From a virus: a DNA stretch of 27,932 bases. Made by a program: the position numbers and the translations under genes. This document shows positions 1 through 27,932 of this stretch, one piece after another. Every line of letters starts with the position of its first letter. Positions within the stretch are counted from its first letter, which is position 1. The stretch spans positions 1 through 27,932 of the IMG/VR virus record IMGVR_UViG_3300030339_000196; one strand, given 5' to 3'. The notes beneath the pieces were generated by a model. That model made no database searches. It was not told where the DNA came from and saw nothing but the letters and a program-made list of their open reading frames with translations.

Positions 1-44
1 GAATGCTAAAAACGCGTTTAGGTTCAAGTCCTGCCTTCCTTGCC
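1..44 (+). tRNA. 3' fragment of a tRNA, cut by the window edge
   Basis: The segment AGGTTCAAGTCCT at 20-32 is a typical T-arm (loop TTCAAGT) and is followed by a C/T-rich stretch that could be the 3' side of an acceptor stem. The 5' half lies outside the window, so the anticodon cannot be assigned. The 5' side of the T-stem only pairs fully (GCAGG with CCTGC) if a GTTT between GC and AGG is looped out, an oddity shared with the tRNA at 17873. It sits 3 nt before tRNA-Lys. Confidence 0.45.
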
Positions 45-47
45 GAT

Positions 48-121
48 GACTCCGTGGCCAAACTGGATACGGCTTCTCACTTTTAATGAGAAAATTATGG
101 GTTCGAGTCCCATCGGGGTCA
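48..121 (+). tRNA. tRNA-Lys(TTT)
   Basis: A full cloverleaf can be drawn. The acceptor stem is GACTCCG/CGGGGTC with one G-T pair. The D-arm is short and contains GG. The anticodon stem is TCTCA/TGAGA with loop CTTTTAA, giving anticodon TTT. The T-stem is ATGGG/CCCAT with loop TTCGAGT, and the discriminator is A. No CCA is encoded (ACA follows). Anticodon TTT reads AAA/AAG lysine codons, which are very common in this A-rich genome. Confidence 0.93.
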
Positions 122-139
122 CATATTTATAAAGAAAAA

Positions 140-331
140 TTGATTATTTATAAGTTAGGTGCTCTACTTTGGAGTAATTATAAAAGATTAAAAATAGAAG
201 AACGAAAAGAATATATTAGCAATTTAATAAATTATATAAAAGGCTCTAATGAAAAACTACCTAATATTATAAATAATAGAAATTATTGTAAATGTGGTAA
301 AGAAATTTCAAAAAGAAGTAAAAACAATTAA
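140..331 (+). pseudogene. Possible remnant of a small Lys/Asn-rich protein gene
   Basis: An open frame runs from the 3' end of tRNA-Lys to a TAA at 329. The first plausible start outside the tRNA is a TTG at 140, giving about 63 codons. The product is basic and ends in a half zinc-ribbon-like motif (CKCGKEISKRSK) without the second cysteine pair expected of such motifs. There is no ATG and no recognisable promoter, so it may be the leftover 3' end of a longer gene, perhaps a homing endonuclease, rather than an active gene. Function unknown. Confidence 0.25.
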
Positions 332-433
332 AAGAAATTATCTCAACGAAAAAGGAACCTTAGAGATATATTTCGGAGGAGGTGTTACGATGGATGCCAT
401 ATAAGCCCCACTATCCTTCAATTGTTTTTAATT
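332..433 (+). other. Intergenic stretch with a strong SD-like site and a 4-codon ORF
   Basis: Between the remnant and tRNA-Lys(CTT) lies a locally GC-richer segment. It contains GGAGGAGGTG at about 377-386, followed five bases later by ATG and a TAA after four codons. Shine-Dalgarno sequences are rare in this window, so the match stands out. I see no convincing tRNA fold on either strand here. Confidence 0.3.
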
Positions 434-506
434 GGGTTCGTATCATAATTGGTATTGAAACTGACTCTTAATCAGTGCTGTGTGGGTTCGAATCCCACCG
501 AGCCTA
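434..506 (+). tRNA. tRNA-Lys(CTT)
   Basis: The acceptor stem is GGGTTCG/CGAGCCT with two G-T pairs. The anticodon stem is ACTGA/TCAGT with loop CTCTTAA, giving anticodon CTT. The T-stem is GTGGG/CCCAC with loop TTCGAAT, and the discriminator is A with no encoded CCA. It complements tRNA-Lys(TTT), so the phage carries both lysine isoacceptors within 460 bp. Confidence 0.93.
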
Positions 507-523
507 CTTTCAAATATTATATT

Positions 524-796
524 TTAGTTTAATTCTAAATAATTTTCACCTTTTTTTGTAATATAGTATGATACTGTAGAATTTTTTTCAGGTGATTTGC
601 CTTTGATTATATAACCTAATTTAATCATTTCATTACATGCTTTCTTTTCATCCGATGACATAAATAATCTAAGTGTTCCTTGGCCATTTGATAAATCAAT
701 TTCCGATAATATCTTTTTATAAATTAAATTTTTATCATCAAATATTTCATTATTTACTTTATTTTCGTTAAATTTGGAAAAAGTTTTTATATTCAT
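524..796 (-). CDS. Small protein with a possible capsid-targeting N-terminus
   Basis: A 90-residue protein transcribed away from the RNA ligase gene. Its N-terminus (MNIKTFSKFNENKV) resembles the short capsid-targeting peptides of T4 internal proteins (type MKTYQEFIAE), which are cleaved after a glutamate by the prohead protease. The rest (residues 25-90) has the look of a small winged-helix domain: a helix-rich middle followed by a region ending GYIIKGKSPEKNSTVSYYITKKG. I do not recognise a named family. If the N-terminal reading is right the protein would be packaged into the head and delivered with DNA; this is inference from one short motif. Confidence 0.6.
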   Translation of the reverse strand: MNIKTFSKFNENKVNNEIFDDKNLIYKKILSEIDLSNGQGTLRLFMSSDEKKACNEMIKLGYIIKGKSPEKNSTVSYYITKKGENYLELN

Positions 797-800
797 AAAC

Positions 801-814
801 TATATATTAAAAAT
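801..814 (+). promoter_or_regulatory. Recurrent TATATA-N-(A/T)TAAAAA upstream element
   Basis: TATATATTAAAAAT lies just before the RNA ligase start and matches an element seen before several other genes in this window (2754, 7012 minus, 7117, 14848, 24595 minus, 25557 minus). It may be a phage-specific promoter or an AU-rich translation enhancer. AT-rich background makes any single copy weak evidence. Confidence 0.35.
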
Positions 815-817
815 AAA

Positions 818-1498
818 TTGAAAAAAGATTTAAAATATTTATCCCCAGATTTTCCAAGAATTCCTCATTTAGATGAAACCATATCTAATATGGAGAGTGA
901 TGATATTAAATTAAATAACATCATATTTCCATTAGAATGTTGGGCACAAGAAAAAGTTGATGGTTCTAATGTTGGTATTTCTTGGATGAATAATGAACCA
1001 TTCTTAAGAACAAGAGAAAAAATATTAAGAAAAGAATATTCAAAAACAAAAAATCTAACAAAATCCCAATATGTTCCATTATGGAATTGGATATATTCTC
1101 ACAAAAAAGATATATTAAAAATAGTAAATAAAATAGGTATTTGTACTATTTATGGTGAATGGTTAATGTATGAGCATTCTATTGGATATGACAAATTGCC
1201 TGATTATTTTCTATCTTATGACATTTGGTCGTATGAATTAAAACGATTTTTAGAAATGGGAGAATTTGAAAAATTAATATCTTCAACTAATATTCATTAT
1301 ATTAAGCCAGAAAAATATATTTTCAATAATATAGATGAAATAAAAATTCAATCTGAAAAAACTTCTCTATATAGAAATGATATAGTAGAAGGAATTGTAT
1401 TAAAAAATACAAATTTTTTATCAAAGGTTGTTAATAATAAATTTATTAGAAAACATAATTTTAATGATAAAAGAATTAAAAATAAATTAATAAAATAA
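818..1498 (+). CDS. RNA ligase (T4 Rnl2-like nucleotidyltransferase)
   Basis: A 226-residue protein with the motif set of covalent nucleotidyltransferase RNA ligases: motif I EKVDGSN with the lysine to be adenylylated at K46, FLRTR near 62-66, motif III YGEWL at 112-116 (E114), motif IV VEGIVLK at 190-196, and motif V KFIRKH near 208-213. The family seals 3'-OH/5'-phosphate nicks in RNA and in phages typically repairs tRNAs cut by host anticodon nucleases. It is short, with little beyond the catalytic domain. The start is a TTG: there is no ATG before the conserved PRIPHL segment at residues 13-18. Its stop overlaps the next start by one base, so the two are translationally coupled. Confidence 0.88.
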   Translation: MKKDLKYLSPDFPRIPHLDETISNMESDDIKLNNIIFPLECWAQEKVDGSNVGISWMNNEPFLRTREKILRKEYSKTKNLTKSQYVPLWNWIYSHKKDILKIVNKIGICTIYGEWLMYEHSIGYDKLPDYFLSYDIWSYELKRFLEMGEFEKLISSTNIHYIKPEKYIFNNIDEIKIQSEKTSLYRNDIVEGIVLKNTNFLSKVVNNKFIRKHNFNDKRIKNKLIK

Positions 1499-2274
1499 TG
1501 TACTATATTATCCAAGAAAACACTTTCAGAGAAGAAAATTATAATATTTTAGTTGAAACTCTTGAAAGGTTTGAATTACCTTACGAAATTGTAAAAGTTA
1601 GACCTTTTTTAGAAAATTTTGAATTTGAAACAGATAGAAAGGATGTTTTTTGTTTTGGTTCTGTTAAAATGTCAAGGTTAGCAACAAAATATGGTTGGCA
1701 TCCTGGCTCATTATTAAATGAAAATCACGATTATAGAATTTATAGTAAATATTACAAAGAAAATCTATTAAATTATGATTCTATTATCCAAAAATTTGGG
1801 GATGGCATAAATCTTGATATTTTTTTTGCAAGACCTGTTTTAGATAATAAAACATTCACTGGAAAAGTTTACACTAAAGAACAATGGATTGAATTCAAGG
1901 AAAATTTCATCAAAAGTGGTCAAGAAAGTTCACTTACAAATGATACTGAGATACAAGTTAGTTCTGTTAAAACTGTCACTAAAGAATTCAGATTTTGGAT
2001 TATTGATGGAAAAGTTATAACTGGAAGTCTTTATAGAAATGGATATTGGGTTAATTATAGCGATATAGTTGATGATGGGGCATTAGAATTTTGTAAAGAA
2101 ATGGTTAAAATCTATCAATTAGCTGATGCTTTTGTTATGGATATTTGTGAAGTTATTATAAATGAAGAAATTAAATATAAAATAGTGGAATTAGGATGCA
2201 TAAATTCGGCAGGTTTTTATAAAGCCAATATGCCTAAGTTAATTGAAGCTATTGAAATAAAATGGAGTTTATAA
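1498..2274 (+). CDS. ATP-grasp protein of the phage R2K type
   Basis: A 258-residue protein resembling the phage ATP-grasp proteins of the R2K clade (family once called DUF4343). Visible elements are the DVFCFGSVKMSRLA segment near residue 50, the basic strand KEFRFWIIDGKVITGSLYR near 162-180 and the acidic metal/ATP-binding end VMDICEVI...YKIVELGCINSAGFY near 213-243. ATP-grasp enzymes form amide or similar bonds using acyl-phosphate intermediates; the R2K substrates are not established to my knowledge. The ATG overlaps the RNA ligase stop, which suggests co-regulated function, possibly modification of a protein or peptide during a counter-defence response. A terminator follows. Confidence 0.75.
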   Translation: MYYIIQENTFREENYNILVETLERFELPYEIVKVRPFLENFEFETDRKDVFCFGSVKMSRLATKYGWHPGSLLNENHDYRIYSKYYKENLLNYDSIIQKFGDGINLDIFFARPVLDNKTFTGKVYTKEQWIEFKENFIKSGQESSLTNDTEIQVSSVKTVTKEFRFWIIDGKVITGSLYRNGYWVNYSDIVDDGALEFCKEMVKIYQLADAFVMDICEVIINEEIKYKIVELGCINSAGFYKANMPKLIEAIEIKWSL

Positions 2275-2296
2275 ATAAAATAAAAATAAAAATTTT

Positions 2297-2328
2297 CAAA
2301 AAAGTATCAATTAAATGATACTTTTTTG
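2297..2328 (+). terminator. Rho-independent-type terminator
   Basis: A 13-bp perfect inverted repeat (CAAAAAAGTATCA / TGATACTTTTTTG, loop ATTAAA) ending in a T-run lies 23 nt after the ATP-grasp stop. It ends the RNA ligase/ATP-grasp operon. Confidence 0.85.
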
Positions 2329-2368
2329 TTTTTTAAAACATATTATAAAAATTCATATATAATTATTT

Positions 2369-2743
2369 ATGAACGCAAAAAATGAATTTTTAAATATTAT
2401 TCAAGGCTATAAAGTAATAGCAGCAAAAATTTCATTTGGTGATGATAGATGGGATGAAGAACATAAATCATTTAAATTAAAACCATTATACACTAAAAAT
2501 GAATATGATGAATTACTAAAATTTTTAAATCGTGAATATGACAATGGATATGGTGGTCAAAATTTATTTGGCATTATTTACTGTGAAGATAGTATTTGGA
2601 TGGAAAGAGGAGAATATGATGGATCTGAGTGGTGGAATATAAATAAATATCCAGATTTAAGAGACTCATTTGATAATGTAGATATTATCAAATATGAAAG
2701 AAGTAAAAAACTTAAAAATATTGAAAACAATTTAAATGATTAA
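2369..2743 (+). CDS. Hypothetical acidic protein
   Basis: A 124-residue soluble protein with no signal peptide or membrane segment. It is rich in acidic residues and tryptophan, with segments DDRWDEEHKSF near 25-35, GYGGQNLFGIIYCEDSIWMERGEYDG near 56-82 and a Lys/Asn-rich tail. The aromatic-acidic core suggests a compact beta-rich fold. I do not recognise the family. It stands alone between the terminator at 2328 and the lipoprotein gene, starting about 18 nt after an AT-rich TATATAATT stretch. Confidence 0.65.
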   Translation: MNAKNEFLNIIQGYKVIAAKISFGDDRWDEEHKSFKLKPLYTKNEYDELLKFLNREYDNGYGGQNLFGIIYCEDSIWMERGEYDGSEWWNINKYPDLRDSFDNVDIIKYERSKKLKNIENNLND

Positions 2744-2753
2744 CTAAATATAA

Positions 2754-2769
2754 TATATACAATAAAAAA
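2754..2769 (+). promoter_or_regulatory. Recurrent TATATACAATAAAAAA element before the lipoprotein
   Basis: TATATACAATAAAAAA ends 13 nt before the ATG at 2783. The same 16-mer is found at 7012-7027 on the minus strand before a ribbon-helix-helix gene and, with one change, at 24595-24610 minus before the homing endonuclease. Exact recurrence before start codons argues for a functional element. Confidence 0.5.
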
Positions 2770-2782
2770 TAATTTTATTATT

Positions 2783-3670
2783 ATGAAATACTTAAAATTT
2801 TTATTACTCGCAATTTTTACATTAATAATGTCTTCTTGTCTTACACTTACTAATACATCATCTTATTTAAATGATGATGTTTATTATAGACCTATGGATA
2901 ATTTAATCACACTAAATATAAAGAAAAAAAATCTTGATACAACTAAACTTGACACAACTTATATTAAAAAAATATTTTATACAGATATAGAATTTCAAGA
3001 TTGGAACCCGTATTGGTATCTTTTTTATAATCCATTTGAATTTAATAATTTAAGATTTAGTTATAATAATTATCCATATAATTACTATCCTTATGATTTT
3101 TATGACTATAATTATTATAATTATCAATGGTATAATTATAATTATCAATGGTATAATTATAATTACTATGGATACAATTATAATGGCAATTATCGCAATC
3201 ATAGAAAATATCATCATTTTAAAACACAATCTGAAATAGGAAATCATAGAAATTTTGCTAATAAAAATTACACCAGAAATTCTACAGTAAATCAATCAAG
3301 TACTTTAAAACACACTGGATTAAATTATAATATTCGAAAAAATTCAACTTTTAATAATTCGCAAAATATTTCTAATTATTATAGATCAAGAACTACAAAT
3401 TCAATTAATAATACAAACAATTATTCAAGACCTCAAAATTCACAGCAATCACATCAATACCAAAGGTATAATAATAATTCTAGAAGTAATTCACCAAATT
3501 CAAATTATTCACCAAGAAACAATTCAAGTTATTCTGCACCAAGAAATGATGCGCCAGCAAGAAACAATTCATCTAATTCAAGTTATTCTGCGCCAAGAAA
3601 TGATCCAGCAAGAAATAATGGAAATAGTGGTGGAAATGGTGGAAATGGTGGAAATAGTGGTCGTAGATAA
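2783..3670 (+). CDS. Low-complexity Tyr/Asn/Ser-rich lipoprotein
   Basis: A 295-residue secreted protein. Residues 1-19 form a lipoprotein signal peptide: basic MKYLK, a hydrophobic core, and the lipobox MSSC with C19 as the lipidated residue. Residues 20-75 are ordinary sequence. Residues 90-135 are dominated by YN and YNYNYQW repeats, and from about 145 onward the chain is Asn/Ser/Arg/Pro-rich with SAPRNDPARNN repeats and a Gly/Asn tail. The DNA carries matching short direct repeats near 3118-3180. It resembles the poorly defined Tyr/Asn-rich lipoproteins of Bacteroidota. A phage lipoprotein would sit in the host envelope, perhaps changing the cell surface or blocking superinfection; that role is inference. 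Confidence 0.75.
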   Translation: MKYLKFLLLAIFTLIMSSCLTLTNTSSYLNDDVYYRPMDNLITLNIKKKNLDTTKLDTTYIKKIFYTDIEFQDWNPYWYLFYNPFEFNNLRFSYNNYPYNYYPYDFYDYNYYNYQWYNYNYQWYNYNYYGYNYNGNYRNHRKYHHFKTQSEIGNHRNFANKNYTRNSTVNQSSTLKHTGLNYNIRKNSTFNNSQNISNYYRSRTTNSINNTNNYSRPQNSQQSHQYQRYNNNSRSNSPNSNYSPRNNSSYSAPRNDAPARNNSSNSSYSAPRNDPARNNGNSGGNGGNGGNSGRR

Positions 3671-3749
3671 TATTTTAAATAAAAAATAAACTTTTATAAT
3701 AGTATAATATATAATCTACAATCAAATTCAATTTTGATTAAAAAATAAT

Positions 3750-3938
3750 ATGATAAATATGGAAGAACTTTATGCACAACTTTTGGAGCAATTTGCTATT
3801 GTACAAGAGAGACACGCAAAATTCGTTGAAAAAGGTAACAAAACTGCAGAGGCTGATGTTCGCAAATCTTTAGGTGAGATTAAAAAGTTGGTTACTCCTT
3901 ACAGAGCAGCATCTGTTGAAGCTACAAAAGGTAAGTAA
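3750..3938 (+). CDS. Histone H1-like (Hc1-type) small protein
   Basis: A 62-residue protein whose middle (FVEKGNKTAEADVRKSLGEI, then KKLVTPYRAASVEA) matches the pattern of Bacteroidota histone H1-like Hc1 proteins (VEKGNK..G.RARK...I.KL...FRK.SVE). The long Lys-rich tail seen in chlamydial Hc1 is absent, as in the short Bacteroidota forms. Such proteins bind DNA and compact the nucleoid. Base composition is clearly less AT-rich than in neighbouring genes, consistent with high expression or recent acquisition from a host. Two in-frame ATGs (3750, 3759) are possible starts. It has its own terminator, so it is probably a single-gene unit. Confidence 0.7.
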   Translation: MINMEELYAQLLEQFAIVQERHAKFVEKGNKTAEADVRKSLGEIKKLVTPYRAASVEATKGK

Positions 3939-3962
3939 ATAACAATGTAAATGTAGTATAAT

Positions 3963-3994
3963 AAAAAAAGGAGATTTTTTAATCTTCTTTTTTT
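3963..3994 (+). terminator. Terminator after the Hc1-like gene
   Basis: AAAAAAGGAGATT pairs with AATCTTCTTTTTT (one G-T pair) around a short T-rich loop and runs into Ts. It lies 25 nt after the stop at 3938. Confidence 0.75.
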
Positions 3995-4010
3995 ATTTTA
4001 AATATAATGA

Positions 4011-4018
4011 TATATTTG
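4011..4018 (+). promoter_or_regulatory. Bacteroidota-type -7 box (TATATTTG) before the HAD gene
   Basis: TATATTTG matches the TAnnTTTG box of the Bacteroidota housekeeping sigma factor. Only four bases separate it from the ATG at 4023, so transcription should begin at or next to the start codon and the mRNA may be leaderless. No clear upstream TTTG is visible. Confidence 0.6.
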
Positions 4019-4022
4019 TAAT

Positions 4023-4508
4023 ATGAAAGTAATATTTCTAGACATAGACGGAGTAATGAATTCCCAACTATTTTATGAAAAAAGGCATAAAAAACGATGG
4101 CTAAGACCTATTACGTACTGGTATTTTTTAAAATCAAAAGTAAAATATATTTTAAATGGATTTAAGTATAAATCAATATCTTTTGCTAATTATAAACCAT
4201 CAAAAAATCACAGAAAATTTGAATATCTATTCAATAGATTGAAAGAAGAAACTGAACCATTAAAATGGAAATGGCTATCTGAATTGTGTAATAAAGAAGA
4301 TTATAAAATTTGTATATCTTCTGTATGGAAAAAGCATTTTAAGAATAATGAAGAATGGAATAAAGCTTTGATATTACTTGGATTCAATTCTGATGTGTTT
4401 GTTGGTATTACTGGTAATAGAAGAACAGAACGTGGCACTGAAATAAAAGAATGGCTAAATGAGGCTATAAATACACAATCAGACTATAGAAAAATATGCA
4501 ATTATTGA
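4023..4508 (+). CDS. HAD-superfamily protein of the RNA-repair (Swiss Army Knife) type, frameshifted
   Basis: The 161-residue product begins MKVIFLDIDGVMNS, with catalytic D7 and D9 of HAD phosphatase motif I. Motif II is probably CISSVWKK near 97-104, followed by LGFNSDVFVGIT. This layout fits the HAD domain found in RNA repair proteins and in phages, which would remove phosphate groups at RNA ends; the substrate here is unknown. The frame ends early at TGA after NTQSDYRK. The missing acidic motif (DDDSDML) lies just downstream in the +1 frame, so this gene looks frameshifted at the A-run 4490-4494. A leaderless promoter lies directly upstream. Confidence 0.75.
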   Translation: MKVIFLDIDGVMNSQLFYEKRHKKRWLRPITYWYFLKSKVKYILNGFKYKSISFANYKPSKNHRKFEYLFNRLKEETEPLKWKWLSELCNKEDYKICISSVWKKHFKNNEEWNKALILLGFNSDVFVGITGNRRTERGTEIKEWLNEAINTQSDYRKICNY

Positions 4509-4626
4509 TGATGATAGTGATATGTTACCAGAACAAATGACAAGTTTCTTTCACACTGATGGATATTGTGGATTATCACCAAATATTTTATATAAAATAA
4601 AAAGGCATTTTAATAATGAGATTTAG
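4491..4626 (+). other. Displaced C-terminal part of the HAD gene (+1 frame)
   Basis: Reading TAT GCA ATT ATT GAT one base downstream of the zero frame gives YAIIDDDSDMLPEQ, then FFHTDGYCGLSP, to a TAG at 4624-4626. DDDSD is the expected last acidic motif of this HAD group and HTD..GL is its usual continuation. Deleting one A from the run AGAAAAATAT restores a single frame of about 200 residues. It is either a mutation, a +1 recoding site or a sequence error. Confidence 0.7.
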
Positions 4627-4667
4627 TTCTCATTCATTAAATTCAATTTTTTTTAAAAAATGTTATT

Positions 4668-4675
4668 TATTTTTG
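4668..4675 (+). promoter_or_regulatory. TAnnTTTG box (TATTTTTG) before the restriction enzyme gene
   Basis: TATTTTTG lies 21 nt before the ATG at 4697 and fits the Bacteroidota -7 consensus. Upstream is a T-rich tract but no clear TTTG at the right distance. Confidence 0.45.
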
Positions 4676-4696
4676 TATAAACTAAAAATAAAACAT

Positions 4697-5482
4697 ATGG
4701 CACTAGGTAAAAAAATTGTAAAAGAACTAAAACAAAAAAGTAAAAAAGATATAATTATTATCAAAAAATCAATTAGAACTTTAATTAAACTTTTTGAAGA
4801 AAATAATATTGAAACCAATGAACTTATTAATGTTTTTAGAGAAATTTCTAAAATTTGTTACTGCTCAAAAGACACTAATAAAAATGTTCAAAATGAAATA
4901 AATAACTTTGAACTTTTGATTGAAGAAATTTTAATTAGACATGGATTTTCCAAAAATATAAAATATAATGTTAATGATCTAAAAAAACTAATTAGCGGTG
5001 AAAAACACAATTTAGATTTTAATGATTTAACATATATTCATCAACCATTTGGTAGTCACAAGCCACCAGACTTCATTATATTTTATAATGATAAATCAAT
5101 TTTTGTAGAATGTAAAAGTGGTGAAGATAAACCAACATTTAATACAAGATATCCAAAAGGTTCAAACATCTATTTATTTTTTCATAGAAAAAAAAGTGAA
5201 GTGGTAAGTTTTATGGGTGTTGATATTATGGATGAAGAAACTATTAAACTTCTTAATGAGGAAAATGAAGAAGTCAATAGAATTAAAAAAAATACAGAAG
5301 AAAAATTTAGAGCACTTGGTAAAGAATATAATAAATATGGTTTTTCAAACTATCAAAGAAATATGTATTGCCAAACTAAAAGTTATGCCACAGATGATAA
5401 TGATAGAATAACAGATTTCATCAATAACCCAGAAAGAGAAAAAATTGAAACAAATATTTATAACTTCGTGTGTAACATATAA
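4697..5482 (+). CDS. Probable type II restriction endonuclease (PD-(D/E)XK)
   Basis: A 261-residue protein if started at ATG 4697 (MALGKK). An in-frame ATG at 4616 is less likely because it would overlap the tail of the HAD gene and lies upstream of the promoter. The catalytic signature is clear: PPDF at 123-126 (D125) and, after a beta-strand, VECKSG at 137-142 (E138, K140). The N-terminal half is helical and Lys-rich and may carry DNA recognition. The gene is tail-to-tail with an adenine methyltransferase and shares one terminator with it, the usual layout of a restriction-modification pair. The recognition sequence cannot be read from the sequence. Other PD-(D/E)XK nucleases are possible, but the neighbour supports restriction. 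Confidence 0.75.
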   Translation: MALGKKIVKELKQKSKKDIIIIKKSIRTLIKLFEENNIETNELINVFREISKICYCSKDTNKNVQNEINNFELLIEEILIRHGFSKNIKYNVNDLKKLISGEKHNLDFNDLTYIHQPFGSHKPPDFIIFYNDKSIFVECKSGEDKPTFNTRYPKGSNIYLFFHRKKSEVVSFMGVDIMDEETIKLLNEENEEVNRIKKNTEEKFRALGKEYNKYGFSNYQRNMYCQTKSYATDDNDRITDFINNPEREKIETNIYNFVCNI

Positions 5483-5507
5483 AAAAGAGCCTTGATGGCT
5501 CTTTTTT
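5481..5507. terminator. Bidirectional terminator between restriction enzyme and methylase
   Basis: AAAAAAGAGCC and GGCTCTTTTTT form an 11-bp stem with loop TTGAT. Each strand ends in a T-run. The hairpin overlaps the stop codons of both convergent genes, so it serves both. Confidence 0.9.
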
Positions 5508-6636
5508 ATTCAAATATCTCTTTATATGGCAAATTCAAAACCTCCTCTGCTGATAAATTTGAAGAATTAAAATATAATCCAATATATTTTTCAAAATCGT
5601 CATTTTTTAATTTTAAATATAAATTATCTAATTTTGATTTATCTTTATTTGTTATAACTAATACATGATTCTCAAAAACGTATTCATTATTATTCTTAAG
5701 GTAATAAAATTTCAATTTCTTTGATATAGTTCTTGGCATCAATATACAATTTGTGTGTTTGATATTCTCCCATACAATATACTTTTTCTTCTCCTGATTT
5801 TTTATATCTGTTATTTCTAATTTGTCTTTACCAATATGAGTAGAATATACTAATGTTTTTGTTTCAATATCATTTTCATTTGTTAGTTTTTCTTTATGCT
5901 GATTCCAAACCACCTCACCTATACTAACCTTAAACCCTTCATCCTTTAATGAAATTATTTGCTTTGGAAATCCAACAACATTTTCAGAAAAATATATGTT
6001 TTTACCATATTTTAAAATAAAGTCTTCAGTTACATTCTTCGTCTTTTGAATTATAATTAATGACACTTTTATAGCAACATTTTTAAAATTTACATCATTT
6101 TTAATGTGTAATATATTACAATTTTCGTGTATTAAACTTCTAATCTTATTATAATATGGACTTGTTAGTATTGAACTTGGAACCAAAAACGCTAATATTC
6201 CATCTTCTTCTAATAATTCTAAACATTTATAAATAAAAATATGTGTCAAATTCATTCTGCCATCACAAGATGCCTTATATAATTTGCTAAGTTCTTTCTG
6301 TTGTTCTTTATCATAAAAAGAATATGTCAATTCAATATATGGTGGATTACCAACTATGAAATTGTATTTTTTTGTTATTTCATTATAAATAAAATCTTTA
6401 TTAAATAAATTGACATTGATAAGATTAAACTTATCTTTAAATATTTCAGTGTCAATTTCATATGCGTCTATATTTAGATTGTAATCTTTAAAAACATCAA
6501 TAAAAGCACCATCACCAAAAGATGGTTCAAGACATTCTCCACTTAAATCAGCATGTTTTTTTATAATATTTACTATATCATTGACTTGATTGTTTTCTGT
6601 AAAATATTGACCATATTGTTGTTGTTTTTTCTTCAT
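5506..6636 (-). CDS. N6-adenine DNA methyltransferase (gamma class, TaqI/Eco57I-like)
   Basis: A 376-residue enzyme with the classic motif order: GQYFT at 9-13 (motif X), LEPSFGDGAF at 36-45 (motif I, S-adenosylmethionine binding), YEID near 59-62 (motif II), and NPPY at 97-100 (motif IV, catalytic). The remainder carries target recognition. It transfers a methyl group to adenine N6 in a specific DNA site. Its convergent partner is a PD-(D/E)XK nuclease, so it probably protects phage DNA from that enzyme, and it may also protect against host restriction. Confidence 0.9.
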   Translation of the reverse strand: MKKKQQQYGQYFTENNQVNDIVNIIKKHADLSGECLEPSFGDGAFIDVFKDYNLNIDAYEIDTEIFKDKFNLINVNLFNKDFIYNEITKKYNFIVGNPPYIELTYSFYDKEQQKELSKLYKASCDGRMNLTHIFIYKCLELLEEDGILAFLVPSSILTSPYYNKIRSLIHENCNILHIKNDVNFKNVAIKVSLIIIQKTKNVTEDFILKYGKNIYFSENVVGFPKQIISLKDEGFKVSIGEVVWNQHKEKLTNENDIETKTLVYSTHIGKDKLEITDIKNQEKKKYIVWENIKHTNCILMPRTISKKLKFYYLKNNNEYVFENHVLVITNKDKSKLDNLYLKLKNDDFEKYIGLYFNSSNLSAEEVLNLPYKEIFE

Positions 6637-6662
6637 AAATTTAAATTGTTTTTATGTATATT

Positions 6663-6855
6663 CTATAAAAGAATATTGATTTTGTTTTTTGTTTTCCAAT
6701 TTATTCCATAAAAATCAGAGAGCCAACCTTCTTTTCTTGATTTATCATAAGCATATCTTTTATTTTTACGAAATTCTTTTAATGTATATTTTTCTGCAAC
6801 TTAATGCTGCTTCTTGACATTTTTCTTTTGTCCAATAACCACCTTTATTTCTCAT
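6663..6855 (-). pseudogene. Remnant of a homing-endonuclease DNA-binding repeat
   Basis: On the minus strand an ATG at 6855-6853 overlaps the stop of the ribbon-helix-helix gene (ATGA). It begins MRNKGGYWTKEKCQEAAL and then, after a one-base shift, continues KEFRKNKRYAYDKSRKEGW to a TAG at 6663. The pattern W-T/N-K-E-K-C-x-E...KEFRKN..AY..S...GWL is the same repeat that occurs several times in the GIY-YIG endonuclease at 11224. Only one repeat is left and it is frameshifted, so this is a relic of an endonuclease. Confidence 0.6.
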
Positions 6856-7007
6856 AATATAATATCATCTGTTTTTATACCAAACTTGCCAATATAGTTT
6901 AATAATACATACTCAATCAATCTGCTTTTATTTGTAGTCAATTTCTCAATTCCTTCTAAAACCTTTTTATCTATAGTGATAGTTATTTTTTTCTTATCTT
7001 TTTTCAT
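6852..7007 (-). CDS. Ribbon-helix-helix DNA-binding protein
   Basis: A 51-residue protein from the ATG at 7007. The order is a basic start (MKKDKKK), a beta-strand ITITID, then helices VLEGIEKL and KSRLIEYVLLNYI, which is the Arc/CopG/MetJ layout. The strand would enter the DNA major groove of a dimer. It is divergent from a second RHH gene at 7136, so the two may control the shared intergenic region 7008-7135. A frameshifted endonuclease repeat is coupled to its stop. An upstream in-frame ATG at 7052 is unlikely because it would put the conserved element at 7012-7027 inside the coding sequence. Confidence 0.7.
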   Translation of the reverse strand: MKKDKKKITITIDKKVLEGIEKLTTNKSRLIEYVLLNYIGKFGIKTDDIIL

Positions 7008-7011
7008 AATC

Positions 7012-7027
7012 TTTTTTATTGTATATA
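7012..7027 (-). promoter_or_regulatory. TATATACAATAAAAAA element before the minus-strand RHH gene
   Basis: The reverse strand reads TATATACAATAAAAAA followed by GATTATG. The block before the homing endonuclease at 24590 is nearly the same, including GATT between element and ATG. Confidence 0.55.
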
Positions 7028-7116
7028 TAAATATTTTAAAGTCAAAAAACATTATTTAGGACATATTTTTATTATTTTTTGAAAATAATTAAAAAAACTT
7101 TTCAATTATTTATATT

Positions 7117-7133
7117 TATATAATAATAAAAAA
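7117..7133 (+). promoter_or_regulatory. TATATAATAATAAAAAA element before the plus-strand RHH gene
   Basis: A variant of the same element with a longer spacer, two bases before the ATG at 7136. Confidence 0.4.
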
Positions 7134-7135
7134 TT

Positions 7136-7321
7136 ATGGCAAGACGTAAAATGTCAGATAATGAGAAGAAATCTAATCTTACAATAAATATAAATGAAAA
7201 TTTATTAAAAAAGTTTGATAATCTAATTGAAAATGATGGGGATAAAAGATCCAGACTTATTGAAAGATTATTAAAAGAATATATTGAACAAAATAAAAAT
7301 AAATTGGATGAAGACCTATAA
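7136..7321 (+). CDS. Ribbon-helix-helix DNA-binding protein
   Basis: A 61-residue protein: basic N-terminus MARRKMSD, strand SNLTININ, helix ENLLKKFDNLIEN, turn GDKRSR, helix SRLIERLLKEYIEQNK. This is the RHH fold used by phage and plasmid regulators. It overlaps the next gene in another frame and is divergent from the RHH gene at 7007. It may regulate the downstream run (macro-domain protein, unknown, methylglyoxal synthase). Confidence 0.75.
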   Translation: MARRKMSDNEKKSNLTININENLLKKFDNLIENDGDKRSRLIERLLKEYIEQNKNKLDEDL

Positions 7322-7718
7322 AGGTGAAGCAACAAAGTTAAAACAGAATCAGATATTTGTTTTCGGTTCTAATACTCAAGGAAAACATGGTCGTGGGAGT
7401 GCCTTGGCCGCCAAATTGCATTTTGGTGCTAAATATGGTCAAGCGTATGGATTACAAGGTCAATCATATGCAATTGTTACTAAAGATTTAACAAAATATA
7501 GTCATCCATCAATTTCTTCAGAACATATTATTGAGCAAATTAAAAAATTATATTTATTTGCAGAAGAAAATACAAATTTATATTTTATAGTTGCATATTC
7601 AGGAACAAAAACAAATTTAAATGGGTATTCAAATCAAGAAATGGCTGATATGTTTTCTAACGTAGAAATACCAAAAAATATAATATTTGAATATGAATTT
7701 TCAAAATTACTAAAATGA
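7308..7718 (+). CDS. Macro-domain-like protein (FGSN...GRGSA family)
   Basis: 136 residues from ATG 7308; another ATG at 7284 would lengthen the overlap with the RHH gene. The N-terminal IFVFGSNTQGKHGRGSALAA, then GAKYGQAYGLQGQSYAIVTKD, is the hallmark of a widespread phage and bacterial family that is, as far as I know, related to macro domains, which bind ADP-ribose or its derivatives. Some macro proteins hydrolyse ADP-ribose 1''-phosphate, a product downstream of KptA-type 2'-phosphotransferases, and a KptA is encoded 4.5 kb away. A link is inference only. The stop overlaps the next start by 4 bases (ATGA). Confidence 0.7.
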   Translation: MKTYKGEATKLKQNQIFVFGSNTQGKHGRGSALAAKLHFGAKYGQAYGLQGQSYAIVTKDLTKYSHPSISSEHIIEQIKKLYLFAEENTNLYFIVAYSGTKTNLNGYSNQEMADMFSNVEIPKNIIFEYEFSKLLK

Positions 7719-8104
7719 AGAAATATAAAGTATTATATGGCGATTTTATGGCTGAAAGTGTTATGGGTAAAAATCTAACAAAAAAACAAGCAGATAAATT
7801 ATGTGACAGTCTTGATGGTGGTGATCCTTGGTCATTATCAAGAATTGTAGAATATGAAGAATTTGATATAAAGGAAGAAAGAAAGAAAAAATTAGAAAAA
7901 ATTAAAAAAATATCAGATGACAAAAAAAAAGAACCAACTGAGCGAGAAATTAAAAATTATTACGATAAACTATTAAATAAACTCAAGCAAGATCCATTAT
8001 TTGATTTAAGGCAAGAATTTGGTCAAATGCTAATGAGACATATTGATAGTTTTACAACTAAAGAAAAAATAAGATACGAAGAATTAAAAAAATTATTAAA
8101 ATAA
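7715..8104 (+). CDS. Hypothetical charged helical protein
   Basis: 129 residues, translationally coupled to the macro-domain gene through an ATGA overlap and followed after one base by methylglyoxal synthase. The N-terminal 50 residues (VLYGDFMAESVMGKNLTKKQ, GGDPWSLSRIVEY) look like a small alpha/beta domain. Residues 50-129 are Lys/Glu-rich and probably helical or coiled. Function unknown. Confidence 0.7.
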   Translation: MKKYKVLYGDFMAESVMGKNLTKKQADKLCDSLDGGDPWSLSRIVEYEEFDIKEERKKKLEKIKKISDDKKKEPTEREIKNYYDKLLNKLKQDPLFDLRQEFGQMLMRHIDSFTTKEKIRYEELKKLLK

Positions 8105-8105
8105 A

Positions 8106-8567
8106 ATGAGTATAAAAAACAAGAACATAGCTTTGATAGCACATGATGCAAGAAAAGCTGATATGATGGAATGGGTTAAATATAATGTTAAAACCCTACA
8201 AAAAAATAAATTGATTTGTACCGGAACAACAGGTACACTAGTTGAAAAAGTTATAAAAGAATATGTTGATGAGCATAATATTGATAATATAGAGATTATT
8301 AAAAAGAAATCTGGGCCAATGGGTGGTGATGCTCAAATTGCAGCTATGGTTGTTGAAGGCAAAATTGATTTATGTGTATTTTTAATTGATGACTTATCAG
8401 CCAATCCACATGAAGCGGACATTCAAATGCTTTTAAGGCAATGTAGATTGCATAATATACCAGTCGCTTGTAACAGATCCTCAGCAGATATGATGATAAC
8501 TTCTGGACTTTGGGGAACAAATTACGAAGCAACTGAGCCAACATATCAATTTTTTGATAGAAAATAA
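8106..8567 (+). CDS. mgsA: Methylglyoxal synthase
   Basis: A 153-residue full-length enzyme that converts dihydroxyacetone phosphate to methylglyoxal and phosphate, bypassing lower glycolysis. Conserved elements are IALIAHDARKADM (8-20), ATP-independent phosphate site CTGTTGTL (38-45), SGPMGGDAQIAA (69-80, catalytic D75), IDDLSANPHEADIQMLLR (94-111, with H102 and D105) and NIPVACNRSSAD (117-128). All catalytic residues seen in the E. coli enzyme are kept. It is the third gene of a tightly packed run. In a phage it counts as an auxiliary metabolic gene, perhaps freeing phosphate or altering carbon flow in the infected cell. Confidence 0.95.
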   Translation: MSIKNKNIALIAHDARKADMMEWVKYNVKTLQKNKLICTGTTGTLVEKVIKEYVDEHNIDNIEIIKKKSGPMGGDAQIAAMVVEGKIDLCVFLIDDLSANPHEADIQMLLRQCRLHNIPVACNRSSADMMITSGLWGTNYEATEPTYQFFDRK

Positions 8568-8598
8568 TTTGGTTATTAAAAATAAATGATTATATTTG
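8568..8598 (+). promoter_or_regulatory. Bacteroidota-type promoter (TTTG-N19-TATATTTG)
   Basis: TTTG at 8568-8571 and TATATTTG at 8591-8598 are 19 nt apart, the consensus spacing. The block AATTTGGTTATTA around the upstream box recurs at 16743 before another promoter. A six-codon ORF (ATG 8603) begins close to the expected transcription start; the exonuclease gene begins at 8657. Confidence 0.75.
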
Positions 8599-8656
8599 CA
8601 GTATGAAATTTATAAGAAATTAAACACTTCAAATTATTAAAAAAAAAAATTAAACG

Positions 8657-9175
8657 ATGTCTGTATATGTAGTTGATTGTGAGTCCGATGGACCTATACC
8701 TGGAGAATATTCTATGGTGTGTTTTGGTGTTGTTAAGGTTGATCCAACATTATCAAAAACCTTTTATGGTAAAACAAAACCAATTTCCGATCTTTGGCAA
8801 CCTGATGCATTAGCAATAAGTGGATTCTCAAGAGAAGATCACTTAACTTTTGATGATCCAGTTAAAGTGATGAAAGAATTTGCAGATTGGCTTAAAGAGA
8901 CCTCAATTGGTTCTCCTATATTTGTGTCTGATAATAATGGCTATGATTTTTCTTTTGCAAATTATTATTTTCACAAATTTTATGGTAGTAATCCTTTTGG
9001 GTGGTCAAGCCGTAGAATTGGCGATTTATATTGTGGTATGAAAATGGACTCTCAATCAAGTTGGAAGCATTTGAGAAAAACCAAGCATACCCACATGCCA
9101 ATTGACGATGCCATGGGGAATGCAGAGGCACTTTTAGAAATGCAAAAAATGGGTTTAAAAATTAAGTTAATTTAA
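8657..9175 (+). CDS. DnaQ-like DEDDh 3'-5' exonuclease
   Basis: A 172-residue single-domain nuclease. Motif Exo I is VVDCESDGP with D7 and E9, Exo II is NGYDFSF with D97, and Exo III is HMPIDDAMGNAEAL with H146 and D151, giving the DEDDh set. It would use two metal ions to remove nucleotides from 3' ends of DNA or RNA. It has no polymerase or other domain, so it is a stand-alone exonuclease. A proofreading, tRNA/RNA trimming or nucleotide-salvage role cannot be told apart from sequence. It has its own promoter upstream. Confidence 0.88.
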   Translation: MSVYVVDCESDGPIPGEYSMVCFGVVKVDPTLSKTFYGKTKPISDLWQPDALAISGFSREDHLTFDDPVKVMKEFADWLKETSIGSPIFVSDNNGYDFSFANYYFHKFYGSNPFGWSSRRIGDLYCGMKMDSQSSWKHLRKTKHTHMPIDDAMGNAEALLEMQKMGLKIKLI

Positions 9176-9189
9176 AAATAGAAAAATAT

Positions 9190-9230
9190 CATTAACTATT
9201 ATTTATATATATTGTAAATAATAGTTAATG
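9190..9230 (+). promoter_or_regulatory. Perfect 16-bp inverted repeat before the homing endonuclease
   Basis: CATTAACTATTATTTA and TAAATAATAGTTAATG form a 16-bp perfect stem with a 9-nt loop, ending 4 nt before the ATG at 9235. Free-standing homing endonucleases in T4 are known to have 5' hairpins that mask translation, so this may limit expression. It could also end exonuclease transcription, though it lacks a T-run. Confidence 0.65.
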
Positions 9231-9234
9231 AAAG

Positions 9235-10125
9235 ATGGAAAATAATTTTTATATTTATGCAATTTTAGATCCTAGAAAGAAAGAAAAATCAATATATTAT
9301 ATTGATAATTATGAAATAATATTTGAGTATAAACCATTTTATATAGGAAAGGGTAAGAAATGGAGATTAACTCAGCATTTTTATAATTGTAGTTTAAAAA
9401 AGAATACTTACAAAAATAATAAAATATTAAAAATAATTAGAGAAGGGTATAAACCTATTTCTATTAAAATAATTGAAAAATTAACTGAAATTGATGCTTA
9501 CAATCTTGAAATAAAAGTAATATCAAATATAGGCTTAGATAATTTAACGAATAAAACTATAGGTGGTATTGGACAATGTAGTATTTCAATAATAGGTGAT
9601 AAAAATCCAATGTTTGGTAAGCATCCGACAGCATGGAACAAAGGCACAAAAGGACTTTGTCCATCTAAATTTAAAGGTAAAAAAATAGAGGAAGTTTGTG
9701 GAGAAGAAAAAGCTAAAATAGCAAAGGAAAAACAAAGTAATAGTAGAAAAGGAAAAAGTTGGGAAGAATATTTTGGTGAAGAAACTGCTAAAAGAGTAAG
9801 AGAAGAAAGAAGTATTCAAAGAACAGGTTCAAAACATAGTGAAGAAACAAAGAGAAAAATGAGAGAAAAAATTACACCAGAAAGTATATTAAACTTAAAA
9901 ACTCTAACATTAGAAAAAAGAAAGAAAAAATTTGATACTGATTTTAACTCTGAAAAAGAAAATATAGTAAAAATGATAAACGACGGTTATGCGGATAATG
10001 AAATAATAAAAAGAATTATTAACATATCAAGGTTTAGACTGAAAAAAATGATTTTTTTAATAAAAAATAAACTTAATAGTGATTATTATTTTAAAATAGA
10101 AGAAAATGGAAAAGAAAACATTTGA
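9235..10125 (+). CDS. GIY-YIG homing endonuclease with NUMOD3-like repeats
   Basis: A 296-residue protein. The catalytic GIY-YIG domain is residues 1-100: FYIYAIL at 5-11 for GIY and PFYIGKGKKWRLTQH at about 35-49 for YIG, with the following conserved region. Residues 115-135 (GDKNPMFGKHPTAWNKG) and 190-205 (GSKHSEETKRKMRE) are NUMOD3-type DNA-binding motifs, and a helix-turn-helix-like tail follows. It cuts an intronless target and is copied by repair. The 3' end overlaps the next gene by 20 bases in another frame, which suggests insertion next to that gene. A strong hairpin precedes the start. Confidence 0.9.
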   Translation: MENNFYIYAILDPRKKEKSIYYIDNYEIIFEYKPFYIGKGKKWRLTQHFYNCSLKKNTYKNNKILKIIREGYKPISIKIIEKLTEIDAYNLEIKVISNIGLDNLTNKTIGGIGQCSISIIGDKNPMFGKHPTAWNKGTKGLCPSKFKGKKIEEVCGEEKAKIAKEKQSNSRKGKSWEEYFGEETAKRVREERSIQRTGSKHSEETKRKMREKITPESILNLKTLTLEKRKKKFDTDFNSEKENIVKMINDGYADNEIIKRIINISRFRLKKMIFLIKNKLNSDYYFKIEENGKENI

Positions 10126-10504
10126 AAACTTTATCAAATTATCTATTGATAAAGGTAAAAAAGAAAAGTCAATATATGACAATGGACTTGATCTAATTAA
10201 TTTTATGGACGATTATTCATCCATAAATAATATATTATTAAGATCAATTTATGGCGAAACTTCAGATATAATTTCTGATTTTATATTTGATAGTGTTTAT
10301 GATGAATTAGAAAACAATAAATCTAATTATGTTATATATGATGATAAAGATGAAATCATAGCAGATTGTTCAACATTGAATAATCTATACAATTATGTTG
10401 AAAGTGTAAGATTAGAATTAATTTCAGAAGGTTTCTCATATAAAATGAAAGAACCTATGAGTGAAGAAGAAAGAATGAATTTAATAAAAGGACTTTTCTC
10501 TTAA
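10106..10504 (+). CDS. Hypothetical protein
   Basis: 132 residues, mostly helical and acidic, with DNGLDLINFMDDYSSINNIL near 26-45 and a central strand region SNYVIYDDKDEIIADC near 73-88. The C-terminus ends EEERMNLIKGLFS. No membrane segment or signal peptide. The start lies inside the end of the homing endonuclease gene, so its original upstream region was probably displaced. Family not recognised. Confidence 0.65.
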   Translation: MEKKTFENFIKLSIDKGKKEKSIYDNGLDLINFMDDYSSINNILLRSIYGETSDIISDFIFDSVYDELENNKSNYVIYDDKDEIIADCSTLNNLYNYVESVRLELISEGFSYKMKEPMSEEERMNLIKGLFS

Positions 10505-10520
10505 AAAAAAATATAAAACT

Positions 10521-10805
10521 ATGAATATAACCACAGAACAAATTGAAAATGACTTACTAGATTTTTTTAATCCATTTGTTTATATTGCAGTACAAGAAGG
10601 TGAAACAGAAGGTGGATTTGATATTAAAGTTATAAACGAAACACAACTTCAGTTTATAATATTTGATAAAAATTGGGAAGATGATGATAAACAAAAAATA
10701 TGGGAAGAAACTTATGATGTGTCAGAATTATATAGTTTAGGTGCAATTAAATCAAAACTTGCACCAAAAATTGAAAAATCTATCCGTATATTCTGCGGGT
10801 TATAG
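10521..10805 (+). CDS. Hypothetical protein ending in TAG
   Basis: 94 residues with an acidic N-terminus, a beta-rich middle (GGFDIKVINETQLQFIIFD) and a helical tail. It resembles small phage proteins of unknown role. It is one of only two genes here that stop at TAG. The frame stays open after the TAG and leads into the ATG of the next gene at 10830, so suppression by the phage's own CTA tRNAs would fuse the two proteins. Confidence 0.65.
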   Translation: MNITTEQIENDLLDFFNPFVYIAVQEGETEGGFDIKVINETQLQFIIFDKNWEDDDKQKIWEETYDVSELYSLGAIKSKLAPKIEKSIRIFCGL

Positions 10806-10829
10806 AATAACTATGAAAAAAATAAAACT

Positions 10830-11042
10830 ATGAAAAAAGAACATATTATTTTTACAGAAATACTTCCATCTGAAGTAATAAAAGAAGATAATGGTCAAGC
10901 ATTAATTGTTGATGCTGCTCAAAATGACGAAGAAAACGGAATGTTTATTCGTATTCAATCTTGGGATGAAAATAAAGAGCATACTGAATTTAATTCTTTT
11001 GTCGGAAGAAAAGTAAAAATTACCATTGAAACAATTAATTAA
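10830..11042 (+). CDS. Hypothetical small protein
   Basis: 70 residues, alternating beta strands (FTEILPSEVI, QALIVDAAQ, MFIRIQSWDE, RKVKITIETI), so probably a small beta-barrel or sheet protein. The sequence ACTATGAAAAAA just before and at its start is a near repeat of ACTATGAAAAAA at 10811, possibly an ancestral slippage. The gene ends one base before the truncated KptA gene, so they are co-transcribed. Function unknown. Confidence 0.65.
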   Translation: MKKEHIIFTEILPSEVIKEDNGQALIVDAAQNDEENGMFIRIQSWDENKEHTEFNSFVGRKVKITIETIN

Positions 11043-11213
11043 ATGAAAAATTATATACAAATAGGAAAAACCATTACATATCTATTACGACACAATCCAG
11101 AGGATTTGGTGATGGATAAGAATGGTTATGTAAGTGTATCATCACTTTTAAATAAAATAGGTATAACTCAGTCGGAATTGGATCACATCGTTGATACCAA
11201 TCCGATTAAATGA
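11043..11213 (+). pseudogene. Truncated N-terminal part of a KptA-like 2'-phosphotransferase
   Basis: This 56-residue frame reads ITYLLRHNPEDLVMDKNGYV and SSLLNKIGITQSELDHIVDT before stopping at TGA. It aligns with residues 9-57 of the complete KptA at 12244 (SYLLRHEPEDLKIDKNGYVL) and corresponds to the winged-helix N-terminal lobe with the catalytic Arg-His pair. The NAD-binding lobe is missing. A GIY-YIG endonuclease begins (on the other strand) 10 bases later, right where the homologous sequence ends. The likely history is duplication or insertion next to kptA by the mobile endonuclease. It may still make a small protein but cannot be an active enzyme alone. Confidence 0.8.
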
Positions 11214-11223
11214 AAAATTACAT

Positions 11224-12186
11224 TTAAATAGGTAAAAATTCGTCAATCCAACCATATTTTAATCCTACTACATAGGCTCTTGAAAAATTATTTTTTAATT
11301 CTTTTCTTGTTTTACATTCTTTAACTGCAAAAATAAAATTATTTTTATTCAACCAATATCCTTTATTTTTTTGTTTTTTAATGTCAGGAAAAAATTCATC
11401 CAACCAATTATTTTCACGACTAATAGTATAAGGTAAGCCAAATTTGTTAGAAAATTCTATACGATTTTTACATTTTTTAGCAACTTCAAAGCAATTATCT
11501 TTATTCAACCAATGTCCTTTAGGCTTAATTTTTCTTTCAATATGTGAAGTTATTTCATATAACCATTTATTTTTTATACTTGTTTTATACGCAGTACGAT
11601 GATCATTTCTACATTCATAAATAGTTTTACAATTTTTTAATTCTTCTTCACATTTTTCTTTTGTCCATATCCTTTTAATATTACCTCCTTCTCCACCATC
11701 ACCTAAATTTAACAAAAAATATAAATTATCATCTTTATACAAATTTATATTTTCAATTTCTATATTTCTTGCAGTTTCAATTGGCAATAATTCGTGATAG
11801 ATCCAAGATTTTTCATATATTAATTTATATTTTTTAATAAGATTATATAAATTGCCTGTCTTACAATTTAAATGTTCAGATAATCTTCTTTCAAAATTAC
11901 AAGTTAAACCAATATAAATATATTTTTTATCATCTAATAAAGATTTAAATATAATTTTATATCCAAATTTTTTATACATATCTCCCTTTTCTAGTAAAAA
12001 TTCATATGCCACATTCAACTTATTTATACTTTTCAAGTAAGTCCAAGCAGAATGATAATTTCTATTAAACTCTTGTCTAGAATTACATTTTTTTATAGCA
12101 TCTAAACATCTTTCTTCATTTCTCCAATAATATTTTTCACATCTATTGCTCATATCTTTATATATAAAATAATGAAAGTTCATCAA
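11224..12186 (-). CDS. GIY-YIG homing endonuclease with Trp/Cys repeats
   Basis: A 320-residue protein. The GIY-YIG domain lies near residues 70-160, with KKYIYIGLTCNFERRLSEHL as its centre and LNLGDGGEGG at its end. It is flanked by four copies of a roughly 45-residue repeat (one before, three after) of the form W-x-K-E/D-x-C-x-E-A-x-K-x-C-K-x-R-x-E-F...W-L-D-E; for example WTKEKCEEELKNCKTIYECR and WLNKDNCFEVAKKCKNRIEF. These are probable DNA-recognition modules. The gene is inserted antisense between a truncated kptA and the complete kptA. The frameshifted piece at 6663 has the same repeat. Confidence 0.85.
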   Translation of the reverse strand: MMNFHYFIYKDMSNRCEKYYWRNEERCLDAIKKCNSRQEFNRNYHSAWTYLKSINKLNVAYEFLLEKGDMYKKFGYKIIFKSLLDDKKYIYIGLTCNFERRLSEHLNCKTGNLYNLIKKYKLIYEKSWIYHELLPIETARNIEIENINLYKDDNLYFLLNLGDGGEGGNIKRIWTKEKCEEELKNCKTIYECRNDHRTAYKTSIKNKWLYEITSHIERKIKPKGHWLNKDNCFEVAKKCKNRIEFSNKFGLPYTISRENNWLDEFFPDIKKQKNKGYWLNKNNFIFAVKECKTRKELKNNFSRAYVVGLKYGWIDEFLPI

Positions 12187-12223
12187 TATTACGATTTTAA
12201 TTTTTTATTAAAAATTAAATAAC

Positions 12224-12231
12224 TATATTTG
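12224..12231 (+). promoter_or_regulatory. TATATTTG promoter box before kptA
   Basis: TATATTTG 12 nt before the ATG at 12244 fits the Bacteroidota -7 box, giving a very short leader. It shows that the complete kptA has its own promoter after the antisense endonuclease. Confidence 0.6.
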
Positions 12232-12243
12232 CAAATAAATAAA

Positions 12244-12885
12244 ATGAATATGAACAATATATTACAGAAGAAAAGTAGAGAAATGAGTTACCTGTTAAGG
12301 CATGAGCCTGAAGACTTAAAAATAGACAAAAATGGCTATGTTTTAGTAACTGATCTATTAAAAAAATTAAACATATCATTACAAGATTTGGATGAAATTG
12401 TGTCGGATAATGATAAAAAAAGATTTGCTTTTAACACTTCAAAAGATATGATCAGGGCATCTCAAGGTCATTCCATTAAAGTTGATCTTCAGCTTAAAGC
12501 AACAAGACCACCAAGAGTTCTTTATCATGGAACAACTGATGAAAATTATCAAAAAATAAAGAAAACTGGTATAGATAAAGTTAAAAGACTTCAAGTTCAT
12601 TTATCAGATGATTATAAAACTGCATATTCTGTTGGTAAAAGGTATTCAAAGAATAAAGAACCACTCATTTTAGAAATTGATTCAGCAAAAATGAACACAG
12701 ATGGTTTCAAATTTTTAAAAAGTGCAAATGATGTTTGGATGACAGATAATGTGCCTGCAAAATATATAAGAGTACCTGAAATTTCTGATATTACTGGATA
12801 TCCTAAATGCAAAGATTGTGATAATGACAAATTAAACGGATGGAGTTCACATTGTAAAAGTTGTGGAATGCCTATTGTATATTAA
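12244..12885 (+). CDS. kptA: RNA 2'-phosphotransferase (KptA/Tpt1) with C-terminal zinc knuckle
   Basis: A 213-residue enzyme from ATG 12244; a TTG at 12229 lies within the promoter and is unlikely. Tpt1-family enzymes transfer an internal RNA 2'-phosphate to NAD+, yielding ADP-ribose 1'',2''-cyclic phosphate. The conserved Arg-His-Arg-Arg tetrad is visible: R19-H20 in SYLLRHEPED, R71 in IRASQGHS and R115 in KVKRLQVHLS, with the NAD-site VLYHGT at 92-97. After the usual end, residues 189-207 add two CxxC pairs (C189/C192 and C204/C207), a zinc-ribbon-like tail that most family members lack. Such enzymes repair RNA joined by 2'-phosphate-leaving ligases, fitting the RNA ligase and HAD genes in this window. 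Confidence 0.93.
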   Translation: MNMNNILQKKSREMSYLLRHEPEDLKIDKNGYVLVTDLLKKLNISLQDLDEIVSDNDKKRFAFNTSKDMIRASQGHSIKVDLQLKATRPPRVLYHGTTDENYQKIKKTGIDKVKRLQVHLSDDYKTAYSVGKRYSKNKEPLILEIDSAKMNTDGFKFLKSANDVWMTDNVPAKYIRVPEISDITGYPKCKDCDNDKLNGWSSHCKSCGMPIVY

Positions 12886-12896
12886 ATTAAATAATT

Positions 12897-13100
12897 ATGA
12901 AAAATATTAAAAATACATTCATTCAATCCATTATAAGATATAGTGGAATATTAATGATAATAATTATTTCTATAATAGCAACATTAATATTTGACTGTAA
13001 AAAATATGGTGAACATATTGCATTCTTTGATATATTATCAATATCTATGTGGATTTTAGTTAGTAATTTTATTGTAAAAAATTATTTAAATAAAAAATAG
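12897..13100 (+). CDS. Small two-helix membrane protein, copy 1 (stops at TAG)
   Basis: 67 residues with two predicted membrane helices (about 17-32 and 42-60) joined by the short polar loop DCKKYGEHIA. It is a paralogue of the next gene: the segment DC.KYG..IA.FDI.SI.MWILV.NFIV..YLNKK is shared. It ends at TAG 13098-13100. Beyond the TAG the frame continues for 21 codons (VDCDNDVSALIMKLSRLN...) to a TGA that overlaps the next ATG, so amber suppression would give a longer, coupled product. Function unknown; holin-like or immunity-type roles are only guesses. Confidence 0.7.
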   Translation: MKNIKNTFIQSIIRYSGILMIIIISIIATLIFDCKKYGEHIAFFDILSISMWILVSNFIVKNYLNKK

Positions 13101-13162
13101 GTAGATTGCGATAACGATGTATCTGCATTGATAATGAAGTTATCACGATTAAATTTAAAAAT

Positions 13163-13360
13163 ATGAAAAATTTAAAACTCAAAGTTATTATTGGTGGAAT
13201 ATTAGGTATAACTATTATTTCTATAATTGCAGCATTATTATTGGATTGTACAAAGTATGGCACATATATCGCAATCTTTGATATTGGTTCAATATTTATG
13301 TGGATTTTAGTTGGTAATTTTATTGTAAATGAATATTTAAATAAAAAAAATGAAAGATAA
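13163..13360 (+). CDS. Small two-helix membrane protein, copy 2
   Basis: 65 residues, two membrane helices (about 7-25 and 39-57) with loop DCTKYGTYIA, closely similar to the protein at 12897. The pair looks like a tandem duplication. The ATG overlaps the TGA reached by reading through the TAG of copy 1. The stop is TAA, and the same frame carries an open tail to 13483. Confidence 0.7.
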   Translation: MKNLKLKVIIGGILGITIISIIAALLLDCTKYGTYIAIFDIGSIFMWILVGNFIVNEYLNKKNER

Positions 13361-13483
13361 TTATTAAAAAATATACCAGATTCTGAATGGAAACAGGGTC
13401 ATATATTTAGTTCATTTGGTGGATTAGTAAGTGGAGTTTGTGGAATTTCATTTACTAATAAAGAATATTTTAAACTTATTTAA
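13361..13483 (+). pseudogene. Orphan 3' gene fragment
   Basis: After the TAA of copy 2 the same frame remains open for 40 codons (NIPDSEWKQGHIFSSFGGLV, then SGVCGISFTNKEYFKLI) and has protein-like composition but no start codon. It may be the remains of a third gene whose 5' part was replaced by the membrane-protein duplication. I do not recognise it. Confidence 0.35.
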
Positions 13484-13486
13484 GAA

Positions 13487-13516
13487 TTGTTTATTCAAAA
13501 TATTTCCTTATCTTTG
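13487..13516 (+). promoter_or_regulatory. Promoter of the RNase P RNA (TTG-N19-TATCTTTG)
   Basis: TTG at 13487-13489 and TATCTTTG at 13509-13516 are correctly spaced for the Bacteroidota housekeeping sigma factor. The expected transcription start (about 13520) coincides with the first base of helix P1 of the RNA. Confidence 0.75.
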
Positions 13517-13520
13517 TGAA

Positions 13521-13762
13521 AAGAAATAATAATTAAAAGAGGATATATCGCACTACTCATTGAAAAATGAATGTGAGGAAACTCAGCCAACCATTGCTTA
13601 AGGAAGGAGACTAATAATCGTTTGTACTGCCGAGGGTTAAACTTAAAACAGTCTTATCGAAAGATATAGCGGGTGAGCAACGCAACAAGACTAGGTAAAG
13701 GACAATAGACAAATGATATGTTAAAACAGAAGGCCGGTTACGCTCATTAATTATTATTTTTT
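13521..13762 (+). ncRNA. rnpB: RNase P RNA (compact, bacterial A-type-like)
   Basis: The RNA component of RNase P, which removes 5' leaders from pre-tRNAs. The two ends pair over 16 bp (P1: 13521-13536 with 13747-13762). ATATATC 13543-13549 pairs with GATATGT 13715-13721 (P2). A hairpin with stem TCATT/AATGA and GAAA loop fits P3. GAGGAAACTCAGCC at 13575-13588 matches conserved region I (GAGGAAAGTCCGGGC). It pairs with GGCCGG 13732-13737 as P4, with the universal bulged U at 13583 and one A-C mismatch. TTGC/GCAA (13594-13597, 13682-13685) fits P5 and is followed by the conserved CAAGAC. AGGTAAAG near 13693 resembles loop L15 with the CCA-binding GGT. AGACAAATGA and ACAGAA (13708, 13726) match conserved region V. 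At about 242 nt it is much shorter than usual; P16-P18 and much of the specificity domain are missing. Confidence 0.85.
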
Positions 13763-13816
13763 ATAAATTTATCAAATTCATCATTAACAAATTTTGGATT
13801 AAATTTTCCCATATTA

Positions 13817-13948
13817 ATGGAACATTTCAATGATGTAAAATTTCATTTGAGTGAAATAAAAACAATATTAATAATTTCAAAGCCATTAATTGATAATGAA
13901 CTTAGGAAAAAATTAATTGAAACATATAATAAAAAGAAAAATGTGTAA
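13817..13948 (+). CDS. Hypothetical small protein
   Basis: A 43-residue frame from ATG 13817 (MEHFNDVKFHLSEIKTILII) to TAA, ending KKKNV. It is amphipathic and helical. It overlaps the next gene by 8 bases, the tight packing typical of a phage operon, which is the main reason to accept it. Function unknown. Confidence 0.45.
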   Translation: MEHFNDVKFHLSEIKTILIISKPLIDNELRKKLIETYNKKKNV

Positions 13949-14180
13949 AGATGAAATGTTATTTAAAATTAAAGATAAGTTAAAAGATGAAAGCTATATC
14001 ACAATTGAATGGAGCAAATCAATTAAAGACTCTATTATTTTGATAAAACCTATTAAAAAACTTTCCGATAAAGGTATTTTGGAGCAAATTGTTTCTAGGG
14101 TAGAAACAACTCCTATTCCACTATTTTATACAAGGATAGTCAATGTATATGAATTATTTTATGAACTTGAAAAATTTTAA
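13941..14180 (+). CDS. Hypothetical small protein
   Basis: 79 residues from ATG 13941 (MCKDEML); an upstream TTG at 13917 is less likely. Alternating charged helices and strands (SYITIEWSKSIKDSIILIKP, TPIPLFYTRIVNVYELFYEL). No known motif. It is followed 3 bases later by another small gene, so 13817-14564 behaves as one cluster of small genes. Confidence 0.6.
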   Translation: MCKDEMLFKIKDKLKDESYITIEWSKSIKDSIILIKPIKKLSDKGILEQIVSRVETTPIPLFYTRIVNVYELFYELEKF

Positions 14181-14183
14181 AAA

Positions 14184-14342
14184 ATGCAAAAAATAAAAAC
14201 TTGGCATATTAATGTAGATTTAATACCATTAAGTTCGTTTATTGATGATTTAATTAACTTAAATAATGTTATTGACATTGTAATTCCAAATACTTATAAT
14301 GACAATACTGGAGGTCTTATATGCAATTATTATTTATCATAA
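14184..14342 (+). CDS. Hypothetical small protein
   Basis: A 52-residue frame (MQKIKTWHINVDLIPLSSFI ... CNYYLS) three bases after the preceding stop and three bases before the next start. Spacing and continuity suggest a real gene. No recognisable domain. Confidence 0.5.
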   Translation: MQKIKTWHINVDLIPLSSFIDDLINLNNVIDIVIPNTYNDNTGGLICNYYLS

Positions 14343-14345
14343 AAA

Positions 14346-14564
14346 ATGATAAATTTCAAAAAAATATTCAATTTAAATTCTGGTTATTCTATCAAAGAAT
14401 TACTGTATGAATATGAAAATTTATTATATATTGGATATATAATTTATAGGAGATATATAATTTTTGGAATTCCTATATATGAAGCTGTTGAAGATGGATG
14501 CTGTTGTGATATGAGTGCTTTATTAGAAAGATTAAACAACATTTATAAAAAAACTTTAAAATAA
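14346..14564 (+). CDS. Hypothetical small protein with a Cys triplet
   Basis: 72 residues, Tyr/Ile-rich with a possible hydrophobic central segment (LLYIGYIIYRRYIIFGIPIY, about 26-45) and an acidic DGCCCDMS motif near 50-57. The cysteine triplet could bind a metal, but there is no known family that I recognise. Last gene of the 13817-14564 cluster. Confidence 0.55.
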   Translation: MINFKKIFNLNSGYSIKELLYEYENLLYIGYIIYRRYIIFGIPIYEAVEDGCCCDMSALLERLNNIYKKTLK

Positions 14565-14587
14565 TTTTTTAATTTGAAAATAATAAT

Positions 14588-14595
14588 TATCTTTG
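14588..14595 (+). promoter_or_regulatory. TATCTTTG promoter box
   Basis: TATCTTTG, identical to the box before the RNase P RNA, lies two bases before the first ATG of the next gene. Transcription should begin at or within the run of ATGs at 14598-14618. Confidence 0.55.
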
Positions 14596-14597
14596 TG

Positions 14598-14810
14598 ATG
14601 GAAATGAAAATGAAAATGAATTGTATTAAAAGAAATTGGTTTAAAATTGCATTTTACTGCATTTGGATATTAAATATCATTTCTATATTTTTAAATATAG
14701 ATAATATGACATTTAGATTTTCTTTGATTAATTTTTTTGTATCAATATTTATGGGCTGTGCCTGGGGATTGGAATTTTTATTACCAAAAGAACGAAGATT
14801 TAAATTATGA
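14598..14810 (+). CDS. Small membrane protein, probably leaderless
   Basis: A protein of up to 70 residues with two membrane helices (roughly FKIAFYCIWILNIISIFL and FRFSLINFFVSIFMGCAWGL). Four in-frame ATGs (14598, 14604, 14610, 14616) follow the promoter box so closely that the true start may be any of them. Upstream frames start only at TTG inside the promoter and are rejected. The C-terminus PKERRFKL is basic. Function unknown. Confidence 0.6.
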   Translation: MEMKMKMNCIKRNWFKIAFYCIWILNIISIFLNIDNMTFRFSLINFFVSIFMGCAWGLEFLLPKERRFKL

Positions 14811-14847
14811 ATAATTTTTTAAATAAAAAACAAAAACAAAAAAATAA

Positions 14848-14863
14848 TATATACATTAAAAAA
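14848..14863 (+). promoter_or_regulatory. TATATACATTAAAAAA element
   Basis: Another copy of the recurrent upstream element, 54 nt before the Pth2-like gene at 14918. Confidence 0.4.
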
Positions 14864-14917
14864 TAAATAGAAATCATGACGTAGATTTTAAAATTAACAA
14901 TTGTAACAAGAAGAGAT

Positions 14918-15265
14918 ATGACTGCCTCTTATCAATCTGTCCAGTCGACACACGCTGCAATCCAGTTCGTCTTTGAACATCCAGAAGTTGCTCAACTTTG
15001 GTTCAAAGATCCGTATTTAGCACAATTATCCGTAGAGAATGAACATGAATTAGAAATTCTCATTGCTAAATTAAAAAAATACAATATTAAATATTCTATA
15101 TTTCGTGAACCTGATATTGACAATCAGATCACAGCTATTGCTATTGAGCCTTCTGATCAAACCAGAAAGATGGTATCCTGTTTACCTTTAATGTTAAAGG
15201 AATACAATTTCTATACTAAAATTGATAAAAATTCTTATAAAGAGAAGGAGGAAAGTTATGTCTAA
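14918..15265 (+). CDS. Peptidyl-tRNA hydrolase 2-like protein
   Basis: 115 residues. The N-terminal YQSVQSTHAAIQFVFEHPEV, then LAQLSVENEHELEILIAKLK with KYNIKYSIFREPDI and QITAIAIEPS, follows the Pth2 layout: a substrate-binding helix with conserved His, an ELxxL helix, then a D-x-G/Q-T-A strand. Pth2 enzymes release peptides from stalled peptidyl-tRNA, recycling tRNA. The usual first strand is shortened here, as in the phage family of this type, and activity is unproven. The gene is less AT-rich than its neighbours. It ends 8 bases into the next gene. It fits the tRNA-centred content of this window. Confidence 0.6.
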   Translation: MTASYQSVQSTHAAIQFVFEHPEVAQLWFKDPYLAQLSVENEHELEILIAKLKKYNIKYSIFREPDIDNQITAIAIEPSDQTRKMVSCLPLMLKEYNFYTKIDKNSYKEKEESYV

Positions 15266-15686
15266 AATTTCAAAAAAATTATTTGAGGATTATAAGGTAA
15301 CAAAAAAAATTGTTAAAAACTCTAAAATCACGCATAGTAAAAACGTTGATCAAATTATTGAAATTATCAAACCTTATGTTGATAAAAAATATGTAAAGCA
15401 TATAAATCACGAAATAACTAAATTTGAATTTTTAAATAATAATGAATATAAAATAAAAGAATTACCAGTTGAATATGAATGGATTAAAATTTCAGAAGAA
15501 GAATATTATCGTATTAACAATGATAATAAAACTTATAGTTTCAAAACTGAAATAAAATATAATTATATTTTTGAACCTGAATATGATGAAATTTATTATA
15601 AAAAAGGTATAAAAAAAAGAAAATATTTACGAGTATATGTGGTGGAAATGATTATGTGTCATATGATTTTTTACTCACTGATATAA
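15258..15686 (+). CDS. Hypothetical protein with a likely -1 frameshift
   Basis: 142 residues in the zero frame from ATG 15258, which follows an unusually strong Shine-Dalgarno (AAGGAGG, 15245-15251); that decides the start. Residues 1-118 are Lys/Tyr-rich and continuous. At 15611-15618 an A8 run is followed by G, giving the slippery string A AAA AAA G in the right register. In the zero frame the sequence turns implausible (YVVEMIMCHMIFYSLI). The -1 frame reads ICGGNDYVSYDFLLTDIMDD to a TGA that overlaps the next ATG. The true product is therefore probably about 160 residues. Function unknown. Confidence 0.65.
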   Translation: MSKISKKLFEDYKVTKKIVKNSKITHSKNVDQIIEIIKPYVDKKYVKHINHEITKFEFLNNNEYKIKELPVEYEWIKISEEEYYRINNDNKTYSFKTEIKYNYIFEPEYDEIYYKKGIKKRKYLRVYVVEMIMCHMIFYSLI

Positions 15687-15742
15687 TGGATGATCAATAT
15701 TTAAGGAAAGAAAAATTAAAAAAATTGGAGTCACTAAAATGA
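15617..15742 (+). other. -1 frame extension of the gene at 15258
   Basis: From the A-run the -1 frame encodes KKIFTSICGGNDYVSYDFLL and on to KLKKLESLK, then TGA at 15740-15742 inside the ATGA that starts the next gene. Exact coupling to the next ATG and good protein-like composition indicate that this frame is the real C-terminus. It is reached by programmed -1 frameshifting, by polymerase slippage on A8, or after correction of a one-base error. Confidence 0.65.
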
Positions 15743-16203
15743 AAATAGAAGCTGAATTAAAAACAATGTATAAAATAACTGTTGGTGATACTGGTATGTG
15801 TATGGGTCAATATTATAGTGAAGATGATTGGACCGCATCATATTATGGTGAAAATTTAAAAGAATTAGCGGAAGAATTAAGTATTAAATATTTCGCAGGA
15901 TTACCAACTAGAAGATTTTATTTTAAACAAATGCAAGTTCTTGTTTATGATAATAGAAAATATGATTATAAAACAATTGCGGAATTGAATCAATATAATA
16001 AAGAAGATAATGCACTAAAAAAAGAATATACTGAATTTATGTCATATTGGAAAGAATTAGAAAATGATAGAAATAAAATGAGAGAAATTCAAAAATTAAA
16101 AAAAGAAAGAGCTGAAAAATTAAAACAGATTAAATATCAAGAAAATAAAAAAGCTAAAGAATTAGCTGAATACTTAAAATTAAAAGAAAAATTTGAAAAA
16201 TAA
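15739..16203 (+). CDS. Hypothetical protein with a coiled-coil tail
   Basis: 154 residues. Residues 1-85 form an alpha/beta region with a Gly/Tyr/Trp-rich segment (GMCMGQYYSEDDWTASYYGE) and a YNxKYDYKTIAELNQY end. Residues 95-154 are almost entirely Lys/Glu/Leu/Ala and should form a long coiled coil. A GGAG sits 11 bases before the ATG. The start overlaps the -1 frame extension of the preceding gene. Function unknown. Confidence 0.7.
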   Translation: MKIEAELKTMYKITVGDTGMCMGQYYSEDDWTASYYGENLKELAEELSIKYFAGLPTRRFYFKQMQVLVYDNRKYDYKTIAELNQYNKEDNALKKEYTEFMSYWKELENDRNKMREIQKLKKERAEKLKQIKYQENKKAKELAEYLKLKEKFEK

Positions 16204-16331
16204 ACTAAAGAAAGGAGGAATATGATGATATAGATGTTAAAGCCGCCGTAAAGTTTTCATAATGTATGAAATAAATTGCAAAAAATGATATTAACAAAAA
16301 AAAAATAACAAATTAAAAAATAAATTATATT
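16204..16331 (+). other. Intergenic stretch with SD-like site and relic codons
   Basis: AAGGAGG at 16212-16218 is followed by ATGATGATATAG, which would encode only three residues. In another frame KEEYDDIDVKAAVKFS ends at TAA but has no start. The unusually GC-rich GCCGCC here suggests the end of an eroded gene. No RNA fold recognised. Confidence 0.25.
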
Positions 16332-16745
16332 ATGGAAACAACAGTAAATAATGGTATTACTTATACCTACAAACAATCGGAAATTGAAAGCAAAATTAAC
16401 AACACTATTGATAGTATTAAAAAATTTGTCAAAGAAAACGACTATCAAGTAACAGGTGATCTTAAACCTTGTTATAAACTTAAATGGAAAAACTTTTCCA
16501 AAAAGCAAATGAAGAGAATTCAAAAATATTGCTTCTGGATTGAAATGAGACCAACTTTAAGAAATATCAACACCTTCTTAGGGTTATTATCAAGAACATT
16601 TGAAATTGAACGTGTTAAAATCAAAATTTCTTTAAAAGAAGAAAAGATTCAAAAAGCAAGAAAAGAATGGCTGAAGGCTCGTAATGAAGCTGACAAGCTT
16701 TTAAACATCTATAAATTAGAAAAAGGCAATTTTTATAAGAATTAA
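16332..16745 (+). CDS. Hypothetical helical protein
   Basis: 137 residues, strongly basic and mostly helical (ESKINNTIDSIKKFVKEND, then FSKKQMKRIQKYCFWIEM, and a long C-terminal helix EEKIQKARKEWLKARNEADK). It has no membrane segment. The basic charge and extended helices would suit nucleic-acid binding, but no known family is recognised. It is followed by a strong promoter for the next unit. Confidence 0.65.
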   Translation: METTVNNGITYTYKQSEIESKINNTIDSIKKFVKENDYQVTGDLKPCYKLKWKNFSKKQMKRIQKYCFWIEMRPTLRNINTFLGLLSRTFEIERVKIKISLKEEKIQKARKEWLKARNEADKLLNIYKLEKGNFYKN

Positions 16746-16803
16746 TTTGGTTATTATAAAATAAAATACTACTTTTGTGTCAGGGTTATTTTAATCCTGA
16801 CAC
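16746..16803 (+). promoter_or_regulatory. Strong promoter with overlapping palindrome (possible operator)
   Basis: TTTG at 16746-16749 and TACTTTTG at 16770-16777 (20-nt spacer) match the Bacteroidota promoter consensus. The palindrome GTGTCAGG-N11-CCTGACAC (16777-16784 and 16796-16803) begins on the last base of the -7 box and covers the transcription start. It is either a repressor-binding site or a 5'-terminal RNA hairpin protecting the message. Confidence 0.7.
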
Positions 16804-16826
16804 AAATTAAAAAATTAAATTAAAAA

Positions 16827-17225
16827 ATGATGGATTCTAAAGAAAAATTAGTAGAAAACTTAGAAAAACAATTAGAAACAGCTCAAGACGAATCACAAGA
16901 GGCGTTTGAAAAAGCACCTCATAATATGGATTATAAAGAATTTCATGAATATATGAAACCATTTAATCAGAAAGTTAGTACAATATCCAGACTACTTAGG
17001 GTAACAAAAACACCAACATTCGAAAATGATATTCCAGCATATGGTGATATTATGTCATTGAAAGATTTTATTGAAAATGTAAAATGTGGTGGATTTATTG
17101 ATTATGATGGCTCTGACAATTATGTAAAAGATGGTAAAGAGAGTGATATTAGTATTTATCCAAGTGATGTAAAATACGGAGCAATAAGAACCGATTTTGA
17201 TACAATTGTTTGGTATAATCGTTAA
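16827..17225 (+). CDS. Hypothetical protein of a conserved phage type
   Basis: 132 residues. Residues 1-60 are acidic and helical (KEKLVENLEKQLETAQDESQ). Residues 70-132 form a compact domain with GDIMSLKDFIENVKCGGFID, DGSDNYVKDGKESDISIYPS and the end FDTIVWYNR, a sequence type I associate with uncharacterised phage proteins. The gene is driven by the palindrome-containing promoter just upstream. No catalytic motif seen. Confidence 0.65.
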   Translation: MMDSKEKLVENLEKQLETAQDESQEAFEKAPHNMDYKEFHEYMKPFNQKVSTISRLLRVTKTPTFENDIPAYGDIMSLKDFIENVKCGGFIDYDGSDNYVKDGKESDISIYPSDVKYGAIRTDFDTIVWYNR

Positions 17226-17232
17226 TAAAAAA

Positions 17233-17427
17233 ATGACAACACTTAAAGTTAAATATAAAGTAAGATATTATGGCGATAGTAAACCAACTATCTTTAACGA
17301 AGAAGTTCAAGTTGAAATTGATTCAACAAAAGAGGACATTAATGAAATATTAACATGGTATTATTATCATTTCATAGTTTCAACTAATGTTTCTGAAACT
17401 TATTCGTATGAAATAATTAAAGAATAA
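17233..17427 (+). CDS. Hypothetical small beta-rich protein
   Basis: 64 residues from ATG 17233 (MTTLKVKYKVRYYGDSKPTI); an upstream in-frame ATG at 17197 lies inside the preceding gene. Strand-rich N-terminal half, then a short helix and YSYEIIKE. It follows the preceding stop by 7 bases and is probably in the same operon. Function unknown. Confidence 0.6.
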   Translation: MTTLKVKYKVRYYGDSKPTIFNEEVQVEIDSTKEDINEILTWYYYHFIVSTNVSETYSYEIIKE

Positions 17428-17432
17428 AAAAT

Positions 17433-17569
17433 GGGTTCTAGTCCTTGCAAGAGCTTACCGAGTTCGAAGTTGGTAAAGTCTCCCACAGTTTGAGGTTGGA
17501 TAAGAGTCAGATGAAGGTAAGTTGATCGTGAGAATATTCTGATTTGGGGTTCGATTCCCTATGAACCTA
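17433..17569 (+). tRNA. tRNA-like gene with about 60 extra bases
   Basis: The 3' part has a normal T-arm (TGGGG/CCCTA, loop TTCGATT) and acceptor strand TGAACCT plus A. The matching 5' strand GGGTTC is found only at 17433, making the unit 137 nt instead of about 75. Inside, CTTACCGA/TTGGTAAAG forms a long stem in the D-arm region. I cannot place an anticodon with confidence. It may be an interrupted tRNA or a tRNA pseudogene. Confidence 0.4.
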
Positions 17570-17580
17570 CATTAAAAAAT

Positions 17581-17710
17581 GGGCTACTGCACTTGGAGTT
17601 GAAAGTATGCTAATAAAGTACGATAAAAAGCAAAGGATAAAATTGATTATAGTGTATGGTGCACCTTTAACTATAATTAGTCGTAGGTTCGATCCCTTCG
17701 TAGTTCACCA
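17581..17710 (+). tRNA. Second tRNA-like gene with about 50 extra bases, encoding CCA
   Basis: The 3' end has a T-arm (GTAGG/CCTTC with one mismatch, loop TTCGATC), acceptor strand GTAGTTC pairing over 7 positions with GGGCTAC at 17581, then A and an encoded CCA. The anticodon stem ATTAT/ATAAT (longer form ATTATAGT/ACTATAAT) encloses 22 nt instead of 7, including palindrome GGTGCACC. Extra sequence is also present between the D-arm region and this stem. It is interrupted or decayed. Confidence 0.4.
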
Positions 17711-17714
17711 AAAA

Positions 17715-17787
17715 CCCTTGTTAGCTCAGTTGGTAGAGCAGAAGACTCTAAATCTTTGTGTCACTGGTTCGAATCCAGTACAAGCGG
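17715..17787 (+). tRNA. Amber suppressor tRNA, anticodon CTA (copy A)
   Basis: The D-arm is GCTC/GAGC with loop AGTTGGTA. The anticodon stem is GAAGA/TCTTT with loop CTCTAAA, which gives anticodon CTA reading UAG. The T-stem is ACTGG/CCAGT with loop TTCGAAT. The acceptor CCCTTGT pairs with ACAAG-GG if C17785 is looped out, otherwise one C-C mismatch remains. The loop is the same as that of the classical supF amber suppressor. The amino acid cannot be assigned from sequence alone. Confidence 0.8.
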
Positions 17788-17795
17788 GCAAAAAT

Positions 17796-17867
17796 GATCT
17801 TGTAGCTTAACGGCAGAGCAATTGACTCTAAATCAATTTGTTGTGGGTTCGACTCCCATCAGGATCT
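17796..17867 (+). tRNA. Amber suppressor tRNA, anticodon CTA (copy B)
   Basis: A regular 72-nt cloverleaf. The acceptor is GATCTTG/CAGGATC, the D-arm GCTT/GAGC, and the anticodon stem ATTGA/TCAAT with loop CTCTAAA (anticodon CTA). The T-stem is GTGGG/CCCAT with loop TTCGACT, and the discriminator is T. No CCA is encoded. The body differs strongly from copy A, so the two suppressors probably derive from different tRNAs and may insert different amino acids. Confidence 0.9.
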
Positions 17868-17872
17868 CAATT

Positions 17873-17951
17873 CGGGGGGTAGCTCAGTTGGTTTAGAGCG
17901 TCTGTTTTTACGAGCAGAAGGTCACATTTGGTTCAAATCCTGTCCCCCTGC
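17873..17951 (+). tRNA. Irregular tRNA with 8-nt anticodon loop (Val TAC-like)
   Basis: The acceptor CGGGGGG pairs with CCCCCTG, and the D-arm GCTC/GAGC is regular. The anticodon stem TCTGT/GCAGA encloses eight bases, TTTTACGA. Counting from the 3' side gives anticodon TAC (Val) with one extra T; a four-base reading would be TTAC. The T-stem pairs only if TTT is looped out (ACA-TTT-GG with CCTGT). No CCA is encoded. Either an unusual tRNA or one with base-insertion errors. Confidence 0.6.
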
Positions 17952-17953
17952 CT

Positions 17954-18373
17954 ATGACACAATTTAAAAATTTTCAAATTCGTTGGAAAGAAGTTTTAGG
18001 AAATAAAGATTTACCTTATTTAATTCGATGGACATTTATTTTCTTTGGATATTCCTTAAGAATTCATCATTGGTTAAAATCTGATGATCGTAGATTTTTT
18101 CATGATCACTCATGTAACTTAATATCAATAATTATCAAAGGTAAATATAAAAATATTACACCTAATGGTATATTTGAAGCTAAAGCATGGAAACCTAGAT
18201 ATATGAATGCGTTAGATCAACATTATTTAGATATTCCAAAAGAAGGAGCTTGGACTATTTTATTATGTAGTAGACCATATCACAAATGGGGATTCTATGT
18301 TAATAATCACAAGTGGAGACCATTAAGATATTTTCACAAATATGGAATAATACAAGATAAAAATTATCAATAA
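17954..18373 (+). CDS. Cupin-like protein
   Basis: 139 residues. The core RRFFHDHSCNLISIIIKGKY (46-65) matches the first cupin motif, with histidines that could hold a metal. PYHKWGFYVNNHKWRPLR near 108-125 supplies the second. Such single-domain beta-barrels bind metal and small substrates, and the function here is not known. The ATG lies directly after the tRNA cluster, and the gene abuts the next one without a gap (TAAATG). Confidence 0.65.
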   Translation: MTQFKNFQIRWKEVLGNKDLPYLIRWTFIFFGYSLRIHHWLKSDDRRFFHDHSCNLISIIIKGKYKNITPNGIFEAKAWKPRYMNALDQHYLDIPKEGAWTILLCSRPYHKWGFYVNNHKWRPLRYFHKYGIIQDKNYQ

Positions 18374-18676
18374 ATGGAAGACTTACTAAAAAAATTAGAA
18401 AAAGCTTGTGTAGAAATGGAATTAATTTCTACTCTCACAGAAAAATATAAAAATAATGAAATTGTCGCTCAAATGCTATTCAACAAAAAAATAGAAGATG
18501 GCATTATAGAAAAATTTGGAAATGCGAGTATTAATCAATTAAAAATGATGAAATCTTACAAATTTAAATATTATGGTAAAGAAATAACGGACAAACTCAT
18601 TGATCAAGCAATTCTAAAAAATACAAGGCGAGCTAAATTACTTCAAATTAAAGAAATATCAGAAAAAAATATATAA
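18374..18676 (+). CDS. Hypothetical helical protein
   Basis: 100 residues, entirely helical and charged (MEDLLKKLEKACVEMELIS, EIVAQMLFNKKIEDGIIEKF). It starts immediately after the stop of the cupin-like gene, so they are one transcript ended by the terminator at 18675. No known family that I recognise. Confidence 0.65.
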   Translation: MEDLLKKLEKACVEMELISTLTEKYKNNEIVAQMLFNKKIEDGIIEKFGNASINQLKMMKSYKFKYYGKEITDKLIDQAILKNTRRAKLLQIKEISEKNI

Positions 18677-18700
18677 AAAACCTCTTTTAAGAGGTTTTTT
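18675..18700. terminator. Bidirectional terminator between convergent genes
   Basis: AAAAAACCTCT and AGAGGTTTTTT form an 11-bp stem with a 4-nt loop and T-runs on both strands, between the stop at 18676 and the minus-strand stop at 18708. Confidence 0.88.
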
Positions 18701-18707
18701 TAGGTTT

Positions 18708-19061
18708 TTATAAGCTCATATCTGATATTCCACCTTCAAATTGATAATAATATCCTTCACATTTTCTTATTGCTGGTTTCTCATTTTCGTCAACATCTCC
18801 ACTTTGTCCACGCATATCTTCAATAGTATAATATCCTTTACTCCATAAAACACCTTGAACAAATCCGATCCATCTGTTTATTTTTTCTAATTTATTGGTA
18901 TCATCAATCATATTTGGAATTTCATTTAACATCCATCTAATATGATTCATATCACTGTTTTCAAATTCAGTATAAGGTTCTTTAAGAATAATAGAATATC
19001 CATTATCTTTCAATAAATCGTCATATTCTCTACAAGTTTTTAAAAATTTAGCTTTTTTCAT
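18708..19061 (-). CDS. Hypothetical protein
   Basis: 117 residues with FLKTCREYDDLLKDNGYSII at the start, a central helical MNHIRWMLNEIPNMIDD and INRWIGFVQGVLWSKGYYTI, and a C-terminal YYYQFEGGISDMSL. I associate the middle segment with conserved phage proteins of unknown role. It is the last gene of a short minus-strand unit behind the clamp-like gene (22-base gap) and ends at a bidirectional terminator. Confidence 0.65.
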   Translation of the reverse strand: MKKAKFLKTCREYDDLLKDNGYSIILKEPYTEFENSDMNHIRWMLNEIPNMIDDTNKLEKINRWIGFVQGVLWSKGYYTIEDMRGQSGDVDENEKPAIRKCEGYYYQFEGGISDMSL

Positions 19062-19083
19062 ATTTATTTATTTTTATTTATTT

Positions 19084-19845
19084 TTATACTGATAACTCTA
19101 ATGCTATAAGTAAATTTGTATTCAGATTATCAATTAGTAAAAATGTATCAAAAACATAAATATTAATTTCTTCTTCTGTAAAATTTATTGATTTAAAATA
19201 TTTTTTAGGAAACGTTATTGATAAATCATCATGGTTCACTTCACAAATTTTAAGATCCCAACCATTCTCACCAATTGTTAAACTATTATCAATAATTTTC
19301 AAATATAATATATCATTTTCATTATCAATTGATGCAATTTTCTTAATTTTTGCATATGAATTTTTATCTAATGCAAATTTAAAATCAATATTATCTTTAT
19401 TTAGGGTCTTATTAATCTTCTCAATATCAATAGTTGTATTCATACCGCGAACATCACCGCCATTAATACTTAACTTTAATTTTGAATTTTTAAATTTGAA
19501 ATTATCGGCATAAGTATCATCATTCATAAAAAATTCACAATTAATATTTTCGTTATAATCAAGATAATTCTTAAGTGTACTCTCAAATTTACCACCGGCA
19601 GTTATAATAAATCTTATTTCATTGGGAATATCATTTTTAAATGAAAAAATCTCATTTGTCTTAAAAATAAAAGACTTAAATGCATTAACATTCATCTTTT
19701 CTCCAACAATAGAATATAAAAGTATATTATCATTATTTATTTTTAATAAAATTTCGTCGTCAATTGAAAGTAAATCATGTACTTTATCTAAAAAGAACGT
19801 CATTTGAGGTAACGACATTGAGAATTTGTGGGTAATATCTGGCAT
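19084..19845 (-). CDS. Probable DNA polymerase sliding clamp (gp45-like)
   Basis: 253 residues, close to the size of T4 gp45 and PCNA subunits. The sequence is a regular alternation of beta strands and short helices in two similar halves, as in clamps. The second half (DILYLKIIDNSLTIGENGWD ... LSITFPKKYFKSI ... FDTFLLIDNLNTNLLIALEL) has the usual late hairpin and final strand of the family. Clamps encircle DNA and hold the polymerase, and in T4 also activate late transcription. The assignment rests on pattern and length rather than a diagnostic motif. Confidence 0.6.
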   Translation of the reverse strand: MPDITHKFSMSLPQMTFFLDKVHDLLSIDDEILLKINNDNILLYSIVGEKMNVNAFKSFIFKTNEIFSFKNDIPNEIRFIITAGGKFESTLKNYLDYNENINCEFFMNDDTYADNFKFKNSKLKLSINGGDVRGMNTTIDIEKINKTLNKDNIDFKFALDKNSYAKIKKIASIDNENDILYLKIIDNSLTIGENGWDLKICEVNHDDLSITFPKKYFKSINFTEEEINIYVFDTFLLIDNLNTNLLIALELSV

Positions 19846-19947
19846 AAATAATATTTTATTTTTTATAGATAAAAATAGAGTATTGGTTTTATTTTTCGAA
19901 AAATAATTTATATATTGTAGTCTTGAAAGAAAATTAAAAAAGATAAA

Positions 19948-20625
19948 ATGAATAAAAACGAATTATTACAAATGACAACGAAAGAAATTGAAAAATTTCT
20001 TAATAACAATATTTCAGCAATTACTTTTGAATCAGAATATGCTGAGCAAGTAAAAGATAGAATGATCAATAATGTAAAAACATTATTTGACAAATCAGTT
20101 GAAATATCAATACCATATTATACAAATCAAATATTTGCTATTAACATAGATAATTTATATATTACTTTTAGTGTAGGTACTAAAATAACTGGTAAAACAA
20201 TGGAAATATCAAGATTAAGAAAAAAAGATATTAAAACAGTAGGTAAATTCAAATTTAGTGATATTGTAATCTCTTTCTATAATCCATATTTTGAAAAAAA
20301 TAATTTAGAAAATTTTACTGTTAAAGTAAGTAGTAATTTTTCTTGTACAGGTGGGGCTTCAATATCTTTAAAACATAGAAAAGAAAAATTAATTGATATG
20401 TTAGCAAAAAACATATTAACAGAAGAAATACAAAGTCAAGATGAAAATTGGAGAGATATTAGAAAAACTATAGTTTTAAACGCATCCCAACCGAAAATAA
20501 AAGAAGAACTTTTTAAACCAAATTTCAATCAAGAAAGATGGGATTTTATTTTACAAAAAACAGAGGAAGTTAATAAAGAACTAATAGATAATGAGATTGA
20601 AAAAATATTTTCTTTAATAAAATAA
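19948..20625 (+). CDS. Hypothetical protein
   Basis: 225 residues, mixed alpha/beta, with IFAINIDNLYITFSVGTKIT near 63-82, FSDIVISFYNPYFEKNNLEN near 106-125 and a helical C-terminal third. It is divergent from the clamp-like gene. Its last 9 codons (EKIFSLIK and stop) form the first part of an 80-bp tandem duplication that continues past the stop. Function unknown. Confidence 0.65.
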   Translation: MNKNELLQMTTKEIEKFLNNNISAITFESEYAEQVKDRMINNVKTLFDKSVEISIPYYTNQIFAINIDNLYITFSVGTKITGKTMEISRLRKKDIKTVGKFKFSDIVISFYNPYFEKNNLENFTVKVSSNFSCTGGASISLKHRKEKLIDMLAKNILTEEIQSQDENWRDIRKTIVLNASQPKIKEELFKPNFNQERWDFILQKTEEVNKELIDNEIEKIFSLIK

Positions 20626-20768
20626 AAAACTCACATAAATTTAAAAAATAAAGAAGATTTAGAACAAATTTTAGTAATGAAAAAATATTTTCTTTAATAA
20701 AATAAAAAACTCACATAAAATTAAAAAATAAAGAAGATTTAGAACAAATTTTAGTAATGAAAAAATAT
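20599..20768. repeat. Tandem duplication, two 80-bp copies plus 10 bp
   Basis: Positions 20599-20678 and 20679-20758 are identical except at 20640/20720 (T versus A), and the first ten bases recur at 20759. Copy 1 contains the last codons of the preceding gene; copy 2 is non-coding. The near identity indicates a recent duplication at the 3' junction of two convergent genes. No clear terminator is seen between 20626 and 20826. Confidence 0.95.
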
Positions 20769-20826
20769 ATCTTCCCTATAAAATATTTAAGAAAAATGAT
20801 ATTAGATATTTTTCAATATTTAATTT

Positions 20827-23013
20827 TTACCTACTTGGATATCTATTATTATTATTATTCATTGACGGTCTATTTCTATATACTCTACTATAAGCACCGG
20901 CAACTCCTTCAGTATTATTTGATTTACTAGTTATACTTTCTACAAATCTTAAAACATCACCAGACAAATTACAATTAACAAGCATATCCACAAGGTTCTT
21001 ATAACCAATATTATCAAATGCTGTTGATAACGTTATAGTTGACATAACAACATCATCGTGCCCACTTTCTGCGCGATAAGTTACATTTCCAGAAGTAGTT
21101 TCGTGCTTACTAAATGTTGTAATTTCATTTATATTAACTTCACTATGCAATATCATTCTTCTATTTCTAATTGATTGTTGAAATTCTTTATCTATAATTA
21201 AATGTTTATCTTTTGTCAACCTTAAACCTATTTTAGTTACAATATCTTCCCTATTTTGTTTATATCTTAAAAATATTGAATTAGAATATTGATTATCACC
21301 ATCAAAAACATTAGGTAAATGTGTTAAAAACTCTGAACCATAAGTATTATTCTCTAAAACAACTTTTACTTTTTCTGAATCAAACAATTCAAATGCGATT
21401 AAATAAAAAATATGAGCAACCTCACGAATAGAATAAAGATTATTTCTATACAAACCAATTTGCTCAATTTTGAACAACTCATAAAGACTTTCATACTTGT
21501 GCTTTTCAATCTCAGATTTATCACGCAGGGTGAGCTTAAATATGTTTAAAACCGAATAATCCTTGGCAAGTCCTTCTGATAAATCCACAGAAATCAAAAT
21601 ATAATAATCTTTAACTTTTTGTATATTGAAAAGATTTGGGTCTCTAACAAATTTCAACGATTCATAAGGAATATTTAATCTATTAAATTGCGGAAATTCA
21701 ATATAATCAAATGGTAACTGCTTACTTTTTAATAAATCAATAGTTTCTTTATTAAAAAGAATTCTATCGCCAGTAACAAAATGTAATCCATATTCTTGAT
21801 CAAATTTTTCTGCTGAACCAATAAGTTTTGTTTCTTCTTCTTGCCAATTAGAAACAACGGCCAATTCAGGTAATGGTATTCCATTTATACGAATTTTTCT
21901 AATATTATCTATATAAGTTTTTTCATCTTCAATTTCATATTTAACACAATCTATAATATCATCACCAACAGTTTTCTTATATAATTTAATATCATAATTT
22001 TCTCTAATTTCTCTTAACACTATAGATTTAGAAAGACCATACTTTTTTAATTTAAAATCCATTATTTTAATTTTAGTATCTTCACGTCCAGGTACTTGAT
22101 TCCAATACACCCTCATTGCCTTATATGGGTTCTTATTTGGATCTTCATCAGGCAATTCAGCAGCAGTTATCAATTCCCAAAACATATTATATCCACAAGG
22201 TGTAGAAGTTATTATAATCCTAGAATTTTCAACAGAAGATACTACTGGAATAATAGCTCCATAATAATCTCTAATAAAATTATCTGGAATATGAGCAAAC
22301 TCATCAAGATACAAAAGGTCAATAGTAAATCCAATTGATGGCTCCTTTGTTCTATTTTCTGTTTGAATACGGGAATTATTTTCAAATGCAATTTGTGTTT
22401 CATTCCAGTTTGTAACGCCTTTCTTCAGAAAGAATGGCAATAATTTATAAATATCTTTAATTTTTCTAATGATTTCTTTTACAGTTTTACCTTTATTTGC
22501 AACAATCATACATCCTTTATCATCATTAAACAATACAAAATGCAATAAAACAATAGCAGCAGATACTGTATTATGTGATAATATATCATTAGTATAATAA
22601 CTCATTTCAGGAGTATCAATTGATAAATCAAACATACTCACTTTACCATACATTTTTTTAATAGACACAACTCTACTTAAGCCTTGCTTAGTTAAAACAT
22701 AATCATCTGTAGTTAAAGTTATAAGCATTTTAGGCTCATAATCTTTACAAAAAACAATGTGTGTATCTGCACCTTCTAACCATAAATTATTTTCTAGTTT
22801 TAATCTATATCTTTGAAATGGTTGTGTTATATTTATTTCTGTTACAGGAACCATTCCATAATCGGTTTCAACTAATAATTCTTGATCTAAAAAAATAGTA
22901 TTAACGAATTTCTTTAGTATATCATCCTCATTAGGATTGAAATTTCTAAATTCATATCTTTCTATCAATTGAATTATAAAATATATTACATTTTTTATTA
23001 TATTTTTTAGCAT
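20827..23013 (-). CDS. C-terminal half of split large terminase, preceded by a C-intein
   Basis: 728 residues. Residues 1-148 are the C-terminal part of a split intein. A hydrophobic helix (MLKNIIKNVIYFIIQLIERY) comes first, then GADTHIVF at 81-88 (block B, His87... region), FDLSIDTPEMSYYTNDILSHN ending at N148 (blocks F and G, penultimate His147), and nucleophile T149. Residues 149-728 are terminase: TVSAAIVLLHFVLF continues the Walker A motif, LLYLDEFAHIP is Walker B, and VDLSEGLAKDYSVLNI, VVLENNTYG and GHDDVVMS are nuclease motifs. Trans-splicing with the product at 24649 would give a 695-residue T4 gp17-like motor that pumps DNA into the prohead. Alone it lacks the P-loop lysine and cannot bind ATP normally. 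Confidence 0.92.
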   Translation of the reverse strand: MLKNIIKNVIYFIIQLIERYEFRNFNPNEDDILKKFVNTIFLDQELLVETDYGMVPVTEINITQPFQRYRLKLENNLWLEGADTHIVFCKDYEPKMLITLTTDDYVLTKQGLSRVVSIKKMYGKVSMFDLSIDTPEMSYYTNDILSHNTVSAAIVLLHFVLFNDDKGCMIVANKGKTVKEIIRKIKDIYKLLPFFLKKGVTNWNETQIAFENNSRIQTENRTKEPSIGFTIDLLYLDEFAHIPDNFIRDYYGAIIPVVSSVENSRIIITSTPCGYNMFWELITAAELPDEDPNKNPYKAMRVYWNQVPGREDTKIKIMDFKLKKYGLSKSIVLREIRENYDIKLYKKTVGDDIIDCVKYEIEDEKTYIDNIRKIRINGIPLPELAVVSNWQEEETKLIGSAEKFDQEYGLHFVTGDRILFNKETIDLLKSKQLPFDYIEFPQFNRLNIPYESLKFVRDPNLFNIQKVKDYYILISVDLSEGLAKDYSVLNIFKLTLRDKSEIEKHKYESLYELFKIEQIGLYRNNLYSIREVAHIFYLIAFELFDSEKVKVVLENNTYGSEFLTHLPNVFDGDNQYSNSIFLRYKQNREDIVTKIGLRLTKDKHLIIDKEFQQSIRNRRMILHSEVNINEITTFSKHETTSGNVTYRAESGHDDVVMSTITLSTAFDNIGYKNLVDMLVNCNLSGDVLRFVESITSKSNNTEGVAGAYSRVYRNRPSMNNNNNRYPSR

Positions 23014-23028
23014 TTAATTTTCTTTATT

Positions 23029-23625
23029 TTATTTCCAAATATACAAACCTTTATTATTCAGCAATCCTTCGCAATAATTCATATCTATATTATAATTAGG
23101 AAAAACTATAGATAATATATGTTTATATATTCTAATTTTTTTCTGTAACACAGTATCACCAATTATAAAATATTTTGGAATATTAATATTATCTAAAATA
23201 TTACCAATTCTAACTAAAACTTCTTTTTCTTCATTTAATGCTGTTAAATCATCATATTCAAAATCATCAACATCATATTTATCTAATGTAAATGATATAT
23301 TCCAAACAAACTCACTATTTATTTTTGAATTAAAATTTTTCAACGGAGCTAAATCAATTCTATATTTATTACCAGATTCAGTTTTAAACCATATTTTATA
23401 TCCAGATTTATCATAATTTGAATAACTTGAATCAAATTTAAAAAATTCAATTTCACACTCTGTATCATCATATTTTTTATCAAAAGATTCTAATATGACA
23501 TTTCTATTAAATCTTTCAAAAGTATATATCTTCAAAAAAGTACTAATTCTATCAGATAGATTATGATTATTAACATAATTAATATATGTCTTATTAGTTG
23601 TTGAAATAGATTTAGTTTTTATCAT
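23029..23625 (-). CDS. Unknown protein between the split terminase halves
   Basis: 198 residues. The start overlaps the stop of the homing endonuclease by 4 bases (ATGA), so the two are translated together. The sequence is acidic and Asp/Asn/Tyr-rich with beta segments (YKIWFKTESGNKYRIDLAPL, VWNISFTLDKYDVDDFEYDD) and ends LLNNKGLYIWK. I do not recognise a family. Its place between the intein halves makes it a passenger of the split, or a gene that was there when the terminase was broken. Confidence 0.65.
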   Translation of the reverse strand: MIKTKSISTTNKTYINYVNNHNLSDRISTFLKIYTFERFNRNVILESFDKKYDDTECEIEFFKFDSSYSNYDKSGYKIWFKTESGNKYRIDLAPLKNFNSKINSEFVWNISFTLDKYDVDDFEYDDLTALNEEKEVLVRIGNILDNINIPKYFIIGDTVLQKKIRIYKHILSIVFPNYNIDMNYCEGLLNNKGLYIWK

Positions 23626-24590
23626 AAATTTAAATATTTTTTACACTTATCTAAAATCATATCTTTTCGGTTTTTATATTCTGAATCCCATATAGTCAAC
23701 ACTTCAAAACCATTTTCTTCAGCAACTTGTTTTTTCCTTTCATCTTTATCCCACATTTCTTGTGCTGTTATATTTTTTCTAAATGGATGAGGACAATCAG
23801 AAGTTTCATATAAATTTGGATTTGCATGATATTCATCACCATTATATTCTATTATTTTTTTATTCTTTAAATCAACAAAATCATATAGCCAAACACCGCC
23901 TTCTTTTTTATTTAACCGATATTCTTTATTTTTAGTAGCAAAAAATATGAATTCTTTATCTTTAACTAAATCATAATAATTTAATAATTCATAAAACAAT
24001 ATTTGTGAAACATTTGAATATCCATATTTTAAATTTCCATTTTCAGTTAAAGATTTTTGCCATTTTTCTTGTCTTTTAGTATAAATTTTTTTACCTTCAA
24101 TTTCACCATATTTTTCAATACATTTTTCTAAAGTAAAGGTCAATTGTCTTTCTTTTAATTTTTTTTTAGCATCTTCTTTATTGAAACCTTTATTTATCCA
24201 ATAATCTAATCTTACTGTATATGATTTTTTATCACACACTCTTTTAACAAAATTATTTTTTTCTTCAATAGTATAATAATTTTTAAAATTATTTGAAAAT
24301 GGAGATCCTGATTGTCTTTTTTCTAAAGTAGTTTTTGATTTATGATTAGGATTTTTTTCTCCCATAATCTTTTCTGAAAACATTTTTTTATATTTTTCGG
24401 TTTTCATATGCTTTCCACTATTTATTGAGGTTTTCTTATTATCTGTTTCAGTATATAAAGGTTCACCTGGGTACATATTTTTATAATCCTCAGACGTTAT
24501 ACCATGTGATTTCAAGTGTCTACCATAAATTCTTTGAGATTGAAATCCGCATATTTTGCAAGTAATAAAATCATTTTCCTTATTTTCCAT
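23622..24590 (-). CDS. Vsr-like (EDxHD-type) homing endonuclease
   Basis: 322 residues. The N-terminus (FITCKICGFQSQRIYGRHLK, then HGITSEDYKNMYPGEPLY) is a MucR/Ros-like zinc finger that is common in phage homing endonucleases. The C-terminal catalytic region (WLYDFVDLKNKKIIEYNGDE, then YHANPNLYE, and WDKDERKKQVAEENGFEVLT) matches very-short-patch-repair nucleases: acidic residues in DFVD and EYNGDEYH with the following His, and the DxxKxxxxxxxG core. Free-standing Vsr-like endonucleases between split intein halves are a known arrangement in environmental phage genes. It would cut terminase alleles without the insertion and so spread the split. Confidence 0.85.
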   Translation of the reverse strand: MENKENDFITCKICGFQSQRIYGRHLKSHGITSEDYKNMYPGEPLYTETDNKKTSINSGKHMKTEKYKKMFSEKIMGEKNPNHKSKTTLEKRQSGSPFSNNFKNYYTIEEKNNFVKRVCDKKSYTVRLDYWINKGFNKEDAKKKLKERQLTFTLEKCIEKYGEIEGKKIYTKRQEKWQKSLTENGNLKYGYSNVSQILFYELLNYYDLVKDKEFIFFATKNKEYRLNKKEGGVWLYDFVDLKNKKIIEYNGDEYHANPNLYETSDCPHPFRKNITAQEMWDKDERKKQVAEENGFEVLTIWDSEYKNRKDMILDKCKKYLNL

Positions 24591-24594
24591 AATC

Positions 24595-24610
24595 TTTTTT
24601 ATTCTATATA
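24595..24610 (-). promoter_or_regulatory. TATATAGAATAAAAAA element before the homing endonuclease
   Basis: On the minus strand TATATAGAATAAAAAA is followed by GATT and the ATG at 24590, almost the same as the block before the RHH gene at 7007. This could give the endonuclease its own promoter inside the split terminase locus. Confidence 0.5.
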
Positions 24611-24648
24611 TAAATATTTATTGGTCGCATTTAGTCAAAATGGTAAAA

Positions 24649-25158
24649 TTATTGTAATTTATATAATATTTTATATAAAAATACTTTTATATTTTCTAAT
24701 AGCATTAACTTTCTTTCCTTCTTAACTTCATTATAATAAAGAAAGCCAATAGGAATTTTTACTGTTTGTCCTGATTCCGAAACAACTAACACATTGGTTA
24801 TAAAGGAGTTACACTTACCCGTCTGACGGCTCGCCATCAATATACTTCTAGGATTTTTTGTATATAAATCTATAATATCTTTTTGGTAATCCCTAAGTGT
24901 CATTGGTCCAATTGTACCATCTTCTCTCTTAATTTGACAATAATGTTCAGCAAAATAATGAATATTAATTTTACATTTAATATATTCTTCAAATTCATCA
25001 TCTGTCATAGCAAATGTCACATTTGCTTTACGAACACCTCTTGTATTTGAAAACCAAAGTTTTTCGTGCCTTTTTAATATTCTTCCTAAGTTCTCTTTCT
25101 CTTCAATATATTTTATTATATCTGTTGTTAAAATAAAACTATCATCTTTTTCCGCCAT
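24649..25158 (-). CDS. N-terminal half of split large terminase fused to an N-intein
   Basis: 169 residues. Residues 1-115 are the terminase N-terminus (HYFAEHYCQIKREDGTIGPM, LRDYQKDIIDLYTKNPRSIL) ending in the Walker A start ASRQTGK at 109-115. Residue C116 begins the intein: CNSFITNVLVVSESGQTVKI (block A), then a Lys-rich turn and a hydrophobic helical tail ending FLYKILYKLQ, followed by TAA. The 54-residue N-intein is shorter than the roughly 100 residues of common split inteins and resembles the atypically split terminase inteins. Its partner is the 148-residue C-intein at 23013, 1.6 kb downstream. Without splicing the P-loop lysine is severed from the following Thr. Confidence 0.93.
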   Translation of the reverse strand: MAEKDDSFILTTDIIKYIEEKENLGRILKRHEKLWFSNTRGVRKANVTFAMTDDEFEEYIKCKINIHYFAEHYCQIKREDGTIGPMTLRDYQKDIIDLYTKNPRSILMASRQTGKCNSFITNVLVVSESGQTVKIPIGFLYYNEVKKERKLMLLENIKVFLYKILYKLQ

Positions 25159-25175
25159 AATTCATTATTTTTTAT

Positions 25176-25547
25176 TTATTCAAAAACAAAATCAATATTA
25201 TATCCCTTTATCACAAAATTTAAATATAATATATCTCTTAATGTACCTTCAAATAATTGTACATCAAAAGTATATCCTATTGCTATCAGTTCAGGAATAT
25301 AAGTTATAATTTGTTCTTCTACTTTATTTTTTAAATTGCCAGTTGTGACTCTTGTTTGCCACAAATAATACTCTAAATTAGCACCAATATCAAGATTACC
25401 TAGTACCTCACCTTTATTGGTAAATAATATCATTTCTAATTTTTGTACTATTACTTCAATTTCATCATCTTCTATAATTCTATCTGGTTCATATTTTGGA
25501 TGCCCAGGATATCTTATAACTAAATCTTTTACATCTCTTAGTGCCAT
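25176..25547 (-). CDS. Baseplate wedge protein, gp25/GPW-like
   Basis: 123 residues from ATG 25547 (MALRDVKDLVIRYPGHPKYE); an in-frame ATG 13 codons earlier is preceded by no signal and would cover the upstream element. The centre ILFTNKGEVLGNLDIGANLE, then YYLWQ, is the gp25-like signature (T-NPGERV-P-FG-GL-YLFE in relatives), and the end LRDILYLNFVIKGYNID is the usual final strand. In T4 gp25 is a wedge component and sheath initiator, so this supports a contractile tail. It follows the terminase N-half gene across a 17-base gap on the same strand. Confidence 0.85.
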   Translation of the reverse strand: MALRDVKDLVIRYPGHPKYEPDRIIEDDEIEVIVQKLEMILFTNKGEVLGNLDIGANLEYYLWQTRVTTGNLKNKVEEQIITYIPELIAIGYTFDVQLFEGTLRDILYLNFVIKGYNIDFVFE

Positions 25548-25556
25548 GGAAACCGT

Positions 25557-25570
25557 ATTTTTATTATATA
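25557..25570 (-). promoter_or_regulatory. TATATAATAAAAAT element before the gp25-like gene
   Basis: A shorter copy of the recurrent upstream element, 9 nt before the ATG at 25547 on the minus strand. It suggests that a late unit (gp25, terminase N-half) starts here. Confidence 0.4.
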
Positions 25571-25592
25571 TATAAAAAAAATACATTTCCCT

Positions 25593-25871
25593 ATGAATGA
25601 GGTTAATTTTATATCAGTTATAGATTATATTGGAGAGATAAATGGTGGAGTTGCTGTTTTATTATCTATGAAAGTTAAAGAAAAAATATATGAAATATCT
25701 TATTGGTTTGATAAAGAAAATAATTATCGAATATCTTCTGATGATAACTTTTTACAGGATTATAACATTAAAGATATATATGAATATAAAAACTATAAAA
25801 AATTAGCATATTATATACATACGTTTGTATTAGATAATAAAGAAGAAATATTTAAGGAATTTTTACCTTAA
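25593..25871 (+). CDS. Hypothetical protein on the opposite strand between baseplate genes
   Basis: 92 residues, acidic (FISVIDYIGEINGGVAVLLS, KIYEISYWFDKENNYRISSD), with strand-rich N-terminal half and helical C-terminus. There is no competing frame on the minus strand, and composition is protein-like, so it is probably real. It is antisense to the surrounding tail genes and convergent with the gp6-like gene, whose stop lies 3 bases away. No terminator seen between them. Function unknown. Confidence 0.6.
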   Translation: MNEVNFISVIDYIGEINGGVAVLLSMKVKEKIYEISYWFDKENNYRISSDDNFLQDYNIKDIYEYKNYKKLAYYIHTFVLDNKEEIFKEFLP

Positions 25872-25874
25872 TAA

Positions 25875-27833
25875 TTATTTACTTGAAGTTACACCTTTCC
25901 AAATAATATTAATTGTGCTAAATCCAGTTGTTGTTTTTGGATCTTCACTAAAAAAAACACCATTTCTATTACTCCAACCACCTCTTAAAATAACTAATTC
26001 ATTTGATCCAATAACAATATCACCTAAAACAGGGTCAATACCAATTAATACACTAGCATCATATTGAGATGTACTATTATATGACACAACTGTACTATTA
26101 CCAACAGATAATGAAGAAGATGTGCTTAATGCGGCATTAATTGTTGATGTATTAGGAACAGATGAACTATTATTTGAACTATTTGCAGCATTCTGTTGAT
26201 TTTGTTGTGCGGTTACAATATTTGTGTAATTATTTGCTGAAACATTAACAGCCGATGATGATGCTACATAAGTATTTTGAACTACATTTTTTTGTGTTGA
26301 TGATAGCAAAGCTCCATCTCTATGATAATCTTCATTATCTTTGCCAACAAATTCTATATTAATTGAATCTATACCATCTACACTATTTTTGATTTGTGTA
26401 ATCAAGTCTGATTTAATAACTCTATCATATCTATCATAACTTGAAAAATAATTAGACAAAGTTGTAATAATTTGTGATCTAATATTATCTTCTGAAACAT
26501 CATCATAAATTATAACAAATATATTTACAACAAAATATTTTATCAAAGGATCTATAACTTTTATTGTACTTGTAATACTAATTATACCTTGCATTTTAAG
26601 ATAAGTTAATATTCTATTCTTCTCAGTATCATCTAAATAAAAAGCATCTAAAGGTACATTAAAATAATTAACATCAGTTGAAAAATAATCTGTAATTCTT
26701 GGTATTAAATATAAATACATTTCATTAATATTAATATTATCTAATGTGCCGTCACTATTAATATCAATTTTAATCATATCTAAATTATTAAAAGCATTAA
26801 CTTTAGAAAACATATTTAATTTTTTAAGATGATAAATAAATTGAGATGGAGTCGCAAGAACAAAATTTCTTGATACATAAGGAATAACTGATTTAGTATA
26901 TTCCAAACTTTCACCATCACTAGCAAATTTTATGTCAGTTTCAATAAATAAATCAAAAATCTGACTCGCTTGAATAATATTTCCATTATCATCATACATA
27001 TCATCAACAAAAGTAAAATCATTAACTTTATTATTTAATATATTTCCTTGCAATCCATTATTCAATAAATATGTAACTGATATTGTTGATCCAATAGGGG
27101 GAATACAGCCGTTAATTCCATTACCAAAATACACATCTAAACCACCATTAAATCCAGTTCTTGTATAACAAGCATATTCATTATCAAGCATATCGTATAA
27201 ATGATCCCTAATCTGTAAATTTATTCCATTTAAATAAATAAGAAAATCAAAATTATCAATAGTAGAACTATTACTAACTGTAACCTGAAAAGATTGAGAT
27301 ATTGTACCATCACCAGTAAAATTTTGTGTATCGTATTTGCCTTGTACTATATTGACAAAAAATTGGCAACCAGGTGTTAAAGGATATACATTTTTAGATG
27401 TGCCAGTTTTTAAGGAATAATAAAGTCCATTACTTTTATTTTTAAGTAATGTATTATCATATATTACAACCTGTTCGCCAGAAATAGTTGATTGAATATT
27501 AATACCTTGTTTAAGCTTAAATTTAATAGTACCTCTGGCCGAAATTGATCTTGATGGATTATGCCCAGATATTCTAGCAATATTTCTAATCATTCTTATA
27601 GTATTTGCTTGGTCTATATCTAGTTGTTTAACAAAATTTTTCAAATATAATATATTCTGAAGAAAGAATTCTTTAACAACTTCTAATATTTGGCCATAAG
27701 GTGATGCTGAATTAAAAAGAATACTAGATTTATCATATGCAGAACTCAACCAATTATTTATCTGATTTGTTAAATTTGTATAATTCAACTCTATTCTATT
27801 AAAAACTCTGTTAAGTTTTGTGGATCTTGCCAT
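25875..27833 (-). CDS. Baseplate wedge protein, gp6/J-like
   Basis: 652 residues. The N-terminus (FNRIELNYTNLTNQINNWLS, then EVVKEFFLQNILYLKNFVKQ, and IARISGHNPSRSISARGTIK) is the beginning typical of gp6-like baseplate proteins. The centre contains the Baseplate_J core (FDLFIETDIKFASDGESLEY, then TPSQFIYHLKKLNMFSKVNA) and the later helical insertion DDTEKNRILTYLKMQGIISI. In T4 gp6 forms the wedge ring of the baseplate and controls its opening. Residues about 525-590 form an Asn/Ser/Ala-rich low-complexity segment, and the final 60 residues form an added domain (IDPVLGDIVIGSNELVILRG). It is followed on the minus strand by the convergent small gene. Confidence 0.82.
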   Translation of the reverse strand: MARSTKLNRVFNRIELNYTNLTNQINNWLSSAYDKSSILFNSASPYGQILEVVKEFFLQNILYLKNFVKQLDIDQANTIRMIRNIARISGHNPSRSISARGTIKFKLKQGINIQSTISGEQVVIYDNTLLKNKSNGLYYSLKTGTSKNVYPLTPGCQFFVNIVQGKYDTQNFTGDGTISQSFQVTVSNSSTIDNFDFLIYLNGINLQIRDHLYDMLDNEYACYTRTGFNGGLDVYFGNGINGCIPPIGSTISVTYLLNNGLQGNILNNKVNDFTFVDDMYDDNGNIIQASQIFDLFIETDIKFASDGESLEYTKSVIPYVSRNFVLATPSQFIYHLKKLNMFSKVNAFNNLDMIKIDINSDGTLDNININEMYLYLIPRITDYFSTDVNYFNVPLDAFYLDDTEKNRILTYLKMQGIISITSTIKVIDPLIKYFVVNIFVIIYDDVSEDNIRSQIITTLSNYFSSYDRYDRVIKSDLITQIKNSVDGIDSINIEFVGKDNEDYHRDGALLSSTQKNVVQNTYVASSSAVNVSANNYTNIVTAQQNQQNAANSSNNSSSVPNTSTINAALSTSSSLSVGNSTVVSYNSTSQYDASVLIGIDPVLGDIVIGSNELVILRGGWSNRNGVFFSEDPKTTTGFSTINIIWKGVTSSK

Positions 27834-27834
27834 T

Positions 27835-27932
27835 TTAAATTTTTATTTTATTTTTTAAATTATCGCCTATTCTTTCAATAAGGTTTTTCAAATTAGTTTG
27901 TGTATCTTCATATATATTATCAAAAATTTTAA
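27835..27932 (-). CDS. 3' end of an upstream minus-strand gene (partial)
   Basis: On the minus strand the window edge leads into an open frame of 31 codons (KIFDNIYEDTQTNLKNLIER, then GDNLKNKIKI) that ends at TAA two bases before the gp6-like ATG. It is helical. The close spacing fits the next baseplate or tail gene of the same late operon. The rest lies outside the window. Confidence 0.6.
   Translation of the reverse strand, partial: KIFDNIYEDTQTNLKNLIERIGDNLKNKIKI

Follow-up and report, generated by a model that had tools for sequence, protein, structure and literature searches.

A phage-encoded minimal RNase P RNA and its relatives in tRNA-rich phages

The DNA analysed here, referred to as the window, is the whole of IMG/VR record IMGVR_UViG_3300030339_000196 (27,932 nt), and the genes for a terminase large subunit (20827-23013, minus strand) and a baseplate wedge protein (25875-27833, minus strand) identify the contig as that of a phage. 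On its plus strand it carries two tRNA-Lys genes (48-122 and 434-507) and a group of three tRNA genes, two of them with a CTA anticodon (17715-17952), all of which are possible substrates of the RNA described below. The two CTA genes (17715-17868) are of the amber suppressor type and are followed by one odd tRNA at 17873; when TAG is read as glutamine, a few small frames merge (e.g., 10521-11042) and the large genes are unchanged. An RNA ligase gene (818-1498; PF09414, 73.6 bits) and a gene for a KptA/Tpt1-like RNA 2'-phosphotransferase (12229-12885, plus strand; phrog_5470, 186.5 bits) are perhaps a tRNA repair pair, and with these two genes the phage seems to own an RNA-processing set. A phosphotransferase relative with 47% identity is found in another phage contig, L046, ~6 kb from the RNase P RNA of that contig. 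The window further encodes two GIY-YIG-type endonucleases (9235-10125 and 11224-12186), which are probably homing endonucleases, and an Eco57I-type DNA methylase (5506-6636; PF07669, 65.9 bits). The RNase P RNA itself is 242 nt long and occupies 13521-13762 on the plus strand, ~640 nt downstream of the phosphotransferase gene, as delimited by the covariance model R1 together with the pairing of P1.

The identity of this stretch as a phage-encoded RNase P RNA, which a first-pass annotation had read from its letters, is established by its match to R1, by compensatory changes in P2 and P4 among its relatives and by the phage genes on the same contig. The expectation that RF00010 or RF00011 would recognize it did not hold: no RNase P family matched the window at the curated Rfam thresholds, and the Rfam RNase P families, including these two, gave no match within 13350-13900 even at E values up to 10. 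Considered by itself, this outcome would have refuted the reading under the condition that the first-pass annotation had set. Since Rfam misses the RNA, relatives were gathered for a model of their own. R1 was built from 17 phage relatives with the window left out and contains nested helices only; it matches the window over 13541-13742 with 112.1 bits (E 6.7e-23, R1 E-values being rough), and a chance resemblance is ruled out by a match of this size to a model made without the window. Thermodynamic folding of the RNA alone is not distinctive (z -1.44).

Relatives were found in cultured, metagenomic and huge phages, and the search of related phage genomes that had been proposed earlier did turn up the same RNA. 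A blastn search of phage records detected it in the huge phages LR756502 (642 kb, E 3e-13) and LR756511 (595 kb), and with the flanks included in the query the alignment was confined to the RNA and left the flanks unmatched; the LR756502 copy also matches the Rfam archaeal RNase P family (E 2.9e-6). Spaced patterns of conserved letters retrieved 71 IMG/VR viral contigs, 62 of which are matched by R1. One contig used as a blastn query (L016) led to LR756501/LR756503 (735 kb) and to the cultured, T4-like Stenotrophomonas phage DLP6, where the RNA lies at 105.78-106.03 kb in an unannotated gap before a tRNA-Arg gene, inside a tRNA array; two other contigs (L023 and L010) found no match among the phage records, and a single-protein search of the viral contigs returned a near-identical contig only. 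R1 also matches the DLP6 RNA and those of four huge phages (595-735 kb). When R1 was run over 81 sequences, 67 were matched (62 viral contigs, the window and 4 GenBank phage records), representing 59 distinct sequences, and the 14 left unmatched comprise five stretches not expected to carry the RNA and nine chance pattern hits without an R1 match (L011, L013, L024, L026, L039, L041, L043, L066, and L071). An AT-rich stretch (H7/L004) was likewise discarded as a chance match that gives nothing with R1, the RNA of that genome being located elsewhere (L080). The closest relatives of the window RNA, by identity over aligned columns, are L009 (82%) and LR756502 (76%), and two contigs, L064 (37.6 bits) and L040 (67.6 bits), fit the R1 family loosely.

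Profile similarity ties the family to RNase P RNA, and the window joins it through R1. At E <= 0.001, RF00010 matches 15 of 50 phage records, the best at 118.5 bits, with its curated cut-off passed by 1 of the 50; the DLP6 RNA scores 54.7 bits against it, and the archaeal model RF00373 gives 54.1 bits (E 1.5e-12) for the RNA of L006. R1 does not behave as a matcher of any bacterial rnpB, its best score over 28 ordinary rnpB loci being 14.2 bits (E 0.18). The homology to RF00010, combined with the blindness of R1 to ordinary rnpB, indicates that the phage RNAs are homologous to the cellular RNA and form a separate branch. The record with the best RF00010 score, L033, stands apart in being E. 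coli-like (118.5 bits with RF00010 vs 41.2 bits with R1), and its RNA is probably a separate capture, independent of the main family. This 207-nt RNase P RNA (L033 10596-10802) also sits inside a phage tRNA array.

The window RNA folds as a type A catalytic domain with an L15 GGU, and, one misplaced element apart, those named in the first-pass annotation were found, namely the 16-bp P1, P2, the GAAA-capped P3, conserved region I (CR-I), P4 with its bulged U, L15 and CR-V. The ends are joined by the 16 bp of P1 (13521-13536 with 13747-13762), which in the swap test described below beats 200 of 200 swaps over 52 sequences (z 20.1). P2 is an 8-bp helix (13542-13549 with 13715-13722; 5' strand GAUAUAUC) and P3 a UCAUU-GAAA-AAUGA hairpin at 13557-13570 (13557-13561 with 13566-13570); in the alignment fitted to R1, 98.3% and 92.5% of their cells, respectively, are paired across the family. 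CR-I, GAGGAA at 13575-13580, is present in 59 of 59 sequences, most members having been retrieved with a pattern that contained it, and is also found in L002, L003, L079, and L080, which were reached by BLAST. The 5' strand of P4 (13580-13588) pairs with 13732-13739 and bulges out U13583, a U seen in 59 of 59 sequences and likewise part of the search pattern. The unusual A-C pair noticed in P4 is real and is the sole mismatch of that helix (A13585-C13735); by its letters, the window is the 1 of 59 distinct sequences with a non-standard pair at this place. CR-V, ACAGAA at 13726-13731, is partly pattern-selected, and its ACAG and last A occur in all 59.

The analysis added P6, P7, P15, P16, and P17 to the elements already named. 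P5 proper is formed by AACC 13589-13592 with GGUU 13635-13638 (98.7% paired in the family), and the CAAGAC that the first-pass annotation placed behind P5 (13686-13691) is rejected as the post-P5 region, as it overlaps the 3' strand of P16. The segment directly after P5 is instead AAACUUAAAACAG (13639-13651), the equivalent of CR-IV/J5-15, whose AA (13640-13641) is present in 59 of 59 sequences. UUGCUUA in J5/7 (13594-13600) pairs with UGAGCAA in L17 (13674-13680) to give the 7-bp P6 pseudoknot. The reduced specificity domain (13602-13631) consists of P7 (13602-13606 with 13627-13631; one A-G mismatch, 95.2% paired in the family) enclosing a small hairpin, which is weak in the window and 98.1% paired in the family. 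P15 (CUU 13642-13644 with AAG 13698-13700; 97.6% paired in the family) is followed by P16 (13650-13654 with 13688-13692; 95.1%), an extra UAUC-GAAA-GAUA hairpin (13655-13666), P17 (13669-13671 with 13681-13683; 91.1%), and the L15 GGU (13694-13696), whose three letters are found in 55, 56, and 56 of 59 sequences in the aligned columns. This GGU is presumably the binding site for the 3' CCA of tRNA. The shortening of the specificity domain that had been noticed is borne out: in the window, 42 nt separate the two strands of P5 (40-123 nt in the family, median 52), and a P7-P14 specificity domain with T-loop binding modules was not found in the family. P18 is absent in 48 of 59 sequences, which have at most 22 nt between the 3' strands of P15 and P2 (14 nt in the window), and the other 11 have 25-57 nt there, mostly with hairpins.

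Covariation supports this fold at several levels. In the alignment of the 17 compact relatives without the window, 94.1% of 779 cells are paired vs 67.5% after shuffling, and 36 of 47 pairs change on both sides; shifting the partners by 1-3 columns drops the pairing to 32-44%, a comparison in which the unshifted structure has the advantage of having been drawn by hand on some of the same sequences. Since R1 was built without P4 and P6, the pairing of these two helices on the R1 alignment tests the fold independently. For P4, 98.5% of cells are paired and 6 of 8 pairs have changes on both sides, and for P6 the figures are 79.7% and 6 of 6; P6 is weaker than P4, and 21 of 49 cells at its last pair are unpaired. 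Taken together, 91.4% of their 758 cells are paired (66.8% after shuffling) and 196 cells are changed on both sides (52.8 after shuffling); the number of doubly changed pairs (12) is not distinctive, as 122 of 500 shuffles attained it. The pairs of P2 and P4 are upheld by compensatory changes among the relatives, as would be expected of a genuine RNase P RNA. For nine helices, pairing with the sequence's own strand, computed over 51-52 of the 59 sequences, exceeded all 200 swaps between sequences (z 6.0-20.1), a test that left out 7 whose elements could not be placed and that favours P5, P15, and P16, because complementarity was partly used to locate CR-IV and L15.

Across the family, the RNA is strongly associated with tRNA arrays. 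In 58 non-redundant phage stretches, all 206 of 206 tRNA genes within 1.5 kb of the RNA share its strand, a count that is partly expected and is uncorrected for the frequent co-orientation of neighbouring phage genes. tRNA genes occur in 42 of the 58 stretches, in 24 of which the RNA has one no more than 150 nt away, and no tRNA gene was found in the other 16; a tRNA gene within 500 nt was counted 25 times vs 16 under random placement in the same stretch. The nearest tRNA gene of the window is 4 kb from the RNase P RNA, so co-transcription with tRNAs is only conjectural for the window phage. A host-type promoter starting transcription at P1 had also been claimed, and is plausible rather than proven. 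The element, TTG-N19-TATCTTTG, spans 13487-13516 on the plus strand (TTG 13487-13489, a 19-nt spacer, and TATCTTTG at 13509-13516), and in L009 the RNA is preceded by this element too, with an unchanged spacing; more widely, 7 of 59 sequences have TAnnTTTG upstream, where 1.65 would be expected. The element fits the consensus of Bacteroidota promoters, and an own promoter of this type for the window RNA is a plausible reading of the letters. The sole recorded host in the family is a bacterium, that of DLP6, and other hosts are assigned by promoter type.

The protein partner of bacterial RNase P RNA, RnpA (PF00825), is encoded in 2 of 50 RNA-bearing records and in 1 of 17 further ones. The three proteins come from LR756502 (53.1 bits), a 476-kb contig (50.0 bits), and LR745206 (49 bits), the last of which was reached via its RnpA and also contains the RNA (129.8 bits with R1), so that the count free of this bias becomes 2 of 66, in which near-duplicates are counted. 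Their genes (L077 4187-4489, L078 4380-4676, and L110 1519-1797) belong to huge phages of 476-642 kb, and the proteins are 52-57% identical to the first of them and have the invariant stretch FAVSSKKFKRAVDRNR in common. RnpA was not found in 64 of the 67 RNA-bearing records, many of which are fragments, nor in the 27.9-kb fragment that forms the window; where a record has none, as with DLP6 and the 735-kb phage, the RnpA of the host would be needed. The RNA and an RnpA gene occur in the same genome in three phages and two bacterial assemblies.

A pattern scan of bacteria, with one genome per species, gave 20 hits, 3 of which are supported by R1. The assembly of Achromobacter anxifer carries the phage-type RNA on a 486,889-base contig (L112, L113) whose first 40 kb contain 38 + 16 tRNA genes as well as a tmRNA; the host's own rnpB sits on another contig. 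This contig is probably a huge phage or prophage within the assembly; its genes for topoisomerase and RNA ligase are of the phage type, it gives a weak match to a terminase (30.8 bits), and, with Terminase_6N not found in the Achromobacter genome, its phage label comes from the other genes. Among the RNA-bearing records at large, Terminase_6N was found in 16 of 50 and not in the other 34, for which the phage label comes from IMG/VR or from genes near the RNA.

The two remaining assemblies, G063 (L096/L114 8571-8771) and G057 (L090 405-605), come from records titled Gemmataceae and Planctomycetia, respectively, and both are placed in one family. In each, the phage-type RNA lies among ordinary chromosomal genes, and the distance between the searched core and a tRNA is 38 and 61 nt. 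Of 41 genomes of the family, 34 contain an ordinary rnpB (363-643 nt) that scores over the RF00010 cut-off, three have partial RF00010 matches only and two have none; in G063 and G057 the sole match, a statement that applies to RF00010 and to these assemblies, is the 224-nt phage-type RNA, and the cellular RnpA is kept. R1 matched 2 of 61 Gemmataceae-family genomes, with 44 candidates per genome scored and misses therefore being little informative. The G063 and G057 RNAs group with those of phage contigs L046 and L052 with a support of 0.89, tree support within the group being modest. The G057 RNA is 91% identical to that of L046, and L046 and L052 carry phage-type helicases. The simplest reading of these sequences is that a phage RNA would have replaced the cellular RNase P RNA in G063 and G057. 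Transfer in the opposite direction is possible, as are incomplete assemblies, which could explain both cases given that 5 of the other 39 family genomes lack a full RF00010 match. A broader picture, in which phages have a lineage of minimal RNase P RNA of their own, joined by RnpA to a complete phage RNase P in some huge phages, and in which one member of it replaced the housekeeping RNA of some Gemmataceae and works there as the sole RNase P RNA with the cell's RnpA, is put forward tentatively, at a little under an even chance. A further genome, G083, has a degenerate partial second rnpB (L129 ~2800-3010) ~0.9 kb after its intact gene.

The phage RNAs can be placed against several known systems. 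The element order of bacterial type A RNase P RNA is the same as theirs, and they share with it (RF00010) CR-I, CR-V, the P2/P4 pseudoknot with its bulged U, P5, the P6-L17 pseudoknot, P15 with the L15 GGU, and P16-P17; unlike it, they are without the P8-P14 set and, in 48 of 59, without P18. The archaeal model RF00373 is the best-scoring one for L002 (32.4 bits), L007 (36.7 bits), and L006 (54.1 bits), all of which are without P18, but these scores lie below its 84-bit cut-off and the partner, where found, is a bacterial RnpA. The type P minimal RNase P RNA of Pyrobaculum is reported to be missing nearly the whole specificity domain (PMC4919922). The phage RNAs resemble it in having lost most of this domain, yet differ in keeping P7 and a small hairpin and, in three phages, in occurring with a bacterial RnpA rather than in archaeal cells. 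A catalytic domain of the E. coli RNA without the specificity domain is active, its activity likely needs a P6-like contact, and P18 adds nothing to the construct when the specificity domain is absent, as published experiments have shown (PMC5839562). This P6-mimic construct parallels the phage RNAs in its catalytic domain, P6 contact, and dispensable P18, with the difference that the phage RNAs are natural rather than laboratory products and keep P7 and the small hairpin. Theta ribozymes, which are reported to lie next to phage suppressor tRNAs (PMC10879173), are likewise phage-encoded catalytic RNAs for tRNA processing, catalysis being predicted for the phage RNase P RNAs; they are HDV-like and self-cleaving, are read as acting at the 3' side of the tRNA and do not have an RNase P fold.

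The most likely role of the RNA, judged from sequence, is to pair with the RnpA of the host, or rarely of the phage, and to mature the 5' ends of phage tRNAs. In the proposed mechanism, the window RNA would be transcribed from its own host-type promoter, many other members being transcribed, presumably, within a tRNA array; it would adopt the fold of a type A catalytic domain, secured by the pseudoknots P2/P4 and P6, recruit host RnpA (or, in a few huge phages, phage RnpA), pair through its L15 GGU with the CCA end of the tRNA and cleave 5' leaders off phage tRNA precursors. The P6 contact, by keeping the catalytic domain compact, may be what allows the specificity domain and P18 to be lost, and tRNA recognition would then proceed mainly via the acceptor stem and CCA. 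The expression, catalysis, partner protein, and substrates of the phage RNA are what we infer from these features, and the explanation as a whole, a phage RNase P RNA that works with host or phage RnpA on the leaders of phage tRNAs, appears highly probable. The reading as a tRNA-maturing enzyme is strengthened by the three huge phages that encode RnpA and by the two assemblies in which the phage-type RNA is the sole RF00010 match. Possible reasons for a phage to need its own RNA include host shut-off, defence nucleases directed at host RNase P or tRNAs, and simple dosage while tRNAs are made in a burst.

The RNA might instead bind host RnpA or RNase P substrates and so block or redirect the host enzyme without cleaving. 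The presence of RnpA in only 3 of 67 RNA-bearing records, by which most of these phages would compete with the host RNA for protein, is in keeping with such a decoy, as is the reduced specificity domain, which would weaken substrate binding. A pure decoy is nevertheless argued against by the retention of the CCA-binding loop and catalytic core, both strongly constrained and neither of which it would need, and further by the location of many of the RNAs within same-strand tRNA arrays, the three phages that bring their own RnpA, and the two bacteria that may live on a phage-type RNA; we regard it as unlikely. Marginally less likely again is an active but specialised ribozyme, directed mainly at phage mRNAs, tmRNA, or the spacers of polycistronic tRNAs rather than at ordinary leaders. 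Loss of most of the specificity domain and the tmRNA near the RNA in L010 and the Achromobacter contig would suit it, whereas the association with tRNA genes and the retained CCA-binding loop favour maturation of phage tRNAs.

That the RNA is a relic, a captured host rnpB that is no longer expressed or functional, is very improbable. One mismatch each in P4 and P7 of the window and the lack of an Rfam match could be taken as signs of decay, but compensatory changes run through 59 distinct sequences, the RNA can be aligned by blastn to other phages where its flanks cannot, the promoter is kept, and the failure of R1 to match the 28 ordinary rnpB loci shows that it was not copied recently from a gene of that kind. 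A fortuitous resemblance or a misfiling of bacterial DNA, suggested by the Rfam miss, the 9 chance hits among 71 pattern hits in viral contigs, and the 34 of 50 records in which no Terminase_6N was found, can be dismissed as next to impossible in view of the E value of 6.7e-23 with a window-free model, the terminase and baseplate genes of the window, and the family member in the cultured phage DLP6.

Few ribozymes have been retained by almost every cell; RNase P RNA is one of them and is regarded as a cellular gene. A viral branch of it, if true, would mean that phages mature tRNAs with a ribozyme of their own, and the Gemmataceae cases, if true, that an essential cellular function was taken over by a viral RNA. 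Structural studies would gain from the family dozens of natural, strongly covarying minimal RNase P RNAs and a direct test of the purpose of the specificity domain, and the cultured carrier DLP6 makes knock-out tests feasible now. This large family of minimal RNase P RNAs in tRNA-rich phages is apparently undescribed so far. Among the matches listed from open-licence full texts, supplements excluded, none names a phage RNase P RNA; in the main text of the huge-phage paper (PMC7162821) the terms "RNase P" and "ribonuclease P" are absent, as is "RNase P" from that of the DLP6 paper (PMC5349666), and the stretch with the RNA is unannotated in the DLP6 GenBank record.

Other structured RNAs were observed in some of the contigs. 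A tmRNA lies near the RNase P RNA in L010, and L006, a tRNA-rich phage contig with an RNase P RNA, also contains a GOLLD RNA (2460-2944; 144.8 bits, just below the cut-off) with a tRNA inside it.

What the first reader, a model, noticed from the sequence alone, without database searches (positions are those of the whole stretch)
17715..17867. Two different amber-suppressor tRNAs side by side
Both have anticodon loop CTCTAAA (anticodon CTA, reads UAG), but their bodies differ, so they come from different ancestors. Suppressor tRNAs are established in some gut phages that reassign TAG. Here almost all genes stop at TAA or TGA and only two at TAG, so the code may be partly reassigned, or used as a switch for a few genes.
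Basis: partly seen in the sequence, partly recalled or inferred. Interest (0 to 1): 0.82.

Follow-up and report, generated by a model that had tools for sequence, protein, structure and literature searches.

The report
Stop-codon gate opened by suppressor tRNA
Many large phages appear to lock one gene, a peptidyl-tRNA hydrolase-like protein, behind a stop codon placed just after its start codon, and carry the matching suppressor tRNA that would open it, which would explain why phages using the normal genetic code carry stop-reading tRNAs at all.

Summary
The two amber (CUA) tRNAs are real. TAG is not reassigned across this phage. The likely target lies 2.8 kb upstream: a PTH2-fold (peptidyl-tRNA hydrolase-like) gene beginning ATG-ACG-TAG-ATT (TAG at 14882-14884), with no ATG between the TAG and the conserved domain. 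A search for the protein motif, blind to stops and tRNAs, found the same arrangement in 33 of 49 sequence clusters; a second subfamily that keeps the catalytic Lys gave 15 of 16. Gate and tRNA match for all three stops: 34 TAG/CUA, 2 TAA/UUA and 2 TGA/UCA clusters, none mismatched (shuffle P 2e-6), always on the same strand. Cultured phages agree: XacN1, RAS14, GAP32, BF, ME3, Arash, Phosso, pT24 (TAG/CUA) and Atu_ph07 (TGA/UCA); RaK2 has neither. Shine-Dalgarno spacing fits the ATG before the stop, and the next base is a purine in 47 of 51 clusters. Best explanation: a one-gene switch, in which the protein is made only when the phage's suppressor tRNA outcompetes release factor. I found no earlier report in the open-access library searched.

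The parts
14876..14881 (+). Start codon ATG and codon 2 (ACG): the two-codon leader before the gate
   Evidence: ATG ACG identical in L011, L056, L076 and L084; 59 of 61 PTH2 loci with no ATG after the stop have an ATG within 9 codons before it, against 12.3% of control frames
14882..14884 (+). In-frame TAG at codon 3: the stop-codon gate; the next base is A
   Evidence: Direct reading; conserved in relatives; stop identity covaries with suppressor anticodon
14885..15265 (+). PTH2-fold peptidyl-tRNA hydrolase-like protein (126 aa after the TAG); the table-11 ORF caller truncates it to 14918-15265
   Evidence: Pfam PF01981 E 1.4e-5; AlphaFold2 pLDDT 87.7, top PDB matches all PTH2
17715..17787 (+). 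Amber suppressor tRNA 1 (anticodon CTA), 2.8 kb downstream of the gated gene
   Evidence: ARAGORN, RF00005 60.9 bits
17796..17868 (+). Amber suppressor tRNA 2 (anticodon CTA)
   Evidence: ARAGORN, RF00005 66.2 bits

Best explanation
The suppressor tRNAs are the key to a stop-codon gate. The PTH2-like gene starts at ATG 14876 and meets TAG at codon 3. Without the phage tRNA, release factor 1 ends translation after two residues and no enzyme is made. Once the phage CUA tRNAs are transcribed, matured and charged, they read the UAG and the full protein appears. Shown by sequence: the tRNAs, the in-frame stop, its conservation, its pairing with the anticodon for all three stop codons, and the otherwise standard code. 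Inferred: tRNA expression and charging, read-through itself, the inserted residue, enzyme activity, and the purpose. The likeliest purpose is to make peptidyl-tRNA recycling rise only with suppressor activity, because suppression and near-start stops are expected to yield abandoned short peptidyl-tRNAs that such an enzyme would clear; this could also keep suppression in bounds.
For: (1) In-frame TAG at codon 3 with the conserved first strand directly behind it and no ATG between. (2) Motif scan blind to stops and tRNAs: 33 of 49 clusters gated; second subfamily 15 of 16. (3) Stop matches anticodon in 38 of 38 clusters with a suppressor in the locus: 34 TAG/CUA, 2 TAA/UUA, 2 TGA/UCA, shuffle P 2.3e-6; all on the same strand. 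Atu_ph07, read afterwards, has a TGA gate and a UCA tRNA, also reported in PMC6102473. (4) An ATG lies within 9 codons before the stop in 59 of 61 loci, control 12.3%. (5) Where an SD-like motif exists it sits 6-8 nt from that ATG in 20 of 21 clusters. (6) The base after the gate is a purine in 47 of 51 against 81 of 172, P 1.6e-9; I recall, and did not look up, that this favours suppression. (7) Gated phages are not recoded. (8) RaK2 has neither gate nor suppressor.
Against: No expression or read-through data. About nine motif-set clusters have PTH2 near a suppressor without a recognised gate (L142, L144, L151, L164, L172, L174, L177, L181, L005), and L205 and L244 likewise, so the gate is not obligatory. 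Several gated contigs show no suppressor in the piece or contig examined (many are fragments). In mycobacteriophages (A/G)TG-TAG-GTG the SD spacing fits the GTG after the TAG, so they may be ungated. The window's protein lacks the canonical PTH2 Lys. The TAA-gated L063 gene has a frameshift further in. Rows within a clade are not independent.
Confidence: 0.87

Rival explanations
1. Translation starts at a non-standard codon just after the stop (often ATT or GTN); ATG-X-TAG is only a short leader ORF that tunes initiation, and no suppression occurs.
For: ATT follows the stop in 20 of 51 clusters; mycobacteriophages have a plausible GTG start after TAG with good SD spacing.
Against: Stop/anticodon matching in 38 of 38 clusters plus Atu_ph07; SD spacing fits the upstream ATG; codons after the stop include AAC, GAA, GGC, CTG, ACC and GAC; in L117-L121 the leader MLxNSFL is conserved with synonymous changes.
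Confidence: 0.06
2. TAG is partly or wholly reassigned genome-wide (code 15 or a late-gene code switch), and the PTH2 TAG is one of many sense TAGs.
For: Suppressor tRNAs are the hallmark of recoded phages (PMC10879173).
Against: Internal TAG is near zero in long frames of AT-rich gated loci including this window, against 8.15 per 1000 codons in Lak; coding density does not rise; conserved terminase, clamp and baseplate genes lack TAG.
Confidence: 0.03
3. The gate is real but its main point is the minigene itself: every ribosome that does not read through aborts after 1-9 codons and sheds a short peptidyl-tRNA, the substrate of the enzyme encoded downstream, as with lambda bar (AUG AUA UAA). 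The gene would then sense peptidyl-tRNA or release-factor status, forming a feedback loop like prfB.
For: Leaders are 1-9 sense codons, mode 2, 47 of 51 at most 5, even where up to about 30 non-conserved codons follow the stop; drop-off occurs with chains under 7 residues, and lambda bar is toxic without Pth (PMC8012679).
Against: No direct data; the variant subfamily, including this window's protein, lacks the catalytic Lys; early stops would also be chosen simply to spare the protein.
Confidence: 0.3
4. The suppressor tRNAs serve another purpose (for example read-through of host genes, or replacing cleaved tRNAs) and the TAG in PTH2 marks gene decay.
For: About nine motif-set clusters have a suppressor beside an ungated PTH2.
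Against: Intact conserved bodies behind a conserved early stop in 48 clusters from unrelated phages (33 + 15), with the stop type tracking the anticodon.
Confidence: 0.03

Closest known systems
Stop-codon recoding in gut phages (code 15 crAss-like and Lak phages; theta-ribozyme-linked suppressor tRNAs, PMC10879173)
   Same: A phage-encoded suppressor tRNA reads a stop codon in a host with the standard code; proposed as a timing switch
   Different: There many structural and lysis genes carry scattered stops; here the code is standard and one gene carries a stop at codon 2-10, matched to the anticodon for all three stop codons
prfB (RF2) autoregulation
   Same: In-frame stop near the start of a translation-factor gene, so that the state of termination controls its synthesis
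   Different: prfB uses a +1 frameshift and no suppressor tRNA; here the reading frame is kept and a co-encoded tRNA is the key
Lambda bar minigenes and Pth (PMC8012679)
   Same: ATG, one or a few codons, stop; linked to peptidyl-tRNA hydrolase
   Different: bar is a stand-alone minigene; here the hydrolase-like gene continues in frame behind the stop
Jumbo-phage PTH2 genes (PMC7824862)
   Same: Same enzyme family, reported as a ribosome-rescue function
   Different: No stop-codon gate or link to suppressor tRNAs is mentioned there (terms 'suppressor' and 'stop codon' absent)
XacN1 and Atu_ph07 suppressor tRNAs (PMC5852040, PMC6102473)
   Same: Same tRNAs in cultured phages
   Different: XacN1 authors found no target gene; Atu_ph07 authors named no specific target; here ORF364 and the gated PTH2 are proposed

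Membership tests
Genome-wide stop-codon recoding (code 15 phages) | Many in-frame TAG codons in long conserved genes | tested here: not met
   0.16 per 1000 codons in the window against 8.15 in the Lak control; coding density unchanged when TAG is opened
Genome-wide stop-codon recoding (code 15 phages) | Suppressor tRNA with CUA anticodon | tested here: met
PTH2 family (PF01981) | PTH2 fold | tested here: met
   PF01981 above the curated cut-off; top PDB matches are PTH2 structures, TM up to 0.77
PTH2 family (PF01981) | Catalytic Lys of the GKxxAQxxHA motif | tested here: not met
   GYQ/SYQ in its place in the window subfamily; present in the second gated subfamily L117-L123. That this Lys is catalytic rests on my own knowledge
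PTH2 family (PF01981) | Peptidyl-tRNA hydrolase activity | not testable with these tools
   -
Programmed autoregulation of prfB type | In-frame stop near the start of the gene | tested here: met
Programmed autoregulation of prfB type | Bypass by frameshift | tested here: not met
   The frame before and after the stop is the same
Lambda bar-type minigene | ATG followed by very few codons and a stop | tested here: met
   Leader of 1-9 sense codons, mode 2
Lambda bar-type minigene | Toxic peptidyl-tRNA accumulation when Pth is limiting | not testable with these tools
   -
Pyrrolysine system (ARAGORN label tRNA-Pyl) | Unusual tRNA-Pyl with a reduced D loop and atypical T loop | tested here: not met
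   Ordinary cloverleafs with AGTTGGTA or AACGGCA D loops and GGTTCGA T arms; the label comes from the CTA anticodon alone
Pyrrolysine system (ARAGORN label tRNA-Pyl) | PylS and Pyl biosynthesis genes | not tested
   No dedicated search was made, and the contig is a fragment

The most novel reading that the evidence does not exclude
Phages use a suppressor tRNA as a trans-acting regulator of one gene: a stop-codon lock and matching tRNA key that evolved on at least two PTH2 subfamilies and was re-keyed between TAG, TAA and TGA. The lock makes peptidyl-tRNA hydrolase synthesis report the level of suppression, giving a self-tuning translation-quality circuit.
Probability: 0.5. Interest if true: 0.95.

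Novelty: categorically new. Interest (0 to 1): 0.93.

Why it matters
It proposes an answer to a stated puzzle: why phages with a normal genetic code carry stop-reading tRNAs (the XacN1 authors could find no target, PMC5852040). It describes a regulatory principle I have not seen reported, in which a tRNA gene acts as the key to a single protein-coding gene. It corrects annotations, since gene callers truncate or miss these genes (Serratia phage BF, GAP32, Arash, pT24). It is directly testable in cultured phages and with simple laboratory reporters.

Tried and rejected
Genome-wide TAG reassignment: rejected. Explaining the ungated PTH2 genes by genome-wide recoding: fits only Lak, not the others. 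Other gated gene families: the signature scan gave scattered single cases with no recurrent family apart from PTH2. The two other TAG-ended ORFs in the window (10521-10805 and 12897-13100) have no homologues in the fetched loci, so read-through there is undecided. Mycobacteriophages were first counted as gated, then set aside as ambiguous because the SD fits the GTG after TAG; they are not in the statistics. A profile scan with A1 failed for lack of conserved columns and was replaced by a DNA motif. My first tRNA pattern had too long a minimum spacer and missed true tRNAs; it was widened. tRNA introns in the two odd elements upstream: none found by ARAGORN. One search was a mistaken call with no result.

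Full report
Observation. ARAGORN and Rfam find the two tRNAs at 17715-17787 and 17796-17868 with anticodon CTA. The window is an IMG/VR contig of 27,932 bases from a large tailed phage: terminase large subunit, baseplate wedge proteins and RNA-repair genes including RNA ligase and KptA/Tpt1. The tRNAs are 70% identical to each other; in relative L084 the corresponding pair shares an anticodon arm, so separate ancestry is not established.

Is TAG reassigned? No. Long frames in the window contain 0.16 internal TAG per 1000 codons, against 8.15 in the recoded Lak phage, and opening TAG raises coding density only from 0.79 to 0.81 (Lak 0.47 to 0.85). Conserved genes such as terminase, clamp and baseplate have no TAG in frame.

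The target. Reading TAG through revealed a PTH2 domain (PF01981, E 1.4e-5) at 14876-15265 whose first strand lies upstream of the table-11 start. The gene reads ATG ACG TAG ATT TTA AAA TTA ACA. Homologues in relatives keep ATG ACG TAG (L011, L056, L076, L084), and other phages fetched only by the amber-tRNA pattern have ATG, one to three codons, TAG.

Unbiased test. I scanned 2.9 million viral contigs for the protein motif EPD[ILM]x[ND][QE][IL]T, blind to stops and tRNAs: 66 stretches, against 2 in 84,980 bacterial and archaeal genomes. Of 59 evaluable loci (49 clusters at 90% identity), 33 clusters have ATG, 1-9 sense codons, stop, domain, with no ATG in between. A second PTH2 subfamily that retains the canonical Lys motif GKxASQ (L117-L121, L123) has SD-ATG-CTT-ATC-AAT-TCG-TTC-CTG-TAG-GAA-GCC and variants with synonymous changes on both sides of the TAG. 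Searching by its protein sequence gave 23 of 24 loci (15 of 16 clusters) gated.

Covariation. L063, a terminase relative, has an ochre tRNA (TTA) and a PTH2 that reads ATG ACG TAA. I then scanned for ochre and opal tRNAs: L232 has TTA and ATG AAG TAA; L238 has TCA and ATG GAA TCG TGA. L307, found by protein alone, has a TGA gate and a TCA tRNA. Over clusters with a suppressor in the locus the counts are 34 TAG/CUA, 2 TAA/UUA and 2 TGA/UCA, with no mismatch (P 2.3e-6 by shuffling), all on the same strand and within 5 kb. L232 and L238 were found by their tRNAs, but the scan did not see the gate. Afterwards the cultured Agrobacterium phage Atu_ph07 proved to have a TGA gate and a TCA tRNA; its authors reported the UCA suppressor without a specific target (PMC6102473).

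Cultured phages. Gated TAG with CUA tRNA: XacN1 ORF364 (ATG AAG TAG ACC) and RAS14 (ATG AAG TAG ACC), both fusions with an N-terminal domain; GAP32, Serratia BF (gene unannotated), Acinetobacter ME3, Salmonella Arash; Sinorhizobium Phosso; Tenacibaculum pT24. Klebsiella RaK2 has an ordinary start and no CUA tRNA was found. The XacN1 authors read through amber codons and found no target for their two CUA tRNAs (PMC5852040); I propose ORF364. Megaplasmid PTH2 genes of Variovorax, Pseudomonas and Vibrio are ungated. Mycobacteriophages carry (A/G)TG TAG GTG beside a CUA tRNA, but their SD fits the GTG, so I treat them as ambiguous.

Start codon. Among 61 distinct PTH2 loci with no ATG after the stop, 59 have an ATG within 9 codons before it; control frames do so in 12.3% (p 4e-51). 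In 20 of 21 clusters with an SD-like motif the spacing to that ATG is 6-8 nt. The base after the gate is a purine in 47 of 51 clusters, against 81 of 172 after other TAG stops (P 1.6e-9); that purines there favour suppression is from my own knowledge. These results argue against a start after the stop.

The protein. The window protein folds as PTH2 (pLDDT 87.7); the top PDB matches are all PTH2 enzymes. The Lys of GKxxAQ is replaced, so hydrolase activity is uncertain for this subfamily, whereas the second gated subfamily keeps it.

Mechanism and purpose. Shown by sequence: the gate, its conservation, the matched key and the standard code. Inferred: the phage tRNA is made and charged, beats release factor at the gate, and turns on the protein. 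For the purpose I favour coupling of peptidyl-tRNA recycling to suppressor activity. The leaders (1-9 codons) fall in the range where peptidyl-tRNA drops off the ribosome and resemble lambda bar minigenes, toxic without Pth (PMC8012679), so a sensing or feedback role is possible.

Limits. About nine motif-set clusters with a suppressor have no recognised gate; several gated contigs show no suppressor in the sequence examined; L063 has a frameshift in its PTH2; clusters within a clade are not independent; nothing has been tested experimentally. Literature searches in the open-access library found no report of this arrangement; subscription papers and preprints were not searched.

Noticed in passing
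window 20827-25158 (-): Terminase large subunit appears split into two genes by what reads as a split intein: the N-half ends ..RQTGK|CNSFITNVLVVSESG, the C-half carries an intein-like C part ending ..LSHN|TVSAA; two genes lie between, one (23622-24590) resembling a homing-endonuclease-type protein.
   Followed up: partly
window 17873-17952 (+); L011 2421-2501: Third tRNA beside the suppressors has an 8-nt anticodon loop (TTTTACGA; TTTAACTG in L011), a possible four-base decoder or odd tRNA-Val.
   Followed up: partly
window 17430-17575 and 17578-17714 (+): Two elements with tRNA-like acceptor and T-arm ends but long non-tRNA interiors, conserved in some relatives (93% in L059, 77% in L056); ARAGORN finds no intron-containing tRNA there.
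   Followed up: partly
window 10803-10805 and 13098-13100 (+): Two other ORFs end in TAG with an in-frame extension; the second extension (VDCDNDVSALIMKLSRLN) resembles the C-terminus of ORF 14346-14564. No homologues were found to test read-through.
   Followed up: partly
window 818-1498, 12229-12885, 4023-4508: RNA-repair genes: RNA ligase, KptA/Tpt1 2'-phosphotransferase and a HAD_SAK_2 domain protein.
   Followed up: no
L352 5301-5372 (Salmonella phage Arash): tRNA annotated as tRNA-Phe has anticodon CTA and is an amber suppressor by ARAGORN.
   Followed up: yes
L349 3950-4300 (Serratia phage BF; same hit unannotated in several Erwinia pEa_SNUABM phages): The gated PTH2-like gene is not annotated at all, probably because of the in-frame TAG; GAP32, pT24 and Arash annotations are truncated.
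   Followed up: yes
L321 951-1307 (-) (LR756504.1): A 636-kb phage encodes a tmRNA close to a CTA-like tRNA with an 8-nt anticodon loop; this phage also has a TAG-gated PTH2.
   Followed up: partly

What the first reader, a model, noticed from the sequence alone, without database searches (positions are those of the whole stretch)
20827..25158. Large terminase encoded as two genes joined by an atypically split intein
The gene at 25158 ends ASRQTGK followed by an intein start (C116, block A) and a stop. The gene at 23013 begins with the remaining intein blocks ending SHN and then T plus the rest of the motor. The break is inside the Walker A P-loop, so ATP-driven packaging depends on trans-splicing. 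The split (54 N-terminal, 148 C-terminal residues) differs from common split inteins and falls near the atypical terminase group. Using Thr as the +1 residue is less common than Cys or Ser.
Basis: partly seen in the sequence, partly recalled or inferred. Interest (0 to 1): 0.9.

Follow-up and report, generated by a model that had tools for sequence, protein, structure and literature searches.

The report
Phage packaging motor rebuilt by trans-splicing
In a group of very large phages the gene for the DNA-packaging motor is cut in two inside its ATP-binding loop, and each half carries part of a self-cutting protein element (a split intein) that should join the halves after translation; this is a new and widespread variety of a known phenomenon, sometimes with the two halves far apart in the genome.

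Summary
On the minus strand, ORF 25158-24649 is TerL residues 1-115 (...ASRQTGK) plus a 54-aa intein start and a stop. ORF 23013-20827 is a 148-aa intein end (...LSHN) plus T and the rest of TerL. Near-identical intein-free alleles read ASRQTGK|TVSAA without a break. A profile of the C-part matches solved split inteins (VidaL 8e-9, gp41-1 1e-8, the TerL consensus CatC 3e-8), and AlphaFold gives a HINT fold. I found 67 distinct C-intein sequences whose N-half lies in another ORF; in 44 of them a Vsr/EDxHD-like nuclease gene lies between. The C-intein is as constrained as the motor (pN/pS 0.22 against 0.21). In several genomes the halves lie 9-67 kb apart or on opposite strands, which argues strongly against RNA splicing. 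Differences from described atypical split inteins: a 54-aa IntN (reported 15-37), a helix on each side of the cut that is one long helix in an unsplit relative, and dispersed gene halves. Verdict: a real split intein, very probably functional; a new variant of the known 'fractured gene' kind. Splicing itself was not assayed.

The parts
24814..25158 (-). TerL N-extein, residues 1-115, ending ASRQTGK (first half of Walker A)
   Evidence: phrog_5989 4e-19
24652..24813 (-). Intein N-part, 54 aa; Cys1 codon 24811-24813; stop TAA 24649-24651
   Evidence: homologous N-parts in dozens of contigs
24652..24705 (-). Helix-forming tail of the intein N-part (MLLENIKVFLYKILYKLQ)
   Evidence: conserved LEKIKxxLYxxLxxL in relatives; corresponds to the first part of a long helix in the model of the unsplit relative
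23622..24590 (-). Putative homing endonuclease, 322 aa: ROS/MUCR-like Zn region plus Vsr/EDxHD-like nuclease region
   Evidence: family lies between the halves in 44 of 67 distinct split loci
23029..23625 (-). 198-aa ORF of unknown function between the halves
   Evidence: no PHROG match and no Pfam match above cut-off; found between the halves also in L011, L044, L047
22570..23013 (-). Intein C-part, 148 aa, ATG start to LSHN
   Evidence: profile to PDB split inteins; HINT fold of the unsplit relative; pN/pS 0.22
22942..23013 (-). Helix-forming head of the intein C-part (MLKNIIKNVIYFIIQLIERYEFRN)
   Evidence: conserved in relatives; second part of the long helix in the unsplit relative
22759..22761 (-). 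Block B His (H85 of the C-part, in GADTH)
   Evidence: invariant column H85 in 34 sequences
22570..22575 (-). Block G penultimate His147 and terminal Asn148
   Evidence: N148 nearly invariant; H147 replaced by Leu in one clade
22567..22569 (-). +1 Thr of the C-extein, the P-loop Thr that follows GK
   Evidence: Thr in all TerL members; same Thr in intein-free alleles
20830..22569 (-). TerL C-extein, 580 aa (rest of ATPase, and nuclease); stop 20827-20829
   Evidence: PF03237 1.6e-7; PHROG terminase matches

Best explanation
This is a naturally split, atypically cut intein that makes the large terminase subunit (TerL) a two-gene protein. Steps: (1) The two ORFs are translated separately (shown as anatomy; expression inferred). 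(2) The intein parts find each other; the conserved helix at the end of IntN and the helix at the start of IntC, which are one continuous helix in the model of the unsplit relative, probably serve as the docking element (inferred). (3) The assembled HINT fold splices: Cys1 makes the N-terminal thioester, the chain moves to Thr+1, Asn148 cyclises, and a normal peptide bond joins K115 to Thr116 (inferred from conserved residues and homology to active inteins). (4) This restores the Walker A sequence GKT; neither half should hydrolyse ATP or package DNA before splicing (inferred). (5) The nuclease gene between the halves is most likely the homing endonuclease that spreads the whole cassette into intein-free terL genes (inferred from its fold, its position, and occupied and empty alleles in the same metagenomes). 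In some lineages the nuclease is absent and in some the halves have moved apart, so trans-splicing is then the only way to make the motor.
For: Exact junction against intein-free alleles. IntC profile hits to VidaL, gp41-1, CatC and NrdJ-1; fold hits led by VidaL 1.6e-7, with gp41-1 and CatC. Pfam Intein_splicing in 29 of 34 members. An unsplit version in one ORF, L078, holds both helices in series. 67 distinct split sequences with the N-half found (68 rows, one of them, L092, a truncated copy of the window). Purifying selection: pN/pS 0.206 N-extein, 0.221 IntC, 0.212 C-extein, against 0.42 IntN and 0.41 nuclease. Halves separated: 12.4 kb in LR756501; about 12, 9 and at least 11 kb in IMG contigs; 67 kb in a 271-kb contig; opposite strands in G008 and L199. 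No group I or II intron in the window at E<=1. Nuclease: Vsr and I-Bth0305I lead the fold matches. Occupied and empty alleles come from the same metagenome identifiers, 3300031521 and 3300029989.
Against: No splicing assay or peptide evidence. The window is a 28-kb fragment, so another terL elsewhere in its own genome cannot be excluded. The window's IntC alone gives no Pfam or NCBIfam intein match. Block B Thr is Ala and block F His is Met; however VidaL also has Ala there and CatC has no His there (alignments), and both are reported active (PMC13014065, PMC11766414). A sister clade has lost the penultimate His (NLN|T) and one phage ends SSQ|T, so splicing efficiency may vary. The nuclease fold matches are weak (E 0.006-0.035).
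Confidence: 0.9

Rival explanations
1. The halves are joined at RNA level: the region between them is a self-splicing intron with its endonuclease gene, as found for terL of phage ICP1 and reported for Jug phages.
For: terL genes interrupted by introns and homing endonucleases are documented (PMC10448857; PMC12363816).
Against: No intron family in the window at E<=1. The ends of the interruption are conserved as intein protein with HINT fold and purifying selection. In other family members the halves lie on opposite strands or up to 67 kb apart with other genes between.
Confidence: 0.03
2. The two polypeptides associate without splicing and work as a two-chain terminase, the intein parts acting only as a clamp.
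For: Some members have altered catalytic residues (NLN|T, SSQ|T), and the helix pair suggests tight association.
Against: The cut lies inside the Walker A loop between GK and T, so the loop would carry 54 and 148 extra residues at its tip. In the window Cys1, block B His, penultimate His, Asn148 and Thr+1 are all kept.
Confidence: 0.05
3. The split terL is a dead allele or an assembly artefact.
For: The window is a metagenomic fragment.
Against: Exact copies in two other IMG contigs with the full region (L008, L009); the same split in 67 distinct sequences, including cultivated phages; no frame damage; pN/pS about 0.2.
Confidence: 0.01
4. Trans-splicing occurs, and the arrangement has been kept because it delays packaging: the motor stays off until both halves are made and joined.
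For: C-part constraint equal to the motor's; splits are kept where this nuclease family is absent (23 of 67, some of which hold other nuclease genes) and where the halves are separated.
Against: Constraint is equally explained by the need to splice in order to have any TerL; empty alleles occur in the same samples.
Confidence: 0.12

Closest known systems
Atypically split TerL inteins AceL-TerL and GOS-TerL (consensus CatC, PDB 6dsl)
   Same: Host gene terL, split near the N-terminus in the region after helix 1, clear IntC profile and fold similarity
   Different: IntN 54 aa against 25-37 reported; helix on each side of the cut; +1 Thr instead of the +1 Cys reported for GOS-TerL (PMC11766414, PMC13014065); insertion point in AceL and GOS could not be compared here
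VidaL split intein (PDB 6vgv)
   Same: Best sequence and fold match; Ala in place of the block B Thr
   Different: 16-aa IntN, cut after beta-2 (PMC13014065)
Fractured genes with split inteins and Vsr-like homing endonucleases (Dassa et al. 2009; full text not held, known by citation and from memory)
   Same: Two gene halves with split intein parts flanking a free-standing Vsr/EDxHD-like nuclease gene
   Different: TerL with the helix-bearing split site; nuclease often absent; halves sometimes dispersed over many kb or on opposite strands
Unsplit terL inteins of Ackermannviridae, e.g. Klebsiella phage Magnus
   Same: Inserted in TerL between GK and T (...ARQSGK|C ... LSHN|TTVVAAF); related C-part
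   Different: One ORF, 159 aa, no helix pair, no nuclease gene
Putative split PolB intein with HNH nuclease in phage MIJ3 (PMC6892783)
   Same: Split gene with split intein and homing nuclease between the halves in a jumbo phage
   Different: Different gene and nuclease class

Membership tests
Split intein (HINT superfamily) | HINT fold | tested here: met
   AlphaFold model of unsplit relative L078, residues 83-194 mostly at pLDDT 83-97; Foldseek VidaL 1.6e-7
Split intein (HINT superfamily) | Residue 1 nucleophile, block B His, terminal Asn with penultimate His, +1 nucleophile | tested here: met
   All present in the window; penultimate His lost in one clade, Asn replaced by Gln in LR756500
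Split intein (HINT superfamily) | Two separate ORFs whose exteins make one protein at an exact junction | tested here: met
   Intein-free alleles
Split intein (HINT superfamily) | Trans-splicing activity | not testable with these tools
   Needs protein work
AceL/GOS/Cat atypical TerL split inteins | Sequence kinship of IntC | tested here: met
   CatC E=3.2e-8, third of 14 PDB matches
AceL/GOS/Cat atypical TerL split inteins | IntN of 25-37 aa | tested here: not met
   54 aa in the window, about 50-65 in most relatives; reported range from PMC13014065 and PMC11766414
AceL/GOS/Cat atypical TerL split inteins | Same +1 residue (Cys reported for GOS-TerL) | tested here: not met
   Thr in all TerL members; GOS-TerL Ser1/Cys+1 per PMC11766414
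Fractured gene with split intein and Vsr-like homing endonuclease | Free-standing nuclease gene between the halves | tested here: met
   Window 23622-24590; 44 of 67 distinct split loci
Fractured gene with split intein and Vsr-like homing endonuclease | Nuclease of the Vsr/EDxHD class | tested here: inconclusive
   Fold matches Vsr 0.006 and I-Bth0305I 0.035 are at the top; profile 3hrl 0.022 and 3r3p 0.047: right class first, weak scores
Fractured gene with split intein and Vsr-like homing endonuclease | Demonstrated homing into empty alleles | not tested
   Empty and occupied alleles occur in the same metagenomes, which is consistent only
Group I/II intron-interrupted terL | Intron RNA structure between the exons | tested here: not met
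   No match at E<=1

The most novel reading that the evidence does not exclude
A lineage of huge-phage TerL split inteins has evolved a dedicated helix pair at the cut for partner recognition, which frees the two gene halves to move apart (up to 67 kb, or to opposite strands), so that the packaging motor is assembled from independently expressed genes. In some of these phages a second split intein of the same family interrupts the replicative helicase at its Walker A loop, so each intein must recognise its own partner.
Probability: 0.35. Interest if true: 0.75.

Novelty: new variant of a known kind. Interest (0 to 1): 0.6.

Why it matters
It supplies a large natural set of atypical split inteins with an unreported helix-bearing split site, potentially useful for protein ligation, and what looks like a series of evolutionary stages: empty site, unsplit intein, nuclease cassette, nuclease absent, halves dispersed. 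It also shows that annotation of huge phages will miss or truncate TerL, a main marker gene for their classification, and it makes testable whether phages merely tolerate protein splicing or use it as a gate on ATP-driven packaging.

Tried and rejected
RNA intron: Rfam gave only tRNAs and one sub-threshold match on a tRNA. TAG recoding as a cause of the apparent stop: the window's N-half ends in TAA; in L011 and L072 it ends in TAG, but the next stop is only about 10 codons on. A rescuing second terminase: TerL-like paralogues in LR756501 (L096) and LR756500 (L006) read RQMGIT/RQMGIS instead of GKT and lack the nuclease domain. Co-conversion footprint: the last 21 nt of the window's N-extein differ from the closest empty allele (62% identity against 92-97% further upstream), but occupied-occupied and occupied-empty averages do not differ (0.75, 0.74), so no general claim is made. 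Alignments mixing IntN and IntC rows misplaced the two similar helices, so the model was built on IntC rows plus the unsplit L078; its first 12 residues are low-confidence. Dassa 2009 and three other PMC papers looked up by id are not held. A GTDB scan gave only ten hits, all on metagenome-assembled contigs, not followed up. The tree has few columns; L078 sits inside the split group (89/92), which suggests re-fusion but does not prove it.

Full report
WHAT IS THERE. The two ORFs are as described. Minus strand, in order of transcription: gp25-like baseplate gene (25586-25176), terL N-half (25158-24649), a 322-aa nuclease-like gene (24590-23622), a 198-aa ORF (23625-23029), terL C-half (23013-20827). 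The N-half ends MASRQTGK|CNSFITNV... with 54 intein residues; the C-half begins with 148 intein residues ending DILSHN|TVSAAI.... Joined exteins give 695 residues. PHROG terminase profiles cover both halves, and Pfam Terminase_6N matches the C-half (1.6e-7).

IS IT MORE THAN CHANCE. Scans of IMG/VR with the C-half and with the intein C-part returned about 130 distinct contigs. In L027 and L045 the same gene, 89-97% identical in protein, runs through the site without interruption, so the junction is exact. In 67 distinct C-intein sequences the N-half was found in a separate ORF (one search lists 68, but L092 is a truncated copy of the window); five distinct sequences were in one ORF: L078 and four cultivated Ackermannviridae. 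Contigs from one metagenome identifier (3300031521) hold both occupied and empty alleles.

THAT IT IS AN INTEIN. The 34-sequence C-part profile finds VidaL (7.8e-9), gp41-1 (1.1e-8), CatC (3.2e-8) and NrdJ-1 (4.8e-4) among all PDB chains. Pfam Intein_splicing matches 29 of 34 members, best 3e-10, though not the window's own sequence alone. AlphaFold of the unsplit relative gives a confident beta fold for residues 83-194, and Foldseek returns VidaL, gp41-1 and CatC among the top five. Invariant or nearly invariant positions include A82, D83, H85 (block B), D129, N142 and N148.

THE SPLIT SITE. Natural atypical split inteins are reported with IntN of 15-37 aa, cut after beta-2 (VidaL, PolB16) or after helix 1 (AceL-TerL, GOS-TerL) (PMC13014065). 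Here IntN is 54 aa and ends in a conserved helix-like tail (LEKIKxxLYxxLxxL), and IntC begins with another (xxxIIYFLIQLIEKYEFRN). In the one unsplit relative, L078, the two follow directly on each other, and the model makes them one helix, residues 37-70. So the cut falls inside a helix that the 159-aa Magnus intein lacks and that the CatC match does not cover. A docking role for the two helix halves is my inference.

SELECTION. Over 91 pairs of close relatives, pN/pS was 0.206 for the N-extein, 0.221 for IntC and 0.212 for the C-extein, against 0.42 for IntN and 0.41 (21 pairs) for the nuclease. IntC is thus held as tightly as the motor.

MOBILITY. The nuclease family (A12) lies between the halves in 44 of 67 distinct split loci. 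It has a ROS/MUCR-like zinc region and a DUF559/MTES_1575-like end; its model matches Vsr (0.006) and the homing endonuclease I-Bth0305I (0.035) at the top, and the PDB profile search gives 3hrl and 3r3p first. Scores are weak but point to the class named in the fractured-gene literature. Elsewhere it looks decayed (L047), is replaced by other nuclease-like ORFs (L018, L029, L076), or is absent with the halves only 20-134 nt apart (L181, L174, L170, L034, L158).

HALVES THAT HAVE MOVED APART. In LR756501 (735 kb) the halves are 12.4 kb apart with unrelated genes on both strands between. Three IMG contigs of the same clade show about 12, 9 and at least 11 kb. In a 271-kb contig they are 67 kb apart: the C-half beside a tail-sheath-like gene, the N-half beside an SbcC-like gene (gene names by eye). 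In G008 the C-half is on + and the N-half, still near the gp25-like gene as in the window, is on -, about 22 kb away; L199 also has opposite strands. No single transcript of one strand can join these. The clade with halves about 10 kb apart is also the one that has lost the penultimate His (NLN or SLN|T), except that L146, of that clade, has a 2.2-kb gap.

WIDER SETTING. The same GK|T site holds an unsplit 159-aa intein in Ackermannviridae and an unrelated 344-aa intein with LAGLIDADG-like motifs (by eye) in L025 and L043, whose N-extein is 96% identical to the window's. Split versions occur in cultivated Agrobacterium phage Atu_ph07 and Delftia phage PhiW-14. Three contigs carry a related split intein in a DnaB-like helicase; in one (L128) both parts were located, and they meet at profile positions 366 and 367 of phrog_19.

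WHAT IS SHOWN AND WHAT IS INFERRED. Shown by sequence: two ORFs, the exact junction, intein homology and fold, wide occurrence, purifying selection, separated halves. Inferred: that splicing occurs and is needed for packaging, the docking role of the helices, homing by the nuclease, and any regulatory benefit. I therefore file it as a split intein in a fractured gene, and as a relative but not a member of the AceL/GOS-TerL group, because IntN length and +1 residue differ.

Noticed in passing
Salicola phage SCTP-2 (MF360958): L213:1465-1857, L204:2965-3894, L211:1381-3465: TerL of this cultivated 440-kb phage appears to be encoded in three genes at about 429 kb (-), 256 kb (+) and 216 kb (-), joined by two split inteins (Walker A GK|T and Walker B LLY|C), with a further unsplit intein in the third piece; PHROG coverage of the three pieces is consecutive.
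   Followed up: partly
L128:631-1356 and 1438-2595; L129:805-1956; L130:1444-2604: A split intein of the same family interrupts a DnaB-like helicase at Walker A (NGGK|C ... LSHN|S) in genomes that also carry the split terL; the two parts of L128 meet at phrog_19 positions 366/367.
   Followed up: partly
L096:1468-2637 (LR756501), L006:833-1645 (LR756500), L098, L127: Several of these huge phages carry a second TerL-like ATPase-only paralogue; in LR756501 and LR756500 its P-loop Lys is lost (RQMGIT, RQMGIS); role unknown.
   Followed up: partly
L025 and L043, at the terL GK|T site: A different, unsplit 344-aa intein starting AQDLD and ending PTHN|T, with LAGLIDADG-like motifs, occupies the identical site in a terL 96% identical over the N-extein.
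   Followed up: no
window 17715-17952: Two tRNAs with CTA anticodon (called Pyl by ARAGORN) and a third odd tRNA; only 1 of 31 ORFs checked ends in TAG, so TAG suppression is possible.
   Followed up: partly
window 23029-23625: A 198-aa ORF with no family match is kept between the halves in the window, L011, L044 and L047, even where the nuclease is gone (L011).
   Followed up: no
window 24814-24834: The last 21 nt of the N-extein are unusually different in DNA (62%) from the closest empty allele, though the protein is the same; possibly a co-conversion tract or a recoded nuclease site.
   Followed up: partly
L002:17919-19004: Ribonucleotide-reductase-like gene of LR756501 with an intein-like start (NPC|IVGDTLIAVADG), next to the terL N-half.
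   Followed up: no
L169: The terL N-half is in two ORFs (108 and 35 aa) beside an intact C-half; either a frameshift or a further break.
   Followed up: no
window 9235-10125 and 11224-12186: Two further GIY-YIG nuclease genes, besides an Eco57I-like methylase (5506-6636) and an RNA 2'-phosphotransferase (12229-12885).
   Followed up: no

What the first reader, a model, noticed from the sequence alone, without database searches (positions are those of the whole stretch)
23029..24648. Vsr-like homing endonuclease and unknown partner gene lodged between the intein halves
A zinc-finger plus Vsr-like nuclease sits between the terminase halves and is coupled by ATGA overlap to a 198-residue protein of unknown function. 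Known fractured-gene loci carry only the nuclease, so the second gene is an unexplained addition. It could aid mobility, control splicing or be a displaced phage gene. The nuclease also seems to have its own upstream element.
Basis: partly seen in the sequence, partly recalled or inferred. Interest (0 to 1): 0.7.

Follow-up and report, generated by a model that had tools for sequence, protein, structure and literature searches.

The report
Fractured terminase locus with homing-site mimic
A parasitic DNA-cutting gene sits inside a phage packaging gene that is split in two; just upstream it carries a backwards copy-like mimic of the sequence it is thought to attack (probably an off-switch for itself), while the mysterious second gene beside it looks like an unrelated passenger.

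Summary
A Vsr-like homing endonuclease gene (HEG, 322 aa) and a 198-aa gene (U198), overlapping by ATGA, lie between TerL halves that carry split-intein halves. U198 is best read as a passenger. The HEG-to-TerL-C slot holds unrelated genes in relatives (a D12 DNA methylase, a second HEG family, others). U198 stays intact and under purifying selection where the HEG is dead or deleted. A 61% homolog lies away from any TerL in 180-256 kb phages. No relative with unsplit TerL has U198 beside it. The TerL-N/HEG spacer holds an inverted mimic of the TerL Walker-A codons at the intein insertion point, followed by TTTATATATA. Across 50 non-redundant loci of this HEG family in four host genes (TerL, ClpB, Rad50-like, DnaB), the mimic matches the host's own insertion site best in 40 (0 of 20,000 label permutations); the sense strand shows nothing. 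I infer an auto-operator like that of phage T4 I-TevI, evolved separately in a different nuclease family. Binding and repression are untested. I found no description of a homing-site operator in fractured genes, though the founding papers were not readable here.

The parts
24649..25158 (-). TerL N-terminal half: N-extein 24814-25158 ending in Walker A LMASRQTGK, then split-intein N part IntN (54 aa, 24652-24813)
   Evidence: (PHROG 5989 terminase E 4e-19)
24814..24840 (-). TerL codons LMASRQTGK directly before the intein insertion point; taken as the upstream half of the presumed homing site
   Evidence: intein-less relatives L067, L073, L074 read ...SRQTGKTVSAA
24621..24647 (+). Inverted homing-site mimic (reads TTGGTCGCATTTAGTCAAAATGGTAAA = LVAFSQNGK on + strand, antisense to the HEG); putative auto-operator
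24605..24614 (-). TTTATATATA, phage-late-promoter-like element between the mimic and the HEG start
   Evidence: within 1 mismatch upstream of 21/50 HEGs vs 8% of shuffles and 13% of other ORFs
23622..24590 (-). HEG: 322-aa Vsr/EDxHD-like homing endonuclease
24504..24560 (-). HEG N-terminal C2H2 / Ros-MucR-like zinc finger (residues 11-29)
   Evidence: 24 of 27 members hit ROS_MUCR
23676..23855 (-). HEG nuclease core motif IIEYNGDEYH...W..D..K...A...GF.VLTIWDSEY (residues 246-305)
   Evidence: (E248 and H255 invariant in 27 sequences; D252 and D283 invariant in 10)
23622..23625 (-). ATGA stop/start overlap of HEG and U198 (kept in L004, L005 and L038)
23029..23625 (-). U198: 198-aa passenger gene of unknown function in the HEG-to-TerL-C cargo slot
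20827..23013 (-). TerL C-terminal half: split-intein C part IntC (148 aa, 22570-23013, ends SHN) then C-extein TVSAA...
   Evidence: (Terminase_6N E 1.6e-7)

Best explanation
This is a fractured-gene homing locus in the large terminase of a large, probably huge, phage. SHOWN by sequence: (1) TerL is interrupted at its Walker-A codons by a split intein, and a Vsr/EDxHD-like HEG lies between the halves. (2) The TerL-N/HEG spacer holds an inverted mimic of the insertion-site codons directly upstream of a TTTATATATA element and the HEG start. (3) The same arrangement recurs when this HEG family sits in ClpB, Rad50-like and DnaB genes, each with a mimic of its own host's insertion site. (4) U198 follows the HEG in one cassette with stop/start overlap. 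INFERRED: the nuclease cuts intein-less TerL alleles at the Walker-A codons; repair copies the whole insert, including whatever sits in the HEG-to-C-half slot. The nuclease also binds the mimic, which matches the conserved codon positions but not the central Ser-Arg codons and lacks the downstream half-site, so it is bound but not cut. That blocks its own late-type promoter and limits toxicity, as I-TevI does in T4. U198 would share that promoter and be translationally coupled to the HEG; it is a passenger phage gene kept for its own unknown benefit, not a working part of homing or splicing.
For: Mimic: in TerL loci with the HEG, the antisense match to the phage's own target is significant (p<0.05) in 20 of 28 and the sense match in 1 of 28; held-out loci are found by a matrix trained on 8 others. 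In 50 non-redundant loci over four host genes, the host's own target is the best of four in 40, with 0 of 20,000 label permutations reaching this; mean z 3.28 own, 0.69 other genes, 0.10 sense strand. Mimics keep the invariant first and second codon positions (0.58/0.76 match) and not the third (0.32); the central Ser-Arg codons are not kept; there is no own-versus-other-locus covariation within TerL, which argues for protein recognition rather than RNA pairing. TTTATATATA is enriched upstream of the HEG. The N-terminal finger is Ros/MucR-like, a class of DNA-binding regulators. Precedent: the I-TevI operator is 15/20 identical to its homing site, overlaps its late promoter, is bound equally but cut ~100-fold less (PMC2988022). 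Passenger: 13 of 49 slots have extra, unrelated content, including a D12 DNA methylase (E 7e-21). U198 omega is 0.13-0.23, including carriers with a dead or deleted HEG. U198 also occurs away from TerL. The closest TerL relative (91%) has a contiguous LAGLIDADG intein at the same site and no U198.
Against: No binding, cleavage, promoter or splicing data. The loci are related, so they are not independent, and 10 of 50 do not score own-target best. L012 has no spacer and no recognisable mimic. L087 keeps a mimic although its HEG was replaced (possible relic). In two UvsX loci the mimic is in sense or palindromic form, so the inverted orientation is not universal. A paralog of U198 lies 57 bp downstream of another HEG type (L141), so some functional HEG-U198 link is not excluded. 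The true cleavage site of this nuclease is unknown; the target is inferred from the insertion point.
Confidence: 0.66

Rival explanations
1. The inverted mimic is an RNA element: in the mRNA it pairs with the TerL-N Walker-A codons upstream and controls TerL-N translation, decay, or access to the HEG start.
For: It is by construction partly complementary to the upstream coding region in the same transcript. T4 homing endonuclease genes are also controlled by RNA hairpins (PMC2988022).
Against: Complementarity is poor at third codon positions (0.32) and the mimic matches its own TerL no better than other phages' TerL (14.96 vs 15.13), so pairing is not maintained by compensation.
Confidence: 0.1
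2. The mimic is a by-product of insertion (an inverted duplication of target DNA) kept by descent, without function.
For: It abuts the split point and copies only the upstream half of the target.
Against: It persists where TerL-N identity is 41-50% and neutral DNA should be saturated. It moves relative to the TerL-N stop codon (rel +14 to -35) while keeping its bases, and it is specific to each of four host genes.
Confidence: 0.12
3. U198 is a functional partner of the HEG (for example an antitoxin-like or activity-controlling protein), co-selected as a module.
For: Overlapping start kept in four carriers. A distant paralog lies 57 bp downstream of a different HEG in another phage (L141). HEG plus antitoxin-like gene modules are reported in moraphages (PMC12619734).
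Against: Most relatives' HEGs lack it. It stays intact and constrained where the HEG is dead (L005) or deleted (L038). Homologs at 61% stand in 180-256 kb phages beside no recognisable HEG.
Confidence: 0.15
4. U198 was resident beside TerL before the intein/HEG invaded, and the split landed next to it.
For: In one phage a 26%-identical homolog lies two genes from the gp25/u92 pair that flanks TerL in the window (L139).
Against: No unsplit TerL relative has U198 next to TerL. The insertion is inside the TerL reading frame, so U198 can only have entered after the gene was split.
Confidence: 0.05

Closest known systems
Fractured genes with split inteins and Vsr-like HEGs (Dassa et al. 2009, NAR 37:2560; cited via PMC12350094, paper itself not held)
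   Same: Host gene split at a conserved site, split-intein halves, free-standing Vsr-like HEG between them; intein-less homologs exist.
   Different: The HEG here carries a host-gene-specific inverted homing-site mimic upstream, and the HEG-to-C-half slot holds a passenger gene.
I-TevI of phage T4 (operator/autorepressor; PMC2988022)
   Same: Homing-site-like sequence at the HEG's own late-type promoter; the site lacks features expected for cleavage.
   Different: I-TevI is GIY-YIG and intron-encoded; here the nuclease is Vsr/EDxHD-like in a split-intein locus and the mimic is inverted. Binding and repression are shown for I-TevI, not here.
I-Bth0305I (EDxHD intron homing endonuclease; PMC3943268)
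   Same: Extended DNA-binding region plus an EDxHD-type nuclease domain.
   Different: Intron-encoded; no match to it reached E<=1 in a profile search of solved structures.
HEG-islands and HEG-plus-cargo modules (PMC10448857; moraphage HEG-antitoxin pairs, PMC12619734)
   Same: Non-homing genes travel next to HEGs.
   Different: Here the cargo sits inside a fractured gene, between the HEG and the C-terminal half.

Membership tests
Fractured gene / split-intein HEG locus | Host gene in two ORFs interrupted at one conserved point, with unsplit homologs | tested here: met
   TerL split after SRQTGK; unsplit in L067, L084, L073, L074, L089 and others
Fractured gene / split-intein HEG locus | Complementary intein halves with N-terminal Cys and C-terminal His-Asn followed by Thr/Ser/Cys | tested here: met
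   IntN starts C; IntC ends SHN, then T
Fractured gene / split-intein HEG locus | Protein trans-splicing | not testable with these tools
   needs expression of both halves
Fractured gene / split-intein HEG locus | Vsr-like HEG between the halves | tested here: met
   HEG lies between the halves in nearly all loci
EDxHD / Vsr-like homing endonuclease | Nuclease-domain homology and conserved E-D-x-H-D residues | tested here: inconclusive
   DUF559/MTES_1575 hits in 15 and 17 of 27 members, below cut-off for the window protein; E248 and H255 invariant in 27, D252 and D283 invariant only in the 10-sequence set; PDB profile search found no Vsr; structure prediction unavailable
EDxHD / Vsr-like homing endonuclease | Site-specific cleavage of the intein-less allele | not testable with these tools
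   needs purified protein
I-TevI-type autorepressed HEG | Homing-site-like operator upstream of the HEG | tested here: met
I-TevI-type autorepressed HEG | Operator overlaps or abuts the HEG's own promoter | tested here: inconclusive
   TTTATATATA abuts the mimic and is enriched upstream of the HEG; promoter activity not tested
I-TevI-type autorepressed HEG | Endonuclease binds the operator, represses, and cuts it poorly | not testable with these tools
   needs gel-shift, reporter and cleavage assays
Known protein family for U198 | Match to Pfam, PHROGs, NCBIfam, PADLOC or a solved structure | tested here: not met
   none; one PADLOC hit (E 6e-5, 19.8 bits) is not shared by its homologs and is judged chance

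The most novel reading that the evidence does not exclude
Fractured-gene Vsr-like homing endonucleases as a class regulate themselves through an inverted mimic of their own homing site. The same operator logic as T4's unrelated GIY-YIG I-TevI would then have arisen independently and re-tuned each time the HEG colonised a new host gene (TerL, ClpB, Rad50-like, DnaB).
Probability: 0.6. Interest if true: 0.8.

Novelty: new variant of a known kind. Interest (0 to 1): 0.72.

Why it matters
Fractured genes are the source of useful split inteins, but how their free-standing nucleases are targeted and kept in check is, as far as I could find, not described. The mimic gives a sequence-level prediction of both the recognition site and the regulator for dozens of these enzymes, testable with one gel-shift. 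If confirmed, it shows independent evolution of homing-site auto-operators in an unrelated nuclease family and explains how one family can move between P-loop genes. The cargo slot shows how phage genes can ride inside an essential gene.

Tried and rejected
U198 function by homology: Pfam, PHROGs, NCBIfam, PADLOC, PDB profile and INPHARED tblastn gave nothing usable. A genome-contig scan found no relative. AlphaFold2 of U198 from 5 sequences gave mean pLDDT 50.5, too poor for a fold search. dS of U198 is lower than that of flanking genes, which could mean recent horizontal transfer; not claimed, because U198 is extremely AT-rich (GC3 0.095), its short gene gives few sites, and dS looks saturated (L040 shows no higher dS at 61% identity). 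RNA pairing as the reason for the mimic was tested and disfavoured. TerL-extein tree: the cassette is scattered, but many inner branches are weak, so gain and loss were not counted. The Dassa 2009 and I-Bth0305I papers were not held, so the novelty claim rests on the searchable library only.

Full report
WHAT IS THERE. On the minus strand the order is TerL-N (24649-25158), a 58-bp spacer, HEG (23622-24590, 322 aa), U198 (23029-23625, 198 aa, ATGA overlap with the HEG) and TerL-C (20827-23013). TerL-N ends ...LMASRQTGK|CNSF..., and TerL-C begins with a 148-aa intein C part ending ...YTNDILSHN|TVSAA. Unsplit relatives read ...SRQTGKTVSAA without interruption (L067). The insertion is therefore at the Walker-A codons, and the two intein parts are a split intein. 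The HEG has a Ros/MucR-like zinc finger (24 of 27 homologs) and a restriction-like C-terminal domain (MTES_1575 and DUF559 in 17 and 15 of 27, below the curated cut-off for the window protein), with the core IIEYNGDEYH...W..D. The closest named TerL relatives are 735-kb uncultured phages (51% identity), so the 27.9-kb record is probably a piece of a very large phage genome.

THE SLOT AND U198. Relatives show a full series at the same TerL point: no intein (L067, L073, L074, L084, L089), a contiguous LAGLIDADG-type intein (L060, L085), a split intein without HEG (L088, L094, L115), a split intein with HEG only (L013-L021, L051), and a split intein with HEG plus other content, or with a second HEG family. 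U198 occurs in the slot of the window lineage (L001-L003), L004, L005 and L038/L039, always between the HEG or its relic and TerL-C. In L005 the HEG is broken by stops and frameshifts; in L038 only HEG codons 293-322 remain. U198 is open in both and evolves under purifying selection (omega 0.13-0.23). A 61% homolog lies in seven 180-256 kb phage contigs and one 100-kb contig, directly after a 444-aa gene; the three records checked have no TerL relative. Two distant paralogs lie far from the fractured TerL of another phage: one near gp25/u92 homologs, the other 57 bp downstream of a DUF7487-type HEG. The window's nearest TerL relative, L060 (91%, support 100/100), has the LAGLIDADG intein and no U198 in its 61-kb record. 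Across 49 loci of this HEG family, 13 have more than 150 bp in the same slot, with unrelated content: a D12 adenine methylase, DUF7487 HEGs, and small unknown proteins; L009-L011 carry a 309-aa gene with an HEFSH motif. U198 is one such passenger.

THE UPSTREAM ELEMENT. The spacer is conserved, and its reverse complement resembles the TerL codons just before the insertion point. In the window, + strand 24621-24647 reads TTG GTC GCA TTT AGT CAA AAT GGT AAA (LVAFSQNGK), against TTG ATG GCG AGC CGT CAG ACG GGT AAG (LMASRQTGK). Relatives read MVAFRQIGK, LLASYQIGK, FMASPQIGK, FMASLQIGK, IMASFQVG and others. Where there is no spacer, the mimic lies antisense inside the TerL-N tail instead. Against Markov shuffles, the antisense match to the phage's own target is significant at 0.05 in 20 of 28 HEG-carrying TerL loci and the sense match in 1 of 28. 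Among 11 loci where the HEG was absent or not detected, two match, and at least one of these (L053) looks like a relic. Near-invariant mimic bases coincide with invariant first and second codon positions of TerL; third positions match at 0.32; the central Ser-Arg codons are not kept; and a mimic is no closer to its own TerL than to others.

INDEPENDENT TEST IN OTHER GENES. A broader scan with the HEG family brought loci in which the same HEG family interrupts ClpB (GVGK|C), a Rad50/gp46-like gene (GGK|C) and DnaB-like genes (NSGK|C). If the spacer element mimics the homing site, it should change with the host gene. It does: ClpB loci carry KLGLIGVGY, FLSPIGIG* and ILGSKGIGN against targets such as FLGSTGVGK; Rad50 loci carry I*PFNQKGK against S.PANQGGK; DnaB loci carry VMPLTNFGK against LMGETNSGK. 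For 50 non-redundant loci the host's own target is the best of four in 40; shuffling host labels never reached this in 20,000 trials; mean z is 3.28 for own target, 0.69 for other genes' targets and 0.10 for the sense strand. The loci are phylogenetically related, so these numbers overstate independence, but four host genes and the silent opposite strand are internal controls. In two UvsX loci the match is in sense orientation or palindromic.

PROMOTER. Between mimic and HEG start lies TTTATATATA. Within one mismatch it is found upstream of 21 of 50 HEGs, against 8% of shuffles and 13% of other ORFs. A late-promoter role is inferred from its resemblance to T4 late promoters (own knowledge).

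MECHANISM. Shown by sequence: a split TerL and intein, an intervening HEG, a host-specific inverted mimic next to a promoter-like element, and a passenger slot. Inferred: the HEG targets the Walker-A codons of intein-less alleles, homing copies the insert with its passengers, and the HEG binds the mimic to repress itself without cutting it. The closest tested precedent is I-TevI, whose operator is 15/20 identical to its homing site, overlaps its late promoter, is bound as well as the homing site but cut about 100-fold less (PMC2988022). This locus works like that but cannot be filed as proven autorepression, since binding and repression were not testable.

NOVELTY. Fractured genes, Vsr-like HEGs and HEG autorepression are each known. 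A homing-site operator in fractured-gene HEGs, tracking the host gene, was not found in the searchable library, but the founding papers were not readable here. I rate it a new variant of a known kind. U198 on its own would be of low interest.

Noticed in passing
window 9189-9231, upstream of 9235-10125 (+): A GIY-YIG-like HEG is preceded by a perfect 17-bp inverted repeat flanking TATATATATT, reminiscent of the promoter-within-hairpin control of T4 homing endonuclease genes.
   Followed up: partly
L012:4882-5775, L056:3813-4876(-), L063, L070, L081, L087 and others: A second HEG family (DUF7487 domains plus a restriction-like C-terminus) occupies the same TerL slot, with the first HEG or in place of it, sometimes on the opposite strand.
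   Followed up: partly
L060:3708-6824 and L085:5-3232: Contiguous intein with LAGLIDADG-type features, beginning with Ala, at exactly the same TerL Walker-A insertion point as the split intein; L060 is the window's closest TerL relative.
   Followed up: partly
L238:5275-6072: A D12-class DNA adenine methylase (Pfam E 7e-21) lies between HEG and C-half of a fractured DnaB-like gene.
   Followed up: partly
L141:110-2127: A distant U198 paralog lies 57 bp downstream of a DUF7487-type HEG in a different locus, a second HEG-U198 adjacency.
   Followed up: partly
L032:5284-5364 and L034:5523-5571: In fractured UvsX/RecA-like genes the upstream element matches the target in sense orientation with an inverted second copy (L032), or as the palindrome GGAGGTGGTATACCACCTCC (L034).
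   Followed up: partly
L148:3854-4876 (Caulobacter phage Cr30): A relative of the HEG stands as a free gene just upstream of an unsplit, intein-less TerL, a possible free-standing ancestor or collaborative-homing stage.
   Followed up: no
L146:8937-9749 (LR756500): A second, truncated TerL-like ORF follows the fractured TerL in a 462-kb phage.
   Followed up: no
window 48-121, 434-506, 17715-17951 (+): Five tRNA genes, in line with a large phage genome.
   Followed up: no
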